Part shown: in pieces, positions 1 through 64,000 of the stretch | How positions within the stretch are numbered: the first letter of the stretch is position 1 | Layout: the number at the start of each line of letters is the position of its first letter | Virus record (IMG/VR): IMGVR_UViG_3300027833_000001 | Span: 101,128 to 165,127 of that record | Source: a virus | Direction: 5' to 3' (one strand) | Length of the DNA stretch: 64,000 bases | The notes under the pieces: model-generated | The model's input: only the letters and a program-made list of their open reading frames with translations | The model's database searches: none | Told to the model about the DNA's origin: nothing | Position numbers and translations under genes: made by a program

Positions 1-2
1 GT

Positions 3-2696
3 GAAGCACAGACTGCGGTAAAGTTTCAACCAGTACTCGCTTCAAATGTTAATAATTTAATCGCGCTGAAAAATCAGCACTCAAGACCAGGGGATTTATT
101 GGCGGCAGCGAGTGCCGCGGGGTATTTACTGCCTAGAGGTACTTCAATTACTTCAGACGCAAACGGAATTATTTGTGGATTCTACTATATGCCGGGCGGT
201 ACATTCATGGTCGGTGAGAGACAATTACGTTTTACCGATGATGTAAAAGATAGAGCATCATTTGTTACTACTTCAGCGCAAGCACCATTTAGTTCATCTG
301 GCATATCTACAGTAGCACAACAAACTGTAGTATCAACAGCAATACCTAAAATTAATTTTGGACAAACTGCACCAGTATCAACGAACGTAGGTTCTTGGAC
401 ACAAGTTACAAGCGTTGAAATGGGTGCTGTAAATATGTCTTCTTCTGTAACGGCTACTGCAAAATCTACCGTTGATCTGAATGTTGATTTAGAAACAGAA
501 ACACACGTTCAAGTTACAGGTGGTTTCGATCCAATAGCACAGACATTCTTTGTAGAAGATCCTGAAGGAGTAATGGCAACAGAAGTCAAAGTATTCTTTA
601 GAAAGAAATCTAGTACTGCTAGTATTACATTACAACTCAGAGAAGTTGTTAATGGTTATCCTTCACGATCAGTACTGCCATACGGTGAAGTTAATCTAGC
701 ACCAAGTCAAGTTACAGTAACTACGGAAGATGCTGATGGAACTATCAGATTCTCTCCTGAAGGTCAGCCAGCGAATCCTTATACAACAACATTTGCATTC
801 GAAGCACCAGTACAACTTAAAGGAAATACTGAATATTGTTTCGTTCTTCTCCCTGCTGGTAATAGTCCAGACTATGAAGTTTGGTGTTCAGAACTAGGAC
901 AGAACAAAGTTGGAGTTGGTGTTCAGAATCAACGCATCTTTGCTGAAGATACAAACATAGGCGGAATACTATTCACATCTTCTAATAACAGAACTTGGAA
1001 CGCTCACCAATCTGAAGATATGACCTATCAAATAACTAAAGCGGTATATGCTTCAAGTAACGGTACAGTACATTTAGAAAATGGAAACACAGATTACATT
1101 ATAGGCGAAAGCTATTCTGGTGGAAGACCTGCTGTTGGTACAGTCGTACACGGATGGAAAGCAACACTAACATCTGGTGGTTCAGGTCATGCAGTGAATG
1201 ATATTGTTACCCTAGCAAATGCAACTGACTCAGGTGGAAATACTCTTACTGGAGTTAAAGCTAAAGTAACAACAGTATCGGGTGGAGCAATCACAGCATT
1301 TGCAATTAGCGATCCCGGCACACTTGCAGATAACTGGACAGGTAATCCGGGTGGGTTAAACCAGCTATCAACTAGTGGCACAGGAACAGGTGCATCAATA
1401 TCACTTGTTCTTGCTAGAGGTCGAGTTACTAATTCTAATCCAATTACAGAACAAATAGATGTTGATGTAGATACTGGACATTTCAGAAATCAAACTGATG
1501 GTGCTCTGATTACTCCAATAGGAAATGGCACAACATTCTTTACTAATACTGCAATTGAAGATAGAAAGTTTAATCAAGTTAGAACTACGATGAATCTAGT
1601 TGAGAATGATGGTATAATGACATATGAATATGCACCAACAAAGTCTTCTAATGTATCTTCAGTCAGTACAACTTATGAAGTCCTTGGACTGAATGTAAGA
1701 AAGAATACTGCGGATGAGAAGTCAATTAGATCATATTCTAACGAAGACTATTATCTTTCTGGTGCCGACACGAAGTCGCTACACTTTAAGATAACATTAC
1801 CAGCAGGTACTAATACTAACCTATCACCAGTGCTAGACTTATCAGCACTTGGATTGTTGACTGTTCAAAACTTGTTGAATAACGACAGCACAAACGAAAC
1901 TACTAATGATGGTAATGCATTATCTAGATACATCAATAAGCCAGTTGTTCTCGCAGATGGTATGGAAGCACAAGATGTTGTTCTTCAAGTTGCGTTATTA
2001 CAACCACCTGGTGCATCTATTGAAGTTTATGGTAAGTTCCAAGCAGAAGCAGATGATGCTAACTTCAATGAAGATTTGCCTTGGATAAAATTAGCAAGAG
2101 ATGATGACTGGTCGCCTATTGGGAGTTCTGTTACACAATCAGCATTTGTTGATTTTGGATTTAAAATACCTGATGCAAACAAAACTGCAGGAGTATTTAC
2201 ATACTCAACTGACAGGGTCACAGAAATATCAATTGACACTGCTGGTTCTGGATATACATCTGCTCCCGAATTATTCTTTAGTGCAGGAGAAGCAACAGCA
2301 TTTGCTCTACTAAGTGGTAATACTGTAGGAAGTTTGACATTGACAGCACCGGGAAGAGATTATAGTAGCACTCCTACTATTGTAGTAGGTACGCAACACG
2401 CTGTATCAACACAATTTGCCACAAATCAGCAAGTAGCTAATGGAGCGAATCTATATACAGTGACAACTGGAGGTACTACAGCCGCATCTGGTAGCGCACC
2501 TACTCATACTAGTGGTAGTGCAACTGATGGAACTGTAGTGTTTGCATATGCAGGAGCTGCCGCACTTGTTTCATGTACAGTGAATACAGTAACATTTGAA
2601 GAGTTCAAGAAGTTTTCTACTAAGTTTGTCTTCTTGTCTTCTAATACATCAAAAGTTCCATATGCAAAAGACTTACGCATTATAGCGACAACATAG
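3..2696 (+). CDS. large virion structural protein, 5' end outside window
   Basis: The frame is open from base 3 with no stop, so the gene begins upstream; the TTG at 99 is only an internal codon. The visible part is about 897 residues. It is rich in Ser, Thr, Gly and Ala and has no enzyme motif. A segment coded near 530-720 (DPIAQTFFVEDPEG, then LQLREVVNGYPS) is the kind seen in long baseplate or fibre-attached structural proteins of marine T4-like phages. Two GGxGY-type beta modules lie at about 1170-1330 and 2240-2390, and similar modules occur in gp15 and gp18 of this window. The frame ends just before a run of fibre genes. A virion structural role is likely; the exact position in the particle is not visible. 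Confidence 0.75.
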   Translation, partial: EAQTAVKFQPVLASNVNNLIALKNQHSRPGDLLAAASAAGYLLPRGTSITSDANGIICGFYYMPGGTFMVGERQLRFTDDVKDRASFVTTSAQAPFSSSGISTVAQQTVVSTAIPKINFGQTAPVSTNVGSWTQVTSVEMGAVNMSSSVTATAKSTVDLNVDLETETHVQVTGGFDPIAQTFFVEDPEGVMATEVKVFFRKKSSTASITLQLREVVNGYPSRSVLPYGEVNLAPSQVTVTTEDADGTIRFSPEGQPANPYTTTFAFEAPVQLKGNTEYCFVLLPAGNSPDYEVWCSELGQNKVGVGVQNQRIFAEDTNIGGILFTSSNNRTWNAHQSEDMTYQITKAVYASSNGTVHLENGNTDYIIGESYSGGRPAVGTVVHGWKATLTSGGSGHAVNDIVTLANATDSGGNTLTGVKAKVTTVSGGAITAFAISDPGTLADNWTGNPGGLNQLSTSGTGTGASISLVLARGRVTNSNPITEQIDVDVDTGHFRNQTDGALITPIGNGTTFFTNTAIEDRKFNQVRTTMNLVENDGIMTYEYAPTKSSNVSSVSTTYEVLGLNVRKNTADEKSIRSYSNEDYYLSGADTKSLHFKITLPAGTNTNLSPVLDLSALGLLTVQNLLNNDSTNETTNDGNALSRYINKPVVLADGMEAQDVVLQVALLQPPGASIEVYGKFQAEADDANFNEDLPWIKLARDDDWSPIGSSVTQSAFVDFGFKIPDANKTAGVFTYSTDRVTEISIDTAGSGYTSAPELFFSAGEATAFALLSGNTVGSLTLTAPGRDYSSTPTIVVGTQHAVSTQFATNQQVANGANLYTVTTGGTTAASGSAPTHTSGSATDGTVVFAYAGAAALVSCTVNTVTFEEFKKFSTKFVFLSSNTSKVPYAKDLRIIATT

Positions 2697-2705
2697 GATA
2701 GGAAG

Positions 2706-2713
2706 TATAAATA
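2706..2713 (+). promoter_or_regulatory. TATAAATA late-promoter-like element abutting a start codon
   Basis: Exact T4 late promoter octamer ending one base before the ATG of the 68-aa gene. At T4 spacing, transcription would start inside the codons, so it may serve the next gene or be chance. Confidence 0.4.
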
Positions 2714-2920
2714 ATGTTGCAAGCAGAAAAAATAATAAGAGATCCTTCTACTGGAGCAATATTATCTACCGATGTTGCAGGCTTGAGGGCTTTTAAGAAA
2801 AAAAGAGAGATTCAGCGAATGCAAGCTACAACTATTGTCGAAATGTCTGATGATATAAATAGTCTAAAAGATGAACTCTCAGAGATCAAATTACTTTTAA
2901 AGTCAATAATTCAACGCTGA
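2714..2920 (+). CDS. small coiled-coil protein, hypothetical
   Basis: 68 aa, not recognised as a named family. The N-terminal part (DPSTGAILSTD) looks ordered, residues about 25-40 are basic, and the C-terminal 25 residues (ISLKDELSEIKLLLKSI-like heptads) suggest a coiled coil. It sits between two structural genes on the same strand, so a tail or fibre accessory role is plausible, inferred from position only. The start ATG directly follows a TATAAATA octamer and has only a weak Shine-Dalgarno (GGAAG, close upstream). Confidence 0.6.
   Translation: MLQAEKIIRDPSTGAILSTDVAGLRAFKKKREIQRMQATTIVEMSDDINSLKDELSEIKLLLKSIIQR
2854..2861 (+). promoter_or_regulatory. late promoter candidate for the 278-aa fibre gene
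   Basis: TATAAATA inside the 68-aa gene, 72 nt before the ATG at 2934. It also encodes Asp-Ile-Asn, so chance cannot be excluded. Confidence 0.4.
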
Positions 2921-2933
2921 ACAGGAAGAGCAA

Positions 2934-3770
2934 ATGGCCACAATTACATTAAGATCAGCTAAGGGTAGTCCCCTTACAAATACTGAGGTAGATAATAACT
3001 TTACTAACCTCAATAACGACAAATACGAAAGTGGTGACAATATAGTAGCAGCCGCATTAACAGCTACTGGAAATGTTACACTTGGAATCGCAACTGTAAC
3101 TGCCGCAGGTAGTACACAGAGTGCGGCACAAGCACTTTCAAAAACTTATAACATTATATCTACAGCATCCGCTAACCAAGGTGTTAAACTACCTGACGCG
3201 GTAGCTGGATTAGTAATCAATGTCTACAACACATCTGGTGCAACGATTAAGGTTTATCCTTTCTCTGGCGATACTATCAATGGCGGTAGTGCAGATGCTC
3301 CTGTAGACCTTGTAACTGATAACGGTGCAGAATATGTAGGAACATCAACCGGTGCATGGAGATCAGTTGGATCTGGCGGAAACAACGTACAAGATTTTAC
3401 TGTTAACGGTACAGCCGAACTTTTAGGAGCAGTTAAGTATGGTATTCAGAGCGCAACTGCGGCTGGTACTGACCAAGCTGGTGCTACTGCAATTACTGAA
3501 ACTGTAGTTGTTGTTGCATCTGGTTCTGCTAATAACGGAGTAGTACTTCCTACAGCGGTAGCCGGACTAACAGTGGTCGTACAAAATTCAACAACCGCAG
3601 ATTTAAAATTATACCCTAATACTTCAGATGCTATTGATGGAGCGACTGCTAACGCGGCAAAGTCTTTACCAGCAAAAACAACCATTACAGTAACTTGTAA
3701 TGATGCTACAAACTGGTTATCACATAGATCGCTTGCAATATATGACGCATCTGGAACATTGATTAACTAA
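2934..3770 (+). CDS. tail-fibre-like structural protein with internal duplication
   Basis: 278 aa. The N-terminus (TITLRSAKGSPLTNTEVDNN, then FTNLN) is the short adaptor typical of fibre proteins of marine T4-like phages. Two homologous units of roughly 85-90 residues follow, at residues about 56-142 and 173-263, each with a conserved core (GVKLPDAVAGL versus GVVLPTAVAGL) and a following beta-rich stretch. No enzyme motif is seen. A virion surface or fibre role is inferred from the N-terminal motif, composition and neighbours. It starts 13 nt after the preceding stop with a GGAAGAG ribosome site. Confidence 0.75.
   Translation: MATITLRSAKGSPLTNTEVDNNFTNLNNDKYESGDNIVAAALTATGNVTLGIATVTAAGSTQSAAQALSKTYNIISTASANQGVKLPDAVAGLVINVYNTSGATIKVYPFSGDTINGGSADAPVDLVTDNGAEYVGTSTGAWRSVGSGGNNVQDFTVNGTAELLGAVKYGIQSATAAGTDQAGATAITETVVVVASGSANNGVVLPTAVAGLTVVVQNSTTADLKLYPNTSDAIDGATANAAKSLPAKTTITVTCNDATNWLSHRSLAIYDASGTLIN
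3099..3723 (+). repeat. tandem duplication inside fibre gene
   Basis: Two units, about 3099-3360 and 3451-3723, encode related beta-rich segments of roughly 85-90 residues that share a xGVxLPxAVAGLxxxVxN core and a trailing YPxxxDxIxG motif. This reads as an in-gene duplication that has diverged. Confidence 0.75.
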
Positions 3771-3781
3771 GAGGATTCACA

Positions 3782-4759
3782 ATGGCTGGCCCAATTACAC
3801 TAAAAGCAAGTTCGTACCCTGCAACCGCGGCAACAATCCAAGGCGTACGGGAACTTTCTTCTGCTGAAATGAGAGATCATATCGCATTTGTTATTACTAA
3901 TAAGTTTGCTGGTGATCACGATGGGACTGGCACTGCTGAATTAGATACTATTACTGGCTCATTGACTTCTGGATATACTGAAGTAGGTACTTTCACAAAC
4001 AGAGAGCGTGATGAAGCAGTCGGAACTCATCCTGCAAGTGGTAACATGACCACAACAACGTATAGAATTCAACAGAAAAATACTGTAGTTTCTGAAAGTG
4101 GCGTTGTAAGACCACTCAGATATACTGGTGGAACCATTGAAGAGATGTCTGATGGAGAAATTGACACTGAATTGCTAGATGAAGTTATTGCGGCAATGGT
4201 ATTTGAAGATGCAAACACAGTCGGACAATATCATATCAAAACTACCGCACCAACTGGCGGCACATGGGCAGTACGTGATACTATTACTGAAACTCAAGTT
4301 GATGGTACAGACGTAGCATACAATCTTTATCAAAAGACTGCTCCTACAACTGCCGCGGCTACTAATATTAACCGCTTGTTGAAGAGTGATGGTACTGGCG
4401 GTAGTGCTGAGATGACTGACGCAGAAATGGAAACTCTTGTATCTTCATTCAGAAATAGAATTATTGCTTCTGGAATAGGAACGTATCTATTGAACAGTGG
4501 ATCACCTAGTGCCTCTGGAACGTGGGCTCAAATGGGTTCAACGATGACTGACCAATTAAAAACTATTTCAGCACAAAACTATTCTGGTGGTTATACAGGA
4601 TCATACACTGGTTACTATAATAGATTCTTTTCTGGATTCTTAAATGGCGCATATGCCGGTTCGTACTCTGGTACATACACAGGAACATATGCAGGTAACA
4701 CAGTACAATCATCATCATCAACACAAGAAACTAAGGCACTATTCGTAAGAACTGCCTAA
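3782..4759 (+). CDS. structural protein with Tyr-Gly repeats
   Basis: 325 aa, no enzyme motif. The body has several alternating segments containing SSAEM or SDGEI-like helices followed by beta-rich stretches (three related copies, residues about 20-110, 110-190 and 200-260). Near the C-terminus, residues about 265-310, a run of YxGxY units (GGYTGSYTGYYNRFF, then YAGSYSGTYTGTYAG) stands out. Such YTG repeats occur in structural proteins of marine T4-like phages. It is probably a virion or fibre component. It begins 11 nt after the previous stop with an AGAGGA ribosome site. Confidence 0.7.
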   Translation: MAGPITLKASSYPATAATIQGVRELSSAEMRDHIAFVITNKFAGDHDGTGTAELDTITGSLTSGYTEVGTFTNRERDEAVGTHPASGNMTTTTYRIQQKNTVVSESGVVRPLRYTGGTIEEMSDGEIDTELLDEVIAAMVFEDANTVGQYHIKTTAPTGGTWAVRDTITETQVDGTDVAYNLYQKTAPTTAAATNINRLLKSDGTGGSAEMTDAEMETLVSSFRNRIIASGIGTYLLNSGSPSASGTWAQMGSTMTDQLKTISAQNYSGGYTGSYTGYYNRFFSGFLNGAYAGSYSGTYTGTYAGNTVQSSSSTQETKALFVRTA

Positions 4760-4763
4760 AACT

Positions 4764-4810
4764 CTTCTATAGAAGTGATATAAATATATGGCACAGAACT
4801 CAAACTGTGC
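4764..4810 (+). other. palindrome, late promoter and hairpin upstream of 4839
   Basis: Three elements lie together: a perfect 12-bp palindrome CTTCTATAGAAG (4764-4775), the TATAAATA octamer (4779-4786), and a 6-bp hairpin GCACAG/CTGTGC (4791-4810) with an 8-nt loop. The hairpin would lie at the very 5' end of a late transcript. It lacks a strong T-run, so a terminator is less likely. Confidence 0.45.
4779..4786 (+). promoter_or_regulatory. late promoter TATAAATA
   Basis: Exact octamer in a non-coding gap, 52 nt before the ATG at 4839. It would drive the 148-aa gene, the glycosyltransferase and the oxygenase-like gene. Confidence 0.75.
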
Positions 4811-4838
4811 CAGTATTTTATAATTATGAGGATTTATT

Positions 4839-5285
4839 ATGTCAGAAGAACAACCTAAGTACAAAAACCCCATTTGGCTAAACAAAGAGAATCGCTCAAT
4901 TGAGTGTGACATTCTCTATGGCAAAGAATATCAACGAAGCATAATCAATGCAGGTCCAGCTTCAGAAGGATATGTCAATAGAGATTATGATCAGATTATG
5001 ATAGACATCGGTGAAACGGAAATTGATCGTCTTACAGTCATAGATGATGAAAGTAAAGCCGAAGCGGTTGTGAAAGCAAAAGAACAAGAAGAAGTTCACA
5101 AGAATAGAATCAAACAAGAAACTCTATTTGAAATTAAACTTGAGGCTTTTGAAATTCCCATCATCAAAAATTCTAAAAATTCAGAAATGAAGAAGAAAAT
5201 TCGTAGGGCAAAGAACCCACTAGAGGTTACTGCATATGCGACAATACTCATACAAGAAGAATTAGGTGCTGTAATAGATGACTAA
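4839..5285 (+). CDS. hypothetical protein, possible fibre accessory or chaperone
   Basis: 148 aa. The N-terminal half (NPIWLNKENRSIECDILYG) resembles small proteins that accompany fibre genes in marine T4-like phages. The C-terminal half is strongly charged and helical (residues about 70-140). No catalytic motif is seen. The ATG has a clear GAGGA ribosome site, and the end overlaps the following glycosyltransferase start by 8 nt, so the two are likely co-translated. A fibre assembly role is a guess from position. Confidence 0.6.
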   Translation: MSEEQPKYKNPIWLNKENRSIECDILYGKEYQRSIINAGPASEGYVNRDYDQIMIDIGETEIDRLTVIDDESKAEAVVKAKEQEEVHKNRIKQETLFEIKLEAFEIPIIKNSKNSEMKKKIRRAKNPLEVTAYATILIQEELGAVIDD

Positions 5286-6015
5286 GGGCTACGTTTATGT
5301 GGCTTCTCTGAAAAAAGACTATTACTATGCCGCCAAGCTGTCGGCACTATCTTTATTAGATTTTTATCCAGATGCCAAAATTACACTATTCACTCATGCC
5401 GCGTGGGTTGAATTAGATGACTTCAAAATATTTGATCAGATACGAACAACGGATCTTATGGGTGTCGATATGCCCGTCAATAATCGTGCCAAGCTGTGGG
5501 CATTATCACAGACTCCATATGACTTGACAATGTACCTTGATTGTGACACCATGATAGAAGATGGAGATATACGATTTGCGTTTGATTTTATTAGAGAACA
5601 TGACATAATATTCACTAGAAATAGACCGTACAACGCCAAGATCACTAAGCTAAATGATGAAGATGAGATGATCTACCATTGCGGTGTATTCGTATATAGA
5701 AACACTGACGCAGTAAAGAAATTAATGGATGACTGGTATTACTACTACAGAATCCAATGTGCGCCCGCGCATGATGTGAGTCCTTATCCCGAAGCAGTTA
5801 AACCATGGGATACATTTACAATGTGGTACTTACTAAATAAAACGAAGCACAAAGAAACTATTAATGTAGGAGAGTTTCCATCACCTGATGCTAGATGGAA
5901 TTTTGTCATGGGTCAACGACCTGAAGAATTGGAAGGTAATGATGTAGTTGTGAGACATTACCTATTAGATAGGCACTTTAATTCAAATGAAACTATTAAC
6001 GAACCTCAATCCTGA
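5278..6015 (+). CDS. GT-A-type glycosyltransferase-like protein
   Basis: 245 aa. Its N-terminus (YVYVASLKKDYYYAAKLSAL) has the pattern of an alpha/beta nucleotide-sugar fold, and a DxD metal-binding motif DCD lies at residues 88-90 within a beta strand (MYLDCDT). The later CGVFVY stretch and an acidic-aromatic C-terminal half fit GT-A enzymes of the GT8 or related type. It is the only plus-strand member of a group of five such genes around the fibre module. Likely role: transfer of a sugar to a phage structural protein or host glycan. Donor and acceptor cannot be read from sequence. It overlaps the next gene by 29 nt. Confidence 0.7.
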   Translation: MTKGYVYVASLKKDYYYAAKLSALSLLDFYPDAKITLFTHAAWVELDDFKIFDQIRTTDLMGVDMPVNNRAKLWALSQTPYDLTMYLDCDTMIEDGDIRFAFDFIREHDIIFTRNRPYNAKITKLNDEDEMIYHCGVFVYRNTDAVKKLMDDWYYYYRIQCAPAHDVSPYPEAVKPWDTFTMWYLLNKTKHKETINVGEFPSPDARWNFVMGQRPEELEGNDVVVRHYLLDRHFNSNETINEPQS

Positions 6016-6637
6016 ACTGTTAGAACGCCTTGACCGCTATCGAAATTGGTTTGATGAGCAAGACGATATCAATACAATTATTCCTGATAAAGATAGAGAA
6101 GGTACACATACACTAGAAAGTGCAACATCTCCAGAGTATCTAAAAGAAGTACAAAAAGATACACACGCAGGCACACCAGAATGTGCTATAGTTACTGACT
6201 TTCATATAAGTGATGGCTCACCTACAAAGTATCGAAATGCTTCCCTAGAGTTATGTACAGACGTATGTGCATTTTTAGGAGCAAAATTTACTGCCGTTCA
6301 TGCATATTATCCAGCAGATGGATTTATGGGATGGCATTGTAATTGGGATACTCCTGGATATAATATTCTTTTGAGTTACAGCGAAAATGATCAAGGCTTC
6401 TTTAGGTATACAGATAAAGAAGGTAACATTGTAACGATGTATGATACACCAGGATGGTCAGCTAAGGTTGGTTATTTTGGAGGCAAAGATGAAGACGCAT
6501 CTAATATTGTTTGGCATTGTGCGGGAAGTAAATTGCCTAGACAGACATTAGGATTCGTCATTCCAGATAGAGATATGTGGCAAATGATGATAGATGATAT
6601 AGATGATAAACCTTTTAATAGAAGTCTATTCCCATGA
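5987..6637 (+). CDS. 2OG-Fe(II) oxygenase-like double-stranded beta-helix protein
   Basis: 216 aa. The core at residues about 105-195 has the layout of a 2-oxoglutarate/iron oxygenase: a YPADGFMGWHCNWD stretch with a candidate first histidine, a glycine-rich strand, then WHCAGSKLPRQTLGFVI with a candidate distal histidine and the Arg that binds 2OG. The position normally holding Asp of HxD is Asn here, with an Asp two residues later. Activity is therefore uncertain. Its start lies 29 nt inside the glycosyltransferase gene and its stop overlaps the next small gene (ATGA), which suggests translational coupling. Confidence 0.6.
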   Translation: MKLLTNLNPELLERLDRYRNWFDEQDDINTIIPDKDREGTHTLESATSPEYLKEVQKDTHAGTPECAIVTDFHISDGSPTKYRNASLELCTDVCAFLGAKFTAVHAYYPADGFMGWHCNWDTPGYNILLSYSENDQGFFRYTDKEGNIVTMYDTPGWSAKVGYFGGKDEDASNIVWHCAGSKLPRQTLGFVIPDRDMWQMMIDDIDDKPFNRSLFP

Positions 6638-6804
6638 AGAGTCGATGGGAAGTCTGGAAACACGCTCTAGGTTCTTTTGATGAAGAAGATGGGTACGATG
6701 CACTTAATGAAGATCGCATAGCATTAATAAGAACTTTCATAGTGGGTTCTAATTTACTATGCGCTTACGTCATTATAATTAATATCATTGTTGGTTGGTT
6801 CTAA
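6634..6804 (+). CDS. small membrane protein (56 aa)
   Basis: Starts in an ATGA overlap with the preceding stop. The translation begins MKSRWEVWKHALGSF and ends in one hydrophobic segment of about 20 residues (LLCAYVIIINIIVGWF). The WEVWKHALGSF motif is one I associate with small proteins of marine T4-like phages, from memory. It has a single predicted membrane span with an acidic N-terminal part. It is convergent with the minus-strand methyltransferase, the two ends overlapping by 4 nt. Function unknown. Confidence 0.75.
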   Translation: MKSRWEVWKHALGSFDEEDGYDALNEDRIALIRTFIVGSNLLCAYVIIINIIVGWF

Positions 6805-7499
6805 AAGAAACCTTCTCGTTGACCTATAATCATAAATCGGTCATATACTTTCTTGCCTTCCCATGAGTAATAAGTTTGCTGTCTAGTACCTTCATATCCA
6901 ACTTCATCGATTCCAACTTGATCTTTTAAATCAGCGATACTACTTACACAGTTAATACCGTACATCTCTTCAATAACATTACTATTTTGTACTGCAAGAA
7001 CAGCATTTGGATTCTTTGTAGTCAATTCTTTAAGTGGATACATTTGTTCTGTACACATACAGATAACTAGGTCAACATCAATCTTATTTAAATTTTCAAA
7101 TTCAAATGGAACATCTAGATTCCAATGACGAATGTTTACAAATTTTTCTTGGGCGTAATACTTGTGAAGAATTTTAGATAACTCAATCGACTCTTCATCA
7201 ATATCTACCATGTGTATTTGTGATACATCAATGTTCTCACATAGCAACGGTACTATAGGCATACCTAGCCAAGAGTTTAATATCAGTACTCTCATAGAAC
7301 CAGTTTTAGTGTAGTACTCTTCCATGTACTCTTTAACTTCTTCTATTAGCCAAGTGCTGGCTTCCATGTTGTTGCCTTCTAGTGACTGTCTAAAGTCAAC
7401 CAGCTTATGTGGCATTCGTTTTTCAATAACCGAGAGTGCTTCACCCCAGTTTTTAAAGTTGTTTAGAAAATTATAATTTAATTCTTTAGAACTTGACAT
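6801..7499 (-). CDS. SAM-dependent methyltransferase-like protein
   Basis: 232 aa from the chosen ATG at 7499 (peptide MSSSKELNYNF), which has a GGGGA/AGTGAAG leader; an upstream in-frame ATG at 7571 would add 24 residues that overlap the previous gene and look non-coding. The middle has a Rossmann-type motif I strand (RVLILNSWLGMPIVPLL) and an acidic strand end (IHMVDIDEES) as in class I methyltransferases, then DLVICMCTEQ as a motif IV candidate. It is the last gene of the minus-strand glycosyltransferase operon. A role in methylating a sugar or another small acceptor is inferred. Confidence 0.65.
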   Translation of the reverse strand: MSSSKELNYNFLNNFKNWGEALSVIEKRMPHKLVDFRQSLEGNNMEASTWLIEEVKEYMEEYYTKTGSMRVLILNSWLGMPIVPLLCENIDVSQIHMVDIDEESIELSKILHKYYAQEKFVNIRHWNLDVPFEFENLNKIDVDLVICMCTEQMYPLKELTTKNPNAVLAVQNSNVIEEMYGINCVSSIADLKDQVGIDEVGYEGTRQQTYYSWEGKKVYDRFMIIGQREGFF

Positions 7500-8160
7500 C
7501 TTCACTTTTCCCCATTGAGTCAAAAATACATACGTATGGTAGATCACGATACACATGAGATTCAGTATCATGTGGATGGATAAAACCTTGATTGAAACTA
7601 TACACCCAACCTATTGGGAATAGTTTAGTTTTTACAATTCGTCTATTATAGAAAAAGTTATCCAGACCACGATAATACCATAATATTTGAGACTTGTATT
7701 GATTGAAATATTCAGTGATTTCATTACTATTTAGACTATCATTCCAACGAAGAACTGACGAATTTAAATCAGTGTACTTATGTGGAATGTGGCGTGTATC
7801 TTTGTATTGAGTCTCTAAGTCGTGCCACCATGTTTTAACGAAACATAAACAATCTTCAGGATCAAAGTTTGCTATATCATCGATGTTCTTTTGTAGTATA
7901 GTATCTAAATCAAAGAACATCTTTTCACCTCTTTGAGTAACAATAGTCTCATCGAAGAGGTACATTTTATTCCACCACTTCTCCAATTTGTTACCACCAG
8001 GCAATGAAAGTATTTTAATATCAGAATTTATATCTTTACTATCTTCAGTTAGACAATGAAACGTAAAATCTATTGTCAGGTTCTCAAGACAACTTTCATA
8101 TAGTTGATTGACATGAGATGCATTATATTTTGTACCCCATTTTACAGTATAGATATTCAT
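7486..8160 (-). CDS. glycosyltransferase-like protein, DLD type
   Basis: 224 aa from the ATG at 8160, which overlaps the upstream stop as ATGA; the longer in-frame start at 8172 is less likely. The N-terminus (IYTVKWGTKYNASHVNQLY) repeats in the neighbouring genes and marks one family. The metal-binding DLD sits at residues 84-86 (MFFDLDTILQ), followed by NSSVLRWN and a GWVYSFNQG segment shared with its neighbours. It is a GT-A-like transferase of unknown donor. Its 3' end overlaps the methyltransferase by 14 nt. Confidence 0.7.
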   Translation of the reverse strand: MNIYTVKWGTKYNASHVNQLYESCLENLTIDFTFHCLTEDSKDINSDIKILSLPGGNKLEKWWNKMYLFDETIVTQRGEKMFFDLDTILQKNIDDIANFDPEDCLCFVKTWWHDLETQYKDTRHIPHKYTDLNSSVLRWNDSLNSNEITEYFNQYKSQILWYYRGLDNFFYNRRIVKTKLFPIGWVYSFNQGFIHPHDTESHVYRDLPYVCIFDSMGKSEDVKF

Positions 8161-8975
8161 TCGCCTCTCCAATGTCTAAGAAGTTCTGGATGGGAGAGAT
8201 CATCTTGTTTAGTACTTCCTCTACTTGCATCTTCAAATGGTAGTAAGTCAATATTAAATACACAGACAATACAGTGTTCTCTATACTTGGCTACATTCAA
8301 ATCATCTTCATCCCATGATCTACCTCTATTCCAAGAGTATGCCATCCAAGATGGAAAATGATCCCATAAGTCTTCACCATATCTACCCCATTTCCATGAG
8401 TGGTAGTTATCAGTTCCATCTGTATATGTAAACCATATCTTCTTTTGGTTTGCCATCACATCATCCCAAATACACTCACATTGATCATCTGACCATACTT
8501 TACATGAGCCATTTGTATACGCTCCATGTGATAGTTTAAATCTTCTTGTTTGCATTGGTTTAGGATCTTGCCACCACGATTTCATTTTTGTGGGTCTTTC
8601 CATATTGTATGTAATTATAGGAGTTAAGTCACCTTGAATAATTACATCTAAGTCAAAGAACACAAAGCGACCACTAGGTTTATCAGGAGCAAAGTTGTGC
8701 GTGTTGAATACAAAAGTCTTTGCTCTGTCCCAACACCTTGCCATTCCATACTTAAAATCTTCAGCACCAAACCAATACTTAGGATGTATGTCTGGAATAT
8801 CTGGGAAGTCAATTATCTGAACATCATCATCGATACCCTTAGCATCATCTGTATAGCAATAGAAATGAAACTCAAACTGATCGGGAGTATTTCTCTTTGC
8901 CATCTCTTTCAATCTGTTTACAAAATGTGGTCCATATTTCGTACCCCATTTAGCACATACATAATTTACTCTCAT
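8157..8975 (-). CDS. glycosyltransferase-like protein, DLD type
   Basis: 272 aa. Same family as its neighbours: N-terminal VCAKWGTKYGPHFVNRL, the DLD at residues 108-110 (VFFDLDVIIQG), a CWDRAK motif at about 81-86, and the late WMAYSWNRG segment. The start overlaps the stop of the 833-aa gene (ATGA), and its own stop overlaps the next start, so the operon is translationally coupled. It probably transfers sugars in the cytoplasm to a phage or host acceptor. No signal peptide or membrane span is seen. Confidence 0.7.
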   Translation of the reverse strand: MRVNYVCAKWGTKYGPHFVNRLKEMAKRNTPDQFEFHFYCYTDDAKGIDDDVQIIDFPDIPDIHPKYWFGAEDFKYGMARCWDRAKTFVFNTHNFAPDKPSGRFVFFDLDVIIQGDLTPIITYNMERPTKMKSWWQDPKPMQTRRFKLSHGAYTNGSCKVWSDDQCECIWDDVMANQKKIWFTYTDGTDNYHSWKWGRYGEDLWDHFPSWMAYSWNRGRSWDEDDLNVAKYREHCIVCVFNIDLLPFEDASRGSTKQDDLSHPELLRHWRGE

Positions 8976-11473
8976 TTACATTTACCACATTTCATTGTAC
9001 ATATATTCAAAGGCTTTCTCTTTAGATGTTCGCTGATATTAGCAAAATCTGTATTGTGTATTACTTCACCTGTAGTAAAACCTGCTAAGTTATTATACTT
9101 CATATTGTATGGATAGTCAATAGGGTGATATGGTAAAAGTTTATTTTCTACTACATCTCTTGCAATGAACGCACAAGGAAAAGCATTACTAGACGAACCA
9201 ATATAAAAGTATCCACTTTTTCTAGCATCACACCATACTGGATCTTTTTCTTTCATTTTTGGTTTAGTTGTTCTTATTTCATTTTTCTTTGCAAACTGCT
9301 TTAGGGTGTGAAAGTCTATTGGTTTATCTTTTGCAATAGTATTTTCAATTTGATTCTCTTGTTCTGACTTTAACTCAGGCAGTACTTTTTGTATATGATC
9401 AACATATACAAGAGACTCAATATCACTAAATGTTTGTAGGGTTATAGTAATATTTTTGTCTTTTAAGTACTTACAGATTTCTTCTAACTCTACACAGTTT
9501 ACTGGGTCTGTTATTTCACACATAAAAGTTACCCAAGAAACTTTGTAACTATCGAATATATTTTTTATACTCTTTAGAGTGTGTTCATTACCGTCTACAA
9601 AAATGTCATTGAACTCTATGTTCGTATCATTCTGGCGAGTACTCAATTGTATCAGTGCGCCATCTGGTTCTTCATCTTCATATAGACCACGATATAAGTC
9701 ACTGTATTGTTCTCCATGCATTTGGAAATATTTTATGAGTGTATTTGTATCATCATTTTTCTGATTCATTATAGAAAGCAATTCTTCTTTAGGCATGATG
9801 TTGTATAATCGCTCAAAGACTTTCTCATAATTTTCTTTGTAAAACAATTCTTTTAGATATTCGATATAATATTTTTTATATAGCGATTGAACCTCATCCG
9901 AATCTGTATCCCAGAAGATACACTGAATACCATTGTCTACTACATTCTTCATAAAGTCTACTTTAATTGTTGGTAAAGTATTTTTATGCCACATTCTTCT
10001 ATACAATGCGATTGCTTGTAGTCTAGTTATTTTCCAAAAGTATCTTACTGGTCCGTGTACTTTTACTTCTTCTGCTACAACTTTGTGCATCTTAGAAATA
10101 TATCTTTCTTTGTAGAAATCATATACTTCCATTACAGTTTTGTTCCAGTACAATGATTCGTCACCATTTACAAGCATTGAGTCATCTGGATAATCAGCAA
10201 TAAACTTCTTGTGCATAGAAATCATATCGCCAGTTTCATAAAGTTCTTTTATGGTCTGTAAATGTATTGAATCTATTTGTCTAATAAATGTAGTATCTGA
10301 TATTTCTCTTTCCAATTCTGGAAGAGATTTCTTTATATCGTCTACATTACCAGTTAAGTGTGCATCTATCTCTGGAAAATCATTTACGAATTTATTTACA
10401 AGAGACTGTAAATCATTGCTCTTTATCAGTGATTCAATATCTTCAACAACCTCTTTATTCATAAAACGATTCTCTAACATTTCATCTGTCAGAGATTTCA
10501 TTCCTAACCATTCTTTTAGAGTGTTGAAATTTTTTGAGTACTGATCCCAATCAGACCGTAGGCTAGGCAAATCTTTTGCAAATTTCTTTTCTAGTGTATC
10601 GTAGTCTTTATTTGTAAGAAGATTATCAATCTTAACCGTGTGCTTGTTTCTAGTAAAGAAGTTTTTAGGAAATTTAGGTAACCATAACTTTTCAAATTCA
10701 TCTTTGCCGTGCCAATGTATTAATAGATTGTAATTCTTTAGTTCGTGTGGTTTAACACCAGACGTATTCTTACCAAGCATATCGACATTGAACAGAGCAA
10801 ACTTTGCATTATCTCTATACAAGTTTTGTGAAAGATCATCTGGATATTGTTTGCCTCTATTGTAAGAGTACACCCAGTCTACTGGTAAGAAGTTCCAGTA
10901 ATTATCACCCACTGTTTGATGTTCTCTATATGGATAATAATTGTCGGTGCCTTTATAGAATGTTTTGAACACAACATCACTATGTGCCATAACATCATCA
11001 TAAATCTTTTCACCCTGATCAGTACACCACAACATCACACTAGAGTTATATAGTGATCCTTTTATATCTAAGAATCGTCTATCTTTAATTACAGAGGGAT
11101 CTTCCCAATGAGAATAGATCATATGAGGAGACTTTGCGAGTTGTTCTATTTCGTCAATGTTGTTTTGTATTATGATATCTAAATCAAGATAGCAGAAAGG
11201 ACCTTTTGTTTTTAGCCATCGATGTGAATTGAGCATAAGAAACTTGGCTCTATCCCAACAGTAATTCTCTTCACCAAACCAGTATCTAGGATGTAATGGC
11301 TTAACATTAGGAATTGGGCGAGTAGTAATACCCTTATTGATACCTTCTGGCTCATCTGTATAGCAGATGAATTTAAAACGCTTTGTATAATTGCGTTTGA
11401 CCATTCCGTGAAGGTTGTTTACATATTCTGCGGTATACTTGTTACCCCATTTTATGCATAGAAAGTGCATCAT
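8972..11473 (-). CDS. fusion: glycosyltransferase, helical repeats and SPASM-like Cys-rich end
   Basis: 833 aa, about three times the length of its paralogues. Residues 1 to about 285 form a DLD glycosyltransferase (DLD 97-99; CWDRAK about 72-77; WVYSYNRG later). The middle, about 285-590, is helical and holds four divergent units of the form L-N-D-Y/L-xxL-xxKF-xxDxP. Residues about 620-833 contain a (beta/alpha)-like stretch (VSWVTFMCEITD, then ITITLQTF) and a cysteine-rich tail (C of VWCDARKSGYFYIG; FPCAFIA; ICTMKCGKC). That tail resembles the SPASM ends of radical-SAM proteins, but there is no CxxxCxxC cluster motif. It starts 32 nt inside the preceding gene. Confidence 0.65.
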   Translation of the reverse strand: MMHFLCIKWGNKYTAEYVNNLHGMVKRNYTKRFKFICYTDEPEGINKGITTRPIPNVKPLHPRYWFGEENYCWDRAKFLMLNSHRWLKTKGPFCYLDLDIIIQNNIDEIEQLAKSPHMIYSHWEDPSVIKDRRFLDIKGSLYNSSVMLWCTDQGEKIYDDVMAHSDVVFKTFYKGTDNYYPYREHQTVGDNYWNFLPVDWVYSYNRGKQYPDDLSQNLYRDNAKFALFNVDMLGKNTSGVKPHELKNYNLLIHWHGKDEFEKLWLPKFPKNFFTRNKHTVKIDNLLTNKDYDTLEKKFAKDLPSLRSDWDQYSKNFNTLKEWLGMKSLTDEMLENRFMNKEVVEDIESLIKSNDLQSLVNKFVNDFPEIDAHLTGNVDDIKKSLPELEREISDTTFIRQIDSIHLQTIKELYETGDMISMHKKFIADYPDDSMLVNGDESLYWNKTVMEVYDFYKERYISKMHKVVAEEVKVHGPVRYFWKITRLQAIALYRRMWHKNTLPTIKVDFMKNVVDNGIQCIFWDTDSDEVQSLYKKYYIEYLKELFYKENYEKVFERLYNIMPKEELLSIMNQKNDDTNTLIKYFQMHGEQYSDLYRGLYEDEEPDGALIQLSTRQNDTNIEFNDIFVDGNEHTLKSIKNIFDSYKVSWVTFMCEITDPVNCVELEEICKYLKDKNITITLQTFSDIESLVYVDHIQKVLPELKSEQENQIENTIAKDKPIDFHTLKQFAKKNEIRTTKPKMKEKDPVWCDARKSGYFYIGSSSNAFPCAFIARDVVENKLLPYHPIDYPYNMKYNNLAGFTTGEVIHNTDFANISEHLKRKPLNICTMKCGKCK

Positions 11474-12101
11474 AATATTTCTGTCTCAAATTAACGGTAG
11501 TTTCACTTTGTCCGTTCAGTAGTACTATAGGATATTCTGGTAATATCTGATACGCTCTAGGTGAAGTATCAGTCTCAGTATCTACACCACATAAAAATGA
11601 ATAAATCATATTTTTAGGAAATGTTCTTTGAATCAATTTTTCATGGAATAAATACCAATCATCATTGTCTTTATATTTAGTCATGTAGTAATCAATGTTT
11701 TCTAGCCAATCATCATATATCAAAGATGGGTGTTTTTCATCTGAATTCCATGTCATCACCGAAGAGTTGTATTTACTTCCAAAATCTTTCCAGTAGGTTT
11801 GACATATAGTTGGCTTATCACAGTAAGAAAAGAATTCATATATGTCACATTGTAACACAATATCTAGGTCTAAGTAAAGAACTTCACCAATATTTTTTAG
11901 ACTAAATAGTTGTATCTTTCTCCAATTACTTTCAATATCTTCATTAATGAATTTAACATCTATTTCAGGTCGAAGTAAATGTGCATGGTCTGAAGTAGTT
12001 AAACAAACATAATTATATTCGCCACGAGTACTATCATATATTCTATGTACGTCATCAACGCTATACTTATCTCCATACAGAAGGGTTAGGATTGTCTTCA
12101 A
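11442..12101 (-). CDS. glycosyltransferase-like protein, first gene of minus-strand operon
   Basis: 219 aa. Start is TTG at 12101 with GGAG seven bases before it; the residues that follow (KTILTLLYGDKYSVDDVHRIY) line up with the N-termini of its paralogues, which supports this start. DLD lies at residues 78-80 (LYLDLDIVLQ), followed by NSSVMTWN. It is the shortest and most promoter-proximal of the four minus-strand transferases. The gap to the divergent plus-strand gene is only 52 nt, and no convincing minus-strand promoter is visible in it. A TTG start may keep expression low. Confidence 0.68.
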   Translation of the reverse strand: MKTILTLLYGDKYSVDDVHRIYDSTRGEYNYVCLTTSDHAHLLRPEIDVKFINEDIESNWRKIQLFSLKNIGEVLYLDLDIVLQCDIYEFFSYCDKPTICQTYWKDFGSKYNSSVMTWNSDEKHPSLIYDDWLENIDYYMTKYKDNDDWYLFHEKLIQRTFPKNMIYSFLCGVDTETDTSPRAYQILPEYPIVLLNGQSETTVNLRQKYYDALSMHKMG

Positions 12102-12118
12102 GTCTAAACTCCATGTTA

Positions 12119-12126
12119 TATAAATA
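12119..12126 (+). promoter_or_regulatory. late promoter TATAAATA
   Basis: Exact octamer 27 nt before the ATG at 12154, in the divergent spacer between the minus-strand operon and the second fibre block. Confidence 0.75.
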
Positions 12127-12153
12127 GATTACAGAACAGAGGAACTGCAATAT

Positions 12154-12480
12154 ATGGCAACGGTAAATAATATCGTGATTGATCAGGGCACTACCTTTTC
12201 ATTTACGGTCAATCTTACGAATGACGATGGTACCAAGAAAGATTTGACGAATTATGCCGTCACTTCTCAGATGCGTAAAAGTTATTACACTACTACTTAT
12301 ACGTCATTCACTACAGCGAAAATAGATTTAGAAGGTCAGATTACTATATCTTTGACCGCCGCTCAATCATCTGCTGTAAAGGCTGGAAGATACGTTTACG
12401 ATATTGAGATTGCTAGTTCAACTGAAACATTGAGGATTATGGAAGGAATTGTGACTGTAACTCCGGAGGTTACAAAGTAA
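12154..12480 (+). CDS. virion structural protein, BppU N-terminal-like fold
   Basis: 108 aa. The pattern IDQGTTFSFTVNLTNDDG, then LTNYAVTSQMRKS, and a closing beta strand (AGRYVYDIEIAS) is that of small Ig-like domains at the start of baseplate upper proteins and fibre-attached proteins. No enzyme motif is seen. It begins the second fibre block, behind a late promoter, and its stop overlaps the next start (TAATG). The baseplate or fibre role is inferred from fold pattern and position. Confidence 0.65.
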   Translation: MATVNNIVIDQGTTFSFTVNLTNDDGTKKDLTNYAVTSQMRKSYYTTTYTSFTTAKIDLEGQITISLTAAQSSAVKAGRYVYDIEIASSTETLRIMEGIVTVTPEVTK

Positions 12481-12758
12481 TGGCAATAAAAGTAAATATA
12501 CCATCGAATGCAAGTACTACGAAAGTAAGCATACCGACAACAGGTACTATTGCTTCAGTTGTTACTACACAATCTCAGGCAATTACAAACGCAAAGTTAC
12601 AAAATTTAGCCAATATTGATATTTCAACTAATGGTTTATTGGACGGTCATACTTTGGTTTATGATGAAGAAACAGGCAATTTTGTTGCCCAAGCATTAAC
12701 CGCTTCTGTTGATATTGATTCATTGAATCTAACATCACTAGATGGTGGAACGTATTAG
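12480..12758 (+). CDS. small fibre-module protein
   Basis: 92 aa, Ser/Thr/Ala-rich, overlapping the previous stop by one base. The C-terminus ends SLDGGTY, and the same DGGTY end closes the 420-aa fibre protein that follows, so a shared C-terminal tip or attachment motif is possible. A central LLDGHTLVYDEETGNFV segment is common in fibre proteins of marine phages. No known catalytic feature. Confidence 0.6.
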   Translation: MAIKVNIPSNASTTKVSIPTTGTIASVVTTQSQAITNAKLQNLANIDISTNGLLDGHTLVYDEETGNFVAQALTASVDIDSLNLTSLDGGTY

Positions 12759-12819
12759 TGATCAACATTCGTTATGAACAAAAGATTTCAGTAAACATAG
12801 AAAAATGAGGAAACATTAA

Positions 12820-14082
12820 ATGGCAACCACTATTCAGATTAAGCGATCAACCGCTTCTGCCGCACCAGCAACTACTGATTTAGTAGAAGCGGAACTGGCA
12901 TATAGCCAAGACAAAAGCAATGATGGCACCGGTGCCATCCTTTATATTGAATCCGTAAACAACGATAACAGTGCAGTAATCCACAAACTTGGTGGTAAAT
13001 TCTATACAGATATCGTTGACGGTGCAACCAATGCGAACACCGGAAACAAACTTGTAAAAAGAGATGCGAGTGGTAACATTGCCGCTGGTACTATTACGTT
13101 TGGCAGTCTTGCTGACGGTACAATCACAGCAACAGGTTTTGTTGATGAAGATAACATGGCATCAAATAGTGCCACACTTATCCCAACTCAGCAATCAGTT
13201 AAAGCATACGTAGATTCTAAAGATTTCTATGTAGACCTTGGTATAGCTGGCGACTCTGGTACTGGAGCAATTACAGATGCAGAAACACTTACTCTTACTG
13301 GTGGAACAGGTATCACAACAGCGGTATCTGGCAATGAAGTTACTCACACACTAGATAACACCGCAGTAAGTGCGGGTAGTTATGGTAGTACTACTGCTAT
13401 TCCTACTTTTACAGTAGACGCACAAGGTAGATTGACAGCCGCAGGCACTGCTTCAATTTCAACTTCATTTAATATTGCTGGTGACAGTGGTACTACAAAT
13501 GCTATTGATGGTGCAGAAACGCTTACTTTTAACGGCACAACAAATGAAATAGAAACCGCAGTATCAGCAAATGCAGTTACTATTGGTCTTCCTACTAACC
13601 CAACTATCGGTGGTAATCTTACTGTCTCTGGTAACTTGATTGTTTCTGGTACTAGAACAGAAGTAAACACACAGACTTTGGAAGTAGTTGATCCACTATT
13701 TGCACTTGCAACGAACAACAGTAGTTCCGATGCAGTTGATATTGGTTTCTACGGACTCTATGATACGTCTGGATCTCAAGACCTATACAGTGGTCTTTTC
13801 AGAGATGCAAACGATGGTAAATGGAAACTGTTTAAAGATACACAAGCAGTACCAACAACAGTGGTTGATACTACTGGTACTGGTTATGCAGTCGCATCGC
13901 TAGTAGCAAACTTGGAAGGTAACGTAACTGGTAACGTAACTGGTACAACTTCAAGTATTGCAAACCACGATACGGATGCCCTTAGTGAAGGGTCAAGTAA
14001 TCTTTACTACACAGCCGCACGTTTCAATAGTGCATTTGACACTAGACTTGACGCCGCAACTATAGACGGTGGTACTTACTAA
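12820..14082 (+). CDS. modular tail-fibre-like protein
   Basis: 420 aa. The N-terminus (TTIQIKRSTASAAPATTDL) is a fibre attachment-type module. Further modules: DEDNMASNSATLIPTQQSVK at about 109-128, a repeated ETLTLTGGTGI/ETLTFNGTTNEI motif, a beta-helix-like GGNLTVSGNLIVSGT run at about 266-281, and EGSSNLYYTAARF near the end. Closely related modules occur in the 339-aa protein downstream. The C-terminus is IDGGTY. It is likely a long fibre or side-fibre subunit that may contact the host surface. A host-recognition role is inferred. Confidence 0.72.
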   Translation: MATTIQIKRSTASAAPATTDLVEAELAYSQDKSNDGTGAILYIESVNNDNSAVIHKLGGKFYTDIVDGATNANTGNKLVKRDASGNIAAGTITFGSLADGTITATGFVDEDNMASNSATLIPTQQSVKAYVDSKDFYVDLGIAGDSGTGAITDAETLTLTGGTGITTAVSGNEVTHTLDNTAVSAGSYGSTTAIPTFTVDAQGRLTAAGTASISTSFNIAGDSGTTNAIDGAETLTFNGTTNEIETAVSANAVTIGLPTNPTIGGNLTVSGNLIVSGTRTEVNTQTLEVVDPLFALATNNSSSDAVDIGFYGLYDTSGSQDLYSGLFRDANDGKWKLFKDTQAVPTTVVDTTGTGYAVASLVANLEGNVTGNVTGTTSSIANHDTDALSEGSSNLYYTAARFNSAFDTRLDAATIDGGTY

Positions 14083-14108
14083 CAATTAATTATTTTTGGA
14101 GATGATAC

Positions 14109-14258
14109 ATGGATGAGAAATTAGTGAATCAATATATTCAAACTATGGCGGAAGAAATTAACCGCTTGACGCAAGAAAATATTGTTTTGAAATCGAAGTT
14201 AGTGATTGCAACACAATCATTGAATACTCAGAATGAAGAAACAAAAGAAGAGGACTAA
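14109..14258 (+). CDS. small coiled-coil protein (49 aa)
   Basis: Starts at ATG 14109 with GGAG 10 nt upstream and ends directly at the ATG of the next gene. The translation (MDEKLVNQYIQTMAEEINRL, then TQENIVLKSKLVIATQSL) is almost all helix with heptad spacing, so a short coiled coil is likely. It lies between two fibre genes and could be a trimerising or adaptor peptide. Function unknown. Confidence 0.65.
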   Translation: MDEKLVNQYIQTMAEEINRLTQENIVLKSKLVIATQSLNTQNEETKEED

Positions 14259-14681
14259 ATGGCTACAGTAATACGATTAAAAAGATCCGAAACAGCAAGT
14301 GATGCTCCAACTGCATCTGACTTAGCTGTGGGTGAAATTGCCATGAATATGGCAGATCGTCTACTGTACTCTAAGAAAACTGACGGAAGTATAATTTCCA
14401 TAGGCGCCGCAAGATTACCAGAATCTTTTACTTGGTCAAATGACTTAGATTTTGGTACCTTAGCTACTGCGACTGGAGATGCTTACGATTGGGGTGACCT
14501 CACATCTGCTTCAACTGAGTACGATTTAGGCGCGGTAACAACAATAACCAATATACATTCAGATGCGCCTGCCAGTGCAACTGCAAGTGGAACAAAAGGG
14601 GATTTAACTTTCGACTCGGACTATATGTACGTCTGTGTCGCTACTAATACCTGGAAACGTGTTGCGCTTTCAAGTTGGTAA
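14259..14681 (+). CDS. fibre-type structural protein
   Basis: 140 aa. The N-terminus (TVIRLKRSETASDAPTASDL) is related to the N-terminal module of the 420-aa and 339-aa proteins; the C-terminal part ends in the DLTFDSDYMYVCVATNTWKR pattern often seen at the tips of phage fibre or collar proteins. No enzyme motif. It directly abuts the 49-aa gene. Likely a short fibre or tip protein. Confidence 0.65.
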   Translation: MATVIRLKRSETASDAPTASDLAVGEIAMNMADRLLYSKKTDGSIISIGAARLPESFTWSNDLDFGTLATATGDAYDWGDLTSASTEYDLGAVTTITNIHSDAPASATASGTKGDLTFDSDYMYVCVATNTWKRVALSSW

Positions 14682-14717
14682 GCTAATATATATTTATAGA
14701 GAGTAAAGAGATAAACT

Positions 14718-15737
14718 ATGCCAACAAAATTACAACTAAGACGAGGTAGTACATCAGACCATTCCAGTTTTACTGGCGCCGTCGGTGAAGTTACCATCGA
14801 TACAGACAAGGATACTCTGGTAGTTCATGACGGATCAACCGCTGGTGGATTTGTAGTACCTAGACTATCTGATATTAGCGTAACCGATTCGGGTGGTGAC
14901 GGCTCGCTTTCATATAACAATTCAACCGGTGTACTTACTTATACTGGTCCAAGCGCATCTGAAGTTAGAGCGCACATTACTGCTGGTGCTGGTATTTCAG
15001 TTTCAAGTGGTGTTGTTACATTAGACATACTTGACGAAGATAACTTTTCAACAGATAGTGCCACAAAAGCTCCTTCACAGCAATCTACAAAAGCATATAT
15101 TGCTAGCCAGATTGCAACCAAAGACAATACAGATGAGATGACAGAAGGGTCAACCAATCTCTACTTTACGAATTCTAGAGCAGACGCAAGAATATCAAAT
15201 GCTCTTAAAGATGAAGATAACATGGCATCTGATAGTGCTACACATCTTCCTTCTCAACAAAGCGTTAAAGCATACGTTGATGCACAGACAACAGACGAAA
15301 CTGCGGAAGGTTCATCTAATTTATATTTTACCACTGCCCGAGTTGATTCACAAATAGATTCATATCTCAATGCAGGAACTGGAATAACACTTGCTGGTAG
15401 TGGCGCAGTCGCAGTTAATACCTCTGTCATACCAACAATAACTGCAATGAATTCAGCAATTGCAACAAGCATATCTAACCTAGTCGATTCATCACCAGAT
15501 GCATTGAATACGTTAAATGAGTTAGCCGCAGCCTTAGGCGATGATGCTAACTTCAGTACGACAGTAACAAACAGTATAGCAACAAAAGCTCCACTTGCTA
15601 GTGCGGCTCTTACGGGTACACCAACAGCACCCACAGCAAGTACGGGTACAAACACTACTCAACTAGCTACTACTGCTTACGTAAAACAAGAAATAGATGC
15701 ACTCAAGGCACTCTTGTATGCATATGATCAATCATAA
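14718..15737 (+). CDS. tail-fibre protein with Mtd-N-like N-terminus
   Basis: 339 aa. Residues 1-45 (LQLRRGSTSDHSSFTGAVGE, then VTIDTDKDTLVVHDG) match the N-terminal module of phage receptor-binding proteins such as the major tropism determinant. Two DEDN..SDSAT..PSQQS.KAY units (about 109-133 and 157-180) and two EGSxNLYFT units (about 137-145 and 192-200) follow, then a helical LNELAAALGDDANF stretch and a C-terminal LATTAYVKQEIDAL coiled coil. It is likely a receptor-binding or fibre protein. It sits right before the neck genes, where marine T4-like phages commonly carry fibre genes. Confidence 0.72.
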   Translation: MPTKLQLRRGSTSDHSSFTGAVGEVTIDTDKDTLVVHDGSTAGGFVVPRLSDISVTDSGGDGSLSYNNSTGVLTYTGPSASEVRAHITAGAGISVSSGVVTLDILDEDNFSTDSATKAPSQQSTKAYIASQIATKDNTDEMTEGSTNLYFTNSRADARISNALKDEDNMASDSATHLPSQQSVKAYVDAQTTDETAEGSSNLYFTTARVDSQIDSYLNAGTGITLAGSGAVAVNTSVIPTITAMNSAIATSISNLVDSSPDALNTLNELAAALGDDANFSTTVTNSIATKAPLASAALTGTPTAPTASTGTNTTQLATTAYVKQEIDALKALLYAYDQS

Positions 15738-15748
15738 GGCGGAGTTAA

Positions 15749-16714
15749 ATGGCGTTATCAACTAGACAAGGACTAATAGACTATTGTTTAAGACGTTTGG
15801 GCTTCCCGGTTATTGAGATTAATATCGATGATGATCAGATAGAAGACCGCGTTGACGATGCTTTACAATTATTCCAAGAATACCACTTTGATGGTGTTGA
15901 AAGAACATATGTAAAGCACCAAATAACAGGGTCTACTTTAAACATTCAAACTGGCATTGCCGCAAACTTCAATGTGGGTGAAACTGTAACTGGAGCAACT
16001 AGTGGTGCTACAGCGGAAGTAGTAACTGGAGTAGCAAGCGCATTAACAGTAGACAATATTAAAGGCACATTCGTAGCAAGCGAAGTACTTAACGGTTCAG
16101 TAAGTGGACTATCTGCTACACTCTCAGCATCGAATTTCTATGCCGCGGGTGATTTGGAAAATGGATACTTTCCAATCAATTCAAACATTCTAAGTATACA
16201 GAGACTATTCCCAATAGGGCAGAGTTCTCAGACAACTGGTACAAACAATATGTTTGACCTTATGTATCAAATGCGAATGAATGATATGTACAGTTTACTG
16301 AGTGCTGACCTCACGTATTACAGCATGGTACAGACGCACCTAAGCACTCTGGATCAAATGTTTGTTAATCAGCGACAGATACGTTGGAATAGAAAAACGA
16401 ACAAACTTTATATCGACACTGATTGGGATTTAACTTTCAATGTGGGCGATTATGTTGTAGCAGAAGCATACGCAATCATAGACCCTTCACTATATCCTGA
16501 AGTGTGGGATGATATGTTCCTTAAAAAATATCTTACCGCATTGCTCAAAAGACAATGGGGAGAAAACATGAAGAAATTTGGAGGAATACAATTACCGGGC
16601 GGAGTGACTTTAAACGGTGTAGAATTATTTCAAGAAGCAACCGCCGAGATCGCACAGATTGAAGATGAGATGCAGATGAAGTATGAACTACCACCGACAT
16701 TTATGGTGGGATAA
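15749..16714 (+). CDS. gp13: neck protein gp13
   Basis: 321 aa, near the T4 gp13 length. The N-terminal (TRQGLIDYCLRRLGFPVIEI, then VDDALQLFQEYHFDG) and C-terminal (YPEVWDDMFLKKYLTALLKRQWGENMKKF) parts are typical of gp13, which with gp14 closes the filled head and forms the neck to which the tail binds. A Gly/Thr-rich beta insert at residues about 70-130 is not part of the T4 protein and looks like one of the mobile beta modules of this phage. It is followed 7 nt later by gp14. Confidence 0.88.
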   Translation: MALSTRQGLIDYCLRRLGFPVIEINIDDDQIEDRVDDALQLFQEYHFDGVERTYVKHQITGSTLNIQTGIAANFNVGETVTGATSGATAEVVTGVASALTVDNIKGTFVASEVLNGSVSGLSATLSASNFYAAGDLENGYFPINSNILSIQRLFPIGQSSQTTGTNNMFDLMYQMRMNDMYSLLSADLTYYSMVQTHLSTLDQMFVNQRQIRWNRKTNKLYIDTDWDLTFNVGDYVVAEAYAIIDPSLYPEVWDDMFLKKYLTALLKRQWGENMKKFGGIQLPGGVTLNGVELFQEATAEIAQIEDEMQMKYELPPTFMVG

Positions 16715-16721
16715 ATAGAGC

Positions 16722-17459
16722 ATGGCTACTAATTTTTACTTCCAAAATGGTGACACCTCAGGCACAACCTCAGAACAAAGGCTAGTAGAAAGCCTTGTAA
16801 TAGAGAGTCTGAAGATTTACGGGCATGATGTTTTTTATTTGCCACGTACTCTGGTAAACAGAGATACAATCTTTGACGAAGATGCACTGTCTAAGTTCAC
16901 ACAATCATATCCTTTAGAAATGTACATGGAGAATGTACAAGGGTTTGAGGGCGACGGAGATATATTTTCTAAGTTTGGTATAGAAATACGAGACTCAGCC
17001 ACATTTGTATTGGCAAAGAAACGATGGGAAGATTTAGTAGATACTTCTGGCGGTACTTTTCAGTTAGACGCAAGACCTGCAGAAGGAGACTTACTGTATT
17101 TTGCTAAGACAGGATCACTATTTGAAATTAAATTTGTAGAGTTTCAAAATCCATTCTATCAACTTGGAAAGATATACGTATTTAGATTACAATGTGAATT
17201 GTTTCAGTATAGTTCAGAAGTACTTGATACTGGTAATGCTGGTGTTGATGCTATCGAAGATGGTAATTCTCTCGATTCATTCCTGTTTCAGTTGAAGACT
17301 GAAGCTGGTGATCTACTACTTTCAGAGACAAGCGATTCAATTATTAAAGAAGAATTTGCAACAACGAAGACTAATGCAAATACTGATAACGATGACTTCT
17401 TAAACTTCACTGATATAGTGGACTTCACTGAAGTAAATCCATTTGGTGAGGTAGGTTAA
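16722..17459 (+). CDS. gp14: neck protein gp14
   Basis: 245 aa against about 256 in T4. The sequence NFYFQNGDTSGTTSEQRLVE, then YGHDVFYLPRTLVNRDTIFDED, is a strong gp14 signature. With gp13 it forms the neck (head-completion) complex. The order 13-14-15 is that of T4. A GATAAATA near-match to the late promoter lies just before the start, but it overlaps the end of gp13 and is not called. The gene ends in a TAATG overlap with gp15. Confidence 0.88.
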   Translation: MATNFYFQNGDTSGTTSEQRLVESLVIESLKIYGHDVFYLPRTLVNRDTIFDEDALSKFTQSYPLEMYMENVQGFEGDGDIFSKFGIEIRDSATFVLAKKRWEDLVDTSGGTFQLDARPAEGDLLYFAKTGSLFEIKFVEFQNPFYQLGKIYVFRLQCELFQYSSEVLDTGNAGVDAIEDGNSLDSFLFQLKTEAGDLLLSETSDSIIKEEFATTKTNANTDNDDFLNFTDIVDFTEVNPFGEVG

Positions 17460-18463
17460 TGTTTAAAGATAAACAGTTTTATCATTCTACAACGAAGAAA
17501 GCAATTATTGCATTCGGCACAATCTTTAGTAACATACAGATTGAAAGAAAAAACTCTGCTGGTGAAATAGCACAGTCAATAAGAGTACCACTTGCGTATT
17601 CACCAAAGCAAAAGTTTTTAGCTAGGATAGCGGCAATACCAGATACCGAGAGTCGTGGTGAAGTTGCTATTACTTTGCCTAGACTTGGCTTTGAGATTAC
17701 TGGTATTTCATATGATCCAAACAGAAAGATTTCACCAATAAACAAAAACGTAGCATTGCATACAGATAGTACACTTACAGCAAGAACCAGTTTTGTATCT
17801 ACACCATATGACTTAAATCTTACCCTGTACTCTTTCGCAAAGAATCAAGATGATGCCTTGCAGATAGCAGAACAGATAATGCCACATTTTAATCCAGACT
17901 TTAATATCACAGTTAATGATTTACCTGAAATGGGTATCAAAAGAGATATTAAAATAAACTTGGACAGCATTGCATATGAAGATAATTATGAAGGTTCATA
18001 TGCTGGAGACAGACAGAGTATTATATGGTCTTTTAATTTCACGATGAAGTTAAACTACTACGGCTTTGTGAGTACACAAGGTATGATAAGAAAAGCAATT
18101 GCGTCTACTTGGCAGAATCCAGAACTACTAGGAGAGTATGTCAAGCAAACATATTCAGTAGAGAACGTAAAAGCAACAGCAACAGCGACAGTTTCAAGTG
18201 GTGCAGTAAATGCTGTTAATTTGGTGTATAGCGGTGATAAGTACACTTATGCACCCAATGTAACATTCTCTACAGGCACCGCAAGAGCAACAGCAGTTCT
18301 TGGTACTGATGGCAAGATTAAATCTATAACAGTTACTAATGGTGGTACTGGATATAGTACTGCTCCCACAGTAGATATTGAAGCGCCAGAAGGATATCAA
18401 GAGTTCCCTGGTCCAGCAGATGCATATAGATTCGTGGAAGAGTTTGAACAGGAATTTTCATAA
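17459..18463 (+). CDS. gp15: tail terminator / sheath stabiliser gp15 with extra beta domain
   Basis: 334 aa, longer than T4 gp15 (about 270). The first 230 residues (FYHSTTKKAIIAFGTIFSNI, and later PRLGFEITGISYDPNRK) are gp15, which caps the tail and joins it to the neck. The last roughly 90 residues (AVNLVYSGDKYTYAPNVTF, ITVTNGGTGYSTAPTVDIE) form a GGxGYxxAP beta module also found in gp18 and the first gene of the window, apparently a module acquired for surface display. Overlaps gp14 by one base and gp16 by one base. Confidence 0.85.
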   Translation: MFKDKQFYHSTTKKAIIAFGTIFSNIQIERKNSAGEIAQSIRVPLAYSPKQKFLARIAAIPDTESRGEVAITLPRLGFEITGISYDPNRKISPINKNVALHTDSTLTARTSFVSTPYDLNLTLYSFAKNQDDALQIAEQIMPHFNPDFNITVNDLPEMGIKRDIKINLDSIAYEDNYEGSYAGDRQSIIWSFNFTMKLNYYGFVSTQGMIRKAIASTWQNPELLGEYVKQTYSVENVKATATATVSSGAVNAVNLVYSGDKYTYAPNVTFSTGTARATAVLGTDGKIKSITVTNGGTGYSTAPTVDIEAPEGYQEFPGPADAYRFVEEFEQEFS

Positions 18464-18906
18464 TGACAAACAAAGTATTCGATGCTCTGGATAAAACTTT
18501 TCAAGTTTCCCAGACAAAAACAGAAGAACTAAAGACGCCTGCAATAGTGCAGACTGCTATAGATTCAACAGTTGCAAGTGATTTTGAGGAAGCAAGACAA
18601 GCACTCAAGAGATCAATGTCGTATAACGAAGAGGCTATACAAGGCATATTAAGCATAGCACAGAACAGCGACAACCCTAGAGCATTTGAAGTTGCAGGAC
18701 AGCTAATCAAATCTATGGCTGAAGGTGCAAAAGATATTATGGAAGTACAAAGAACGAAGCAAACAATTGATAAAGTAAATGGTAACATTGATACTAGTAA
18801 TGTTACGAATAATAATCTTTTTGTTGGCAGTACCTCTGAACTTCTTAAAATGATTAACAAACAGAAAGAAGATCAAGAAAAATTGGTGAGTAATGGCTCT
18901 GATTGA
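18463..18906 (+). CDS. gp16: terminase small subunit gp16
   Basis: 147 aa against about 164 in T4. It is nearly all helical, with the central coiled-coil hairpin (DFEEARQALKRSMSYNEEAI, then ILSIAQNSDNPRAFEVAGQL) typical of gp16, which recognises concatemer DNA and stimulates the gp17 ATPase. It overlaps gp17 by 14 nt, as expected for a coupled terminase pair. Confidence 0.85.
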   Translation: MTNKVFDALDKTFQVSQTKTEELKTPAIVQTAIDSTVASDFEEARQALKRSMSYNEEAIQGILSIAQNSDNPRAFEVAGQLIKSMAEGAKDIMEVQRTKQTIDKVNGNIDTSNVTNNNLFVGSTSELLKMINKQKEDQEKLVSNGSD

Positions 18907-20527
18907 AACTTCATATCATGGTAATCCAAACCTAAAACCAGTAGGATATCAACACGATTTTACTCCTGAACAAATTGAAGAGTATTTGAAGTGTAAAGAT
19001 GATGTAATTTACTTTATCGAAAACTACTGCAAAATTGTCACACTAGATTCTGGATTGCAACCCTTCAAACTTTACGAATGTCAAAAGCGAAAAGTAGAGT
19101 TTATCATGGAAGAGCGTAAAGCTATTCTTATGGAAGGCAGACAGCAAGGTAAAACAATTACAGCCGCAGCCTGCATACTACATTATAGTATATTTAATGA
19201 TAGTAAAACAGTTGCTATTATGGCAAACAAGACTTCGGCTGCCCGAGAAGTTCTATCCCGTTATCAAATCATGTACGAACATCTACCTATATGGATGCAA
19301 CAAGGTGTTAAGACTTGGAACAAAGGTAACGTAGACTTAGAGAATGGATCAGTAATATTCACAGCCGCAACAACAGCCTCTGGTATTCGTGGTAAATCTG
19401 TAAACTGGTTGTACATCGATGAGGCTGCCATCATACCAAACAACGTAGCAGATGAATTTTTCACTTCAGTTTATCCTACCATTTCTGCTGGTGAGACTAC
19501 AAAGATTCTACTTACTTCTACACCACTTGGATACAATCACTTCTGGAAATTTTGGAATGAGTCTAAGAAAGGATTAAATGGATTCAAGAGTATGTTTGTA
19601 CCATACTCAGAGATTCCAGGAAGAGATGAGAAATGGGCAGAAGAACAATTTAAACTATTGGGTGAATTAAAGTTTAACCAAGAAGTTTTATGTGATTTTC
19701 TAGGGTCATCTAACACATTGATTAGTGGTAAAGCATTAGGAATGATGTCATCATATGACCCAGAATATACAAAAGATGGATTAGACATATATGAAGAACC
19801 TCAAAAGGATAAATACTATGTTGTAATAGTGGACACTTCTAGAGGCATAGGAGGTGACTATAGTGCATTTACAATGATGGATATAACTGAAATGCCATTT
19901 AAAGTAGTGGGTAAGTATCGAAACAATCAGATATCACCACTATTATATCCCAATATAATTGGTAAAGTAGCATCGGACTTCAATGATGCATACGTCTTAA
20001 TAGAAACAAATGACATTGGACAACAAGTATCAGATATACTTCACCAAGAATTAGAATATGAAAATATATTTAGCACAGTTTCAGAGAATAACAAACAATA
20101 TGTTTCTCCTGGATTCGGAAAGAAAAGCGCATTAGGAGTACGAACAACCAAATCAGTTAAACGACAAGGTTGTTTTGCACTTAAAGCATTAATAGAAGAA
20201 CAAAAACTATTGATTTTCGATGCCGACTGTATTAGTGAATTATCTACATTCGTAGAGAAAGGCGGTACCTTTGTTGCAGATGAAGGATACCATGATGATT
20301 TAGCCATGACCTTAGTGTTATTTGCGTGGCTTAGTACGAATACATTCTTTAAAGACTTGACCAACGTTGATATGAGACAGAATTTATACAATTCAGAGAT
20401 GAGAACAATAGAAAGAGACTTAACACCATTCGGTGTTATAGACGATGGTCAACGAGAAGAAGTATTTGTAGCAAGTGGTGATGTATGGATGTGGGCAGAC
20501 GAGAAAGAGAAATACGAATTATTATAA
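18893..20527 (+). CDS. gp17: terminase large subunit gp17
   Basis: 544 aa. The packaging ATPase has Walker A GRQQGKT at residues about 81-87 and Walker B LYIDEAA near 172-178. The C-terminal RNase H-like nuclease has candidate metal-binding Asp residues in VIVDTSRGIGGD (about 311-322) and HDDLAM (about 465-470). It is an intact headful-packaging motor. No intein or intron is visible. The stop codon TAA lies inside a TATAAATA late promoter for the sheath gene. Confidence 0.93.
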   Translation: MALIETSYHGNPNLKPVGYQHDFTPEQIEEYLKCKDDVIYFIENYCKIVTLDSGLQPFKLYECQKRKVEFIMEERKAILMEGRQQGKTITAAACILHYSIFNDSKTVAIMANKTSAAREVLSRYQIMYEHLPIWMQQGVKTWNKGNVDLENGSVIFTAATTASGIRGKSVNWLYIDEAAIIPNNVADEFFTSVYPTISAGETTKILLTSTPLGYNHFWKFWNESKKGLNGFKSMFVPYSEIPGRDEKWAEEQFKLLGELKFNQEVLCDFLGSSNTLISGKALGMMSSYDPEYTKDGLDIYEEPQKDKYYVVIVDTSRGIGGDYSAFTMMDITEMPFKVVGKYRNNQISPLLYPNIIGKVASDFNDAYVLIETNDIGQQVSDILHQELEYENIFSTVSENNKQYVSPGFGKKSALGVRTTKSVKRQGCFALKALIEEQKLLIFDADCISELSTFVEKGGTFVADEGYHDDLAMTLVLFAWLSTNTFFKDLTNVDMRQNLYNSEMRTIERDLTPFGVIDDGQREEVFVASGDVWMWADEKEKYELL

Positions 20528-20530
20528 ATA
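20523..20530 (+). promoter_or_regulatory. late promoter TATAAATA before sheath gene
   Basis: Exact octamer 61 nt before the ATG of gp18, overlapping the gp17 stop. Confidence 0.8.
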
Positions 20531-20591
20531 ATTCATAGGAACAGTAACGTACATTACACGATAACCGTAATTTAACATCGAGGAGAATAAC

Positions 20592-22511
20592 ATGGCTTTT
20601 CAGCTATCACCAGGAGTTCAGGTCAGAGAACAAGACTTGACTAATGTTGTTCCCGCAGTTGCAACCACAATTGGTGCGATTGTAGGAGACTTTAGTTGGG
20701 GTCCTGCCCATCAAATACAAAACGTAGACTCGGAAAACAATTTAGCAGAAATGTTTGGGAAACCAACAACAAGTAATTTCATAGACTTTATGACTGCTTC
20801 ATCATTTTTAGCATATGGGTCTAACTGCTTAACAGTCAGAGAAGTTGGTACTGCCGCAAGAAATGCGACTGCCGATGCATCTGGTTTACTAATAAAAAAC
20901 AGAGAGATTTTTAACGAATCTTATGGTAATGGAGAAGCTAGTGTAGGAGTTTGGGCAGCCAAATATCCTGGAACATTAGGCAACTCTTTAAAAGTCTCAA
21001 TGGCAGACTTAACTTCTACCACAAACACTTCAGTTGCATCTATTGCAGTGACAGCAGGAGGTTCTGGTTATACTTCAGCACCAACAGTCACAGTAGCTAA
21101 TCCAGATACTGGTACTACAGTTGCAACAGCAACAGCAACAGTATCGGGTGGAGCAATCACTGCTATCAGTGTACCGTTTGGTGGAGTTGGATACACTTCA
21201 GTACCTACAATCACTATTTCAGGTGGGGGCGGTTCTGGTGGAACAGCAACAGCAACTCTATCTACTGCTTGGACTTACGCAAATCAATTTGATAACGTAC
21301 CAACCACTACTTCTTGGGGTACTAGATCAGGTACTACAGTAGATGAATTGCACGTTATCGTAGTTGACGAAGACGGATCAATTACAGGTGTAGCTGGAAC
21401 AGTCTTAGAAAAGTTTGCAGGATTATCTAAAGCATCCGATGCTAAAGATGATGTCAATCAGTCCAACTACTGGAAAAAAGTTATCAATGACAGATCCAAA
21501 TGGATATGGGTCATGGATAATCCAACAGAAGGAACAGATTGGGGTACTTCAGCCGCAGGTAATGTCGGATTCGATACACTAACAGCAGGTGTTGCAGATC
21601 AAGAAGTTTCACTATCTGGTGGAGTATTAGCCGCACCAGCAACCGCAGACTTACAATCTGGTTACTTAATGTTTGACAATGACGAATTAATTGACGTATC
21701 GTTAATTATGACTTCGGGTCATGCTCTTGCAGTTTCAGACTATGCAATCGATAACATTGCAGAGATCAGAAAAGACTGTATGGTATTTGTATCTCCAGAA
21801 AGAGATTCAGTTGTTAATAATTCTGGATCAGAAGTAACTGCAATCGTTGCTGATAGAAGTGCATTAACACGCAGTTCATTCGCTGTCATGGACAGTGGGT
21901 GGAAGTATATGTATGACAAGTACAACGACCAGTATGTTTACGTACCACTTAATGGTGACGTAGCTGGTGCTTGTGTTACTTCAGATAACGCAAATGATCC
22001 TTGGTTCTCACCTGCAGGTTATGCCCGCGGAGTAATTAAGAACGCTGTTAAACTTGCATTCTCTCCTAAGAAAGTTGATAGAGATGAGTTATACAGACAA
22101 GGTATTAACCCAGTAGTTGGATTCCCTGGAAACGGTATTGTACTCTTCGGAGACAAAACTTTGCTAGACAAACCTTCTGCATTTAATAGAATCAATGTAC
22201 GTAGACTGTTTATTGTATTAGAAAAAGCAGTTGCTACAGCCGCTAAGTTCCAACTCTTTGACTTCAACGATGCTTTCACAAGAGCGCAGTTCAGATCATT
22301 AGTTGAGCCTTTCTTACGTGACGTACAAGGCAGAAGAGGGATCTATGACTTCAGAGTAGTTTGTGACGAAACAAACAACACTACTGAAACAATAGATGCA
22401 AACGAATTCAGAGCAGATATTTTCGTTAAGCCAGCAAAATCAATCAACTTCATTACGTTGACATTTGTTGCTACACGAACTGGTATCTCTTTTGAAGAAC
22501 TTGGTGCCTAA
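20592..22511 (+). CDS. gp18: tail sheath protein gp18
   Basis: 639 aa, near the T4 length (659). The N-terminus (QLSPGVQVREQDLTNVVPAV) and the C-terminal core (NPVVGFPGNGIVLFGDKTL; NRINVRRLFIVLEKAVA) are hallmarks of contractile sheath proteins. Residues about 150-220 hold two GGxGYTSxPTVT beta units (near 21045-21080 and 21175-21215), in a region expected on the sheath surface. The protein contracts to drive the tube through the envelope. Preceded by a late promoter and a GAGGAG ribosome site. Confidence 0.93.
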   Translation: MAFQLSPGVQVREQDLTNVVPAVATTIGAIVGDFSWGPAHQIQNVDSENNLAEMFGKPTTSNFIDFMTASSFLAYGSNCLTVREVGTAARNATADASGLLIKNREIFNESYGNGEASVGVWAAKYPGTLGNSLKVSMADLTSTTNTSVASIAVTAGGSGYTSAPTVTVANPDTGTTVATATATVSGGAITAISVPFGGVGYTSVPTITISGGGGSGGTATATLSTAWTYANQFDNVPTTTSWGTRSGTTVDELHVIVVDEDGSITGVAGTVLEKFAGLSKASDAKDDVNQSNYWKKVINDRSKWIWVMDNPTEGTDWGTSAAGNVGFDTLTAGVADQEVSLSGGVLAAPATADLQSGYLMFDNDELIDVSLIMTSGHALAVSDYAIDNIAEIRKDCMVFVSPERDSVVNNSGSEVTAIVADRSALTRSSFAVMDSGWKYMYDKYNDQYVYVPLNGDVAGACVTSDNANDPWFSPAGYARGVIKNAVKLAFSPKKVDRDELYRQGINPVVGFPGNGIVLFGDKTLLDKPSAFNRINVRRLFIVLEKAVATAAKFQLFDFNDAFTRAQFRSLVEPFLRDVQGRRGIYDFRVVCDETNNTTETIDANEFRADIFVKPAKSINFITLTFVATRTGISFEELGA

Positions 22512-22516
22512 TCCCT

Positions 22517-22524
22517 TATAAATA
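22517..22524 (+). promoter_or_regulatory. late promoter TATAAATA before tube gene
   Basis: Exact octamer 27 nt before the ATG of gp19. Confidence 0.82.
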
Positions 22525-22551
22525 ATAATATTCAACTAGGAGATAAATTAA

Positions 22552-23067
22552 ATGAATATTGAAGAATTTAAAGCGAGACTAGGTGCTGGCGGTGCTAGAC
22601 CAAACCAGTTTCGGGTTTCTCTTGCTTTCCCGAGTTATGTGTCTGGTGTTGATCCATCATACAGTCTTCTCGTTACGGGCGCGGCATTGCCAGCTTCTAA
22701 CGTAAATCCCGCAATCATTCAGTATCGAGGTCGTGAGATCAAGATGGCTGGAGAAAGAATCTTTGATCCATGGACTATTACAGTAGTCAATGATTCAGGT
22801 TTCTCTTTGCGTAAACCATTTGAGACATGGATGAACGGTCTTAATGATCGTGAAACCAACGAAGGTGTTCTCAATCCAAGAGACTATCAAGCAGACTTAA
22901 CAGTTGAACATCTTGATAGAAATGATGCAGTTCTAAATGGTGGTACTTATACTCTCAGAAATGCATTCCCAATACAGATGTCAGAAATTGCACTACAGTA
23001 TGCACAGAACGATATCTTTGAAGAATTTACTGTGACGTTCCAATACTTACACTACGATGTAAAATAG
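22552..23067 (+). CDS. gp19: tail tube protein gp19
   Basis: 171 aa, close to T4 gp19 (163). Typical features: RLGAGGARPNQFRVSLAFPS near the N-terminus, ILVTGAALPASN-like core strand, and a FEEFTVTFQYLHYDV end. It forms the hexameric tail tube inside the sheath. It has its own late promoter and an AGGAGAT ribosome site, suiting a high-copy protein. Confidence 0.92.
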   Translation: MNIEEFKARLGAGGARPNQFRVSLAFPSYVSGVDPSYSLLVTGAALPASNVNPAIIQYRGREIKMAGERIFDPWTITVVNDSGFSLRKPFETWMNGLNDRETNEGVLNPRDYQADLTVEHLDRNDAVLNGGTYTLRNAFPIQMSEIALQYAQNDIFEEFTVTFQYLHYDVK

Positions 23068-23091
23068 AGTTGGACATAGGATTATTATAAT

Positions 23092-24663
23092 ATGGAATTA
23101 TTTGGGTTTGAAATAAACCGGAAGAAGGCGCTAAAGACAGAGAAATCTTTTGTCGCGCCTGATTCGGACGGTGCTTTAGAAAGCATCCAAGCAGGTGGCT
23201 ATTTTGGTACATACTTTGACGTTGAAGGTGTAGCAAATAACGAAGCCGAACTTATTAAGAAGTATCGTGACATATCAATGATGGCAGATGTTGATTCAGC
23301 TATTGAAGATATCGTCAACGATTCAATAAGTAATATGGACAATGAGAAACCTTTAGGATTAAATCTAGAGAATCTCAAAATGTCTGCAACAATAAAGAAA
23401 GCAATACAAGTTGAATTTGATAACATTGTTTCTTTAATGGACTTCAACGATAAAGCACAAGATTACTTTAGACGTTGGTATGTTGATGGTAGAATTTACT
23501 TTCATAAAGTTATTGATACTGCAAAACCAAAAGAAGGTATCAAAGACATAAGATATATTGATCCTAGAAAGATCAAAAAAGTACGGAAAGTAAACAAAGA
23601 GAAAGATAAGAATGGTGTTGCTCTTATTACTAATATTGATGAACATTTTATATTTGATGACAAAGGACTAGCTACTAAGTCTGGACAATATAAAGCGGGT
23701 AATGCTCAAGACAAAGCAATCAAGATAAGCAAAGACGCTATCACATATTGTACCTCAGGCTTGATGGACATGGATAAACTGATCCCTGTCTCATATGTGC
23801 ATAAAGCAATAAGACCTGCGAATCAACTTAGAATGATGGAAAATGCTGTAGTTATCTATCGTATTACTAGAGCACCAGAAAGACGAATCTTTTATATAGA
23901 TGTCGGCAATTTACCTACTGGTAAAGCAGAACAATATCTAAAAGACATTATGGAAAGATATCGTAATAAATTAGTATATGATGCTGGCACGGGTGAAATC
24001 AGAGATGATAAGAAGTTTATGTCAATGCTTGAAGACTTTTGGCTCCCACGGAAAGAGGGTGGTAGAGGCACAGAGATTCAAACATTACCAGGTGGACAAA
24101 ATCTAGGACAGATAGAAGACGTTGAATACTTTCAGCGCAAACTTTATCAGGCACTAAATGTGCCACTGTCTAGACTAGAGCAACAAGCTGGATTAAATTT
24201 TGGTAGAAGTGCAGAGATTACAAGAGATGAACTTAAATTTACTAAGTTTATTTCAAAGCTAAGAAGAAGATTCTCAGGAGTCTTCCACGATCTACTCAAG
24301 ACTCAGTTGGTACTCAAGGGTGTCATAGCTGAGTCTGAATGGGATGATATTAAAGATGACTTGATGTACGATTATGCAAGTGATGTTTACTACACAGAGT
24401 CTAAAGAACAAGAGATTCTACGTAGTCGTATTGAAGTACTCAATGGTGTTGCTCCGTTTATGGGACAATTATACAGTAAGAGATATGTGCAGACTAAGAT
24501 TCTACGCCTTACTGATGAAGAGATTGAGACAATCGATAAAGAGATCGGTGAAGCAGACGAAGGTGAGCATCTAGTTGGCGATGCCGCTGAAGCAGAAAGA
24601 GATAGACAACACCAGATTGCAATGTCGCAAGATGATGAAGAACAACCAAATGGAGAAGAGTGA
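23092..24663 (+). CDS. gp20: portal protein gp20
   Basis: 523 aa, almost exactly the T4 length (524). Characteristic segments are SIEDIVNDSISNM-like sequence near 65-75, FRRWYVDGRIYFHKVID near 123-139, RAPERRIFYIDVGNLP near 261-276 and QTLPGGQNLGQIEDV near 329-343. It is the dodecameric DNA gate at the head vertex and the nucleus for head assembly. Overlaps the following gene by 4 nt (ATGA). Confidence 0.93.
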   Translation: MELFGFEINRKKALKTEKSFVAPDSDGALESIQAGGYFGTYFDVEGVANNEAELIKKYRDISMMADVDSAIEDIVNDSISNMDNEKPLGLNLENLKMSATIKKAIQVEFDNIVSLMDFNDKAQDYFRRWYVDGRIYFHKVIDTAKPKEGIKDIRYIDPRKIKKVRKVNKEKDKNGVALITNIDEHFIFDDKGLATKSGQYKAGNAQDKAIKISKDAITYCTSGLMDMDKLIPVSYVHKAIRPANQLRMMENAVVIYRITRAPERRIFYIDVGNLPTGKAEQYLKDIMERYRNKLVYDAGTGEIRDDKKFMSMLEDFWLPRKEGGRGTEIQTLPGGQNLGQIEDVEYFQRKLYQALNVPLSRLEQQAGLNFGRSAEITRDELKFTKFISKLRRRFSGVFHDLLKTQLVLKGVIAESEWDDIKDDLMYDYASDVYYTESKEQEILRSRIEVLNGVAPFMGQLYSKRYVQTKILRLTDEEIETIDKEIGEADEGEHLVGDAAEAERDRQHQIAMSQDDEEQPNGEE

Positions 24664-24935
24664 TGTCAGATATTGAAGTAGAAGTGAATGATAAGGTTGA
24701 AACAGATAACATAGTCCGTCAGATGATGGACAAAATGGCATCTGGTGACACAACTGGTGCGGCAGACGATTTTAATGTTGCAATGGGACAAAGAGTAGGC
24801 GATGCTTTAGCCACTAGAAAACAAGAAGTGGCAGATACAGTATTCAACACTACCCCAGAAATGGAAAAAATGGGACTTGTAGCAGGTGCTGATGAGTCCA
24901 TAGAAACAAATGGAGAGACAGATGAAGACGTTTAG
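24660..24935 (+). CDS. gp67: prohead core protein, gp67-like
   Basis: 91 aa, acidic. It occupies the place of T4 gene 67 (between portal and protease genes). The segment ADDFNVAMGQRVGDALATRK is similar in style to the T4 gp67 helix, and the acidic tail (ETNGETDEDV) fits a scaffold core protein digested during head maturation. The assignment rests on position, length and acidity more than on strong identity. Overlaps portal by 4 nt. Confidence 0.65.
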   Translation: MMSDIEVEVNDKVETDNIVRQMMDKMASGDTTGAADDFNVAMGQRVGDALATRKQEVADTVFNTTPEMEKMGLVAGADESIETNGETDEDV

Positions 24936-25272
24936 GCAGTTTCAAGAAGAAGCTAAACCGGTAAAGAAGCCCACAAAATCAGACCCAACTGCTAATCATC
25001 CAGCAGAAGACGGTGATGAAGGCGATACTACCCCACCTAAACAAGGCTCATCAACAGATCCAAAATTGACACATAATTGTGCAATGAAAGTATTGCATAA
25101 AGAACATGGTGAAGGGCGACCACTTCACTCTGAACACGCTATACCGAGCGCAGATGGTGACATTGCATGGTATAAAGTAATGTTCGAACACGGAATTGAA
25201 ACTTGTGATACAGTAGACCTTGATGTTTTATTAACGGAGTCGCATTCCAATCACAAGAAAAAAGGCTATTAG
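24922..25272 (+). CDS. hypothetical protein in gp68 position
   Basis: 116 aa from the ATG at 24922 (MKTFRQFQEE), preferred over the in-frame ATG at 24910 because MKTF.QF..E is a common N-terminus of T4-like phage proteins and GGAGAGAC stands before it. The rest (THNCAMKVLHKEHGEGRPLH, IAWYKVMFEHGIET) suggests a small folded domain with conserved His and Cys residues. T4 gene 68 occupies this place, but I see no convincing similarity. Function unknown; a head-assembly role is inferred from position. Confidence 0.6.
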   Translation: MKTFRQFQEEAKPVKKPTKSDPTANHPAEDGDEGDTTPPKQGSSTDPKLTHNCAMKVLHKEHGEGRPLHSEHAIPSADGDIAWYKVMFEHGIETCDTVDLDVLLTESHSNHKKKGY

Positions 25273-25281
25273 GAGAATTAA

Positions 25282-25668
25282 ATGGCGGTCACAGTAGACG
25301 TTTTAAAATTAACTCAAGTTCAAGGCGTAGTAGCCGTTAGTGGAACTGGCGCGGCAGGTACCATCGCTCTTGCAACTACTCTAAAGAAATCAACCGAAAC
25401 ACAATCGACACCAATAGCTAATATTAGATCCATTAAGTGGACATTAGCTGCCGCTGGTGTTGCGACTGTTACGAGAAACAGTAAAGTTCTTTATGATCTA
25501 GATAAGTCTGGTGAGATTGAGTTTAACGGCTTCTCTGATATTAGAGAAAATGGCTCTGATATAGTAGTGACACTATCAGGTGGATCAGGTACAGTAATCG
25601 TTGAAACAACAAAAGTAAGTGGTTATGGATCACAACAGCATCAAGGTGCAGATGGGAGTCTAGGTTAA
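25282..25668 (+). CDS. small beta-rich protein, possible head decoration protein
   Basis: 128 aa of Thr/Val/Ala/Gly-rich alternating strands (VTVDVLKLTQVQGVVAVSGT, then DIVVTLSGGSGTVIVETTKV). No enzyme motif or membrane span is present. It lies between the core-protein genes and the prohead protease and ends in a TAATG overlap with it. Composition and place fit a virion-surface or decoration protein, but this is inference. Confidence 0.55.
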   Translation: MAVTVDVLKLTQVQGVVAVSGTGAAGTIALATTLKKSTETQSTPIANIRSIKWTLAAAGVATVTRNSKVLYDLDKSGEIEFNGFSDIRENGSDIVVTLSGGSGTVIVETTKVSGYGSQQHQGADGSLG

Positions 25669-26321
25669 TGAAACTAATTACAGAAACAGTTGAAGATGTC
25701 AAGTACATCGTAGAAGAGAAAGATGGCAAAAAATCAATGTTTATTGAGGGTGTCTTTCTTCAGTCAGAATTAAAAAATAGAAACGGTAGGATGTACCCCA
25801 AAGAAATCATGCAACGAGAAGTTGCTAGGTACACCAAAGAAAACATCGATACTAAGAGAGCAATGGGCGAACTTGGTCATCCTGATGGACCTACTGTCAA
25901 TCTAGACCGTGTGTCACATCTTATTACTTCACTAAAAGAAGATGGCAATAACTATATCGGTAGAGCAAAAATTCTTGATACACCAATGGGCAACATTGCA
26001 AGAAACCTCATAGAAGAGGGCGCACAATTAGGAGTGAGTTCACGTGGACTTGGATCACTAAAAGAGCGCAACGGTATCAATGAAGTACAGGACGATTTCA
26101 TGCTGTCTACCGCCGCAGATATAGTTTCTGATCCTTCAGCACCAGATGCATTCGTAAGAGGCATCATGGAGAATAGAGAATGGATTATGGAGAACGGTTG
26201 TTGGCGCGAAAGGGAAGTAGACATGGCAAAGGCTTTTATACATAAGACTTCTGCCCGTGAACTGGAAGAAGCAAAACTAGTTGTCTTTGAATCGTTTATG
26301 AAACGACTTTCGAAAATCTAA
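25668..26321 (+). CDS. gp21: prohead protease gp21
   Basis: 217 aa, matching T4 gp21 (212). The fold signature includes GVFLQSELKNRNGRMYPKEI near 25-44, GELGHPDGPTVNLDRVSH near 68-85 (candidate catalytic His in LGHP), and GVSSRGLGSLKE near 122-133 (candidate Ser in SSRG), as in the herpesvirus-like serine protease family used by T4 phages. It cleaves scaffold and capsid precursors at (L/I)xE sites during head maturation. Confidence 0.9.
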   Translation: MKLITETVEDVKYIVEEKDGKKSMFIEGVFLQSELKNRNGRMYPKEIMQREVARYTKENIDTKRAMGELGHPDGPTVNLDRVSHLITSLKEDGNNYIGRAKILDTPMGNIARNLIEEGAQLGVSSRGLGSLKERNGINEVQDDFMLSTAADIVSDPSAPDAFVRGIMENREWIMENGCWREREVDMAKAFIHKTSARELEEAKLVVFESFMKRLSKI

Positions 26322-26326
26322 CTTTT

Positions 26327-26334
26327 TATAAATA
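26327..26334 (+). promoter_or_regulatory. late promoter TATAAATA before scaffold gene
   Basis: Exact octamer 36 nt before the ATG of gp22. Confidence 0.82.
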
Positions 26335-26370
26335 TTATCAGAAACATAATCCTAAAAGGAGATCAGTAAC

Positions 26371-27570
26371 ATGAGTGTAGAAAATAAGATCAGAGAGTTT
26401 CTTGCGAAGGGTTCAGCCCTTAGTGAAGAACTCCAAGAACTGGATGAGAAGGCAGACAACCTTTCTCCCAATAGTAAACCAGGTGATTCATCTGCCCCTA
26501 CTCAGGGTAGTTCAGATGCTAATCCTGAAAAAGACGATTTAAGTGGAACTAACAACAAGGAAGGTGGTTTAACTGCTGAAGTTGGTAAAGCCGCATCTGC
26601 TAAAGCGAAGAAAGATGGAACATTACCTAAGGGTAATGGTGCTAAAGAAGCTCCTTCTAACTTTGAAAACGAAGAAAACACAGAAGCCTCTGTAAACAAT
26701 AGTTCATCACAAGGCGTAGTCGCACAAGAAGAAGTAGCATCTGAAGAAGAAGTTATCTCTGAAGACGAAGGCACTGAAGAAGAATTGGAAGTTGTTTCCG
26801 AGACTGAAGAAGTTGTAGCAGAAGACGACCAAGAAGTTGTGTCTGAAGATGAAAGTCTTTTCAGTCAAGACATCCAAGGTTTGTTCGAATCAGAAGAGAA
26901 TCTTTCTGAAGAGTTCAAGACTAAGGCAGCCGGTATCTTTGAAGCTGTAGTAACAGCCCGTATTGCCAATGAGATGGACACAATTGAAGCAGAATTAAAA
27001 GAAGAAGCCAACCTTCAGCAAGAGACATTTAAGGAAGAAATGGTTGAGAAACTAGACTCTTTCCTTTCCTATGTTGCTGAGAACTGGATGAAAGAAAATG
27101 AACTTGCCATAGAGCGAGGTCTACGTGCAGAGATCACTGAAGACTTCATTTCTGGTATGAAAACCCTATTCGCTGAACACTACATTCAAGTGCCTGAAGA
27201 GCAGTATGATGTACTGGGCGAAATGCAGGACAAAATTGACTCTTTGGAAACAAAGTTAAATGAGTCCCTTGAAGAAAAGATCGAAGTGGCAGCCCAAAAG
27301 CAAGACCTTCAAAAACAAGCAGTTATCAAGGAAGCTAGTGAAGATTTAACACTAACTGAAGCTGAGAAATTTGCTAAACTTGTTGAAGACATTGAATTTG
27401 GTAGCACTGAAATCTTCCAAGAAAAAGTTGCAGTAGTTAAGGAAAACTATTTTCCAAAGCAAGCGCAACAAGATGAAGATAAAATGGACGATACAGTCGA
27501 AGGGCTAGCCCAAGATGACAGTTATATTTCCAGATATGCTCAGGCAATCTCTCAATCAGCAAAGTTCTAA
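26371..27570 (+). CDS. gp22: prohead scaffold protein gp22
   Basis: 399 aa, longer than T4 gp22 (269). Residues about 100-170 are extremely acidic (repeated EEVVSEDE, EEELEVVSETEE), and the C-terminal half is a long coiled coil (DKIDSLETKLNESLEEKIEV). The gene lies between protease and major capsid genes. It forms the inner core on which the capsid assembles and is expected to be cut by gp21. The extended low-complexity N-terminal half (residues 30-110, rich in Ser, Pro, Gly and Lys) accounts for the extra length. Confidence 0.85.
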   Translation: MSVENKIREFLAKGSALSEELQELDEKADNLSPNSKPGDSSAPTQGSSDANPEKDDLSGTNNKEGGLTAEVGKAASAKAKKDGTLPKGNGAKEAPSNFENEENTEASVNNSSSQGVVAQEEVASEEEVISEDEGTEEELEVVSETEEVVAEDDQEVVSEDESLFSQDIQGLFESEENLSEEFKTKAAGIFEAVVTARIANEMDTIEAELKEEANLQQETFKEEMVEKLDSFLSYVAENWMKENELAIERGLRAEITEDFISGMKTLFAEHYIQVPEEQYDVLGEMQDKIDSLETKLNESLEEKIEVAAQKQDLQKQAVIKEASEDLTLTEAEKFAKLVEDIEFGSTEIFQEKVAVVKENYFPKQAQQDEDKMDDTVEGLAQDDSYISRYAQAISQSAKF

Positions 27571-27581
27571 ATAACAAAGTT

Positions 27582-27589
27582 TATAAATA
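27582..27589 (+). promoter_or_regulatory. late promoter TATAAATA before major capsid gene
   Basis: Exact octamer 37 nt before the ATG of gp23. Confidence 0.85.
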
Positions 27590-27626
27590 ATAGTACGAAT
27601 CAAAACCCCAATAGGAGAAACGAAAA

Positions 27627-28904
27627 ATGTATCTTTCTGAACAAATTCAAGAGAAGTGGGCTCCAGTTCTGGACCACGAAGCTCTTGGCGAAATCAAAGA
27701 CCCATACAAGAAAGCAGTTACCGCTGTAATTCTTGAAAACCAAGAGAAGGCGTGTAAAGAAGAACGCCTCGCTCTTAACGAAGTCGCAGTCAATAGTAAT
27801 ACTGGCGGCGGAATCGACAACTATGACCCAATTCTGATTAGCTTAGTAAGACGGGCATTGCCTAATCTTATGGCTTATGACGTAGCTGGTGTTCAACCAA
27901 TGACTGGACCTACTGGTCTTATCTTTGCAATGAAGTCACACTTTACCAATCAAACTGGTACAGAGGCTTTATTCAACGAAGCAGACACAGACTTTTCTGG
28001 TTCTGGTACTCACGCTGGATCAAACCCAGTAGACGGTACTTACACAACTGGTACTGGTACTGCTACTAATACTGCTGAAGCACTTGGCGATTCAGGCGGA
28101 ACAGACTTTGACGAGATGGCTTTCTCAATCGAGAAAACAACCGTTACTGCAAAGACTCGCGCACTGAAAGCTGAGTACACAGTTGAATTAGCACAAGACC
28201 TTAAAGCTATCCACGGTTTGGATGCTGAAGGCGAGTTGTCTAACATTCTTTCACAAGAAATTCTTGCTGAAATTAACCGTGAAGTTATTCGAACAATCTA
28301 CAAAGTCGCTAAGCCTGGTTCTGCATCTACTGCAACAGCCGGTACTTTCGATCTTGATGTTGATTCAAATGGCAGATGGTCAGTTGAGCGATTCAAAGGC
28401 TTACTCTTCAACATTGAAAGAGATGCTAACGTAATCGCGCAAGACACACGTAGAGGGAAAGGTAACTTCATCATCACATCTGCTGATGTTGCGGCTGCAC
28501 TCTCAATGGCTGGTGTTCTTGATACTGGTTCAGCACTTCAAGGTGGAGGTCAACTTAATGTTGATGATACTGGCAATACATTTGCTGGTGTTCTTAACGG
28601 TCGTTATAAAGTATATGTTGATCCTTATTCAGCAAATACTGGAGCCGCTTCACAGTTCTACGTAGTTGGTTATAAAGGATCTAGCGCATATGATGCTGGT
28701 ATCTTCTACTGCCCATACGTTCCACTGCAAATGGTTAGAGCGATTGACCCAGGTAACTTCCAGCCTAAGATTGGCTTCAAGACACGTTATGGCATGATTG
28801 CGAATCCTTTCGTAACTCAAGCTAATGGTACTACTGACGGTGCAACATTCACTGCTGACCGTAACCAGTATTACAGACTGTCTAAAGTTACAAACCTTAT
28901 GTAA
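27627..28904 (+). CDS. gp23: major capsid protein gp23
   Basis: 425 aa, shorter than T4 gp23 (521), as is usual for marine T4-like phages. Typical segments are YDPILISLVRRALPNLMAYDVAG (positions about 65-87), MTGPTGLIFAMKSHF and FQPKIGFKTRYGMIANPF near the end. A gp21-type cleavage site LNE lies at residues 50-52, so the mature protein would begin at Val53. It has its own late promoter, an AGGAG ribosome site and a strong terminator. Confidence 0.95.
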   Translation: MYLSEQIQEKWAPVLDHEALGEIKDPYKKAVTAVILENQEKACKEERLALNEVAVNSNTGGGIDNYDPILISLVRRALPNLMAYDVAGVQPMTGPTGLIFAMKSHFTNQTGTEALFNEADTDFSGSGTHAGSNPVDGTYTTGTGTATNTAEALGDSGGTDFDEMAFSIEKTTVTAKTRALKAEYTVELAQDLKAIHGLDAEGELSNILSQEILAEINREVIRTIYKVAKPGSASTATAGTFDLDVDSNGRWSVERFKGLLFNIERDANVIAQDTRRGKGNFIITSADVAAALSMAGVLDTGSALQGGGQLNVDDTGNTFAGVLNGRYKVYVDPYSANTGAASQFYVVGYKGSSAYDAGIFYCPYVPLQMVRAIDPGNFQPKIGFKTRYGMIANPFVTQANGTTDGATFTADRNQYYRLSKVTNLM

Positions 28905-28934
28905 TATAAAAAGAATCTCAATAGAGACACTTTT

Positions 28935-28961
28935 AAGGGAGCTTTCGGGCTCCCTTTTTTT
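28935..28961 (+). terminator. rho-independent terminator after major capsid gene
   Basis: An 8-bp perfect stem AAGGGAGC/GCTCCCTT (28935-28942 and 28949-28956) with loop TTTCGG, followed by a T-run. It lies 31 nt after the gp23 stop and is the clearest terminator in the window. Confidence 0.93.
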
Positions 28962-28967
28962 GTGCGT

Positions 28968-28975
28968 TATAAATA
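28968..28975 (+). promoter_or_regulatory. late promoter TATAAATA after gp23 terminator
   Basis: Exact octamer just past the terminator. It restarts late transcription for the small exported-type gene and iscU. Confidence 0.75.
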
Positions 28976-29012
28976 GAAACGTGCAATGTCGCACAGTCAC
29001 AATGGAAGTGAA

Positions 29013-29249
29013 GTGGATATATTATTACCAGTAGTATTAGCTATAGTAACATTTATTTACGAACCAGGAAACGAAAAGATCAACGATTATTGTAGAGCCG
29101 CAGTTGCGGGTGATCAGTTAGGGCTTGATGGTGAGCCACTTACAACAGAGACTTTCTCGTCAAGAAAAGAATGTTGGGATTACTATGATGATTTTAGAGA
29201 AGATATACCAACTATAAACAATGGGGTAAAATATCCCAGAGGTCAATAA
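29013..29249 (+). CDS. small membrane-anchored or exported protein, hypothetical
   Basis: 78 aa from a GTG at 29013 with GGAAG shortly before it. An in-frame ATG at 28986 would give 87 aa, but a transcript from the late promoter would begin about 28981, leaving almost no leader for that ATG. The N-terminus (DILLPVVLAIVTFIY) is a single hydrophobic stretch, either a signal or an anchor. The rest (GNEKINDYCRAAVAGDQLGL, then KECWDYYDDFREDIP) is polar with two Cys. Not recognised. It lies 15 nt before iscU. Confidence 0.6.
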   Translation: MDILLPVVLAIVTFIYEPGNEKINDYCRAAVAGDQLGLDGEPLTTETFSSRKECWDYYDDFREDIPTINNGVKYPRGQ

Positions 29250-29264
29250 GACTAGGAGGTAAAA

Positions 29265-29645
29265 GTGGCATATAGCGACAAAGTTATAGACCATTACGAA
29301 AACCCTCGCAACGTAGGCAAATGGGATCCCGCAGACAATATAGGCACTGGAATGGTTGGTGCACCTGCTTGTGGTGATGTCATGCGCCTACAAATTAAAG
29401 TAGAAGGTGATGTCATAAAAGATGCTAAGTTCAAGACTTATGGCTGTGGTTCAGCTATAGCATCCAGCTCACTACTCACAGAGTGGGTAAAGGGTATGTC
29501 GTTACACGATGCGAGTACAATAAAGAACACAGAAATAGCAGAAGAACTTGCTTTACCACCTGTAAAAATTCATTGCAGTGTACTAGCAGAAGATGCTATC
29601 AAAGCCGCAATAGAAGATTACCAAAGCAGGCAAAAGGACGTATAA
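29265..29645 (+). CDS. iscU: IscU iron-sulphur cluster scaffold
   Basis: 126 aa, full length for IscU, starting at GTG 29265 after a GGAGG site. The three cluster-binding cysteines are present: C36 in PACGDVM, C61 in YGCGSAIASSS and C104 in KIHCSVLAED, with the conserved Asp two residues after C36. The LPPVK motif (97-101), which the HscA chaperone binds, is intact. The sequence is strikingly like the enterobacterial protein across its whole length. Role: assembles [2Fe-2S] and [4Fe-4S] clusters with sulphur from host IscS. No iscS, hscA, hscB or fdx is visible nearby, so it would work with host partners. Confidence 0.95.
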   Translation: MAYSDKVIDHYENPRNVGKWDPADNIGTGMVGAPACGDVMRLQIKVEGDVIKDAKFKTYGCGSAIASSSLLTEWVKGMSLHDASTIKNTEIAEELALPPVKIHCSVLAEDAIKAAIEDYQSRQKDV

Positions 29646-29648
29646 ATA
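29641..29648 (+). promoter_or_regulatory. TATAAATA immediately before iscA
   Basis: Exact octamer overlapping the iscU stop, ending 5 nt before the iscA ATG. At T4 late-promoter spacing the first transcribed base would be the A of ATG. Confidence 0.55.
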
Positions 29649-29653
29649 GTAGT

Positions 29654-29965
29654 ATGATAAAGATATCCTCAGAAGCAAAAGAATACTGGACTGGTTTACT
29701 AGAGAAATCAGAACAGAAGTATGTACGTTTATCACTGAAAGGTAGTGGATGTGCTGGTTTCGCATACGTGTGGGAGTATTCAGATGATGATTCTGATGGC
29801 ACTCTTATAGATGACTTAATTGTTGTTGATGACATAGTGCGAAATGAAGTTGCTGGTAGTACAGTAGATATGGTAACAAGTATGACTGGATCTGAGATAA
29901 CAATAACCAATCCTAACGTAGCAAGTTCGTGCGGATGTGGTGAAAGCATTCAGTTTGAAGCGTAA
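29654..29965 (+). CDS. iscA: A-type iron-sulphur carrier (IscA/HesB-like)
   Basis: 103 aa from the ATG at 29654; an open frame extends upstream inside iscU but is out of family. The three cysteines of the A-type carriers are present: C33 in GSGCAGFAY and C93/C95 in SSCGCGESI. The central region is acidic (EYSDDDSDGTLIDDL). Such proteins receive clusters from IscU and deliver them to target enzymes. It is more divergent from bacterial IscA than the IscU is from its relatives, resembling HesB-like genes of marine phages. Adjacent to iscU, 8 nt apart. Confidence 0.9.
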   Translation: MIKISSEAKEYWTGLLEKSEQKYVRLSLKGSGCAGFAYVWEYSDDDSDGTLIDDLIVVDDIVRNEVAGSTVDMVTSMTGSEITITNPNVASSCGCGESIQFEA

Positions 29966-29976
29966 CGGAGAAACAT

Positions 29977-30564
29977 ATGGCATTTAATAATATATCGTCA
30001 GTCGCAGAAGGAACTTTTGCTGGTAAGAACCCGTCAGAGTTAGACTATTTGCGTCCAAACGGATTTAAATTTCAATTACATAATATGCCTAACGTATCGT
30101 TTTTCTGTCAGGCTGCCAATCTACCAGAAATCTCAATGGGATTTCCAGAGCAAGTAACACCACTTGTAGATATTGCATACCCAGGAGACAAGTTGAGATT
30201 TGGCGAGTTAATGATTAGATTCCTTATTCAGGAAGATATGACTAACTACAAAGAGTTATACTCTTGGCTACGTGGTCTCGGCTTCCCTGAGAACCACAAA
30301 GAGTTCACAGACTATATTAACAGTCAAGCCTATAGAACTGCAACACAGACAAATAACGCTAAGGAGGGCATTGCTCAAGTAAGTGATGCTACTCTGTTTG
30401 TTCTCGATTCCAATAACAATCCAAATGTTAAAGTAACATTCAAAGACGCATTCCCAATATCACTTTCTGGTTTAGACTTTGATATCACGAATGGTGCAGG
30501 TGATTACTTTATTGGTATTGCCGCGTTTAAATATAGAACATATACGATTGATGCAGTAACTTAG
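29977..30564 (+). CDS. T4 gp19-fold tail protein (tube-like, possibly gp54)
   Basis: 195 aa. The segments YLRPNGFKFQLHNMPNVSFF, then QAANLPEISMGF, and IAYPGDKLRFGELMIRFLI, are those of the tail-tube superfamily (T4 gp19, with paralogues gp48/gp54 at the baseplate end). It differs clearly from the gp19 at 22552, so it is a second tube-like gene, probably the baseplate-proximal tube initiator. The exact T4 counterpart is uncertain. It starts 11 nt after iscA with a GGAG site. Confidence 0.72.
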   Translation: MAFNNISSVAEGTFAGKNPSELDYLRPNGFKFQLHNMPNVSFFCQAANLPEISMGFPEQVTPLVDIAYPGDKLRFGELMIRFLIQEDMTNYKELYSWLRGLGFPENHKEFTDYINSQAYRTATQTNNAKEGIAQVSDATLFVLDSNNNPNVKVTFKDAFPISLSGLDFDITNGAGDYFIGIAAFKYRTYTIDAVT

Positions 30565-30571
30565 GGAAAAA

Positions 30572-31252
30572 ATGGCTAGATTATTGGTTGGTGGTGATTC
30601 TTTTGCAACATGGGATGAAGATCATTGGTGTAAATACCTCGCTGAACGTGTTCGCGCTCAAGTTCACTCTACTGGTATGCCAGGTAGGTGTATAAAATAT
30701 ACAACACTAAACACCATAGCACATCTAGAGGAAAGTATAGAAAACACTAACACTAGATCCTATACTCACTGCATATTTCATCTTACTTCTTTTCTTAGAT
30801 TGACCTCAATAGGTTTAGATGATACAACGGAAAGAAAGTTAGAGATACTAGAAGACCTTTCAACTGTAACCACCAAGCGATGGTGGAAAGAAGCATATAA
30901 TTTATCTCGTCACTTAGGCAACACAATCACTTATAACAGTAGAGACATTCTAGACTCATTCTATCACAAAAGTTTTAATACACTAACAGAAGCAGAAAAT
31001 ATGATGTATATTGGTGCGCTAATAGGGTATTGTAACTCCAACAAAATAAAGTTATGCATAAGAACAGTTTTCAATGAAGACATTAAGCTCCCTAGATTTG
31101 GACCTGTAGATCATTTTAGATTTGCAGATGAGGCACTGACTCTAATACAACCAAATCACGACCTTAAAGGACACTACACAGCTAAACAACATGAATTGAT
31201 ACTACAAGAATTTAAAAAACTATTTCCAGATTGGTTGGAAACAGACGTATAA
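30572..31252 (+). CDS. SGNH/GDSL hydrolase-like protein
   Basis: 226 aa. A block-I motif GGDSFATW at residues about 7-14 supplies a candidate nucleophile Ser, and a C-terminal DLKGHYTAKQHELI segment (about 197-210) supplies the Asp and His pattern of block V. The body is helical and Trp/Tyr-rich. Members of this fold are esterases or acetyl-xylan or carbohydrate esterases, and related genes are common and uncharacterised in marine phages. A second, distinct SGNH-like gene lies at 36336. Substrate unknown; sugar deacylation would fit the glycan theme but is inference. Confidence 0.6.
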   Translation: MARLLVGGDSFATWDEDHWCKYLAERVRAQVHSTGMPGRCIKYTTLNTIAHLEESIENTNTRSYTHCIFHLTSFLRLTSIGLDDTTERKLEILEDLSTVTTKRWWKEAYNLSRHLGNTITYNSRDILDSFYHKSFNTLTEAENMMYIGALIGYCNSNKIKLCIRTVFNEDIKLPRFGPVDHFRFADEALTLIQPNHDLKGHYTAKQHELILQEFKKLFPDWLETDV

Positions 31253-31255
31253 ATA
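31248..31255 (+). promoter_or_regulatory. late promoter TATAAATA before uvsY
   Basis: Exact octamer 30 nt before the ATG of uvsY, overlapping the preceding stop. Confidence 0.65.
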
Positions 31256-31285
31256 GTAGTAGAAGAAATATATTATGGAGACACT

Positions 31286-31729
31286 ATGATTAAATTAGCA
31301 GACCTACAAGATATGTGGGTTAATGATTGTAAAATTGATGATTTGAATTTGGGTAAAGAAAGTACTAAGACTCCAGAACTTCATGCGAAGTATCTAAATC
31401 ACTTATCTACAGCTAGACTCCAGTTACGCAAAGCAAACACCAGTCTAATAAAATTAAAACGAATTAAATCTCAATATTTCCGAGGTGAGTTATCCAAAGA
31501 AGAATTGAATGTACTAGGATGGGATCAGTACTTAGGCAATAAGCCACTCAAATCAGAAATTTATGAATACTTAGAAGCTGATGATGATATCATACAGCAA
31601 GCAGATAAATTGGAGTACATTCAGACTACGGTAGATTACCTAGACAGAGTACTCAGAGCAATACAGAGTCGAGGTTGGGATATTAAGAACAGCATCGAAT
31701 GGACAAAATTCACTAACGGACTAATGTAA
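31286..31729 (+). CDS. uvsY: recombination mediator UvsY
   Basis: 147 aa (T4: 137). The ADLQDMWVNDCKIDD start, the helical LHAKYLNHLSTARLQLRKA middle and LDRVLRAIQSRGWDIKNSIE end are typical of UvsY, which loads UvsX on single-stranded DNA coated with gp32. Preceded by TATAAATA and a GGAG site. Abuts the next small gene (stop followed at once by ATG). Confidence 0.9.
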   Translation: MIKLADLQDMWVNDCKIDDLNLGKESTKTPELHAKYLNHLSTARLQLRKANTSLIKLKRIKSQYFRGELSKEELNVLGWDQYLGNKPLKSEIYEYLEADDDIIQQADKLEYIQTTVDYLDRVLRAIQSRGWDIKNSIEWTKFTNGLM

Positions 31730-31858
31730 ATGGAAGACAAATACATACCAGCATTTTTAACTACTGCTTGGGTATTAACTTTTACTATTCTATTTTGGGC
31801 AACAATAGAAAAACTAACACTTGAATTGTGGTGTATTGCATATGGAATTTTCATGTAA
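31730..31858 (+). CDS. small membrane protein after uvsY (42 aa)
   Basis: ATG at 31730 directly follows the uvsY stop, and its TAA at 31856-31858 overlaps the uvsW ATG by one base. Peptide: MEDKYIPAFLTTAWVLTFTI, then a second hydrophobic stretch containing LWCIAYGIFM. One or two membrane spans are possible. T4 has small genes (uvsY.-1, uvsY.-2) at the same place. Tight packing between two conserved genes supports real coding. Function unknown. Confidence 0.7.
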   Translation: MEDKYIPAFLTTAWVLTFTILFWATIEKLTLELWCIAYGIFM

Positions 31859-33336
31859 TGATAACAGTAACGAAGAAAGACGAATGCCACATATTGATCG
31901 ATACGGATCCTAGTACGGCAAAAGAAATCGTTGAATTCTTTACATTCGAAGTTCCTGGTGCAAAGTTTATGCCCGCATATAGAAATAGAATGTGGGACGG
32001 TAAAGCTAGAATGTTTAATATGTACACAAGAGAACTCTATGTAGGTCTATTAGACTATCTAGTGGAATTTTGTGAACAGCTAGAGTACAAGATAGATATA
32101 AAAATTGACAAAGTTGGTGAAGAAGGTACCATCGATCAAGTCTCAAAATTTACAGAGTCCTTAAACTTACACAGCCAAGGTAAACAGATTGCTATTAGGG
32201 ACTATCAACTAGAGGCAGTAACTCATGCGATTAACAATGGTCGATCTCTTCTTTTATCTCCTACTGCTAGTGGTAAGTCTCTCATCATTTACAGTCTTTT
32301 ACGTTATCACCAAGCACACGGACGTAAACAACTTATCATCGTGCCAACGACTTCCCTCGTTGAGCAAATGTGGGGAGATTTTAATGACTACTCATCTGAA
32401 GATAAATGGCAAGCAAACAAATTCTGCCACAAAATCTACGGTGGAAAAGACAAGACCAACAAAGCCGCAGTAATAATATCTACTTGGCAATCAATATATA
32501 AATTTCCTAAGTCTTGGTTTGAAGAGTTTGATGTAGTATATGGAGATGAAGCACACAACTTTAAAGCTAAATCATTGACTACTTTACTAGACAAAATGGT
32601 AAACACTCCATATCGATATGGCACAACAGGTACACTTGACGGCACAAAGACTCATAGATTAGTACTTGAAGGAGTATTTGGTAGAGTGTACAAAGTGACT
32701 ACAACAAAGAAACTCATGGACAGTAAACAACTGGCTGAGTTGAAGATTGTTTGTTTGCTACTAGAGTACTCTGATGCACAGAGGAAGTTAGTATCTAAAA
32801 TGCCATATCAAGAAGAGATGGACTGGCTAGTAACTAACCCACAACGTAATAAGATTATAACTAATTTGACTATAGCACAGACTGGTAATACCCTAGTGTT
32901 ATATCAATTTGTAGAGAAACATGGTGCGGTATTGCACAAGATGATAAGCGAACGTGTAAATTCTGAAAGGATGGTGTTCTTTGTACACGGTGGAACTGAT
33001 ACTGAGCAAAGAGAAGAGATACGCCACTTGACAGAGACACAAAAAGATGCTATAATCATCGCTTCATATGGTACTTTTAGTACTGGTATAAATATAAGGA
33101 ACTTACATAATGTTGTATTTGCTTCACCTAGCAAGTCTCGTATCAGAAATCTACAGTCTATTGGTAGAGGACTTAGGAAGGGTAATCAGAAAGAAGCGTG
33201 TAATTTATTTGATGTCGGTGATGATCTCTCTTGGAAATCTAAGAAGAACTTCACACTCAATCATATGTTAGAACGAATTAAAATTTACAACGAAGAATCG
33301 TTCAACTATAAGATAGCAAAGGTAGAAGTAAAATGA
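31858..33336 (+). CDS. uvsW: UvsW helicase
   Basis: 492 aa from ATG 31858 (TAATG overlap); an upstream in-frame start at 31828 would add ten residues inside the small gene. SF2 helicase motifs: motif I SPTASGKS at about 134-141, DEAH box at about 230-233 (VVYGDEAHNF) and motif VI QSIGRGLRKG at about 431-440. The first 100 residues are the N-terminal DNA-binding part (KFMPAYRNRMWDGKARMFN). UvsW remodels branched DNA and R-loops and shuts off origin-dependent replication late in T4 infection. Confidence 0.92.
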   Translation: MITVTKKDECHILIDTDPSTAKEIVEFFTFEVPGAKFMPAYRNRMWDGKARMFNMYTRELYVGLLDYLVEFCEQLEYKIDIKIDKVGEEGTIDQVSKFTESLNLHSQGKQIAIRDYQLEAVTHAINNGRSLLLSPTASGKSLIIYSLLRYHQAHGRKQLIIVPTTSLVEQMWGDFNDYSSEDKWQANKFCHKIYGGKDKTNKAAVIISTWQSIYKFPKSWFEEFDVVYGDEAHNFKAKSLTTLLDKMVNTPYRYGTTGTLDGTKTHRLVLEGVFGRVYKVTTTKKLMDSKQLAELKIVCLLLEYSDAQRKLVSKMPYQEEMDWLVTNPQRNKIITNLTIAQTGNTLVLYQFVEKHGAVLHKMISERVNSERMVFFVHGGTDTEQREEIRHLTETQKDAIIIASYGTFSTGINIRNLHNVVFASPSKSRIRNLQSIGRGLRKGNQKEACNLFDVGDDLSWKSKKNFTLNHMLERIKIYNEESFNYKIAKVEVK

Positions 33337-33713
33337 ATGAACTAGAACCTAAAGTAATAACTCTCCTCAATGAGACTCAGCTAGTAGCATCTGTGGAAGA
33401 GGTCTCACCTACAGAGATTAAACTTCATACACCTTTGAAGATAACGCGCCATCTTAATGAAGGTCCTAGGGGTATGCAAGAGTCATTTGCTCTCATGGGA
33501 TGGATCCCTTTTTCTGACGATTTAGAATATTTTATGAATAGAGATATTATAGCAAACGTATCTACATTGTCGCGCCAGTATGTGCAAGACTATTATGCGA
33601 TTGTTGAGAAAACTTTTTTTGCTGAAAACGAGTCGGGTCATGACGATACCGACGAGATGATAGCAGACATCTACGCTTATGCTCAAGCAGTAGATAACAA
33701 TGAAATACATTGA
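33333..33713 (+). CDS. hypothetical protein, LSm/Sm-like beta barrel candidate
   Basis: 126 aa, overlapping uvsW by 4 nt (ATGA). The N-terminal half (VITLLNETQLVASVEEVSPT, EIKLHTPLKI) has the strand pattern of small Sm-like barrels found in T4-like phages, then MGWIPFSDDLEYFMNRDIIA. The C-terminal third is an acidic helix. A second, more typical Sm-like protein is encoded at 52134. Function unknown; an RNA- or protein-binding role is inferred. Confidence 0.6.
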   Translation: MNELEPKVITLLNETQLVASVEEVSPTEIKLHTPLKITRHLNEGPRGMQESFALMGWIPFSDDLEYFMNRDIIANVSTLSRQYVQDYYAIVEKTFFAENESGHDDTDEMIADIYAYAQAVDNNEIH

Positions 33714-33739
33714 TTGTATTCTTTAAAGGGACACACCCT

Positions 33740-33767
33740 ATTATACACACTATTTTAGGAATGTCAA
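33740..33767 (-). promoter_or_regulatory. antisense sigma-70 promoter
   Basis: On the minus strand, TTGACA (33762-33767) and TATAAT (33740-33745) are separated by 16 nt, preceded by an A-run plus GACTTGACAT identical in style to the promoter before the AAA+ gene at 42785. Transcription would begin near 33733 and run leftwards, antisense to the 126-aa gene and uvsW. No convincing minus-strand gene follows. Confidence 0.72.
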
Positions 33768-33795
33768 GTCTTTTTTTACATTATGGGAAAATAAA

Positions 33796-34380
33796 ATGAA
33801 AAAATCTACAGCACCGAAACAACACTATGTTGACAACAAGGAGTTCCTCGCTAAGATAAGCATCTACCGAGAAGAACGACTGGCAGCCGAAGCCGCTGGC
33901 GAACCTAAACCTAGGGTAACTAATTATCTGGGTGAATGTTTTGTTAAGATAGCAAATCACCTTGCGTACAAGTCAAACTTTGTCAACTATACTTTCCGCG
34001 ATGAAATGATACTAGATGGTATCGAGAATTGCATTACATATATGGACAATTTTGATCCAGCAAAATCTAAGAACCCATTTGCTTACTTCACACAGATTAC
34101 TTACTATGCATTCATACGTAGGATCAAGAAAGAGAAGAAGCATATCGATATCAAGATGAAACTCATTACCAATATGGACTTCACAGAGATGTTTGCAGAG
34201 GGTAAAGAGACTGTTGGTAGCGAGTATCTGGACTACATGAAGAACCAGATAGATCAAGCTAACAAGCACAACGAAGACCACAAAGAAGTGAATTCAAAGA
34301 TCCCTAAACGTAAGCCAAAGTACCTAACAGATAGGGAAGCCGTAGACTTAGCTAAAGATAAGATTGAGGCAATGAAATAA
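33796..34380 (+). CDS. gp55: late sigma factor gp55
   Basis: 194 aa (T4: 185). It is a minimal sigma-70-family factor: NYLGECFVKIANHLAYKSNF, then FRDEMILDGIENCITYMDNF and AYFTQITYYAFIRRIKKEKK, is region 2, which contacts core RNA polymerase and reads the late promoter. The C-terminus is basic then helical. gp55 directs host polymerase to TATAAATA elements with the sliding clamp (gp45) as activator, so the late promoters listed here should depend on it. Start ATG with a GGGA site. Confidence 0.9.
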   Translation: MKKSTAPKQHYVDNKEFLAKISIYREERLAAEAAGEPKPRVTNYLGECFVKIANHLAYKSNFVNYTFRDEMILDGIENCITYMDNFDPAKSKNPFAYFTQITYYAFIRRIKKEKKHIDIKMKLITNMDFTEMFAEGKETVGSEYLDYMKNQIDQANKHNEDHKEVNSKIPKRKPKYLTDREAVDLAKDKIEAMK

Positions 34381-34393
34381 TTTCAAAAACCAC

Positions 34394-34422
34394 TTGACTT
34401 TTGCCTAAGAATAACATATAAT
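34394..34422 (+). promoter_or_regulatory. sigma-70 promoter before 34447
   Basis: TTGACT (34394-34399), 17-nt spacer, TATAAT (34417-34422). The predicted start near 34429 lies after the ATG at 34426, so the ATG at 34447 is the likely start of the next gene. Confidence 0.88.
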
Positions 34423-34446
34423 GGTTTGTTAATAGTAGAGGTATCT

Positions 34447-34737
34447 ATGACAGATGACAACGTGATCGAAGTGGACTTCAGTAAGAAGAAATCCAAGTAC
34501 AATCTCAATGACGCATATGCCATAACACCAGAAGGTACAGTAACCTTTACTTTTGGTGATGGAAATGAATTCGTTACTGAGTTACCAGATTTAAGCAAAC
34601 AGGACTGGACAAAGTTCTTTTCAATGCAAGCCGAAGGTATGTTTGATAATACCTTTCTTTCAGACACAGTAACTATCACCGTAGATAAACCTGACGAACA
34701 AACGGTATACACCTTAGTACCACCAGAGGATAAATAA
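34447..34737 (+). CDS. hypothetical protein (96 aa)
   Basis: Start chosen at 34447 (MTDDNVIEVDFSKKK) because the promoter just upstream would not transcribe the ATG at 34426. The first 15 residues are a charged tail, then alternating strands (GTVTFTFGDGNEFVTELPDL; DTVTITVDKPDEQTVYTLV). It is acidic with no catalytic motif. First gene of an early-type operon that continues with the exonuclease and gp47/gp46. Its last base overlaps the next ATG (TAATG). Function unknown. Confidence 0.68.
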   Translation: MTDDNVIEVDFSKKKSKYNLNDAYAITPEGTVTFTFGDGNEFVTELPDLSKQDWTKFFSMQAEGMFDNTFLSDTVTITVDKPDEQTVYTLVPPEDK

Positions 34738-35282
34738 TGGCATCACCGACAGACCCAAATCAAGTTCACATCATGGTGGACTTAGAAACTTTAAGTACTC
34801 GCGCTAACTCTACAATTGTATCTATTGGCGCAACTAAGTTTAAGTTAGATGGGCAACCAGAGCAAGAGTTCTATATAAATGTAGACGCGGCATCTTGTAA
34901 AGCGAAAGGGTTGCACATCTCAAAAGACACCGTAGAGTGGTGGCAAAAACAAAAACCAGAAGCACTTAAAGCATTGATGGTTGACCCAGTAGATATTGAA
35001 GATGCACTAGAAGCATTCACTCAATTTATTGGCAATGACCAAGTAATGATTTGGGGTAACGGTGCATCATTTGATGTTACCATTTTAGAAGAAGCCTATG
35101 AAGCCTGTGGTATATCAAACTACCCTTGGAAACATTGGAACATTATGTGTTTCAGGACAGTAATGAATCTAATGGGTATAAGAAACTCTGATATTCGCGC
35201 CGCAGATAATGACTTACATCACCATGCGCTTGATGACGCAAAGAGTCAAGCCAACACATTGAGAAAAATTCTGACTACATGA
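34737..35282 (+). CDS. DEDDh 3'-5' exonuclease (DexA/Rv2179c-like)
   Basis: 181 aa. ExoI motif MVDLETLST supplies Asp14 and Glu16; ExoII is in WGNGASFDVTILEEAY (Asp about 108); ExoIII is HHALDDAKSQA, with the His and Asp of the DEDDh class. Acts on single-stranded nucleic acid 3' ends; related phage proteins include T4 DexA (larger). The DNA or RNA preference is not readable. Overlaps gp47 by 4 nt (ATGA), so it is probably co-expressed with the recombination nuclease complex. Confidence 0.82.
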   Translation: MASPTDPNQVHIMVDLETLSTRANSTIVSIGATKFKLDGQPEQEFYINVDAASCKAKGLHISKDTVEWWQKQKPEALKALMVDPVDIEDALEAFTQFIGNDQVMIWGNGASFDVTILEEAYEACGISNYPWKHWNIMCFRTVMNLMGIRNSDIRAADNDLHHHALDDAKSQANTLRKILTT

Positions 35283-36343
35283 AAATAGCTACGATAAATG
35301 ATACACACTTCGGTGCGAGAAGTGATTCATTACAGTTCGATGCATTCTTTAAAAAGTTTTATGATGAGTTCTTTTTTCCTATGTTGGTTGAAAGAGAAAT
35401 CAAAACTGTAATGCATTTAGGTGATGTTTTTGATAGAAGAAAGTATATCAACTACAATACTCTACGAAGCTGTAAAGAATACTTTTTCGATAAGGCTGCC
35501 AGCTTAGGGATTGACATCCATATGATACCTGGTAACCATGATACATACTTTAAGAATACTAATGATGTAAACTCTCCTGAATTGTTACTACGAGAATACG
35601 ACAATGTTAAAATATATCCAGAAATTTCCACAGTGGAATTTGATGGTCGAAAAATACTATTTGTTCCTTGGATATGTTCAGAAAATTATGACAACAGTAT
35701 GCAAACGATTGCGACTACTGATGCCAAAGTCTGCTTCGGACACTTTGAGTTCGCTGGATTTCAAATGTACAAAGGCGTGTCAAACGATCACGGAATGGGT
35801 GTTGACCCTTTTAGCAACTTTGATTTGGTTTGTAGCGGTCACTATCATCATCGTTCTAGGGTTGATAATATTCTCTACCTTGGAAATCCATATGAAATTA
35901 CGTGGTCTGATTATGATGACCCAAGAGGATTCAACATATATGACACCCATACAAATGATATCGAGTTTTTACAAAACCCATTTAATATTTTTCACAAATT
36001 CCATTATGACGATACCAACGATGATTTTAGAAAACAGCTTGATGCTTTTGACTATGATATTATTTCTGGTTGTTGCATAAAATTAATTGTTGTCAAGAAG
36101 GATGACTTTCAATACTTTGATCAGTTCGTTGAGAAATTGTATCGATGTAATCTCACAGAATTAAAAATCATTGAAGACTTTTCAGAGTTTGAAGATGATG
36201 CAGTTGGAGAGATTGAAGTAAACTTAGAAGACACCATGTCCTTGCTGAATGATTATGTTGATAGCACGACAACTGATCTTGATAAAGATAAACTCAAAAC
36301 AGTTTTACGCACATTATATGTAGAGGCTCAAAGCGTTGATTAA
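35279..36343 (+). CDS. gp47: recombination endonuclease subunit gp47 (SbcD/Mre11-like)
   Basis: 354 aa (T4: 339). Metallophosphoesterase motifs in order: NDTHFG (6-11), LGDVFDRRKY (about 47-56), PGNHDTYF (about 84-91), GHFEFAG (about 154-160) and GHYHHRS (about 187-193). With gp46 it forms the Mre11/Rad50-type nuclease that resects ends, degrades host DNA and primes recombination-dependent replication. The gp46 gene follows after an inserted SGNH-like gene, whereas in T4 the two are separated by small genes. Confidence 0.93.
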   Translation: MKIATINDTHFGARSDSLQFDAFFKKFYDEFFFPMLVEREIKTVMHLGDVFDRRKYINYNTLRSCKEYFFDKAASLGIDIHMIPGNHDTYFKNTNDVNSPELLLREYDNVKIYPEISTVEFDGRKILFVPWICSENYDNSMQTIATTDAKVCFGHFEFAGFQMYKGVSNDHGMGVDPFSNFDLVCSGHYHHRSRVDNILYLGNPYEITWSDYDDPRGFNIYDTHTNDIEFLQNPFNIFHKFHYDDTNDDFRKQLDAFDYDIISGCCIKLIVVKKDDFQYFDQFVEKLYRCNLTELKIIEDFSEFEDDAVGEIEVNLEDTMSLLNDYVDSTTTDLDKDKLKTVLRTLYVEAQSVD

Positions 36344-37106
36344 GAAGATAATATCAGCTGGCTGTTCTTTCACTAAACCCGGACATTTTGGTGCTTGGTC
36401 AGAACAATTGGCACATCTTCTTGATGCAAGATTGCTTAATACTGGTTCTCCTTCTCAGGGAAATAATCTCATTGCTAGAAAAGTTATTCATGCAGTAGAA
36501 AAATGTCGTACATCATTCGCTAATATAGATGAACTGTTGGTCGCTGTACAGTGGTCATCACCAAATAGATTTGCAAGATTTATGACAGACACTCAAATTG
36601 AAGATTGGGAAATAACACACGGACCAGAATTTAAAGAAAAAAATCCACCTGGAAACTTTAGCCAAGGTAAAGATGGAAACCCAATTAGGATGTTTAGTGG
36701 TGGCGATGGTTCATGGTTGTTATCAAATCACAACTGGCCCGATGCTGTATCTAAAAATCATATGGAGTTTAGTAATAACATCGATGCAGAAATACGAACA
36801 TACGAAGACATTCTTCGGGTTGAGAATTATTTGAAAAGACATAAAATAAATTACTTTATGTTTTTGGGATGGGATGGTTGTCTATCTAATAAACATTGGC
36901 AAAATCCAAATGTTAAATATCTACGCAACATGGTAGATCATAGTAAGTGGATTACTTCAGAGTATCAATGGTGTGTAAAGAACACTGAGGGTCCTTTCTG
37001 TGAAGGACTAGATACAAAGATTGTCCAACATCCAACACAAGTACAGCACCAGATGTATACTGAAGGCGCTATTATGCCACATTTAAAGTGGCGAGGAATT
37101 ATATGA
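36336..37106 (+). CDS. SGNH-hydrolase-like protein between gp47 and gp46
   Basis: 256 aa from TTG at 36336, overlapping gp47 by 8 nt. The N-terminus KKIISAGCSFTKPGHFGAWS has the GCSF nucleophile block, and LLNTGSPSQGNN resembles block II (Gly) with the Asn of block III. The C-terminal GLDTKIVQHPTQVQHQMY segment may supply Asp and His. The family is widespread but uncharacterised in marine phages. It is unrelated in detail to the gene at 30572. It ends in an ATGA overlap with gp46. Confidence 0.6.
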   Translation: MIKKIISAGCSFTKPGHFGAWSEQLAHLLDARLLNTGSPSQGNNLIARKVIHAVEKCRTSFANIDELLVAVQWSSPNRFARFMTDTQIEDWEITHGPEFKEKNPPGNFSQGKDGNPIRMFSGGDGSWLLSNHNWPDAVSKNHMEFSNNIDAEIRTYEDILRVENYLKRHKINYFMFLGWDGCLSNKHWQNPNVKYLRNMVDHSKWITSEYQWCVKNTEGPFCEGLDTKIVQHPTQVQHQMYTEGAIMPHLKWRGII

Positions 37107-38773
37107 TAATATTTGAGAAGCTACGTTGGCAAAACTTTCTGTCAACTGGTAACGCATTTACTGAGATTGATTTTACACGTAGTCCTAATACTTTGATTGT
37201 TGGTGAGAATGGCAGTGGTAAATCTACCATGCTTGACGCATTATGTTTCGGACTGTTTAACAAACCATTTAGAGCGATCAGTAAAAATCAACTATTGAAC
37301 TCAGTCAATGGTAAAAACTTACTTGTTGAAGTTGAATTTAGAATTGGTACCAAAGACTATAAAGTTGTTCGTGGCGTTAAACCAAATTTATTTGAAATTT
37401 ATTGTGACGGTACTTTGGTAGACCAAGATGCAAATCTACGAGATACACAGAAATATCTTGAAGACTCTGTATTGAAATTAAACTATAAATCATTTACTCA
37501 AATTGTTATTTTGGGTAGTGCATCTTTCACACCATTTATGCAACTGCCATTAGGTAGTCGAAGAGAGATAATTGAAGACATTCTTGATATTCAAATCTTT
37601 ACTACCATGAATGTAGTATTGAAAGACAAGATGAACAAGATGAAAGAAACCATACGGGACATAGAATCTGATGTAGAAGTCTCTAAGCAGAAAGCACTAT
37701 TGCAAAAACAATATATTGAGAATCTTGAAAATGATAAAGCGATAAAAATTTCAGCAATAGAGAAACAGATAGAAGAAATACATACATCTATAGAAGAACA
37801 TGAAGCAGAAGTAACCAAGTTAAACACAGACAAAACATCACTCGGTAATCCAAAAGAAAGAATTAAGAAACTCAATTCCTTTAAAGAAAAGTTTTCTACT
37901 CAAATTGGTAAAGTAAATAGAGAGTTACAATTCTATGAAGACCATGATGATTGTCCTACTTGTAAGCAAGGCATACCACATGACTTTAAAGAAGATATTC
38001 TAAAAAAGAGAACTGATAAGATTACGGAACTGACAGATGCATCAACCCAGATAGAGGATGAATTTGTCACTTTGAATGCCACCTTAGAAACATTTATGGA
38101 ACTGTCTGAAAGTATCGCAGAGATTACTACGGAGATTATTACCAGCCAGAAGTATCTAACAAGATTGCAGTCTGATATATCTACAGCAAAAGAAAATGTT
38201 GCAGACATCACAGAAGAGAAAAAGAAGCTAAAAGATTTGGCTAAAATAGTGGTCCAGAATGAACACCAACGCTCAGAGAAGAGCGAGGAGAGCCATTACT
38301 TAACAGTCGCTAGTAGTTTACTCAAAGATACTGGTATAAAAACAAGAATCATTCGCCAATACTTACCAGCCATCAATAAACTAGTGAATAAGTTTTTGGC
38401 ATCAATGGATTTCTTTGTACAGTTTGATCTAGATGAAAAGTTTAATGAGACTATCAAGTCTCGCCATAGAGATAAGTTTAGTTATGCATCCTTCAGTGAA
38501 GGTGAGAAGCAACGTATTGATTTGGCATTGCTGTTTACATGGAGAACAATTGCTAAGATGAAAAATAGTGCCGCAACTAATCTACTGATACTTGATGAAG
38601 TATTCGACAGTAGTTTAGACAATAATGGCACAGACTATGTGATGACCTTACTAAATACTATAGGAGAAGAAGCAAACGTATTTGTAATCTCACATAAAGG
38701 CGACCAACTGTTTGACAAGTTTAGAGCAGTAATTAAATTTGAGAAGAAACAAAATTATTCGGTGATAGTATAA
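37103..38773 (+). CDS. gp46: recombination endonuclease subunit gp46 (SbcC/Rad50-like)
   Basis: 556 aa from ATG 37103 (ATGA overlap), the T4 length (560). Walker A GENGSGKS at about 35-42, the zinc-hook CPTC at about 285-288 within a long coiled coil, the ABC signature (FSEGEKQRIDLAL) near 465-477, and Walker B LLILDEVFD near 494-502. It is the ATPase partner of gp47. All motifs are intact. Confidence 0.93.
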   Translation: MIIFEKLRWQNFLSTGNAFTEIDFTRSPNTLIVGENGSGKSTMLDALCFGLFNKPFRAISKNQLLNSVNGKNLLVEVEFRIGTKDYKVVRGVKPNLFEIYCDGTLVDQDANLRDTQKYLEDSVLKLNYKSFTQIVILGSASFTPFMQLPLGSRREIIEDILDIQIFTTMNVVLKDKMNKMKETIRDIESDVEVSKQKALLQKQYIENLENDKAIKISAIEKQIEEIHTSIEEHEAEVTKLNTDKTSLGNPKERIKKLNSFKEKFSTQIGKVNRELQFYEDHDDCPTCKQGIPHDFKEDILKKRTDKITELTDASTQIEDEFVTLNATLETFMELSESIAEITTEIITSQKYLTRLQSDISTAKENVADITEEKKKLKDLAKIVVQNEHQRSEKSEESHYLTVASSLLKDTGIKTRIIRQYLPAINKLVNKFLASMDFFVQFDLDEKFNETIKSRHRDKFSYASFSEGEKQRIDLALLFTWRTIAKMKNSAATNLLILDEVFDSSLDNNGTDYVMTLLNTIGEEANVFVISHKGDQLFDKFRAVIKFEKKQNYSVIV

Positions 38774-39304
38774 ATGGAATTAGTAGAATTAGGTAATGAA
38801 ATTCTCAACAAAGTACCAGAGGTATTTGATTATGAGAAAGATAGCGCGGTAGAGTTTGCAACTGAACTCATGGAAAAAATGATTGAGTTGCGAGGAGTAG
38901 GATTATCTGCCAATCAAGTCGGACATGATAAGAGAGTTTTTTGTATGGGTGTAAAACATCCCACTACAGGTGAAGAATTCAATCGTACTCTCTTTAATCC
39001 ATTATTACTTGGAGTTAATGAAGAGACAAGTGTAGCAGAAGAAGGTTGTTTAAGTATGCCGGGATTCAGATTACACGTTAGTCGCCCTACAGAATGCACT
39101 ATAAAATACCATGATATTAATAACAAAGAAACTACCGAAAAATTTTTAGGTCTAGCCGCAAGAGTTGCGCTACATGAATATGATCATATGCTAGGACTTA
39201 ACATGACGCATAGAGTATCAAAGTTAAAAATGCAAAGAGCGTTAAGGGCATTAGACAAAAGAGTTAAGCGGTTTAACAAAAGGAAAGAACAAGATGGCAG
39301 ATAA
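38774..39304 (+). CDS. def: peptide deformylase
   Basis: 176 aa, normal length. The three defining motifs are intact: GVGLSANQVG (41-50), EGCLSMPG (about 90-97) and HEYDH (about 133-137). The Cys and two His bind the metal; Glu is catalytic. It removes the formyl group from nascent proteins. Phage deformylases are known in marine T4-like phages and are thought to aid translation of phage-encoded or host proteins during infection. It immediately follows gp46 and has a basic C-terminal tail (KRVKRFNKRKEQDGR). Confidence 0.95.
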   Translation: MELVELGNEILNKVPEVFDYEKDSAVEFATELMEKMIELRGVGLSANQVGHDKRVFCMGVKHPTTGEEFNRTLFNPLLLGVNEETSVAEEGCLSMPGFRLHVSRPTECTIKYHDINNKETTEKFLGLAARVALHEYDHMLGLNMTHRVSKLKMQRALRALDKRVKRFNKRKEQDGR

Positions 39305-39656
39305 CATATTCGATTTTGGATTTACTGCGGTAGATGAAGCACCTACTGGCACAGCCCCAACCGCACCAGTTAGAGCAGAACTACCAGCCGAAGCGATGGA
39401 CTCTGTTATGGAAAAATTGTACGATATCGAAGCAAAATTAATTCAGATGGATAACAGTACACTAATAAGTGAACACAAAGACTTAGTTGCAGGAGACGTT
39501 CAGCAAAAACTAAAAACTTTAGAAGACATGATCATGCCATTATTGCAGAATTTGAAAAAGAATCCAGAGAAAGAATACATTCACTGGCCCAATCGAACTG
39601 CAATTATAGATAAACAAATTGAAAAGATTAAGGCGGTAACACAGTTCTATGAGTAA
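39294..39656 (+). CDS. hypothetical protein (120 aa)
   Basis: Overlaps def by 11 nt. N-terminus MADNIFDFGFTAVDE, an Ala/Pro-rich linker at about 16-33, then a helical region with LYDIEAKLIQMDN and MIMPLLQNLKKNPEKEYIHW, PNRTAIIDKQIEKI. The NPEKEYIHWPNR motif is one I associate with conserved proteins of marine T4-like phages, from memory. No enzyme motif. It overlaps the protease gene by 8 nt. Function unknown. Confidence 0.65.
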   Translation: MADNIFDFGFTAVDEAPTGTAPTAPVRAELPAEAMDSVMEKLYDIEAKLIQMDNSTLISEHKDLVAGDVQQKLKTLEDMIMPLLQNLKKNPEKEYIHWPNRTAIIDKQIEKIKAVTQFYE

Positions 39657-40299
39657 ATTTAATATTGAAGATTTGGCTTTAACAAATAATGATGTATTTG
39701 AAAGGGCGATAGCGAGAACATATGATCTATATCTCCATGACACTATCGAAGGTCCCGACAAGTATATCAATTGGAATCAATTATTCAGGAGTGCAGGACC
39801 AAATGATGTAATATATGTCCATATCAATTCATATGGTGGACAAATTAATACCGCAATACAAATGATGAGGGCGATGCGCGAAACGGAAGCTACGATTGTC
39901 ACCTCAATCGAAGGGGCTTGTTTATCAGCCGCAACTATGATTTTCTTATGTGGAGACTTATGTGAAGTTTCTGACCACAGCCAGTTTATGGTTCACACTT
40001 ATTCGGGTGGTTCTTTTGGCAAAGGTTCTGAGATTATCTCTCAAGTAACCCACGACTCAGAATGGATTTCAGAATTGATGCACGATGTATATGCAGGGTT
40101 CTTTACAAAGAAAGAGATAGATGATATAATAGCTGGTGTGGATATGTGGGTAACACCAGATGATGTAGTAATGAGACTCAATAAGAGAGCCGAGTTCCTA
40201 ACCAAGAGGGCTAAAGCTGAATTAAAGGAAGCTGAATTAGAAGATTCTATCGTAAAAGCACCAAAAAAGCGGGTAAAAAAGAAAACTAATTTGAATTAA
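39649..40299 (+). CDS. ClpP-like serine protease
   Basis: 216 aa. The ClpP fold is recognisable: VHINSYGGQINTAIQMMRAM (oxyanion-side Gly-rich loop), catalytic Ser at about 92 in EGACLSAATMIF, His at about 117 in FMVHTYSGGS, and a late Asp in TPDDVV. The C-terminal 30 residues are basic (KAPKKRVKKKTN), an extension not seen in bacterial ClpP. Host ClpX/ClpA partnership or independent self-assembly is possible. It is not the prohead protease, which is gp21. Function in infection unknown. Confidence 0.85.
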   Translation: MSKFNIEDLALTNNDVFERAIARTYDLYLHDTIEGPDKYINWNQLFRSAGPNDVIYVHINSYGGQINTAIQMMRAMRETEATIVTSIEGACLSAATMIFLCGDLCEVSDHSQFMVHTYSGGSFGKGSEIISQVTHDSEWISELMHDVYAGFFTKKEIDDIIAGVDMWVTPDDVVMRLNKRAEFLTKRAKAELKEAELEDSIVKAPKKRVKKKTNLN

Positions 40300-40345
40300 T
40301 TTTACAATCTCTTATATATCAATGACTTAGCACCAAAGAAAAAGG

Positions 40346-40374
40346 TTGACTTTTGGTGCAACACCTGTCATAAT
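40346..40374 (+). promoter_or_regulatory. sigma-70 promoter before VWA gene
   Basis: TTGACT (40346-40351), 17-nt spacer, CATAAT (40369-40374). Start expected near 40381. Confidence 0.82.
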
Positions 40375-40402
40375 GTATATATAAATGAGAGAGAGCGTAT
40401 TA

Positions 40403-42745
40403 ATGGAAATTCAAGCCAAGTCAAATCTAGCCAAACTACTGGCTACTGAGAACCTAACGGTCGAGCATCAAAATGTTCAAACTGCTATGTTCGACCTAAA
40501 AGCCCGCAAAGTTATCTTACCTAAATTGAAGGAGATGATCCCAGAACTATATGACTTGTTTATTGGTCACGAAGTTTCTCACGGATTAGAAACTCCTCCC
40601 GAAGGCTGGCACGAAGCTACTTGCGATGCTGGTCGTGGCTTCAAATCATTCTTAAATGTTATTGAAGATGCTCGGATCGAAAAGAAAATCAAAGCACGTT
40701 ACCCTGGTCTTGTAAAGTCTTTTGCTAAAGGCTATAAAGAGTTGCTTGCTAGAGATTTCTTCGGACTGAAGAATCGAGAGATCAGCGAACTACCTCTTAT
40801 TGATAGAATCAATCTCCACTTTAAGGGTGGAACTATGATGAACATTCCTTTCTCACCAGAAGAGTTGCCATTCGTAACTGCTACTGCTAAGTGTGACACT
40901 TGGGATGATGTAGTAGAACTTGCCAACTCTCTATTTGATTACAGCAAGACTGAAGATGCTATGCAAAATCAAATGGAACAGTCCGATGAATTCACCGACG
41001 AGATGGATGAAGAGGAAATGTTGGACGCTTGGGATGATGAGTGTGATGATTCTGGTATGGCAAGCGACCAAGATGGTGAAGCTACCGATGAAGATTCAGA
41101 TGAAGACGGTGCTCCTAGTGATGATGTAGAATCATCTTCAGAACAATCTGAAACTACCGATGAAGATGGTAAGTCATCTCCAATGGATAATGTTGAAACT
41201 GAAGAAAGTGATACCACTGAGAAAGCAGAATCTGGTGATGAAATTAATGAGGGTTCTAGTAAAGAAGCATCAATGGATCCCGAAGCAATGACCGATACAA
41301 ATTTTCGAGAAAGAGAAAAAGAATTGGTTCGTGATGATGATCTGGAAACACTGAACGTCAACTGGCCCAAACTGAAGACTAAAAATTTGGTAATTGATTG
41401 TGCAGATGTTTGGGATTGGACACCTACCTATGAGAATTATTCTCAAGAGACTTTCTCCGTTGAGAAAGCTGAGAATATTCTTCTAGAAAATTTCAATAAA
41501 AAGCATAAGACTACTATTAACCAGTTGGTACAGCAATTCGAAATGAAGCGTAAAGCCACTGCGATTAAAAAGCAACGTGAAAATAAGACTGGAAAGTTGA
41601 ACGAGGATAAGTTGTGGGCATACCGCTTGACGGATGATCTCTTCCTATCTTCAACTACTGTACCAGATGGTCAGAACCACGGTATGCTTATGTTGTTGGA
41701 TATGTCTGGTTCTATGTATCAGCAAATGCAAGCTACGTTAGAACAGTTAATGATCCAAGTTGCCTTTTGTAAGAAAGTTAATATCCCGTTTAAAGTATTC
41801 GGTTTTACTTCAGCCCTTTCCTACAATAGAAAACTTTCGGACTTACAGGAATTCAATGTTGATGACATAATCATGGAAGATCAATGTATTGGTCTATTAG
41901 AATTGATTAGTTCAAACTTGACTCGCGGTCAGTACACTAAAGTCTTTAAGAGACTGCTTGGTTACGGAACAGCGTTTTCAAATTCTTACGGACGTAGAGC
42001 ATTCATTTACGATGACGGACCTAATAGTGTAGAGATGGATCGATATAGTGTTCCATCTCACCTCAGTCTTGGAATGACTCCACTCGCTGAAGGTATTATG
42101 ATTCTTAGGGATGTCGCAATTGAATTCAAAACGAATAACAACCTAGAAGTTCTCAATACAATTATTCTTACCGACGGTGATAACTCCACTACAATGGAAG
42201 TGATCGAGTCAGTAGAAGTACATAATGATGAGTTCGGAACTGGTCGAGACTATACCCGAGCGCAAAAGAAAAGAATGTATGGTAGCAAGTTTTCTGATAT
42301 ATACATCAAAGAAGGCGCTATGACTACTAGAATTTCTCCTGATCGGTACTCTTCACGTGGACTTGCCTACAGCGCATTTTCTAATGCAATGATGCAACAC
42401 TACAAAAAGACTACTGGTTCTAGAATGATTGGATTTAGATTGGTCGAGCCTAATCTTAGAAAAGCCCGTGATGAATACTTCAACACTACTGGAAGATATG
42501 ACTATGCGGCATTTGATGCCTCTAAGAAGACCTGGAATACTGACAAGTTTATTGAGGTGACAGGTGCTCCTCAGTATGATGCTTTATACCTGATTAAGGG
42601 TGGTAAAGGATTGGATGTCGAACAGGGTGAAATGGAAGTTAAATCGACTAGTAAGGGTGACCTAAGACGTGGATTTAAGAAGTTTACCCAGTCTAGATCG
42701 TCTAGTAGAGTATTTTTAAATCGCTTCATTGAGAAAGTTGCGTAA
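40403..42745 (+). CDS. VWA-domain protein with N-terminal HExxH motif (CobT-like)
   Basis: 780 aa from ATG 40403 (MEIQAKSNLAKLLA), which has GAGAGAG upstream; the in-frame ATG at 40385 lies only about 4 nt from the predicted transcript start. Residues about 55-61 read GHEVSHG, an HExxH zinc-metallopeptidase-type motif. Residues about 190-310 are a very acidic linker (Asp/Glu/Ser). A VWA domain with MIDAS DMSGSM lies at about 433-438. Together with the AAA+ ATPase downstream it resembles MoxR/VWA and CobS/CobT pairs. No CobN is visible, so a cobalt-chelatase role is doubtful. Confidence 0.8.
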   Translation: MEIQAKSNLAKLLATENLTVEHQNVQTAMFDLKARKVILPKLKEMIPELYDLFIGHEVSHGLETPPEGWHEATCDAGRGFKSFLNVIEDARIEKKIKARYPGLVKSFAKGYKELLARDFFGLKNREISELPLIDRINLHFKGGTMMNIPFSPEELPFVTATAKCDTWDDVVELANSLFDYSKTEDAMQNQMEQSDEFTDEMDEEEMLDAWDDECDDSGMASDQDGEATDEDSDEDGAPSDDVESSSEQSETTDEDGKSSPMDNVETEESDTTEKAESGDEINEGSSKEASMDPEAMTDTNFREREKELVRDDDLETLNVNWPKLKTKNLVIDCADVWDWTPTYENYSQETFSVEKAENILLENFNKKHKTTINQLVQQFEMKRKATAIKKQRENKTGKLNEDKLWAYRLTDDLFLSSTTVPDGQNHGMLMLLDMSGSMYQQMQATLEQLMIQVAFCKKVNIPFKVFGFTSALSYNRKLSDLQEFNVDDIIMEDQCIGLLELISSNLTRGQYTKVFKRLLGYGTAFSNSYGRRAFIYDDGPNSVEMDRYSVPSHLSLGMTPLAEGIMILRDVAIEFKTNNNLEVLNTIILTDGDNSTTMEVIESVEVHNDEFGTGRDYTRAQKKRMYGSKFSDIYIKEGAMTTRISPDRYSSRGLAYSAFSNAMMQHYKKTTGSRMIGFRLVEPNLRKARDEYFNTTGRYDYAAFDASKKTWNTDKFIEVTGAPQYDALYLIKGGKGLDVEQGEMEVKSTSKGDLRRGFKKFTQSRSSSRVFLNRFIEKVA

Positions 42746-42784
42746 AATCAATAGCTTGGAATCGAAAATAATTGAAAAAAAGAC

Positions 42785-42813
42785 TTGACATTAGTTTCGA
42801 TTCCAGCTATAAT
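42785..42813 (+). promoter_or_regulatory. sigma-70 promoter before AAA+ gene
   Basis: TTGACA (42785-42790), 17-nt spacer, TATAAT (42808-42813), preceded by an A-rich tract and GAC. A consensus promoter. Confidence 0.92.
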
Positions 42814-42853
42814 GTATGTATAAATTGAGTTAACCCTTTTGAGAGAGGTCATT

Positions 42854-44062
42854 ATGATGATACAAGAAAATACAGTTTTCGGTACTGCCCAAACCGAGCA
42901 AGAAGTTGGTGCGATTATTTCAGCACTCGCTAACACTGACAACCCTAGCGGTATTTATTGCCGTAGTCAATTGAATGAAGTTGCGTCCAGTCTTGGAATT
43001 CCCAAGCAAGGTTCCGCACTCGGATTCATTGTCGCAAATTATGCGGTGTCTAGAGGTCGCTACTCTTTTGGAGATAGTGGAGTTGTCGCTGAGATCGTTC
43101 CTAAATCACCGAAGCCTGTCGAAGTAATTCAGACACAGGCTACAGAGGCTAAAGTTTTGACCCAAGCTAAATTGCAAACCTCGGTAGAGAATTTGATTCC
43201 TGATACCGATGCCACTTATGTTCCTTTTGGATTCTACAAAGATTTGTCCAGTATTGTCAAGTCTAAAGTATTTTATCCAACTTTCATCTGTGGTCTATCT
43301 GGTAACGGTAAGACTATGATGGTCGAGCAAGTTTGTGCAAAACTTAAACGTGAAGCAATGCGAGTTAATATCTCCATTGAGACCGATGAAGATGATCTGA
43401 TTGGTGGTAATACACTAGTTGATGGTAACGTAGTGTACCGAGAAGGTCCTGTACTTACCGCTATGAAGCGTGGTGCAGTTCTCATTCTAGATGAGATTGA
43501 TCGTGGCTCTAATAAGCTAATGTGCCTCCAAGCTATCTTAGAAGGTAAAGCGTACTACAATAAGAAAACTGGTGAAGTGATTCAACCTGCACCCGGTTTC
43601 AATGTTATCGCTACTGCCAATACTAAGGGTCGTGGATCAGATGACGGCAAGTTCATGGGAGCCCAGATACTTGATGAGGCTTTCTTGGAAAGATTTGCTA
43701 TCACAATCGAACAAGAATATCCATCGGCTGCCCAAGAGAAGAAAATTGTTCTCAATAAGATGGCTGTCCAAGATTGTGTGGATGTCGAGTTTGCTGAGAA
43801 CTTAGTCACTTGGGCTGACGTTATCAGAAAAACTTTTTACGAGGGTGCAATCGATGAGTTGGTTTCAACCCGAAGACTGGAACACATTGTGAAAGCATTT
43901 GCAATGTTTAATGATCGCCTCAAGGCTATCCAGTTATGTGTGAATCGTTTTGATACTGATACCAAAACAGCCTTCATTGATCTCTACACTAAAGTGGATG
44001 CCGGAGTTGATTTAGAAACTCCAGAAGCAGAAGCAGAAATGGAAGTTATCAATGAAGAATAA
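42854..44062 (+). CDS. cobS: MoxR/CobS-type AAA+ ATPase
   Basis: 402 aa from ATG 42854 (MMIQENTVFG), 5 nt after a GAGAGAGG site; the TTG at 42839 is not needed. Walker A GLSGNGKT at about 147-154, Walker B LILDEID at about 210-216, sensor-type NVIATANTKGRG near 250-261. The protein belongs to the group annotated cobS in marine T4-like phages. Partner of the VWA protein just upstream, in the same order as in many MoxR-VWA systems. Likely a chaperone-like or remodelling ATPase; the target is unknown. Confidence 0.85.
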   Translation: MMIQENTVFGTAQTEQEVGAIISALANTDNPSGIYCRSQLNEVASSLGIPKQGSALGFIVANYAVSRGRYSFGDSGVVAEIVPKSPKPVEVIQTQATEAKVLTQAKLQTSVENLIPDTDATYVPFGFYKDLSSIVKSKVFYPTFICGLSGNGKTMMVEQVCAKLKREAMRVNISIETDEDDLIGGNTLVDGNVVYREGPVLTAMKRGAVLILDEIDRGSNKLMCLQAILEGKAYYNKKTGEVIQPAPGFNVIATANTKGRGSDDGKFMGAQILDEAFLERFAITIEQEYPSAAQEKKIVLNKMAVQDCVDVEFAENLVTWADVIRKTFYEGAIDELVSTRRLEHIVKAFAMFNDRLKAIQLCVNRFDTDTKTAFIDLYTKVDAGVDLETPEAEAEMEVINEE

Positions 44063-44336
44063 ACCAGACTACAAGTTTAGGGAAGATGAACTATTAGAGG
44101 AGTTCAAAGCCTACATAGATAAGACCTATCAGGGTCACTATGGTCAGGGTGGACTCCAATCTTCCGAAGTGATTGTAGATCGTGGTCATGGTATGGGGTT
44201 CTTCCTTGGTAATGTCGATAAGTATAATGGTCGATATGGCAAGAAAGGAACTCCAGTAGATCACCGAAAAGATATTGTTAAGATTATCCATTATGGTTTC
44301 TTGGCATTGTATGAACACGATAGGAAAAACAAGTGA
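44052..44336 (+). CDS. DUF3310/SaV-like protein
   Basis: 94 aa, overlapping the AAA+ gene by 11 nt. The segment GMGFFLGNVDKYNGRYGKKG followed by DHRKDIVKIIHYGFLAL matches the core of DUF3310-type proteins, common small proteins of phages sometimes annotated nucleotide-kinase-like. No P-loop is present. Function unknown. Ends in a GTGA overlap with the ketosynthase gene. Confidence 0.72.
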   Translation: MKNKPDYKFREDELLEEFKAYIDKTYQGHYGQGGLQSSEVIVDRGHGMGFFLGNVDKYNGRYGKKGTPVDHRKDIVKIIHYGFLALYEHDRKNK

Positions 44337-45451
44337 GTAGATTAGCCATTACAGGAATAGGTTTAGTAGACAACCTCGGGAACAACCCCGTGGATTGTTT
44401 TGCCGAATACCAAACAGGTGTTTTGGCGCCGCCAGTAAATGGTTCGTTTTCTGCCCAGAAAGATAATCTGACTGAAGTAAAAGCTCCGATGTACAATAGA
44501 CTATTGGACATTAATAAGCTATCACTTCACGCTGTATCCGATGCACTGAATCCTGATATAGAATTTTCAGATAATGTGTTTACTCTATTCTCTACACTAA
44601 CTGCCGGTAACACCACGTTCCAGGACTATGGTTCCGATCTTAGTGATGGAAAGAACAGAGTTAAACCTAAGCAATTGCTACAGGGCTGTAGGGACTTCAC
44701 TGCGGGATTGATAGCACAAACATATGGATTTACAGGTGGTGCTACCAGTATGAACTCTGCTTGTGCTACCAGTATATACCAGTTAGACTATGCATTTCAT
44801 CTAGCAAAACGATATGACTATGTGATATGCGGTGCTGGTGACTCTGCAAATAATTTATGGGATACAACTTTCTTTGAGAAGTTGGGTGCCCTAGGTTCAA
44901 AGTCTGCTCCATTTGATAATGATCGTGATGGAATAATCACAGGTGAAGGAGCAGGCTGTTTAATTTTGGAAGATGTAGATAAAGCTAAAGCTAGAGGAGC
45001 ATACATCTATGGGTACATCCATGAACCTGGTCTAGCAACTGATGGCGTCCATGCAAACTTTGTTAACCCTTCTGATTTTGGTTTGACTAAAGCAATGAAG
45101 ATTGCTACTGAAGGAATCGATCCAAATCATATAGCATTCGTAGCCGCTCATGCTACTGGTACTGAGGAAGGTGATGTTCTTGAATATGAAGCGATACAAA
45201 ATGTACTTCCGTATAAAGATGTTGTGGGATTCAAGTCTAAGCTAGGACACACCATGGCAGGTAATGGAATAATAGAATTAATTTATTCGTTAATGGCATT
45301 AAAATCTAATATAATTCCACTTACGCATATAAATAACACCGAGTGTAGATACGTTACTACAAAAACCCGTGCAACTGAATGTAAGTACGCACTCAAAAAC
45401 AGTTTAGGCTTTGGAGGGAAAGCCGCTTCTATCTTAATTGAGATAGATTAA
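44333..45451 (+). CDS. beta-ketoacyl-ACP synthase (FabF/KAS II-like)
   Basis: 372 aa, starting at GTG 44333 in a GTGA overlap. The Cys-His-His catalytic triad of KAS I/II is complete: C144 in MNSACATS, H273 in AAHATGTEEGD and H306 in SKLGHTMAG. The acyl-pocket DRDGIITGEGAG stretch (about 198-209) and the terminal KNSLGFGGKAASIL loop are also intact. It is about 40 residues shorter than FabF, the trimming being mainly in the first 100 residues. Condenses acyl groups with malonyl-ACP. Phage purpose unknown: membrane lipid, lipid A or a specialised acyl product. Confidence 0.92.
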   Translation: MSRLAITGIGLVDNLGNNPVDCFAEYQTGVLAPPVNGSFSAQKDNLTEVKAPMYNRLLDINKLSLHAVSDALNPDIEFSDNVFTLFSTLTAGNTTFQDYGSDLSDGKNRVKPKQLLQGCRDFTAGLIAQTYGFTGGATSMNSACATSIYQLDYAFHLAKRYDYVICGAGDSANNLWDTTFFEKLGALGSKSAPFDNDRDGIITGEGAGCLILEDVDKAKARGAYIYGYIHEPGLATDGVHANFVNPSDFGLTKAMKIATEGIDPNHIAFVAAHATGTEEGDVLEYEAIQNVLPYKDVVGFKSKLGHTMAGNGIIELIYSLMALKSNIIPLTHINNTECRYVTTKTRATECKYALKNSLGFGGKAASILIEID

Positions 45452-45457
45452 CCAGTT

Positions 45458-45528
45458 CCCCACCTGGGGCTCAGACTGTCACTTTCGTGACCTCTCTCTC
45501 CTCTCATAAATGGAAGTGACAGTCTGAG
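45458..45528 (+). ncRNA. structured intergenic RNA with alternative hairpins
   Basis: After the ketosynthase stop: CCCC/GGGG hairpin (45458-45469, loop ACCT), then a perfect 15-bp inverted repeat (arms 45470-45484 and 45514-45528, loop 29 nt). Within its 5' arm GTCAC (45478-45482) can instead pair with GTGAC (45487-45491). The two folds exclude each other. Only a short T-stretch follows, so it may be a terminator/attenuator or a small RNA. Confidence 0.6.
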
Positions 45529-45532
45529 ATTT

Positions 45533-45540
45533 TATAAATA
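45533..45540 (+). promoter_or_regulatory. late promoter TATAAATA
   Basis: Exact octamer right after the structured region, 34 nt before the ATG at 45575. Confidence 0.8.
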
Positions 45541-45574
45541 GCTATTATACAAGTTAAATTTTTGGAGATAACCA

Positions 45575-45937
45575 ATGGCATACAGATACGCAATTAAATA
45601 TTCAAGACCTACCACTGACGATAATTGGTATGTCATGGACACCGATGTGGTTCTTAATGAAGCGGAGACCGCTAGAGAAACAGTTCTCAATGATTGGATT
45701 GATAGCAAAAAAACTGATGGTGATATTGCAGTAAGTTGGGAGTTCAGTGAAGATATGCTGGACTTTACATACATTCTAACATATGCAGATGAAGCCGCAT
45801 ATGATACCTTACAGGCAGAATGGGCAGTAATTAGAGATGCACAGTGTGATGGTATCGAACCTGAGACTGAAGCGAAGTTTGTTCAATTCAATACTGACAC
45901 CGGTAGTACGTATTCTGTTACAAAAGAAACAGTTTAA
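45575..45937 (+). CDS. hypothetical protein (120 aa), late-type
   Basis: Acidic protein beginning AYRYAIKYSRPTTDDNWYVM with a helix-strand layout and no known motif. It has its own TATAAATA promoter and a GGAG site, and stands alone between the structured RNA and the sigma-70 promoter of gp45, so it is expressed late, unlike its replication neighbours. A small virion or assembly protein is possible. Unrecognised. Confidence 0.6.
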   Translation: MAYRYAIKYSRPTTDDNWYVMDTDVVLNEAETARETVLNDWIDSKKTDGDIAVSWEFSEDMLDFTYILTYADEAAYDTLQAEWAVIRDAQCDGIEPETEAKFVQFNTDTGSTYSVTKETV

Positions 45938-45944
45938 AAAAGAC

Positions 45945-45973
45945 TTGACTTTTCGAAGTCTTCCCTATATAAT
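45945..45973 (+). promoter_or_regulatory. sigma-70 promoter before gp45
   Basis: TTGACT (45945-45950), 17-nt spacer, TATAAT (45968-45973), with the same A-run plus GACTTGAC context as the promoter at 42785. Confidence 0.9.
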
Positions 45974-46010
45974 GATTTAATATTAACAACAGTGATGAGG
46001 CTTATACATA

Positions 46011-46664
46011 ATGAAAATATCCAAAAAAACCCTTGAGGTTCTCAAAAACTTTGCCAGTATAAATTCGAATCTTTTGATTCGACCTGGCAATGTTTTGACC
46101 ACCATTCCCGCAGATGTAGGCATCTTTGCCCGAGCAGAAGTTCCAGAGACTTTTGATCGTGAAGTAGGTATCTATGATCTAAACAGTCTATTGGCACTTC
46201 TATCTATGATGGATGATACCGATGTCGAGTTTGGTGATGACAGTCTTTCTGTTCGGAAAGGTCCCAGTGAATTCAAATACTACTATGCCGACAAAAACAT
46301 TCTAGTCGCGGCACCAGATAAGATTATCGAAGTAGATTCTGAGTTCGCATTCAAACTAACTTCTAAGACTATCGACACAATCAAGCAAGCGGCATCAATT
46401 GTATCTGCTTCAATGCTTAGTGTAATTGCCAAAAATGGTAAAGTCATTCTCGCTGTGGGTGATCCCGCATCTCCAAGATCGAATAGCTATACGATAGATA
46501 TCGATGGTAGTTATGAGGGTGAATTCGATTGTCGTATCCCAATGGAAAACTTCAAAGTTATCTCTACTGATTACGATGTGGTTCTAAGTAAGAAAAAGTT
46601 CATGCACCTTAATGGTAGTGGACTACAATACTGGATTGCATTAGACGTAAACTCTAAGATTTAA
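46011..46664 (+). CDS. gp45: sliding clamp gp45
   Basis: 217 aa (T4: 228). The MKISKKTLEVLKNFASINSN start, EVGIYDLNSLLALLSMMDDT middle and KKFMHLNGSGLQYWIALD-type end match the T4 clamp. A trimeric ring that tethers gp43 and also activates gp55-dependent late transcription. It heads the replication operon and has its own strong early promoter. Confidence 0.92.
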   Translation: MKISKKTLEVLKNFASINSNLLIRPGNVLTTIPADVGIFARAEVPETFDREVGIYDLNSLLALLSMMDDTDVEFGDDSLSVRKGPSEFKYYYADKNILVAAPDKIIEVDSEFAFKLTSKTIDTIKQAASIVSASMLSVIAKNGKVILAVGDPASPRSNSYTIDIDGSYEGEFDCRIPMENFKVISTDYDVVLSKKKFMHLNGSGLQYWIALDVNSKI

Positions 46665-46673
46665 GGATTCATA

Positions 46674-47291
46674 ATGAAAGGTAATATTGAAGTCGGGTTC
46701 AAAGTCCCGAATGTAACTTTCAATACTCGGGTACTGGATACAGATAGCGATGCAGACAACCCGTATGTATGGCAACCCGTAACAGTCGATTCAATGTTCA
46801 AAGAAAAACGAGTAGTACTGTTCAGTCTACCCGGAGCATTTACTCCAACGTGTTCAACATATCAACTACCACAATTCGAAGAGATGTACAATCAGTTCCG
46901 TGAAGTTGGCATTGATGAAATCTATTGTGTATCAGTGAATGACTCTTTTGTTATGAACAAATGGTCTAAGTGGTTAGATGTTAAGAATGTAAAAATGATT
47001 CCAGATGGCTCTGGTGTTCTTACACAAGCAATGAATATGCTTGTATCTAAAGACAACGTATCATTTGGACAAAGATCATGGAGATATGCTGTCATCTTAA
47101 ATGATGGTGTGGTAGAAAAAACATTTATTGAACCTGGTTTCGGTGACAATGTTGAAGAAGATCCATACGGTGAGACTGCACCACAAAACATATTTGACTA
47201 TGTAATATTTGATAGTCCGGTGCAAGCCCCAGCCAGAGAACTGCAACTTGATCTTTTTGATGGAGGAAAGACTGCGGAATCGTTTGGATAA
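46674..47291 (+). CDS. peroxiredoxin, Prx5 type
   Basis: 205 aa. The peroxidatic Cys60 is in the motif LPGAFTPTCST, followed by LPQFEEMYNQFREVGIDEIY, and the conserved Arg is in FGQRSWRYAVIL. This is the Prx5/AhpE-like group that reduces H2O2 and organic peroxides using thioredoxin or glutaredoxin. The last 30 residues (PVQAPARELQLDLFDGGKTA) are an extension. It is inserted between clamp and clamp-loader genes; related genes are known in marine T4-like phages. Possible role: protection from oxidative stress during infection. Confidence 0.88.
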   Translation: MKGNIEVGFKVPNVTFNTRVLDTDSDADNPYVWQPVTVDSMFKEKRVVLFSLPGAFTPTCSTYQLPQFEEMYNQFREVGIDEIYCVSVNDSFVMNKWSKWLDVKNVKMIPDGSGVLTQAMNMLVSKDNVSFGQRSWRYAVILNDGVVEKTFIEPGFGDNVEEDPYGETAPQNIFDYVIFDSPVQAPARELQLDLFDGGKTAESFG

Positions 47292-47311
47292 TATAATGAG
47301 AGGAGAGTAGA

Positions 47312-48241
47312 ATGGACGAATTTTTATTTGTCGAAAAGTATAGACCTAAAACCATTGATGAATGTGTGTTACCAAAATCGATTAAAAAAACATTTAATCA
47401 AATGGTCAGTAATGGTGAGATAACAAATCTACTGCTATGTGGTAGTGCTGGTACTGGCAAGACTACAGTAGCAAGAGCATTGTGTAATGAATTAGATTGT
47501 GATTATATTCTAATCAACGGCTCTGAAGAATCTGGTATCGATGTATTGCGTACCAAGATTAAGAAGTTTGCAAGTACAATGAGTTTCGAAAACAAAACTA
47601 AAGTGGTCATTTTAGATGAAGCAGACTATCTAAATCCAAACTCTACTCAACCAGCATTACGTGCATTCATTGAAGAGTTCTCTGCCAACTGCCGATTCAT
47701 CTTTACGTGTAATTTCAAAAACAGAATCATCGAACCCTTACATAGTAGAACTACTGTGGTCGAGTTCCGTTTGGACAAAGCTGACAAGCCAGAAATGGCA
47801 ATGCAATTTCACAAACGTATGAAAGATATTCTGGACATTGAAGAGATTAAATACTCTGATAAAGTTCTTGCTGAATTACTCAAGAAACATTTTCCAGACT
47901 ATCGTAGAGTTCTGAATGAACTTCAGCGGTACAGTATTGGTGGTGTTATTGATGAGGGTATACTGAGCAACTTGGCTGAGATGAATGTCAAGGGACTAAT
48001 CGATGCACTCAAAGATAAAGACTTCAAGAAAATGCGCCAGTGGGTAGCAAACAATGTTGACACAGATCCACAGGGCATCTATCGTAAAGTTTATGATGCG
48101 TTGATCGACAAAGTAAAACAAGTACCTCATTTGGTGCTGTTGATTGCAGACTATCAGTACAAAGCCGCATTCGTATCAGATCAAGAAATCAATCTTACCG
48201 CTTGCCTAACTGATATCATGGCTTCAGTTGACATAAAATGA
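47312..48241 (+). CDS. gp44: clamp loader large subunit gp44
   Basis: 309 aa (T4: 319). AAA+ ATPase with Walker A GSAGTGKT at about 44-51, Walker B VILDEAD at about 101-107, and the SRC-like motif replaced by LHSRTTVVEF (arginine finger) near 146-155. Forms the 4:1 complex with gp62 that loads gp45. The gp62 gene lies 2.2 kb downstream, separated by cargo genes. Overlaps the radical-SAM gene by 4 nt (ATGA). Confidence 0.93.
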   Translation: MDEFLFVEKYRPKTIDECVLPKSIKKTFNQMVSNGEITNLLLCGSAGTGKTTVARALCNELDCDYILINGSEESGIDVLRTKIKKFASTMSFENKTKVVILDEADYLNPNSTQPALRAFIEEFSANCRFIFTCNFKNRIIEPLHSRTTVVEFRLDKADKPEMAMQFHKRMKDILDIEEIKYSDKVLAELLKKHFPDYRRVLNELQRYSIGGVIDEGILSNLAEMNVKGLIDALKDKDFKKMRQWVANNVDTDPQGIYRKVYDALIDKVKQVPHLVLLIADYQYKAAFVSDQEINLTACLTDIMASVDIK

Positions 48242-49044
48242 CACGCATAGTTGCGATAGACTATGAAATCTCAAGTACGTGCCAAGCAAGATGCCCAGTT
48301 TGTATTCGTCAAGACGGTGGAAAACTAAAAGATTTCGTACAGACCCAAAGAACACTTGATGAAACTAAACACATCTTACATGGTGTAGCCAGTGGATTAG
48401 AGTTTGTTAAATTTTGTGGTAACTATGGTGACCCAATGGGTTGTGATGCAGTTGCAGATATATCTGAGTGGCTGATATCAGAAAATCCTAAAGTTAGAAT
48501 TGATATAGCAACTAACGGTGCTATAGGAAAACCAGATACATACCGCAGATTAGGTAAAATGGGAGTCAATGTTATATTTGGATTTGATGGATCAGATCAA
48601 GAATCTAATCAGTTGTATAGAAGAAACGTCAAGTGGTCAGATGCAATGGATAATTTAAAAGCATATAGTTCTGAATGTACCGCACAACATTCTTCTTGGC
48701 AATATTTACTGTTCAATGAAAATAAGATTAATTTAGAAAGAGCAATACAAATTGCAATAGAACATAAAATTAAAATGTTTAATATTAACGAAAGACCTAA
48801 TCCATTTTCTACCTCTTTTCATTCATCTATAGATAAGTTGTCTGGAAAATATGACATAATACAAAGCGAAGGATCAAACGATTTTAAAGAACTAGCGTCC
48901 GGGGGTGAAAAACTGCGAGTGTATTATGGTGCTGGTACGTATGATGAAAGCGATATAGAATATTCACTAACACCTGCTTATAATATGTCAGCACACATAC
49001 AAAAACTAAAGGAAAAATATGACACAGACTTGCATTTCGTATAA
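48238..49044 (+). CDS. radical SAM enzyme, N-terminal part of a split gene
   Basis: 268 aa. The cluster motif CxxxCxxC is intact: C15, C19 and C22 in CQARCPVC. KFCGNYGDPMG (about 58-68) matches the GGE-like SAM-binding turn, and DIATNGA and VIFGFDGSD fit later barrel strands. The last 9 residues run into another frame: the following open frame (49019) continues the family. Removing one base from the A-run at 49013-49017 would join both frames. Probably a maturase- or SPASM-type enzyme; substrate unknown. Confidence 0.8.
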   Translation: MTRIVAIDYEISSTCQARCPVCIRQDGGKLKDFVQTQRTLDETKHILHGVASGLEFVKFCGNYGDPMGCDAVADISEWLISENPKVRIDIATNGAIGKPDTYRRLGKMGVNVIFGFDGSDQESNQLYRRNVKWSDAMDNLKAYSSECTAQHSSWQYLLFNENKINLERAIQIAIEHKIKMFNINERPNPFSTSFHSSIDKLSGKYDIIQSEGSNDFKELASGGEKLRVYYGAGTYDESDIEYSLTPAYNMSAHIQKLKEKYDTDLHFV

Positions 49045-49288
49045 CTGGACACTTTCGCATACTTACATTTCAGATTTTTCAGAAAAGAATCTGAACCTCT
49101 TTATTTCTTTTGATGATAAAGTTTTTCCTTGCTGTATGACAGCTAGTCAACAACCAAAAACAGGTGTTGCTATGAATGGTAGAAACTTACAAGAAGTGGT
49201 TGATAGTGGCGAACTTAATAATATGTACTATGATGATTTGAAAAATGGTACGCCATCAAAATTCTGTGCGGAGACTTGTGGAAGATGA
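49019..49288 (+). CDS. SPASM-like C-terminal part of the split radical SAM gene
   Basis: 89 aa beginning at ATG 49019, 5 nt after AAAGGAAAAA which could act as a ribosome site. The peptide holds Cys5, FPCCMTA at about 37-43 and a FCAETC end, the spacing of a SPASM or twitch auxiliary cluster domain. It overlaps the preceding frame by 26 nt in the +1 register. Either a separate subunit or the end of one protein. The overlap with the next gene is ATGA. Confidence 0.68.
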   Translation: MTQTCISYNWTLSHTYISDFSEKNLNLFISFDDKVFPCCMTASQQPKTGVAMNGRNLQEVVDSGELNNMYYDDLKNGTPSKFCAETCGR

Positions 49289-50082
49289 GATTAGTTCAAG
49301 GTAATTTAGCTACGATAGGTGAAGGTGCTTGTCATGCTATTGCGGAAGAAGTTCTGGAACATATGATTGTAGTCATAAGAGATCAAGAACATCTAACAAT
49401 GGATCAAGAGGTACGAATCTGTGAGATGATTGGTGAGTGCCAGAGATATGATCTGCAACCAGACAGAACAAAACATATTGCTTGCCACAAAAATATTCTC
49501 AGGGTGACTGGAGAAAAAGATGAAGATGGCGAAGAAGGATTATTTGGACATACAAGTGCATTAGATTGGCATGCCAACCAAGCATCAAATCCAGATAGAT
49601 CACCTCTTATATGGTTGAAGGCAATAAAGGGTTCACGAGGTAGTCGTACTAGCTGGATTGATATGATCAAAGCGTATGATGATTTACCAGAACAAGCCAA
49701 GATAGACTTTCAAGATTTACAGATTACTCTTGGGCATGAACATGGTAAATATTCTACTAGTCCATTCTTTAATGAACATCATTCGGTTGACAAACCAATG
49801 AATTTAGTGTATACTAATGCTCTTGGTAAAACTGGATTATACTTTCCATTTCTACAGACATTTGGTATGATAGATAAAACTGAGGAAGAGTTTCAAGAGA
49901 TTTATCAGTACTTGGTTAATCATGTTAAGCAAGAGAAGTTTATGTATCACCATGATTGGAAAGATGGTGATGTAGTTATTAGTGAGCAATGGTTGAGTAT
50001 TCATAAACGATGGCCCTTTAAGAAAATGGAAGACAGGGTACTCCACAGAATTGCTTTTGATTATTCTAAAATAGGAATTTAA
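49285..50082 (+). CDS. TauD-like 2OG-Fe(II) dioxygenase
   Basis: 265 aa from ATG 49285 (ATGA overlap); the TTG at 49276 is rejected. The TauD/TfdA pattern includes LDWHANQASNP near 95 (first metal ligand His; the usual HxD reads HxN here), LIWLKAIKGSRGSRTSW, and a distal WLSIHKRWPF, then a 2OG-binding Arg in DRVLHRIAFDY. The Asn substitution is common in some phage members, from memory, but catalytic competence is not proven. Follows the radical-SAM pair in the same operon. Confidence 0.72.
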   Translation: MRLVQGNLATIGEGACHAIAEEVLEHMIVVIRDQEHLTMDQEVRICEMIGECQRYDLQPDRTKHIACHKNILRVTGEKDEDGEEGLFGHTSALDWHANQASNPDRSPLIWLKAIKGSRGSRTSWIDMIKAYDDLPEQAKIDFQDLQITLGHEHGKYSTSPFFNEHHSVDKPMNLVYTNALGKTGLYFPFLQTFGMIDKTEEEFQEIYQYLVNHVKQEKFMYHHDWKDGDVVISEQWLSIHKRWPFKKMEDRVLHRIAFDYSKIGI

Positions 50083-50083
50083 A

Positions 50084-50464
50084 ATGCCAGATATTCAATC
50101 AACAGTAGAGTCTTTCATGTTGAAAGCTAACCAACCACCAGAGATCACAGCCAAGTTTCGTGGTACTGATCAAGAACATCTATACATGGATCTTGTTACT
50201 GAAGAGTTCCTCGAACTTAACGGTGCATTCAGTGCTAAAGATATAGTTGAGACTGCTGATGCAATTGCCGACTTGGTATGGGTACTTATGGGTCTTGCAT
50301 CTACTCTTGGTATACCATTTGACCCTGTGTGGGAGGAAGTGAAACGATCCAACGAAAGTAAAGTTACCGATGGTAAATTGCTGAAGAACGTGAAGACTGG
50401 TAAAGTTATGAAGCCCGATACATATTCAGCACCTGACTTAGAAGCGATACTCGATGAGTCTTAG
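50084..50464 (+). CDS. MazG-like nucleotide pyrophosphohydrolase
   Basis: 126 aa. All-alpha NTP-PPase signature: EEFLELNGAFSA, then ADAIADLVWVLMGLASTLGI with the EExxE...ExxD-type acidic metal residues, and VWEEVKRSNESKV. It could hydrolyse non-canonical dNTPs or (p)ppGpp-like targets; phage MazG proteins are widespread in marine T4-like phages. The C-terminal 30 residues (KTGKVMKPDTYSAPDLEAIL) are typical of the phage forms. Overlaps gp62 by 11 nt. Confidence 0.8.
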   Translation: MPDIQSTVESFMLKANQPPEITAKFRGTDQEHLYMDLVTEEFLELNGAFSAKDIVETADAIADLVWVLMGLASTLGIPFDPVWEEVKRSNESKVTDGKLLKNVKTGKVMKPDTYSAPDLEAILDES

Positions 50465-50909
50465 TGATTTAATTGGCGTAGCACCAAGAGAAGAGATCGA
50501 TGTTGAGTCTTTCAAAGTAAAGAAGAAAGCTATCAGCCCATTCGATTTTGCTAACAGCATTAACCATAGTAAAGAAAATCTTATGGTAGATGATTGGTCA
50601 GAGAAGCAGTATAGTCCATTCATTGTCAACAAAGCGATGTCGTATTCAAGCGATACAGTCAAGATTGCCAATGAGATGAACTCTCGCCCTCATATTGACC
50701 ACAGATTACAATACGATTTTCTGAAAAGTATGGTACGTAAAAAGAAACGATATAATAAATGGCTAAAACCTGAGAAAGAAGAACGACTAGCAATAGTAAA
50801 AGAGTACTTTGGATACAACAATACCAAAGCACAAGAAGCGTTACGGATATTAAGCGAAGATAACCTCAAAGAGATTGAAGACCGTCTATTTAAAGGTGGC
50901 AAAATCTAA
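50454..50909 (+). CDS. gp62: clamp loader small subunit gp62
   Basis: 151 aa (T4: 187). ISPFDFANSINHSKENLMVD, YSPFIVNKAMSYSSDTVKIA and LQYDFLKSMVRKKKRYNKWL are the gp62 core. Holds the gp44 ring together at the clamp. Located between the MazG-like gene and regA, keeping the T4 order 62-regA-43 although separated from 44. Confidence 0.88.
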   Translation: MSLSDLIGVAPREEIDVESFKVKKKAISPFDFANSINHSKENLMVDDWSEKQYSPFIVNKAMSYSSDTVKIANEMNSRPHIDHRLQYDFLKSMVRKKKRYNKWLKPEKEERLAIVKEYFGYNNTKAQEALRILSEDNLKEIEDRLFKGGKI

Positions 50910-50913
50910 ATTT

Positions 50914-50921
50914 TATAAATA
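50914..50921 (+). promoter_or_regulatory. late promoter TATAAATA before regA
   Basis: Exact octamer 42 nt before the regA ATG. A start near 50927 would remove most of the 5' arm of the hairpin at 50922-50961. Confidence 0.7.
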
Positions 50922-50961
50922 CAGTTATATTAACATGAATTTATTTTTATAGGTATAACTG
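50922..50961 (+). other. inverted repeat over the regA ribosome site
   Basis: CAGTTATA (50922-50929) is the exact complement of TATAACTG (50954-50961), with a 24-nt loop. The 3' arm lies between the AGG ribosome site and the ATG. In readthrough transcripts this hairpin could mask regA translation. Confidence 0.55.
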
Positions 50962-50963
50962 AA

Positions 50964-51383
50964 ATGAGTGAAGACTTCTTTGCTATTGACTTTCCTGGCT
51001 ATGAACCCCTTGAAATCAAGCTAAAAAAATCCGATGACTTCCTAAAAGTAAGAGAGACACTCTCAAGAATTGGAGTTGCATCCAAAAAAGATAAAGTACT
51101 TTATCAATCTTGTCACATATTACACAAGCAAGGTAGATATTTTGTCACACACTTTAAGGAACTTTTTGCATTGGATGGTAAAGATGCAGACTTTACAGAG
51201 AACGATATCCAACGAAGAAATACTATTGCTAAGTTGCTGTCCGATTGGGGCTTAGTAGATGTAATTGAGGAAGATAGATTCTTTGAAGACTGTGCCCCTC
51301 TATCACAAATTAAGGTTTTAGCCTTTAAAGAAAAAGACGAATGGTCTTTAGTAACTAAGTATAATATTGGAAAGAAAAGATAA
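50964..51383 (+). CDS. regA: translational repressor RegA
   Basis: 139 aa (T4: 122). The MSEDFFAIDFPGYEPLEIKL start, DFLKVRETLSRIGVASKKDK and YFVTHFKELFALDGKDADFT are the RegA core. The T4 protein binds mRNA near start codons of early genes and its own, and lowers translation. Here it has a late promoter and a hairpin at its own ribosome site. Position between gp62 and gp43 is as in T4, but with hsp20 and small genes inserted before gp43. Confidence 0.9.
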   Translation: MSEDFFAIDFPGYEPLEIKLKKSDDFLKVRETLSRIGVASKKDKVLYQSCHILHKQGRYFVTHFKELFALDGKDADFTENDIQRRNTIAKLLSDWGLVDVIEEDRFFEDCAPLSQIKVLAFKEKDEWSLVTKYNIGKKR

Positions 51384-51535
51384 TCCGCTACTATGATATT
51401 TATTCATAGAGGTTATTCACTACATCTTTTATTATATATAGTAGTGTAATAAGAAAAGTTTTTTATTACATTTAGTCCGAGATGCCTTGAAGTTCAGGAT
51501 CTCAAATTACATAACTCGCTGAAAAGGAGACAACA
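51384..51535 (+). other. hsp20 leader and intergenic region with hairpins
   Basis: A 152-nt gap holding CACTAC/GTAGTG flanking an AT-rich stretch (about 51419-51446), and a bulged hairpin GAGAT-CCT-GA with matching arm (51479-51503). A AAAAGGAGAC ribosome site precedes the ATG. No sigma-70 or TATAAATA promoter matches well. Possible mRNA-level control or processing site. Confidence 0.45.
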
Positions 51536-51991
51536 ATGGTACGAAAGTATACCCATGCCGATGTCGGCAAAATCTTTGAAAGACTAGACACCTACTCTGT
51601 AGGTTTCGACAAGGTGTTTGACACACTTACGACCGCAAATGAAGTACAAAGCGGTTACCCCCCTTATAATATAATTACGGCTGAAGATAATGAGCATTTC
51701 ATTATTGAAATAGCCGCCGCTGGTTTTACAGAGGATGAGTTTAATATCCATGTAGTTCCTGGTGGCAACCAGTTAGTAGTTCAAGGTGTACAGGATAGGG
51801 GTGAGTCAGAACCAGAGTATTACCATAAAGGAATAGCCGCAAGAAACTTTACACGTACATTTGCATTAGCCGATGGGGTAAAAGTAGAAGGAGCAGAATT
51901 CATAAATGGTATGTTACTTATTACGTTAAAACGAGAGATACCCGAAGATCAAAAACCAATTGAAATTAAAGTCAAAAAAGGAGCAAAATGA
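51536..51991 (+). CDS. small heat-shock protein Hsp20
   Basis: 151 aa. Alpha-crystallin domain at about 40-145: PPYNIITAEDNEHFIIEIAA, GNQLVVQGVQD, RNFTRTFALADGVKVEGAEF, then GMLLITLKREIPED. It is an ATP-independent holdase; phage Hsp20 genes are a common core-like gene of marine T4-like phages. Its place between regA and gp43 is a known cargo spot in relatives. The end overlaps the next small gene (ATGA). Confidence 0.92.
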   Translation: MVRKYTHADVGKIFERLDTYSVGFDKVFDTLTTANEVQSGYPPYNIITAEDNEHFIIEIAAAGFTEDEFNIHVVPGGNQLVVQGVQDRGESEPEYYHKGIAARNFTRTFALADGVKVEGAEFINGMLLITLKREIPEDQKPIEIKVKKGAK

Positions 51992-52107
51992 ACACCCTCA
52001 AGAAATACATTAAAGAATGCGATGGAGCTTTCTGTGATACCGTTCTGCTAATAGCGTTTTCTATTGCAGTAATGTCAGTCATGGTCCTTTCACTAGCACA
52101 ACTTTAA
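51988..52107 (+). CDS. small membrane protein (39 aa)
   Basis: ATG 51988 overlaps the hsp20 stop (ATGA), with GGAG upstream. Peptide: MNTLKKYIKECDGAFCDTVL, then a hydrophobic stretch LIAFSIAVMSVMVLSLAQL. A single membrane span with a short polar N-terminus. Translational coupling supports real coding. Function unknown. Confidence 0.65.
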   Translation: MNTLKKYIKECDGAFCDTVLLIAFSIAVMSVMVLSLAQL

Positions 52108-52133
52108 CAGAAAATAATATTATGGAGTCCACT

Positions 52134-52514
52134 ATGAGTGACAACGAACAAAGTACAACTGAGCAACAACTAGCGACACCACATTTATGTGGAATTACCC
52201 TTACTAGCGGGGAAGACATTATCTGTATTCTGAAGTTAGAAACAGATAAGAATAGATACTTGATGTCTAATCCAGCCCTAGTGTTAATGAAGCCGTCTGA
52301 TACTGAAGAGGGAAAGTTTCAGATTGTTTTCAGTCCTTATTGTCCTGCCGCTCATAGTGGACAAGTTTCTATAAAAATAAACTCAGTGGTTGCACTCTAC
52401 GCACCACAAGAAGTAATCGGTGATCAGTACCGAGCCATATTCAGACATCCTGGTCTGGTAGATATGGTACCTAAAGAAGAGCCTGAAGAGAAAAAGCCAA
52501 CATTTAAAGGTTGA
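52134..52514 (+). CDS. Sm-like beta-barrel protein
   Basis: 126 aa from ATG 52134, which follows a GGAG at 52124-52127; the in-frame ATG at 52122 has no ribosome site. Pattern: HLCGITLTSGEDIICILKLE (Sm1-like), NPALVLMKPSD, IVFSPYCPAAHSGQVSIKIN, VVALYAPQEVIGDQYRAIF. Small LSm-like proteins near regA or gp43 are seen in many marine T4-like phages. RNA binding is plausible but unproven. The -35 of the gp43 promoter lies at its very end. Confidence 0.68.
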   Translation: MSDNEQSTTEQQLATPHLCGITLTSGEDIICILKLETDKNRYLMSNPALVLMKPSDTEEGKFQIVFSPYCPAAHSGQVSIKINSVVALYAPQEVIGDQYRAIFRHPGLVDMVPKEEPEEKKPTFKG

Positions 52515-52539
52515 CATTTGGTCGACACTGTAGTATAAT
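52511..52539 (+). promoter_or_regulatory. sigma-70 promoter before gp43
   Basis: TTGACA (52511-52516), 17-nt spacer, TATAAT (52534-52539), overlapping the stop of the previous gene. Expected start about 52546. Confidence 0.92.
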
Positions 52540-52571
52540 GTATCTTAATGATTCAATGGTGAAATATCTTC

Positions 52572-55076
52572 ATGTCCCAATTCTATTCCTATGCCTGGCA
52601 ATACGGCAATAAAATACTTACCCGCGGACTCCGTGATGGTAAATCTTTCATAGAAAGACAACCCTTTAAACCAACTCTATATGTTCGCAACGATAAAGAC
52701 TCACAGTACAAGGGTCTTTATGGTGAGAACTTAAAGTCTGTAGAGTTTGGTGACAATCGTGATTGTAAAGATTTTGTAGACAAGTACTCCAAGATCGATA
52801 ACTATCCTATCTACGGTCAAACAGACCTCACTTACCAATATCTTTCTTCAAAATATCCTGATACAGTCAAATTTGATTTGAGTCAGTTGAGCATTCAGAC
52901 AATAGATATTGAGACTACCACAGAACATGGCTTTCCAAATGTTGATGAACCAATCGAAGAAGTTCTATTGATATCGATGGTCGATAACGCAACCAAAAAA
53001 GTTCGCACTTGGGGTTCTGGTGAATGGAAACCACAATCACCTGAGATTGAAGACATTGATGTTGAGTATATAGTTTGTGCGGATGAGTATGATCTGTTGG
53101 AGAAATTCATGTCTTGGTGGGTCAATGACTACCCTGATATTATTACTGGTTGGAATAGTAAGTTCTTTGATATTGCGTATCTAGTCAGTCGTATTGATAG
53201 AGTCTTTGGTAACGATGCTAAGAATTCTCTCAGTCCATTTGGCATGACAAGATCGCGTACAACAACTATCAATAACAGAGAGCAACTTTCGTATGATATT
53301 AAAGGTATCTCACAGTTAGATTATCTTGACCTGTACAAGAAGTTCACATATGGTGCCCGAGAAAATTACAAGCTAGATTATATTGCTGAAGAAGAACTTG
53401 GTCACAAGAAACTTGAAAACAATTTTGATACCTTTAAAGAATTCTATGTCAATGACTGGAATCGTTTCATTGATTATAATATTATCGATGCAAAATTGGT
53501 AGATGAACTTGATGACAAGATGAAGTTGCTAGAACTAATTGCCACTATGGCATATGACTGCAAGTGTAACTTTGAAGATATATTCTCTTCGGTTCGTACT
53601 TGGGATTGTTTGTTATATAATCACTTGTTAGAAAAAAACATTATGATTCCACAGAAGGAAGATAAAGCCAGTCGTGGTATCAAAGGTGGTTACGTACAAG
53701 AACCAGTTCCCGGTAAGTACAAGTGGGTTGTATCAGTCGATGCTACTTCCCTATACCCATCTATCATCATGCAACACAATCTATCGCCTGAAATGTTCTT
53801 AGATATTAAGCCACTTGATTGTACTGTAGATGGTCTGTTAGAAAATAGATATGATACGAGTGGTCTTGTGGCTAGAAATGCTTCAATGGCTGCCAATGGT
53901 TTTTGTTTTGATAGAAGAAGTCAAGGTCTATTCCCAGAGATAACTCAAAAGTTTTTTGATGATCGTCAACGATACAAGAAGTTGATGAAAGAAGCAGAGA
54001 AAGAATACGAAAAGACTAAGAACAAAGATTTACTGGCTGATATCTCCAAGTACAATAACTTTCAGATGGCTAGAAAGATTCAGTTGAACTCTCTGTTTGG
54101 TGCTATGGGTAACAAGTACTTCAGATATTTTGATGAGAGAATTGCAGAGGGTATCACACTAACTGGTCAGTATATCATTCGTGAGACTGCCCGTGCTGTA
54201 AATGAATATTTAAATAAATTCTGTGGCACTGAAGATGTTGAGTATAGTTTTTATACTGATACTGATTCATGCTACATCACATTGGATGTCCTTGTAGAAA
54301 AGTTTCTCAAAGATAAATCACATACTGAAATCATTGATGCACTTGACAAGATTACCGAAGACAAGATAGAGCCATGTATCAACAAAGCCATGTCTAATCT
54401 TTCTAAGTATACAAATGCATTTGAAGATAAGATATTCTTCAAGCGAGAAGCCATTGCCGACAGTGGTATCTTTGTTTCAAAGAAACGCTATGCCCTTAAT
54501 GTATATGACAACGAAGGTGTTAGATATGCTGAACCTAAACTAAAAGTTATGGGCTTAGAGATCGTCAGGTCTTCTACACCAGCACCAGTTAGACAGTCAT
54601 TACGTGACGCTGTGGCACTTTGTCTCAATAAAGATGAGAAAGCATTACAAGAATATGTTGAAGAACACTGGCAAGCATTCAAGAATATGACTCCAGAACA
54701 GATTGCATTCCCACGTGGATGTAACAATCTGGCTAAGTACACAAGTGGTATTAGCATCTATGCCAAAGGTACACCAATCGCTGTTCGTGGTGCCTTGATG
54801 TATAATCATCAACTCAAAGGCTCTAAGTTGACGAATAGATATGAGTATATCAAAGAGGGTGACAAAGTAAAGTTTTTGTATCTCAAAGAGCCAAACTTAA
54901 TTAGAGAAAATGTTATATCATTTATTGGTAAATTACCACCTGAGTTTGATCTACATCAATATGTTGATTACGAAATGATGTTTGAAAAAGCATTCATTGA
55001 GCCACTTCAAAATATTACCAAGAGTCTAAATTGGGATACTAGACCAGTCGCTTCACTTATGGATTTATTTGTTTAG
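52572..55076 (+). CDS. gp43: DNA polymerase gp43
   Basis: 834 aa (T4: 898). Family B: 3'-5' exonuclease Exo I TIDIETT (about 111-117), polymerase motif A DATSLYPS (about 389-396), motif B KIQLNSLFGAMGNKY (about 501-515) and motif C YTDTDSCYI (about 560-568). The C-terminal MDLFV tail matches the clamp-binding end of T4-type polymerases. Uninterrupted, with no intron or split as in some marine relatives. Confidence 0.95.
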   Translation: MSQFYSYAWQYGNKILTRGLRDGKSFIERQPFKPTLYVRNDKDSQYKGLYGENLKSVEFGDNRDCKDFVDKYSKIDNYPIYGQTDLTYQYLSSKYPDTVKFDLSQLSIQTIDIETTTEHGFPNVDEPIEEVLLISMVDNATKKVRTWGSGEWKPQSPEIEDIDVEYIVCADEYDLLEKFMSWWVNDYPDIITGWNSKFFDIAYLVSRIDRVFGNDAKNSLSPFGMTRSRTTTINNREQLSYDIKGISQLDYLDLYKKFTYGARENYKLDYIAEEELGHKKLENNFDTFKEFYVNDWNRFIDYNIIDAKLVDELDDKMKLLELIATMAYDCKCNFEDIFSSVRTWDCLLYNHLLEKNIMIPQKEDKASRGIKGGYVQEPVPGKYKWVVSVDATSLYPSIIMQHNLSPEMFLDIKPLDCTVDGLLENRYDTSGLVARNASMAANGFCFDRRSQGLFPEITQKFFDDRQRYKKLMKEAEKEYEKTKNKDLLADISKYNNFQMARKIQLNSLFGAMGNKYFRYFDERIAEGITLTGQYIIRETARAVNEYLNKFCGTEDVEYSFYTDTDSCYITLDVLVEKFLKDKSHTEIIDALDKITEDKIEPCINKAMSNLSKYTNAFEDKIFFKREAIADSGIFVSKKRYALNVYDNEGVRYAEPKLKVMGLEIVRSSTPAPVRQSLRDAVALCLNKDEKALQEYVEEHWQAFKNMTPEQIAFPRGCNNLAKYTSGISIYAKGTPIAVRGALMYNHQLKGSKLTNRYEYIKEGDKVKFLYLKEPNLIRENVISFIGKLPPEFDLHQYVDYEMMFEKAFIEPLQNITKSLNWDTRPVASLMDLFV

Positions 55077-55083
55077 AAATAAC

Positions 55084-55112
55084 TTGACAAACGAATCAAT
55101 ACCAGATATAAT
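55084..55112 (+). promoter_or_regulatory. sigma-70 promoter before 55131
   Basis: TTGACA (55084-55089), 17-nt spacer, TATAAT (55107-55112). Drives the acidic 146-aa gene, uvsX and gp41. Confidence 0.9.
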
Positions 55113-55130
55113 GCACGAAAGGAGAATAAA

Positions 55131-55571
55131 ATGATGAAAGAAGTTCGTAGGTTTAAGATTGAACCACAGTGGAAAAAGTCTGTAGTTGAATCAGAATTCT
55201 TTAGACACCCAGAAAAGACTGGAACCATTGAAGTGGTTGTCTGTTGGCGTGGCGGAGAATATTACATTGACATCGATGATGATAACATCGAGGAACTCAC
55301 CATGATGGATCAAGCAATGAAAGATCCAGAAGAAGCATTTGAAGTAACAGCGTTTGAGGGTTGGGAATTAGATTCCACATGGGATGGTGTATCAGAAGAT
55401 TTATATTTTCATAATATGGATGCAGACTTTGATGAAGAAGCATTCAAAGAAGAGTATGATGGTGACGATGGTGGTTGGGACTACCTAGTAGAAGATCAAA
55501 GATGGGACGCAGATTCATGTGAAATATGGATTCAGAATGGCGTGACAATAACAGAGGAAAAATCAATATGA
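55131..55571 (+). CDS. acidic hypothetical protein before uvsX
   Basis: 146 aa, strongly acidic (DIDDDNIEELTMMD; FDEEAFKEEYDGDDGG). N-terminal 60 residues contain a VVCWRGGEYYIDIDDDN strand-rich part. No catalytic motif. It has its own strong sigma-70 promoter and a GGAG site, and ends in an ATGA overlap with uvsX, so it should be made in step with the recombinase. A DNA-mimic or inhibitor role is possible from charge alone. Not recognised. Confidence 0.65.
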   Translation: MMKEVRRFKIEPQWKKSVVESEFFRHPEKTGTIEVVVCWRGGEYYIDIDDDNIEELTMMDQAMKDPEEAFEVTAFEGWELDSTWDGVSEDLYFHNMDADFDEEAFKEEYDGDDGGWDYLVEDQRWDADSCEIWIQNGVTITEEKSI

Positions 55572-56629
55572 GTTTAATGGAAAAGATTAAAAAGAATTCG
55601 ACAATTAAAGAAACGAGCATACTCACAGACTCAAGATTCTTTAATACAAAAGAACTAATTCAGACAACAGTACCCGCATTGAATGTAGCATTGTCTGGTA
55701 AACTAGATGGTGGTCTTACACCTGGACTGACAGTATTTGCTGGTCCATCAAAACACTTTAAGACCGCATTCGCATTACTGTTATCGAAATCATTTCTTGA
55801 CAAGTATGATGATGGTGTGATACTATTCTATGACTCAGAGTTTGGATCACCGCAAGGTTATTTCCAGTCTTTTGGTATTGATACGGATAGAGTTATGCAT
55901 ACACCGATTACTGATATCGAACAACTCAAGCATGATATCATGTCACAGTTGAATGACTTTAGTCCTAGTGATCATGTTATGATCATCGTAGACTCTGTTG
56001 GTAATCTAGCAAGTAAGAAAGAAGTTGATGATGCACTAGATGGTAAATCTGTAGCAGATATGACCCGTGCTAAACAAATGAAATCTCTATTCCGTATGAT
56101 TACACCACATCTGACAATGAAAGATATTCCAGCAGTCGTAGTGAACCATACATACAAAGAGATTGGAATGTTCCCTAAAGATATTGTGTCTGGCGGTACT
56201 GGAATTTATTACTCTGCGGATAACATCTTCATCATTGGTCGCCAACAAGATAAGCAAGGCACAGAACTGATGGGCTATAATTTTATTATCAATGTTGAGA
56301 AGTCAAGATATGTCCGAGAGAAATCTAAGATACCTCTTGAAGTCTCATTCGAAGGTGGTATAAGTAAATGGTCTGGACTGTTAGACATGGCACAAGAATC
56401 TGGTCATGTAATAAAACCAAAAATTGGTTGGTACAAAATAGCATCTGATGGCGAAGATGGAAAAAATTATCGTGCAAAAGAAACTTACACAAAAGATTTT
56501 TGGTTACCAATTCTTACTGATCCTACTTTCATATCGTGGATCGAGAAACGATATCTAATTTCTAGTGAAGCCATTATGAATGAAGAAGTAAGCCAAGATG
56601 ATATTGCCGAAGCATATGGTTCTGAATAA
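55568..56629 (+). CDS. uvsX: RecA-like recombinase UvsX
   Basis: 353 aa from ATG 55568 (ATGA overlap); the open frame extending to 55526 lies inside the previous gene. Walker A GPSKHFKT at about 58-65, Walker B MIIVDSVGN near 137-145, ADMTRAKQMKSLFRMITPHL and VVNHTYKEIGMFPKD as in T4 UvsX. Strand exchange for recombination-dependent replication, helped by UvsY. Start motif MSLMEKIKKNSTIKETSILT. Confidence 0.93.
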   Translation: MSLMEKIKKNSTIKETSILTDSRFFNTKELIQTTVPALNVALSGKLDGGLTPGLTVFAGPSKHFKTAFALLLSKSFLDKYDDGVILFYDSEFGSPQGYFQSFGIDTDRVMHTPITDIEQLKHDIMSQLNDFSPSDHVMIIVDSVGNLASKKEVDDALDGKSVADMTRAKQMKSLFRMITPHLTMKDIPAVVVNHTYKEIGMFPKDIVSGGTGIYYSADNIFIIGRQQDKQGTELMGYNFIINVEKSRYVREKSKIPLEVSFEGGISKWSGLLDMAQESGHVIKPKIGWYKIASDGEDGKNYRAKETYTKDFWLPILTDPTFISWIEKRYLISSEAIMNEEVSQDDIAEAYGSE

Positions 56630-56799
56630 TGGCTGTATGCGATAGATGTGAAAACAATATAAACGAAGCAACCGATGAAGCTATCTGTTTTGAAGGTGAA
56701 AATGGTAAATTGTATTTGTGTTCGCAGTGTGTAAACGAGATAGAAAGAGAAGTCTTTTCTACAATGAACGACCAAAACCTTAGGGAAACAAATGGATAA
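56629..56799 (+). CDS. small zinc-ribbon-like protein (56 aa)
   Basis: ATG overlaps the uvsX stop (TAATG). The peptide carries CDRC at the start and CSQC later (MAVCDRCENNINEAT; LYLCSQCVNEIERE), giving a CxxC-CxxC pair suited to zinc. An extra Cys lies between them. It overlaps gp41 by 8 nt. Position between two DNA-metabolism genes suggests a regulatory or nucleic-acid role, inferred. Confidence 0.7.
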   Translation: MAVCDRCENNINEATDEAICFEGENGKLYLCSQCVNEIEREVFSTMNDQNLRETNG

Positions 56800-58171
56800 T
56801 ATTGAGCAAATTATAATTGCACACCTGGCACATGATGAAGATTATCTTAGAAAAGTAATTCCATTTGTGAAAGAAGAATATTTTAGCGAGCCAGATACTC
56901 GCCAGGTATTCGTTTCGATTGCAGACTTTGTTGTTAAATACAATAGTTTACCATCGAAGTCTGCCCTATTGATTGCACTACAAGACAACAGGGCTGTAAC
57001 TGAAGATTTGTACCATAGATGTGAAACAATCATCAATGCATTACAGATGACAGACAATCCAAAAGAATGGTTGATTGATGAGACAGAATCTTTCTGTAAA
57101 CAGAAAGCCCTTTACAATGCTATCATGCAATCTATTCAGATTATTGATGGTAACGATACAGTGTACAGTAAAGACGCTTTACCAGACATTCTATCTACAG
57201 CACTTGGTGTAGGGTTTGATACAAACATAGGACATGATTATGTTGAGAACGCTGATGATCGATATGATTTTTATCATAGAGAAGAAGAGAAGATTCCATT
57301 CGACTTAGATTATTTCAATAAGATTACTGAAGGTGGTCTACTAAATAAGACATTGAATGTTGCACTTGCTGGAACTGGTGTTGGTAAATCTCTATTCATG
57401 TGTCACATGGCAGCCTCTTGCATTCAACAAGGAAAGAATGTTCTTTACATCACATTAGAGATGGCAGAAGAACGTATAGCAGAACGTATAGATGCCAACT
57501 TGATGAATGTCGCTATACAAGACTTGAAAGATTTGTCTAGAACAATGTTCAGTGACCGTGTAGAAAAGATTAAAGGCAAAGTTGATGGTAAATTAATCAT
57601 CAAGGAATATCCAACCGCATCTGCCCATGCAGGGCATTTTAAGGCACTGTTAGATGAACTTACCCTCAAGAAGAATTTTACTCCACATATTATTTTTATC
57701 GATTATCTTAATATTTGCACTTCCAGCAGGATAAGAGGTGGGAATGCCAATTCATATACAATCATAAAAAGTATTGCTGAAGAGTTGCGTGGTCTAGCTG
57801 TTCAAACTAATCTTCCAATCGTCACAGCTACACAGACCACTAGAGGTGGCTACAATAATAGTGATGTTGAACTGACTGATACGTCAGAATCATTTGGACT
57901 ACCAGCAACTGCCGATCTTATGTTTGCCCTTATAAGTACTGAAGAGTTAGAACAGCAAGGTCATATGATGGTCAAACAATTAAAGAATCGATACAGTGAT
58001 CCAACTAGAAACAAACGATTCATGGTTGGTGTTGATCGTGCTAAGATGCGATTGTATGATCTAGAAGAATCGGCTCAACAAAATATCACAGATTCTGGTC
58101 AAGATTCTGGTCCAGTCTTTGATAGAACTGATGCTGGTATGCGTGGCGGTCTACAAGATATAAAGTATTAG
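56792..58171 (+). CDS. gp41: replicative DNA helicase gp41
   Basis: 459 aa (T4: 475). DnaB-type: N-terminal helical domain, Walker A AGTGVGKS near 193-200, Walker B IIFIDYLNI near 299-307, and PIVTATQTTRGGYNNSD near 345-361. A hexameric 5'-3' helicase that works with primase gp61. Its last residues (GMRGGLQDIKY) end just before a TATAAATA element. Confidence 0.93.
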   Translation: MDNIEQIIIAHLAHDEDYLRKVIPFVKEEYFSEPDTRQVFVSIADFVVKYNSLPSKSALLIALQDNRAVTEDLYHRCETIINALQMTDNPKEWLIDETESFCKQKALYNAIMQSIQIIDGNDTVYSKDALPDILSTALGVGFDTNIGHDYVENADDRYDFYHREEEKIPFDLDYFNKITEGGLLNKTLNVALAGTGVGKSLFMCHMAASCIQQGKNVLYITLEMAEERIAERIDANLMNVAIQDLKDLSRTMFSDRVEKIKGKVDGKLIIKEYPTASAHAGHFKALLDELTLKKNFTPHIIFIDYLNICTSSRIRGGNANSYTIIKSIAEELRGLAVQTNLPIVTATQTTRGGYNNSDVELTDTSESFGLPATADLMFALISTEELEQQGHMMVKQLKNRYSDPTRNKRFMVGVDRAKMRLYDLEESAQQNITDSGQDSGPVFDRTDAGMRGGLQDIKY

Positions 58172-58174
58172 TAG

Positions 58175-58182
58175 TATAAATA
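58175..58182 (+). promoter_or_regulatory. TATAAATA before lysis-region genes
   Basis: Exact octamer ending 5 nt before the ATG at 58188. It would separate the late lysis-type genes from the early replication operon. By T4 spacing the first base would be the ATG itself. Confidence 0.6.
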
Positions 58183-58187
58183 GCATT

Positions 58188-58328
58188 ATGGATATTGATG
58201 AGCAAAAAGAAGAGATTGAACACCAGAGACAACAGAACTTGTTTCAAGAGAAATCTCTAAAAGACCAAGAGAAAGCAATTCAAGAACAGCAAGATCGAAT
58301 TGCTAAATTGTTAGGAGGTGAAATATGA
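58188..58328 (+). CDS. small coiled-coil protein (46 aa)
   Basis: Highly polar helix rich in Glu, Gln and Lys (MDIDEQKEEIEHQRQQNLFQ, then KSLKDQEKAIQEQQDRIAKL). It overlaps the next gene by 4 nt (ATGA) with a TTAGGAGG site for it. The TATAAATA element is adjacent. It may be an accessory to the spanin pair or only a leader peptide. Function unknown. Confidence 0.6.
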   Translation: MDIDEQKEEIEHQRQQNLFQEKSLKDQEKAIQEQQDRIAKLLGGEI

Positions 58329-58705
58329 ATTCATTATTTATTGGTATAATCGTATCGCTAGGTATAGGTGGATACTTTTACTACACCACAACACAAAATG
58401 AATTGATTGAACTCAGAGCATTGAACGCGGCATACGAAACTAAATTTGCCACTCAAGAAAATACCATCAACACGATGGAAGCCCGCTACGAAAATCAATC
58501 CAATGCCATCATCGAAATGGCAGCCAAGAACCAAGAAATAATAGCAGAGCGAGACAGATACTTAGGCATATTCCAGCGACATGACCTCGGAAAACTCGCC
58601 AATGCCAAACCTGGACTAATTGAACCGAGAGTAAACAATGCAACTGAAGACGTATTCCGTAGCTTGGAGGCTGATAGCCTTTTCAAGTTTGATCCTACTC
58701 CTTAA
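58325..58705 (+). CDS. inner-membrane spanin candidate (Rz-like)
   Basis: 126 aa. One N-terminal membrane span (LFIGIIVSLGIGGYFYY, residues about 4-20), then a long periplasmic coiled coil (QNELIELRALNAAYETKFAT to RDRYLGIF) and an end RHDLGKLANAKPGLIEPRVN typical of Rz-like proteins of T4-like phages. The next gene encodes a lipoprotein whose start lies inside this one, the classical i-spanin/o-spanin layout. Role: bridging inner and outer membranes at lysis of a Gram-negative host. Confidence 0.75.
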   Translation: MNSLFIGIIVSLGIGGYFYYTTTQNELIELRALNAAYETKFATQENTINTMEARYENQSNAIIEMAAKNQEIIAERDRYLGIFQRHDLGKLANAKPGLIEPRVNNATEDVFRSLEADSLFKFDPTP

Positions 58706-59141
58706 CGGGTGTAGTTTAATACCGCAACCACCAAGGGAAGTGGTTATAAAAACGGTAGAGATCAAAACTCCTATAAAGCAACCTCTCATGCCGCAAGCGA
58801 TTGCCATGAAAGATCCACACTGGTATGTGGTATCTGATAAGAATATCGAGGAGTTTACAAAAAGAATTAAAAAAGAAACTGGTGGTGTATTTTTTGCCAT
58901 GACGCCAGGTGACTATGAATTGATGGCATACAATCTTCAAGAGATTAAAAGATTTGTAAAAGAAACCAAGGAAGTGATCGTATATTATAGAACTGTGACT
59001 TTAACTGATGAACAATTGGATATTATAAACAAGCCTGAGGAGACAACTCCTAAAAAGAGTTCCTTCTTAGATGTATTCAAAGGAAAAGACACAGATGAGC
59101 GAACAGAAAGTAACAGTGGACAAGACAGTAACAACGAGTGA
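58638..59141 (+). CDS. outer-membrane lipoprotein spanin candidate (Rz1-like)
   Basis: 167 aa. Signal peptide with lipobox LLNGC (Cys25), so the mature lipoprotein begins CSLIPQPPREVV. It overlaps the i-spanin gene by 68 nt in another frame. A Pro-rich start is typical of Rz1; the length is greater than that of classical Rz1, with a helical YNLQEIKRFVKETKEVIVYY stretch and a Ser/Asp-rich tail. Partner of the preceding gene. Good candidate o-spanin. Confidence 0.72.
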   Translation: MQLKTYSVAWRLIAFSSLILLLNGCSLIPQPPREVVIKTVEIKTPIKQPLMPQAIAMKDPHWYVVSDKNIEEFTKRIKKETGGVFFAMTPGDYELMAYNLQEIKRFVKETKEVIVYYRTVTLTDEQLDIINKPEETTPKKSSFLDVFKGKDTDERTESNSGQDSNNE

Positions 59142-59487
59142 TCAAGGAACTGCAAGAGTAGATAGCAGAGGTTACCGAACTGTAGAAGGCTTAGAAGATG
59201 CCGATACAAATGGTGATGGACACATCAATAATGGTGAGTTAGCAATGCACCTAGAGTTTAAGCGCAAAGAACTTGAAGATCAAGATGCAATGCGCGATGC
59301 TCAAAGAAAGATGGCATGGTTTGCTTTAGTGGGTATGTTACTATATCCTTTCGCAGTAGTACTGGCTTCATTAGCTGGACTTAACGAAGCGCAAGCAACA
59401 CTTGGTAGTATGGCTCCTACATATTTTGTAGCAGTAGCCGGTATCGTAGCCGCATTCTTTGGTGCTCAAGCGTTTAGTAAAAAATAG
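59095..59487 (+). CDS. EF-hand protein with two membrane spans, holin candidate
   Basis: 130 aa from ATG 59095, overlapping the lipoprotein gene by 47 nt. A canonical EF-hand loop DTNGDGHINNGE lies at about 40-51. The second half has two hydrophobic spans (MAWFALVGMLLYPFAVVLAS; YFVAVAGIVAAFFGAQAF). Small two-span proteins beside spanins are often holins; a calcium-sensing holin would be unusual. No endolysin is seen in the window. Function inferred from layout. Confidence 0.65.
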   Translation: MSEQKVTVDKTVTTSDQGTARVDSRGYRTVEGLEDADTNGDGHINNGELAMHLEFKRKELEDQDAMRDAQRKMAWFALVGMLLYPFAVVLASLAGLNEAQATLGSMAPTYFVAVAGIVAAFFGAQAFSKK

Positions 59488-59678
59488 TGGATGCAATAGA
59501 TAGTATCTCACCCGTATCAGCTACATCATATACAACAAAGAAAGTAGTTAAGCAAGTATATGATGCAGGAGAGGGCAACGTAAAGGTTGTCCAAGACACG
59601 TACCTTGTCACTACATACAATGCACAAGGATATCTTAACACAGTTACAACTTCACATAGAGTAGACTACATAGCATAA
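59487..59678 (+). CDS. hypothetical protein (63 aa)
   Basis: GTG start whose G overlaps the preceding TAG. Sequence with alternating strands (TTKKVVKQVYDAGEGNVKVV, DTYLVTTYNAQGYLNTVTTS). No motif recognised. Short and close to SHMT (4 nt), so it may be part of the same transcript. Confidence 0.5.
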   Translation: MDAIDSISPVSATSYTTKKVVKQVYDAGEGNVKVVQDTYLVTTYNAQGYLNTVTTSHRVDYIA

Positions 59679-59682
59679 TATT

Positions 59683-60837
59683 ATGGATCAAAAAATTATA
59701 GATATTCTCAGCCGCGAGACAAAACGGCAAGACAATACAATTGAACTCATAGCAAGTGAAAACTACGCCAGCAAAGCAGTAATGGAATTAAGCGGAAGTA
59801 TATTTACAAATAAGTATGCTGAAGGTTATCCAGGTAAACGATATTATAATGGTTGCGACCACATGGATGAAATTGAAACCATGGCAATCGAAGAAGTTAC
59901 TAAACTGTTTGGTTGTAACTTTGCCAATGTGCAACCCCATTGTGGCGCCAATGCCAACACCGCGGTATACCAAGCATTTCTACAACCTGGTGATAAAATA
60001 CTAGGTATGGATTTAGCAAGCGGTGGACATTTAAGTCATGGAAGCCCTCCAAATATATCAGGTAAGATTTATGATGCATACACCTATGGTGTTGAAGAGA
60101 ATGGCTTAATTAACTATGATGAAGTTTTGATGTTAGCAGAACGTCATAAACCTAAAATGATTGTTGCCGGTGCTAGTGCATACCCTAGACAAATCGACTG
60201 GAAAGCGTTTAGAGAAATTGCTGACTCAGTTGGTGCATTGTTGTTGGTAGATATGGCACACTATTCTGGTCTCGTAGCAGGCAATTGTTACGATAGTCCT
60301 ATTCAGTATGCTGATATTGTAACAAGTACAACACACAAGACGTTACGTGGTCCTAGAGGTGGTATTATACTGTGGAACAAGAAAGAATATTCCAAACGTA
60401 TTAATAGTGCAATCTTTCCTGGAACACAGGGCGGTCCTTTAATGAATATGATTGCCGCAAAAGCACAATGTTTTGTTGAAGCAAACTCAGAGTCGTTTAC
60501 TCAGTACGCCCATGACGTAGTTGTAAATGCAAAAGCCTTTGCAGAACAACTTACAGCAAATGGATTTGAATGCTTGACAGGCGGCACAGATTCGCATATA
60601 ATACTACTTGATCTAACAAATAGAGGAATCAGTGGAAAAGATGCGGCTGACTTGTTAGAGTTGAATTCAATTACAGTGAACAAAAACGGCATACCAAATG
60701 ACCCTAGAAGTTTTGTAGAGACAAGTGGTATTCGATTGGGTACCGCGGCTGAAACAACTAAGGGACATGATGCTGAATGGTTTAGAAACTTAGCAGATAA
60801 GATTGGAGAAATTCTTGAGCCACTTGAAAGAGAATGA
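59683..60837 (+). CDS. glyA: serine hydroxymethyltransferase
   Basis: 384 aa, about 30 residues shorter than bacterial GlyA (about 417). PLP-enzyme signatures are intact: ELIASENYASKAVME at the start, YAEGYPGKRYYNGCDHMDEI, the VDMAHYSGLVA strand, and the PLP lysine K219 in TSTTHKTLRGPRGG. It converts serine and tetrahydrofolate to glycine and 5,10-methylene-tetrahydrofolate, the carbon donor for thymidylate. This could feed phage nucleotide synthesis. The trimmed parts are loops of the large domain; the protein appears complete. SHMT is unusual phage cargo. Confidence 0.93.
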   Translation: MDQKIIDILSRETKRQDNTIELIASENYASKAVMELSGSIFTNKYAEGYPGKRYYNGCDHMDEIETMAIEEVTKLFGCNFANVQPHCGANANTAVYQAFLQPGDKILGMDLASGGHLSHGSPPNISGKIYDAYTYGVEENGLINYDEVLMLAERHKPKMIVAGASAYPRQIDWKAFREIADSVGALLLVDMAHYSGLVAGNCYDSPIQYADIVTSTTHKTLRGPRGGIILWNKKEYSKRINSAIFPGTQGGPLMNMIAAKAQCFVEANSESFTQYAHDVVVNAKAFAEQLTANGFECLTGGTDSHIILLDLTNRGISGKDAADLLELNSITVNKNGIPNDPRSFVETSGIRLGTAAETTKGHDAEWFRNLADKIGEILEPLERE

Positions 60838-60973
60838 CGTAACATATTTCCAACATTTAAGATTTGCATGGGGAGTTGCATTCGTGTTAATTGTCCATGG
60901 TATATTTCCATTCATATGGGAAACCAAAGCAAGCGAGATTCTGTGTAAATCAGCATACTTATTTGAAGAGTAA
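60815..60973 (+). CDS. DUF6356-like small membrane protein (52 aa)
   Basis: TTG start at 60815 with GGAG six bases upstream; it overlaps the end of glyA by 23 nt. Peptide: (M)SHLKENDVTYFQHLRFAWGV, then FVLIVHGIFPFIWETKASEI. The TYFQHLRFA...HGxFPF.WET motif matches DUF6356-type proteins, small membrane proteins of bacteria and phages. One to two membrane spans. Role unknown. Confidence 0.72.
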   Translation: MSHLKENDVTYFQHLRFAWGVAFVLIVHGIFPFIWETKASEILCKSAYLFEE

Positions 60974-60981
60974 ATTATATA

Positions 60982-61473
60982 ATGGAACATTTTGAAGTAG
61001 ACCTTACTCTACATCCCAATCTAGTCGATCTTCTATGGTCGACACACCGTCAGCGCATCGATGATTACCACAAACATACCGTGGGCGAAGATTACACCAA
61101 TCTAGATATTCTTATCTTAGATCCTAACGAGGCACTAGACACACTAGCCAATAAATTTCCAGTAAGACCAACAAGAATGTCTCTCATGTATGTAGCACCC
61201 AATGCGGTGATAGTACCCCATGTGGATGGAAAAGACTATGGTCGGAATACAGCGGTTGTGTTCCCATTGGTACAAGTCGGCAAATGTTTCGCTCCAACTA
61301 CCCTATATAAAGTTGAGAATGATTCTCATTCGCATTTAGATTATGATAACGCATATGCCTTTTCCACGCAGGTAATGCATGGTGTAGAAAACAATGAAAA
61401 TGAGCGACTGGCACTACAGGTGTGGTTTGAAGAAGATATTGCAACGCTCTATAAACTTATACACATAAAGTGA
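60982..61473 (+). CDS. 2OG-Fe(II) oxygenase, aspartyl/proline hydroxylase-like
   Basis: 163 aa. VPHVDGKDYGRNTAVVFPL gives HxD (metal ligands) followed by the conserved RN and strand, and VMHGVENNENERLALQVWF gives the distal His and the 2OG-binding Arg. This is the best preserved of three 2OG-type proteins of the window. Cupin-type fold; substrate unknown, possibly a protein side chain. Starts 8 nt after the DUF6356 gene. Confidence 0.75.
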   Translation: MEHFEVDLTLHPNLVDLLWSTHRQRIDDYHKHTVGEDYTNLDILILDPNEALDTLANKFPVRPTRMSLMYVAPNAVIVPHVDGKDYGRNTAVVFPLVQVGKCFAPTTLYKVENDSHSHLDYDNAYAFSTQVMHGVENNENERLALQVWFEEDIATLYKLIHIK

Positions 61474-61502
61474 AAATATGCGTAAAATAACTCATTTTTT
61501 AC

Positions 61503-61530
61503 TTGACATTACCCTCAATCCTGCTATAAT
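61503..61530 (+). promoter_or_regulatory. sigma-70 promoter before 61562
   Basis: TTGACA (61503-61508), 16-nt spacer, TATAAT (61525-61530). Drives a run of small genes. Confidence 0.88.
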
Positions 61531-61561
61531 ACTAGTATAGTTAATGAGAGAGGAAAGATTC

Positions 61562-61933
61562 ATGTTCAAATTATTCCAGATAAATCCCACTAAAGCGCAG
61601 TATGACCGAGTAAACCAGCTTGGTTGGACAGATGCCATGATAGAAATGCCTATAATAGAGGCTGCCCAATCTGTTAAGATGGGTGGTTCTGAAGCGTGGA
61701 ATGAAATCTACGTCAAGCATTACGCTCATGTATCAAACATTGATACGAATGATGCTGAAGAAGCATTCTTATGGCACAACAATCCATATGGTAATCCAGT
61801 ATTTGAGGAAAAGATTGAGCGATTCGCCAGTCAGTACTCTATGTCTGTTGGTGATGTCATCGTGGATGAGTCTGGTAAAGCACTCATTGTCGATGGATGC
61901 GGGTTCAGTGAAGTTACTGGAGAGTTCGTATGA
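61562..61933 (+). CDS. hypothetical protein, conserved marine-phage type
   Basis: 123 aa from ATG 61562 (MFKLFQINPTKAQYDRVNQL), 6 nt after GAGAGGAAA; the ATG at 61544 lies too close to the predicted transcript start. Mostly helical, then DVIVDESGKALIVDGCGF near the end, the form of small conserved proteins of T4-like phages. No enzyme motif. Overlaps the next gene by 4 nt (ATGA). Confidence 0.68.
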   Translation: MFKLFQINPTKAQYDRVNQLGWTDAMIEMPIIEAAQSVKMGGSEAWNEIYVKHYAHVSNIDTNDAEEAFLWHNNPYGNPVFEEKIERFASQYSMSVGDVIVDESGKALIVDGCGFSEVTGEFV

Positions 61934-62055
61934 GCAATCACTATAACGAAGCACTACTAGAACGCCTCTATGAAGAGGCTCTAGATCACGGTATGTCTGA
62001 CGAAGAAGCGACAGAGTATGCCTACGATGAGTTCGAAAAGAGGGCTTTTGCATGA
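61930..62055 (+). CDS. small acidic protein (41 aa)
   Basis: ATGA overlaps on both sides, with the preceding and following genes. Peptide MSNHYNEALLERLYEEALDH, then GMSDEEATEYAYDEFEKRAF; acidic, helical. Coupling on both ends supports coding. Function unknown. Confidence 0.65.
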   Translation: MSNHYNEALLERLYEEALDHGMSDEEATEYAYDEFEKRAFA

Positions 62056-62249
62056 TCCAGATGCTTCAGGAAGTCACTGATTGGGGTTGTGAGCGTATAG
62101 CAAATGGCATATATCATGTCAATGATAGTGGTCAGTTAGTTGCATACCAAGCACCAGGCGGCACTGTACAGCGATTCAAATCGCCCATGAAACAGTATAG
62201 TAAAGCAAGACGCAAATTTGTTAAAGTAGGAGAATACGAGAATGGATAA
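62052..62249 (+). CDS. small basic protein (65 aa)
   Basis: Starts in an ATGA overlap. VTDWGCERIANGIYHVNDSG followed by a basic tail (KSPMKQYSKARRKFVKVGEY). Not recognised. It overlaps the next gene by 8 nt. Confidence 0.6.
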   Translation: MIQMLQEVTDWGCERIANGIYHVNDSGQLVAYQAPGGTVQRFKSPMKQYSKARRKFVKVGEYENG

Positions 62250-62436
62250 AAGGCATGGTAGTGCATATGATCGTGGTTCAGCAGATAGCCACTACGGTCG
62301 TCCAAAAAATCCACATTACTATACGGGTGCAACATATGCATCCGCTCTGGTAGAGGAACACCAAATGAGTCCTGCTGAGATTGAATCATATCTCAAAGGG
62401 TACGAAGAAGAAGATTTACAAAAAGAATTCGGATAA
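62242..62436 (+). CDS. conserved small phage protein (64 aa)
   Basis: MDKRHGSAYDRGSADSHYGR, then KNPHYYTGATYASALVEE: the RHGSxYDRGSADxxYGR motif is, from memory, very common in small proteins of marine T4-like phages. C-terminal half is acidic and helical. Function unknown. Confidence 0.75.
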   Translation: MDKRHGSAYDRGSADSHYGRPKNPHYYTGATYASALVEEHQMSPAEIESYLKGYEEEDLQKEFG

Positions 62437-62439
62437 TAT

Positions 62440-63201
62440 ATGCATCTAGCAATCATTGGTTGTGGTTTCGTAGGCAGTACTTATAAGAAAGTTTTAAGTG
62501 AGAGACACCAGATTCATGTTGTTGATCCGGGCATAAATAATAATAAGATAACAGACCATTCAACGTATGATGGTATTATCTTATGTTTGCCTACTCCATC
62601 AAATGATGATGGATCGTGTGATTACTCCGCAATTGTCGATGTAATCGAGCAGATAGAAGACACAACAATTCCAATACTTATTAAGAGTACTATAAATATA
62701 GAGTGTTGGCAGTATATTGAAAAGAACTTTTCAAACCCATTTACATTCTCACCTGAATTTTTGCGACAAGCCTACGCAAGAAAAGATATCAGAGAAAATA
62801 AAAGAATAATATTTGCTGGAAATAATTCACATTTTTGGTGGAAAGTGTTCTATGTTTGTAGCGATTTTACATATAAAGAGTATTGTCATACCACAGATGT
62901 AGAAGAAGTTATTCTTACTAAATATGCAATCAACGCATTTTTAGCAACAAAAGTAGCATGGTTTAACCAGCTATATGATTTTTGTGAAGAACATGGATTA
63001 GACTATGAAAAGGTCAGAAATCACGTATCATCTGACAACAGAATTGGACCAAGTCACACGAAAGTAACTGAAGAACGTGGATTTGGGGGTGCGTGTTTTC
63101 CAAAAGACACTTTAGCACTCATGGAAATGGCGAATCATACAGATACGCTATCAATACTAGATTGTGCCATAGGGTACAATGACACGATTAGATCCTCGTA
63201 G
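62440..63201 (+). CDS. UDP-glucose/GDP-mannose dehydrogenase, short form ending in tRNA gene
   Basis: 253 aa; full enzymes have about 390-450. The Rossmann start HLAIIGCGFVGSTY (GxGxxG), LCLPTPSNDDGSCDYSAI, and the catalytic Cys in GFGGACFPKDTLAL (about 210-223) are present, but the C-terminal nucleotide-sugar domain is missing. The stop TAG lies inside the tRNA-Arg gene. A two-domain short form may still act on nucleotide sugars or bind as a dimer; truncated versions occur in marine phages. Fits the glycan theme. Confidence 0.8.
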   Translation: MHLAIIGCGFVGSTYKKVLSERHQIHVVDPGINNNKITDHSTYDGIILCLPTPSNDDGSCDYSAIVDVIEQIEDTTIPILIKSTINIECWQYIEKNFSNPFTFSPEFLRQAYARKDIRENKRIIFAGNNSHFWWKVFYVCSDFTYKEYCHTTDVEEVILTKYAINAFLATKVAWFNQLYDFCEEHGLDYEKVRNHVSSDNRIGPSHTKVTEERGFGGACFPKDTLALMEMANHTDTLSILDCAIGYNDTIRSS

Positions 63202-63268
63202 TTCAGCTGGATAGAACAACGGATTTCTAATCCGTAGGTCGTAGGTTCGAATCCTACCGGGGATACCA
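63192..63268 (+). tRNA. tRNA-Arg (anticodon UCU)
   Basis: A complete cloverleaf: acceptor ATCCTCG/CGGGGAT (one G-T pair), D arm GTTC/GAAC, anticodon stem ACGGA/TCCGT with loop TTTCTAA (anticodon TCT), T arm GTAGG/CCTAC with TTCGAAT loop, discriminator A and encoded CCA. Reads AGA codons, common in this AT-rich genome. Overlaps the dehydrogenase gene by 10 nt. Confidence 0.96.
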
Positions 63269-63289
63269 TATTGAAAAAGGATAGATGTA

Positions 63290-63685
63290 ATGACAGATAC
63301 TAATTATAGTATGATACGCAATGCACTATGTACACCAGACGGCACAATATTACGAAGCCGGCACCGACATGATTATGTTACCCACACTGATGCTAACGGC
63401 AACGAGTATATGATCGACGGCGGAATAGACTATGTTCGTTGTAGTGCTAATGGTGATGAAGAAATGCTGGTAGTCACACTTGCAGAACCTCACGAAGAGG
63501 TTAGAGAAGCGTGTGATTGGGGAACATATGGTCTTAACGGAGACCAGCCACTGTCATATATTACATTGTGTGATATGACTACTGATCACATTGAAGCAGT
63601 CCTAAAAAATGTGTCGTCAATCAATCCAGCAATTAAAATTGCCATGCAGAACGAATTAGAGTATCGCAATGACAATGCCGAATGA
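63290..63685 (+). CDS. conserved hypothetical phage protein (131 aa)
   Basis: Starts MTDTNYSMIRNALCTPDGTI; then LRSRHRHDYVTHTDANGNEY, MIDGGIDYVRCSANGDEE. The NAxxxPDGTxLxSxxRHDYxxHxDxNGxxYxxDGGxDY pattern is widespread in phages. No enzyme motif. It follows the tRNA and overlaps the next gene by 17 nt. Confidence 0.7.
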   Translation: MTDTNYSMIRNALCTPDGTILRSRHRHDYVTHTDANGNEYMIDGGIDYVRCSANGDEEMLVVTLAEPHEEVREACDWGTYGLNGDQPLSYITLCDMTTDHIEAVLKNVSSINPAIKIAMQNELEYRNDNAE

Positions 63686-63878
63686 AAGAAAATGGGCTAT
63701 AGAGAATACTAGAATATTTCTCAGAGATTTGATGGATCCTAAGAAGACACCACGAGTTCCAAGTGCTGTAAGAAAAGAAGCATATCGGTGCCTCAAGCAT
63801 TATCCTGGTGATTACTATATGGAAAAAGCGGCTGAACAGGCACCTAACATATTTGGAGATTGGGATAGTGGACTATAG
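63669..63878 (+). CDS. BPSL0761-like small protein (69 aa)
   Basis: MTMPNERKWAIENTRIFLRD, then DPKKTPRVPSAVRKEAYRCL, KHYPGDYYM: the pattern of the BPSL0761-type family (PSERTxAVxxTRxFLxxL..P..R..RHYP), known from phages and bacteria. A helical protein of unknown function. Overlaps the next gene by 11 nt. Confidence 0.72.
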   Translation: MTMPNERKWAIENTRIFLRDLMDPKKTPRVPSAVRKEAYRCLKHYPGDYYMEKAAEQAPNIFGDWDSGL

Positions 63879-64000
63879 TCCAGACAGTTGGGTAGTGTTA
63901 AAAGTTAAAGAAGGTAAAGGCACATTCCCGTTCTATAAAGTTCTAGCAGGTTGGAGTGGTGGTTACTTGGATGGCTCCTCATGGAGAATGAATAGTGGTA
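63868..64000 (+). CDS. conserved phage protein, 3' end outside window
   Basis: GTG start at 63868 with GGAG nine bases before it; the frame stays open to the right edge (44 residues visible). DYSPDSWVVLKVKEGKGTFP then YKVLAGWSGGYLDGSSWRMN: the YKVLxGWSGGYLxGxSWRxNSG motif is common in T4-like phages. Function unknown. Confidence 0.68.
   Translation, partial: MDYSPDSWVVLKVKEGKGTFPFYKVLAGWSGGYLDGSSWRMNSG

Follow-up and report, generated by a model that had tools for sequence, protein, structure and literature searches.

A cassette of five minus-strand genes in the fibre region of an uncultured marine T4-like virus is an inherited unit that has been passed on vertically and not by recent transfer, and four of its genes are paralogous glycosyltransferases (GTs) with K-W-G-x-K-Y and DLD motifs. 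Judged from its sequence, one of them, GT2, is a glycosyltransferase fused to a broken-down radical-SAM enzyme of which a putative iron-sulphur tail has been kept, a fusion that appears to be new within the collections and literature searched. We propose, at a little under an even chance, that the cassette builds a glycan on one of the proteins encoded by the adjacent fibre/tail module. The window, by which we mean the whole stretch of 64,000 nt that was analysed, covers positions 101,128 to 165,127 of IMG/VR virus record IMGVR_UViG_3300027833_000001; the terminase is only about 50% identical to those of isolates.

An earlier note on this DNA had described five overlapping minus-strand genes (6801-12101) as the only substantial block on that strand, with a GT-like gene (5278) and a 2OG-like gene beside it. 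The open reading frames were confirmed, with overlaps of 4-32 nt between adjacent cassette genes; the remaining long open reading frames of the window lie on the plus strand, and both neighbours proved to be conserved partners. The locus contains the following features:

3782..4759, plus strand: fibre-region repeat protein (p3782) with C-terminal Y-x-G repeats
4839..5285, plus strand: p4839, conserved partner flanked by p3782 and GTp
5278..6015, plus strand: GTp, distinct GT-like gene beyond the cassette, present in island-less relatives too
5987..6637, plus strand: OG, 2OG-oxygenase-like, left boundary of the cassette
6801-7571, minus strand, probable start near 7499: MT, class I methyltransferase-like, last cassette gene
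7486..8160, minus strand: GT4, glycosyltransferase with DLD (phrog_1962, E 2e-9)
8157..8975, minus strand: GT3, with DLD, most conserved member
8972..11473, minus strand: GT2, 833-aa fusion protein
10688..11473, minus strand: GT2 domain 1 (aa 1-262), GT8-like GT-A domain with DLD (low-confidence homologue model)
9668..10687, minus strand: GT2 helical insert (aa about 263-602)
9248..9667, minus strand: GT2 truncated radical-SAM-like barrel (aa about 603-742), without CxxxCxxC
8975..9247, minus strand: GT2 SPASM/twitch-like domain (C748, C767, C825, C829, C832)
11442..12101, minus strand: GT1, first cassette gene, GT-A type glycosyltransferase with DLD (phrog_1962, E 2.4e-11)
12119..12126, plus strand: T4-type late promoter TATAAATA, serving p12154, in the divergent gap
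12154..12480, plus strand: p12154, right boundary; the C48C1 homologue is annotated 'L-shaped tail fiber protein assembly'
62440..63201, plus strand: nucleotide-sugar dehydrogenase, N-terminal and central domains only (TIGR03026, E 3e-41; PF00984, 5e-21), a possible donor supply

Across 149 IMG/VR loci in three clades, the cassette occupies the same junction, between OG and p12154, and in 77 island-less loci, phage C48C1 included, OG adjoins p12154 directly with nothing between them. Relative to the C48C1 lineage, the whole cassette has been either gained or lost together. Where the island is missing, the Y-rich repeat protein still has GTp and OG as companions, and this protein measures 324-443 aa in cassette carriers versus a median of 1566 aa in island-less relatives. 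The earlier note had also suggested transfer as a unit, and a recently transferred mobile island would fit the lower GC content of the block (0.31-0.37), its confinement to a single strand and its clean presence or absence relative to C48C1-like phages. Because the junction is fixed in three divergent clades, GC3 (0.24-0.29, genome 0.21-0.36) is not foreign and cassette divergence tracks that of core genes, with GT3 diverging about as far as the terminase (78-79% versus 74-75% identity in clade 2), a recent arrival of this kind is very improbable, and we do not retain that part of the earlier reading. The sole genome match pointing to a bacterial origin came from a Flavobacteriales MAG contig, which is in fact phage DNA that was misbinned.

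The two motifs reported earlier for the four glycosyltransferases were recovered as LYGDKY, KWGNKY, KWGTKY and KWGTKY, and as YLDLD, YLDLD, FFDLD and FFDLD. GT3 and GT2 are 39% identical (E 3.9e-54), and PHROG 1962 'glycosyltransferase' matches GT1 (2e-11), GT4 (2e-9) and GT2 (6e-5). The DxD motif is invariant both across 33 aligned GT2 homologues (D97, L98, D99) and among 10 GT3 homologues (DLD, D108-D110). GTp was rejected as a member of the GT1-GT4 family, for which hhalign gives no support. The fold model of a GT2 homologue has a mean pLDDT of 54.5 and is usable for parts only (an earlier 833-aa GT2 model from 14 sequences, with a mean pLDDT of 39.5, was discarded). Its N-terminal GT domain, itself of low confidence, matches GT8/GT24-type GT-A enzymes, with Foldseek values of 7e-5 for glycogenin and 3e-5 for UGGT and VIA Z 7-8.3 for LARGE1, GT8 3tzt, glycogenin and LgtC. 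We infer that the GT domain belongs with these enzymes, with a predicted activity to match. The cassette glycosyltransferases share the DxD motif with GT8/GT24 enzymes (LARGE1, glycogenin, LgtC, UGGT) and, as predicted from this low-confidence model, may share their GT-A fold, whereas no solved structure matched them significantly by sequence. Nothing credible came from searching the PDB by sequence with GT3, MT or the C-terminal part of GT2, and tblastn found no relative of GT2, GT3 or MT among 50,697 deposited phages. PHROG 1962, the Pelagibacter phage Mosig glycosyltransferase and P1 PmgQ / P7 HdmD are distant relatives of GT1 or GT4, but they are about 30% identical, lie in other genomic places and carry no fusion. 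Sequence gives weak grounds for the claim that the fifth gene is methyltransferase-like: profile matches are all sub-threshold (Methyltransf_12; Spermine_synth at 0.03, or 0.0056 with a homologue), but a Rossmann-like motif is kept in all homologues and MT is retained as the last gene in all clades.

GT2 is a four-part fusion, which the first note had overlooked, and consists of a GT8-like domain, a helical insert, a truncated radical-SAM barrel and a SPASM/twitch domain. The insert is missing from short homologues and spans about 250, 352 or 426 aa in others. The barrel motif CX3CX2C is gone, the site reading x-N-D-T/S with a variable first residue and being Cys-free in all homologues; in clade 3, where the module forms a protein of its own and the GT part of that protein has no DLD, the cluster-binding loop is likewise lost. 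Residues 248-444 of the modelled GT2 homologue match SuiB (Z 10.5), BtrN (8.6) and MoaA (8.4), albeit in a low-confidence model. An hhalign chain ties the GT2 barrel to radical SAM via the clade-3 protein, which aligns with a genuine phage radical SAM family at E 9e-5 (controls 0.17-0.43), and together these results provide moderate evidence that the GT2 barrel is related to radical SAM barrels. Five SPASM-like cysteines (C-X18-C ... C-X3-C-X2-C) are invariant in 33 sequences; the clade-3 module retains only three Cys. Pfam SPASM (PF13186) matches 7 of 10 members (best 1.9e-4), and the window's own GT2 copy alone gave no Pfam SPASM match. The module resembles the SPASM/twitch radical SAM enzymes SuiB, BtrN and MoaA by its fold match and its SPASM-type cysteine pattern, but is truncated in the barrel, devoid of the radical-SAM cysteines and fused to a glycosyltransferase.

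A specific though unlikely proposal is that GT2 is a protein glycosyltransferase that has lost radical chemistry and kept the iron-sulphur domain for docking or redox sensing, recognising a polypeptide acceptor, with the module standing alone elsewhere beside a dead GT-like domain. If true, the recycled radical-SAM/SPASM module would represent a new means of targeting glycosylation that phages apply to their own fibres.

The cassette is under purifying selection (omega 0.03-0.15). GT3 is 73-94% identical across clades (omega about 0.04), and a conservation close to that of the terminase is expected if the acceptor is constant. GT1 is the fastest-evolving member (38-99% identity across loci) and is exchanged by recombination; at one locus it is 99% identical, while its neighbouring cassette genes are 87-94% identical. 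In the mechanism that we propose, GT1-GT4, as putative GT8-type enzymes, would add sugars in turn from NDP-sugars onto one acceptor, most likely a protein of the adjoining fibre/tail module, and MT would methylate the product. The constant GT3 would perform a common step and the variable GT1 would set a terminal, strain-specific sugar, whereas the dead radical-SAM/SPASM module of GT2 would serve in substrate binding or docking and not as a radical enzyme. The enzyme that this module matches best in structure, SuiB, modifies peptides, which speaks for the model.

The earlier reading of a GT/methyltransferase cassette beside fibre genes holds, and the evidence on its target points both ways. Remodelling of a host surface glycan (LPS O-chain or core), which would block adsorption of competitors or of progeny to debris, has a sizeable chance of being correct, if a minority one. 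It is the published reading of GT8-rich pelagimyophage fibre regions, as a change of the host O-chain (PMC7029224), and has been proposed also for jumbo and cyanophage clusters (PMC7824862). The fold matches include the LPS galactosyltransferase LgtC, GT1 varies and undergoes exchange, and SAR11 phage Mosig has its distant GT homologues beside nrd genes, away from fibre genes. Cytidylyltransferase-like, FkbM methyltransferase and fatty-acid desaturase genes occur inside the blocks of relatives; such accessory genes resemble surface-glycan or lipid pathways and were counted against the fibre model. So were the promoters of part of clade 2, where several loci carry a sigma70-like promoter (TTGACA/T-N16-17-TATAAT or TAATAT) before GT1, together with the island strand of the window, on which no late promoter was found. 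The promoter scan left out rows upstream of GT paralogues rather than GT1, and a sigma70-like site within GT2 (9120-9092), which overlies invariant codons, was taken as a coding coincidence.

In clade 3, by contrast, the palindrome TATTTATAAATA reads as a T4-type late-promoter sequence on either strand, without exception among 33 unique sequences, and within these loci it is confined to the cassette/p12154 junction. Such a bidirectional late promoter would co-express the cassette with a fibre-assembly gene, favouring virion proteins as targets. Moreover, the block held no recognisable flippase, polymerase or ligase, GT3 varies very little for a gene engaged in an arms race over diverse host glycans, and the strict linkage to fibre genes would be left unexplained. 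Nucleotide-sugar genes, present with and without the island, were uninformative as a discriminator. We lean slightly towards fibre/tail protein glycosylation. Phage glycosyltransferases can glucosylate DNA, which counts for a further reading, in which the cassette would act on DNA bases or produce a small molecule, but the GT8-like fold and FkbM-type partners are not known from DNA glucosyltransferases. No base-hydroxylating partner was recognised beside the cassette, and we consider this reading improbable, even though secondary-metabolite clusters were proposed in a jumbo-phage survey (PMC7824862).

A GT cassette in a fibre region is an already reported kind of system. The host recognition cluster of pelagimyophages, likewise T4-like marine phages, contains several glycosyltransferases, mostly GT8, in the fibre region, and radical-SAM cassettes were noted there (mSystems 2020, PMC7029224). 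That cluster is described as hypervariable and non-syntenic (PMC7029224), whereas we found a fixed five-gene order, a fusion of a glycosyltransferase with a pseudo-radical-SAM-SPASM module, a precisely defined empty site and a late promoter specific to one clade. Mycobacteriophages Che8 and Rita encode glycosyltransferases thought to act on the phages' own virion proteins (cited in PMC11256854); the acceptor named there is a capsid protein, in other phage families, whereas here a fibre/tail acceptor is proposed from the genes. A vague class, the hypervariable-region glycosyltransferases of ocean phages, thereby becomes a defined, testable system with five genes, exact borders, an island-less relative and an unusual enzyme. 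Should the fibres be glycosylated, ocean T4-like phages would depend for adsorption and host range on sugars ignored by sequence-based host prediction; if a host glycan is targeted, the cassette would be a conserved competition-exclusion system. GT2, for its part, would show a use of the radical-SAM fold once its chemistry is lost.

Pfam and NCBIfam profile searches gave no match for the boundary protein OG. Among its homologues, H, H and R are invariant, and N, not D, is invariant two residues past the first H.

The earlier note described five overlapping genes as the only substantial minus-strand block of the window, and we found these ORFs at 6801-12101, with overlaps of 4-32 nt between neighbours and no other long block on that strand. 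Its motif claim was likewise confirmed: four of the genes, the glycosyltransferase-like GT1, GT2, GT3 and GT4, share K-W-G-x-K-Y (in GT1 the variant LYGDKY) and a DLD motif; the fifth, MT, is methyltransferase-like. GT1, GT2 and GT4 are matched by PHROG 1962 (glycosyltransferase), and GT3 is 39% identical to GT2. The window is the 3' portion of a 165-kb IMG/VR virus record, the terminase of which is ~50% identical to cyanophage terminases and which also encodes nucleotide-sugar enzymes. The window opens with the last part of a 2149-aa protein whose start lies before it (L266:7374-13823); this part is the first ORF.

IMG/VR scans with GT2, MT, the GT2 C-terminus, the neighbouring GT-like protein GTp and one clade-3 protein as queries yielded ~340 loci, some sharing a contig. 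The cassette start is divergent from p12154, a fibre-assembly homologue, in 149 loci. The order is GT1, GT2, GT3, GT4, MT and then, at the flank away from p12154, the 2OG-oxygenase-like gene OG and GTp, with these optional genes:

GT3-GT4 interval: cytidylyltransferase-like gene (5e-14)
GT3-GT4 interval: FkbM methyltransferase (5e-10)
GT3-GT4 interval: Methyltransf_24 (5e-11)
between GT4 and MT: fatty-acid desaturase (6e-15)

In one locus a GDSL-like gene separates GT2 from GT3, and five loci of one sub-clade (L009, L012, L016, L032, L110) have OG inverted onto the cassette strand. No relatives of GT2, GT3 or MT were found among deposited phages.

Because 77 loci, including phage C48C1 (Kyanoviridae; OG-p12154 gap, 64 bp), show the cassette-less arrangement repeat protein, p4839, GTp, OG, p12154, the cassette was gained or lost as one block at the OG/p12154 junction. 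Block GC is lower (0.31-0.37), with a GC3 (0.24-0.29) equal to that of the genome, and omega for the cassette genes is 0.03-0.15 in close pairs. Clade 2 identities to the window, which belongs to clade 1 of the three groups of carriers, are 74-75% for the terminase, 78-81% for GT3, 60-63% for MT, 54-59% for GT4 and 38-43% for GT1. Because GT1 of locus L006 is 99% identical to that of the window, compared with 87-94% for neighbouring cassette genes, GT1 is exchanged by recombination.

The GT2 homologues comprise, in clade 1, a GT domain, a helical insert and a C-terminal module; in clade 2 (438-478 aa), GT and module without the insert; and in clade 3, a GT gene and, encoded after it, a separate ~496-aa protein:

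L267:9153-10643 and relatives: GT-like domain without DLD, Cys-less radical-SAM-like barrel, SPASM-like end

The L267 contig (PCBP01000045.1), binned in a Flavobacteriales MAG, was rejected as bacterial; it is a misbinned T4-like phage contig. Deposited phages hold no match to this clade-3 protein.

In a fold model of a clade-2-type GT2 relative that is reliable in parts only (mean pLDDT 54.5), residues 1-246 match LARGE1, GT8 3tzt, glycogenin and LgtC, and residues 248-444 match SuiB (Z 10.5, top row), BtrN (8.6) and MoaA (8.4). Pfam SPASM matches 7/10 C-terminal members (best 1.9e-4). Across 33 GT2 homologues five cysteines are invariant, and the radical-SAM CX3CX2C position reads x-N-D-T, its first residue variable. 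In the clade-3 protein, TPN replaces DLD in all 73 full-length sequences, no cysteine motif remains in the radical-SAM loop and just three SPASM cysteines are kept. The C-terminal parts of this protein and of GT2 are homologous (hhalign 98.7%, 2e-16), and that of the clade-3 protein is also similar to a genuine radical SAM family encoded by its own phage (E 9e-5 versus 0.17-0.43 for controls). The basis for its N-terminal GT-likeness is a weak hhalign alignment (E 8e-4 over 43 columns). Because of these fold matches, SPASM matches, cysteine patterns and clade-3 alignments, we read the GT2 module, with moderate confidence, as a decayed radical-SAM/SPASM enzyme kept as a non-radical part.

The T4-type late promoter sequence TATAAATA precedes p12154 whether or not a locus carries the cassette. 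Clade 3 shows it as the palindrome TATTTATAAATA into which it has developed, reading TATAAATA also towards GT1 (33/33 unique sequences) and confined to this junction within the fetched clade-3 loci. Part of clade 2 has sigma70-like promoters upstream of GT1 (scores 10-13, equalled in 0-4 of 100 shuffles). Neither type is clear before GT1 in the window. Because of this difference between predicted sequence motifs, cassette timing would vary among clades or be misread in one of them.

Such genes have been read as altering the host O-chain (PMC7029224). A protein acceptor in the fibre module seems slightly more likely, though not decisively so, because of the fixed fibre-gene link, the clade-3 late promoter, how little GT3 varies, and an origin of the GT2 module in a peptide enzyme.

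The repeat protein measures 324-443 aa in carriers but is mostly far longer in island-less relatives (median 1566, up to 3347 aa), a contrast that may reflect lineage history only. In C48C1 the 3347-aa protein (L102:16012-26055), directly ahead of GTp and OG, consists mostly of Y-x-G / Y-S-R / S-T-R repeats, has homologues of highly variable length in many loci and is a possible acceptor of GTp/OG modification.

Elsewhere, the genome has eight radical SAM matches, three being N-terminal-twitch proteins (NF033640, 1e-93 to 2e-103) within an array (L263:8485-16410, genome 54.5-62.4 kb). Two paralogous proteins follow, 16394 (no Pfam/NCBIfam match) and 17977 (no Pfam match). A fatty-acid desaturase lies at L263:3878-4609, and 44333-45451 encodes a FabF-like beta-ketoacyl-ACP synthase (TIGR03150, 6e-55, under the TIGR03150 cut-off).

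Follow-up and report, generated by a model that had tools for sequence, protein, structure and literature searches.

The 64,000-nucleotide stretch of DNA analysed here (the window) runs from position 101128 to 165127 of an IMG/VR virus record 165127 bases long. Genes for a terminase, a tail sheath and a major head protein lie within it, and this predicted gene content fits a T4-like myophage. On the minus strand, at 8972-11473, is an 833-aa open reading frame that extends from ATG to TGA without an internal stop. Its predicted product is a three-part fusion, with a GT8-like glycosyltransferase (GT) at the front, a series of helical repeats in the middle and a pseudo-radical-SAM/SPASM domain at the end.

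The fusion gene belongs to a tight minus-strand operon of four GT genes followed by a weakly methyltransferase-like gene. A GT paralogue at 11442-12101 (phrog_1962, E = 2.4e-11) overlaps the fusion gene, and two more lie at 8157-8975 (sharing 38% identity with the GT domain of the fusion) and 7486-8172 (phrog_1962, E = 2.1e-9); each of the three, all on the minus strand, has a DLD motif. The final gene of the operon (6801-7571, minus strand) gives only sub-threshold Pfam matches. By the called ORF starts, neighbouring genes overlap by 4 to 86 nt. The structural genes around the operon are on the plus strand, and a match to a head-tail adaptor follows a few kb further on. Just past the operon, on the plus strand, is a further GT-like ORF with a DCD motif (5278-6015), overlapped by another ORF (5987-6637); neither has a PHROG match.

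The glycosyltransferase domain and the helical repeats

Residues 1-270 (10664-11473, minus strand) form the GT domain. The phrog_1962 glycosyltransferase profile matches residues 7-113 with an E value of 5.9e-5, and DLD at residues 97-99, an instance of the DxD metal/nucleotide-sugar motif, is nearly invariant. This agrees with an earlier note on this DNA, made from the sequence, which had placed a DLD transferase at residues 1 to about 285. When the full-length AlphaFold model was searched with Foldseek, its front domain, modelled with low confidence, matched glycogenin/LgtC; Foldseek also matched the GT domain to a phage family-8 GT. The protein has in common with GT8-like glycosyltransferases (phrog_1962; glycogenin/LgtC fold) a GT-A style front with DLD. 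Unlike them, it carries repeats and a predicted dead radical-SAM/SPASM end, and Pfam GT8 gave no match in any of 25 members of the fusion family.

Residues 277-600 (9674-10645, minus strand) correspond to a spacer that is modelled confidently as all-helical. Repeat motifs, fitted by eye, begin at residues 285, 349, 411 and 543, and the distances between them (64, 62 and 132 residues) point to a period of about 65 residues. The earlier note had described four divergent units. All four motifs were found, and the helical model supports repeats, as do an offset match of the relative L011 (E = 9e-7) and an extra unit in longer relatives; within the single 833-aa protein, however, a comparison of non-overlapping units gave no greater similarity than shuffled sequences.

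Recurrence of the fusion

The fusion of GT and C-terminal domain recurs in about 60 IMG/VR contigs, an approximate count that includes several incomplete ones. These relatives retain the domains at both ends and differ in the helical middle: it is absent in forms of 438-478 aa, about 210 aa long in forms of 731-737 aa, about 315 aa in forms of 832-835 aa, and about 390 aa in the 909-aa forms, which hold the extra repeat unit. The spacer, being absent from the short forms, is dispensable. The earlier note had considered that the 833-aa fusion might be a misassembly, an idea we rejected given the number of contigs that carry the fusion and its occurrence in several lengths.

A tblastn search of 50,697 phage records with the C-terminal domain and with its unfused relative gave no match. 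In cellular genomes there was a single match (L083, Saprospiraceae); the only ORF that it overlaps is long, repetitive and unrelated, and we took the match as chance.

Relationship of the C-terminal domain to radical-SAM/SPASM enzymes

The C-terminal domain spans residues 603-833. Searches of Pfam, PDB and NCBIfam with the window protein as a single sequence returned nothing useful, and profile searches of PDB sequences gave chance matches only. Profile-profile comparison was more telling. A longer relative of the domain, A8 (profile built from 15 related phage proteins), aligned by hhalign over the whole length of residues 603-833 (E = 4.8e-18), with a gap of about 70 residues at the later barrel strands of A8. 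Radical-SAM/SPASM proteins are present in the Campylobacter phages CP220 and F379 (PMC2853527). A8 aligned in turn with the F379 proteins, which keep CxxxCxxC (E = 2.4e-8, 219 columns), across the barrel and the first SPASM cysteines. The window domain also aligned directly with the F379 proteins (E = 1.9e-5) and with the radical-SAM gene that lies in the window itself (E = 1.3e-5). In all six profile pairs compared, the real score exceeded those of 100 column-shuffled profiles and of the reversed profile.

The earlier note had seen a barrel-like stretch and a cysteine-rich tail in this part of the protein, and had likened the tail to that of the split radical-SAM gene at 49019. Both elements are present, and the likeness is real though weak taken alone: with the separate SPASM ORF near 49019, the domain aligns at E = 6.6e-4 (probability 27%), pairing FPC and the terminal C-x3-C-G, and none of 100 column shuffles scored as high. 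Beyond what was noted then, residues 603-715 (9329-9667, minus strand) are a shortened, decayed radical-SAM barrel, as indicated by hhalign to active radical-SAM proteins and A8 and by the order of strands and helices in the model, which resembles the start of a radical-SAM barrel.

Structure prediction points the same way. The AlphaFold model of the domain (42 sequences; pLDDT 77, pTM 0.73) retrieved radical-SAM/SPASM/twitch enzymes as its first 11 PDB chains in Foldseek, including BlsE, SpeY, SuiB, PqqE and a sactipeptide maturase. The best probability was 0.99 and the best E value a modest 3.7e-3; with the full-length model, SuiB came first. Pfam SPASM matched 21 of the 25 fusion-family members at E ≤ 1. 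At the curated cut-off of PF13186, one member passes (L055, 21.8 versus 21.5 bits) and the window protein does not match.

Another explanation is that the tail binds zinc and only resembles SPASM without being related to it, or that the fusion is an assembly artefact. The low probability of the tail-only comparison would be in keeping with this, but the whole-domain comparison chain, the fold search and the spread of the fusion over many contigs make it very improbable, and the alternative of an unrelated fold, raised earlier, is not borne out. The C-terminal domain almost certainly descends from radical-SAM/SPASM enzymes, as far as profiles and models can tell.

Loss of the catalytic motif and retention of cysteines

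Active radical SAM enzymes are defined by a CxxxCxxC motif after strand 1, which binds the [4Fe-4S]-SAM cluster, and their fold is a partial TIM barrel built from about six strand-helix units. At the corresponding barrel position, CxxxCxxC is missing in every aligned family member, as the earlier note had observed for the window protein. Aligned opposite the motif of the F379 proteins is a loop at residues 611-625 (STRQNDTNIEFNDIF; 9599-9643, minus strand), in which a conserved N-D-T...FND replaces CxxxCxxC and N615, F621, N622 and F625 are invariant in 25 members. In A8, the loop at this position is shortened away. The window protein retains the first part of the barrel only, with about 70 residues missing relative to A8. 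Given the replacement of CxxxCxxC by a conserved loop and the deletion within the barrel, the domain is predicted to be dead, and it is highly likely that it lacks radical-SAM catalysis. Being radical-SAM/SPASM by descent but without the defining catalytic motif, it does not merit annotation as a radical-SAM enzyme.

The SPASM-type tail (residues 733-833; 8975-9277, minus strand) is supported by cysteine invariance, Pfam SPASM and hhalign to the SPASM ORF of the window. Five cysteines, in the arrangement C-x18-C...C-x3-C-x2-C, are invariant in the fused clade (25 members): Cys748 (9230-9232), Cys767 (9173-9175), Cys825 (8999-9001), Cys829 (8987-8989) and Cys832 (8978-8980), all on the minus strand. 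The C-x18-C spacing of Cys748 and Cys767 is the same as in the active F379 proteins, and the only C-x3-C-x2-C of the 833-aa protein is this terminal one. The region has too few cysteines for a full two-cluster SPASM and so reads as twitch-like. It seems probable, though by no means certain, that metal is bound at the kept cysteines. Most A8 proteins instead have H-N-E-Q-x-G-x-C in the tail, with two of the three tail cysteines replaced, so these unfused relatives may do without the metal or bind a different one.

Compared with radical-SAM/SPASM and twitch enzymes (BlsE, SpeY, SuiB, PqqE and the CP220/F379 members), the domain shares the barrel start, the order of strands and helices, C-x18-C and the C-terminal C-x3-C; it differs from them in lacking CxxxCxxC, in having about 70 fewer barrel residues and in being joined to a GT.

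Retained cysteines might also mean that the SPASM cluster is redox-active, gating or assisting the transferase or accepting electrons for another enzyme of the operon. The invariance of all five cysteines and the active radical-SAM genes in the same genome would suit such a role. On the other hand, GT chemistry needs no redox step, and the cysteine replacements in most unfused relatives would be hard to reconcile with it; we regard a redox function as quite unlikely.

The C-terminal domain is under purifying selection: dN/dS lies between 0 and 0.15 in comparisons with a finite dS, and saturation affects several of the comparisons. Between the window and L001, the domain is 98% identical and the GT 88%. 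These values, together with the persistence of the domain in some 60 contigs, argue strongly against a functionless vestige, which the loss of the catalytic loop and of part of the barrel might otherwise have suggested; a vestigial domain is scarcely credible, and we rejected it on the dN/dS values.

Unfused relatives and gene adjacency

We compiled 78 GT-centred loci, which overlap in origin, so that the counts are not independent events. In 51, the closest GT is unfused and directly followed by a gene for a pseudo-GT plus pseudo-radical-SAM (A8) protein; in 19, the closest GT is fused to the pseudo-radical-SAM domain. In three others the next gene is another GT and the domain is not adjacent, which indicates that it is not universally needed. 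The front of the unfused partner is a decayed GT without DxD, aligning to the GT profile at E = 1.1e-4 over its first 43 residues. An example of the unfused arrangement is L198, where an intact GT (L198:3647-4414) is followed immediately by a gene encoding about 500 aa (L198:4392-5900); about 50 other loci are similar. The two parts of the encoded protein, GT-like without DxD and full-length radical-SAM/SPASM without CxxxCxxC, are both decayed.

The wider family shows intermediate stages: enzymes that are active and full-length, partner genes that are full-length but dead, and fusions that are both dead and shortened. Proteins encoded by adjacent genes in one clade and as one polypeptide in another usually work together. 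Since this is the arrangement seen here, we infer that the GT and the pseudo-radical-SAM domain are partners.

Other radical-SAM genes of the phage

The phage genome has eight radical-SAM domain matches. Most lie outside the window in an array (G000:C1:54485-62410; locus L104) made up of five to six genes in succession, several of which have an N-terminal SPASM-like CC region. Judging by names read from sequence, the array adjoins GT-like, UDP-glucose-dehydrogenase-like and carbamoyltransferase-like genes. Within the window, a plus-strand radical-SAM gene with intact CxxxCxxC occupies 48238-49288; its frame stops at 49044, and the SPASM tail is read in the +1 frame, beginning at an ATG (49019) that lies before that stop. 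Six other contigs (L085-L090, about 74% aa identity) and the near-identical L084 show the gene divided in this way, again with a 26-nt overlap, which makes an assembly error unlikely. The gene may encode a two-subunit enzyme made by translational coupling, or it may undergo programmed frameshifting.

Abundant radical-SAM domains in the genome bear on a further explanation, in which the dead domain binds a peptide and the GT glycosylates a peptide that is also modified by an active phage radical-SAM enzyme, in a RiPP-like route. The presence of SuiB, PqqE and a sactipeptide maturase among the fold matches is in its favour as well. However, the top matches, BlsE and SpeY, belong to pathways for sugar-containing antibiotics and are not peptide enzymes, no precursor was identified, and the overlapping genes of the operon leave no gap for one. 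Overall, we consider a peptide route unlikely.

Proposed role

Our preferred reading, to which we assign a probability of about 0.5, is that the gene encodes a phage GT8-like GT permanently joined to a pseudo-radical-SAM/SPASM subunit with a docking or acceptor role. The GT domain would do the chemistry, moving a sugar from a nucleotide sugar with the help of DLD. The dead domain would carry out no radical chemistry; it would bind and position the acceptor or dock on a partner from the GT operon. We infer this docking or acceptor function as the likeliest role of the domain, at roughly even odds; the earlier note had likewise suggested that the protein may position a transferase on a partner, peptide-like or cluster-bearing. 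The cysteines of the domain would bind metal in a structural role, most probably as a single Fe-S cluster, and the helical repeats would act as a spacer that sets the distance between the two ends of the protein. During infection, the operon might modify a host surface glycan or a tail protein. The history of the subunit would then be one in which the SAM-cleaving [4Fe-4S] site and the later barrel strands were lost and the SPASM-type cysteine site was kept.

A broader claim, which we put forward only tentatively, is that dead radical-SAM/SPASM domains with a retained Fe-S cluster are the acceptor-recognition subunits of an undescribed class of phage GTs, either fused or encoded by a neighbouring gene, and that the class of substrate is inherited from the ancestral enzyme.

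Comparison with known systems

The GtfA/GtfB system of serine-rich-repeat adhesins pairs an active GT with a subunit that is catalytically dead. The partner in our unfused clade likewise begins with a decayed GT, a working resemblance and not a sign of membership; unlike in GtfA/GtfB, the dead partner here is derived from radical-SAM/SPASM and has a predicted metal site. In pelagimyophages, a comparable hypervariable host-recognition cluster that includes GT8 glycosyltransferases and radical-SAM cassettes lies between VrlC and the neck gene (PMC7029224). The phage studied here shares with them the placement of GTs in the structural-gene region near neck genes and the presence of radical-SAM genes in the genome. 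In the passages of that paper considered here, GT8 enzymes and radical-SAM cassettes appear as separate genes, and no fusion of a GT with a dead radical-SAM/SPASM domain is described.

A limited search of the open-licence literature likewise turned up no account of a GT fused with a dead radical-SAM/SPASM domain. The earlier note's description of the architecture (a GT, helical repeats and a SPASM-like end without the radical-SAM motif) was right, and its remark that no named family has this architecture stands, in that we found neither a named family nor a paper.

Reuse of dead enzymes as binding subunits is familiar among kinases and glycosyltransferases. For a pseudoenzyme subunit built from a radical-SAM/SPASM enzyme, our limited literature search found no earlier report. 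The family would offer a clean test of whether the SPASM cysteine site does anything without radical chemistry, and it points to a working unit inside the GT clusters of marine T4-like phages.

Follow-up and report, generated by a model that had tools for sequence, protein, structure and literature searches.

A radical-SAM/twitch enzyme of a T4-like phage, probably made as two subunits from overlapping genes

The window analysed here is a stretch of 64,000 nucleotides, bases 101128-165127 of a 165,127-base IMG/VR virus record. The source was judged to be a T4-like phage by its genes, which include those for the clamp gp45, the clamp loader (gp44 and gp62), RegA and the DNA polymerase gp43, the last being ~47% identical to cyanophage polymerases. 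The gene order at the locus is gp45, peroxiredoxin, gp44, a radical-SAM (rSAM) half, a twitch half, a TauD-like oxygenase, a MazG-like gene, gp62 and RegA, and the genes from gp44 through TauD are linked by end-to-start overlaps (Table 1). The TauD-like gene came next after the split pair in every clamp-loader-locus contig long enough to show it and, to judge from gene position only, its product may share a substrate with the rSAM/twitch pair. The peroxiredoxin gene between the sliding-clamp and clamp-loader genes (window 46674-47291) has relatives that are 61-76% identical, and one tRNA-Arg (TCT) gene is found at window 63192-63268.

Table 1. Features at and around the split gene (positions in the window)
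Feature	Position	Strand	Evidence or remark
T4-like clamp-loader large subunit gp44, directly 5' of the rSAM half	47312..48241	+	phrog_168, E 9.9e-121
ATGA overlap, gp44 stop / rSAM start	48238..48241	+	sequence
rSAM half, predicted radical-SAM catalytic barrel, 268 aa	48238..49044	+	PF04055, E 1.6e-7, above cut-off
CxxxCxxC (C15, C19, C22), predicted ligands of the SAM-binding [4Fe-4S] cluster	48280..48303	+	sequence
+1-frame stop TAA, three codons before ATG 49019	49007..49009	+	sequence
Shine-Dalgarno-like AAAGGA before ATG 49019	49008..49013	+	duplex energy -5.6
A5 run	49013..49017	+	not conserved: AAAAA / ATAAA / AGAAA
Overlap of both frames, 26 nt	49019..49044	+	
Twitch/SPASM half, putative auxiliary Fe-S cluster domain, 89 aa, +1 frame	49019..49288	+	Cys pattern
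Proposed auxiliary-cluster ligands	C5 49031-49033; C38-C39 49130-49135; C83 49265-49267; C87 49277-49279	+	
ATGA overlap, twitch-half stop / TauD-like gene start	49285..49288	+	sequence
TauD/TfdA-type Fe(II)/2-oxoglutarate oxygenase, directly 3' of the twitch half	49285..50082	+	PF02668, E 6.8e-29

The product of the first frame is predicted to belong to the Radical SAM superfamily by its motif near the first barrel strand together with PF04055 (32.1 bits against a cut-off of 29.5), and the CxxxCxxC motif was invariant in all split relatives. In the second frame, C38-C39 form an 'FPCC' motif and C83 and C87 lie in 'FCAETC'; all five cysteines and 25 other positions were invariant among seven divergent sequences. 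The SPASM profile PF13186 scored 14.8 bits (E 0.037) on this frame alone, below its cut-off of 21.5, and the pattern of conserved Cys ligands suggests a C-terminal auxiliary domain of the SPASM/twitch kind. Five cysteines suit one auxiliary cluster and thus the twitch type, a SPASM domain having two clusters by the definitions of PMC9012708; the auxiliary cluster of BtrN has four Cys ligands (PMC9012708). The original prediction had described this arrangement, an rSAM frame with CxxxCxxC and a SPASM-like Cys end in the +1 frame from 49019, and every coordinate checked. The AAAGGA that it placed just upstream of the second part is also there and resembles a Shine-Dalgarno site. The last 26 nt of the rSAM frame, including its own stop, are shared with the next gene, and the +1-frame TAA upstream means that the second frame cannot extend much further 5'. 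The cut falls just before the first auxiliary Cys, so that no part of the enzyme appears to be missing.

When each half was used as a query, the pair turned up in seven other contigs, always with the halves in the identical two frames; one of these contigs is identical to the window and the others are 73-79% identical. Alignment searches with the small half raised the count to 16 other viral contigs with the same split and the same overlap, in at least four lineages (window/L010/L011; L033/L043; L116; L117/L121) whose cross-lineage identity to the window is 44-55%, the small half going down to about 45%. In every split relative read, the small frame starts at an ATG, overlaps the large one by 26 nt and is preceded by a stop three codons upstream, although the constant overlap length is partly forced, since the rSAM TAA stop arises from the codons for the conserved Ser-Tyr-Asn in the small protein. 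Because the contigs derive from several metagenomes and their sequences are not the same, a shared assembly error is excluded. Both halves are under purifying selection: with unsaturated dS only, dN/dS lies at 0.14-0.33 in the large half and at 0.05-0.26 in the small one. A decayed gene or a sequencing or assembly error might have been expected from the homopolymer at the joint, as single-base indels commonly cause false splits; nevertheless, the same division is seen in 16 other contigs, some as much as about 55% divergent, and selection acts on both halves, which rules this out for practical purposes. The sequencing slip and the recent mutation considered in the original prediction thus do not stand.

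The split pair lay in the gp44-TauD interval wherever a contig showed it, except in the L117/L121 lineage, where it occupies another locus behind a cytidylyltransferase-cupin gene. In L121 (889-3269), inspection by eye placed the pair behind genes resembling NrdB, dCMP deaminase and a cytidylyltransferase-cupin fusion. That adjacency was kept despite the change of locus argues that both genes work together. Among isolated phages, the sole match to the rSAM half was 28% identical, in Pelagibacter phage Mosig, and the small half had none.

The alignment search returned hundreds of relatives, of which the best 80 were kept. All 41 distant relatives that were read (about 25-37% identity, some near-copies among them) were single fused frames, carrying the barrel and the matching C...CC...CxxxC end on one ORF. 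No fused form nearer than these was found in the viral and bacterial collections, and fused intermediates of about 37-50% identity were absent among the matches listed in the viral scans and one genome scan. The nearest homologues are fused phage rSAM-twitch proteins (L041, L045-L115), which resemble the pair in domain order, Cys pattern and predicted fold; unlike the split pair, they are encoded by a single ORF outside the gp44-TauD locus. A tree built from 36 sequences placed the split group on one side of a branch with 100/100 support. The tree is unrooted and the branch to the split group is long (2.77), so the direction from fused to split rests on parsimony, under which a fused ancestor that underwent fission is the preferred reading of these sequences. 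According to the original prediction, two conserved genes with no fused form among relatives would indicate a true two-gene system; the close relatives agree with this, but the distant ones are fused, and the two observations together are best read as an old fission. The pair is thus a real and conserved two-gene form, of old standing, of an enzyme that normally has one chain.

For modelling only, a virtual fusion of the two halves was made by one four-letter step at 49009-49012. The model reached a pLDDT of 78 and a pTM of 0.82, with low confidence at residues 191-222 and 268-281; one-chain modelling forces both halves together. Its best PDB matches were SuiB, BlsE, SkfB, MoaA, DesII and anSME (residues 1-349, Z 18-20), with Z values of 20.3 to SuiB, 19.4 to MoaA and 14 to BtrN, and sequence profiles likewise pointed to BtrN and MoaA. 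The predicted fold is thus a full-length one of barrel plus auxiliary domain, and the natural fused relative L051 gave the same PDB matches with a pTM of 0.87. SuiB, MoaA, BtrN, BlsE, PqqE and SkfB share with the pair the order of a radical-SAM barrel followed by an auxiliary Fe-S domain, although identity to the solved SPASM/twitch enzymes is only about 10-15%. In those enzymes both domains lie on one chain, whereas here they are encoded by two genes in different frames, and the two frames are kept in every close relative, so that, barring frameshifting, the products are not one polypeptide. The auxiliary cluster of SuiB has been seen to accept an electron, that of BtrN probably does the same, and MoaA binds its substrate with it (PMC9012708); by analogy, the cluster of the pair could serve in either role, electron acceptance or substrate binding.

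A programmed ribosomal frameshift (+1 or -2) at the joint would instead yield one fused enzyme, perhaps beside a short form. The frame relation and the overlap fit such a mechanism, every lineage has a P-site AAA with UAU after it, and a shift would join both domains as in the distant fused relatives. However, the A5 run, which the original prediction had pointed out at the joint, is lost outside the window's own lineage; it reads ATAAA in L033/L119/L116 and AGAAA in L117/L121, and slippage on it was rejected. No other conserved re-pairing site was found at the joint. A productive shift would be confined to the ~20 nt between the upstream +1 stop and Cys5; in none of the lineages does this stretch contain a codon with cognate +1 re-pairing, and only the A5 lineage would permit AAA to re-pair at -2. 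The joint also lacks an RF2-like CUU-UGA site (described in PMC5009743), and the conserved shift site allowing tRNA re-pairing that marks the RF2 type is absent from it. Over the 24 codons leading up to the joint, synonymous change (0.30-0.37) stays near the gene's own range (0.31-0.55 in gene windows), giving no sign of an extended RNA element beyond the overlap. In addition, a ready ATG with a Shine-Dalgarno-like site is present at the joint. Frameshifting therefore appears very unlikely and, among the four options originally left open, the two-gene, two-subunit one is favoured.

The overlap itself is consistent with separate translation of the small gene. Outside codon 2, the lineages differ at four sites, namely the third positions of the Thr4, Cys5 and Ser7 codons and the first position of codon 6 (Ile/Phe). 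Changes at three of these leave the +1-frame residue as it is, but each of the four alters the residue encoded in frame 0. This pattern indicates that the frame of the small gene is constrained in the overlap, while the tail of the large protein is free to vary. The Shine-Dalgarno-like site has an energy of -5.4 to -5.6 in three lineages (AAGGA kept), a level reached by 2.4% of 252 internal ATGs. In L117/L121 the site is weaker (AAAAGAG, -2.9), so that re-initiation from the stop just downstream would carry more of the work there.

In marine T4-like phages, as many as 12 rSAM genes have been reported, accompanied by an Fe-S carrier gene (PMC5332604), and the present phage fits this rSAM-rich picture. 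Outside the window, six consecutive, overlapping radical-SAM genes were noted at G000:C1:54485-62410 (L130); the five scanned matched N_Twi_rSAM (NF033640) with 217-346 bits, and the sixth (55942-57456) looks alike. Radical-SAM ORFs of ~500 aa, mutually alike by eye, lie at G000:C1:7928-9541 (L132) and 76498-77997 (L131). The window itself holds an A-type Fe-S carrier-like match at 29657-29944 (PF01521, E 4.5e-6, just below cut-off). N_Twi_rSAM proteins, several of them in the same genome, are like the pair in combining radical-SAM and twitch domains in a phage, but their twitch domain is N-terminal and that of the pair is downstream; the pair's protein scored 39.2 bits against NF033640, far from the cut-off of 170, and thus falls outside that family. 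NCBIfam and PHROGs offered no functional name for the pair.

With several further radical-SAM genes in the genome, and the small half evolving in its own frame, the small twitch-like protein might be a free auxiliary-cluster protein with a role of its own or with rSAM partners other than its neighbour. We consider this improbable, because the adjacency and the same overlap persist in every lineage, even in a different locus, the rSAM proteins encoded in the 54-62 kb cluster have an N-terminal twitch domain of their own, and the virtual fusion yields a complete SPASM/twitch fold.

Split genes are known from T4-like phages (Aeh1 nrdA, T4 topoisomerase gene 60, gene 43A/43B) and, like the proposed pair, they provide an enzyme in two assembling pieces. 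Such genes, e.g. Aeh1 nrdA and T4 topoisomerase, arose by endonuclease insertion, and the enzymes still work (PMC2988022). The known cases carry an inserted endonuclease gene or an intercistronic spacer; in contrast, the frames of the pair overlap by 26 nt with no gene or spacer between the halves, and the cut lies at a domain border. We found no report of a split or two-subunit radical-SAM/SPASM enzyme in the open-access papers searched, which is weak evidence of absence.

The evidence is best explained by an ancient fission of one gene, since maintained as two overlapping genes with coupled translation whose products form a two-subunit radical-SAM/twitch enzyme; we assign this reading a probability of roughly 0.8. 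We infer the separate translation of the halves, their assembly, their cluster content and their roles as follows. A gene of the SPASM/twitch class would have been divided in an ancestor of the phage group, precisely where the catalytic barrel meets the auxiliary-cluster domain, and both pieces retained as separate genes. The ribosome would read the rSAM gene through to its stop at 49042-49044, and the small gene would be started at ATG 49019 from its own Shine-Dalgarno site, through re-initiation 23 nt upstream of the rSAM stop, or in both ways. The two polypeptides would then assemble into one enzyme, in which the large one would bind SAM on the CxxxCxxC cluster and generate the 5'-deoxyadenosyl radical; the small one would hold one auxiliary [4Fe-4S] cluster that closes the active site and probably either accepts an electron or anchors the substrate. 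A bolder version, in which the twitch protein is a detachable auxiliary-cluster subunit acting in trans, whose supply or Fe-S loading switches the enzyme and which may serve other rSAM proteins, seems unlikely.

In the known SPASM/twitch enzymes the auxiliary cluster sits on the same chain, and its role is understood only in part (PMC9012708). With a natural, separate auxiliary-domain protein, the cluster could be added, left out or swapped without mutating the enzyme. The pair also serves as a warning that a seeming frameshift at a homopolymer may be genuine, and it would illustrate cleanly how a gene can be cut at a domain border, with no element inserted, and stay divided through long phage evolution.
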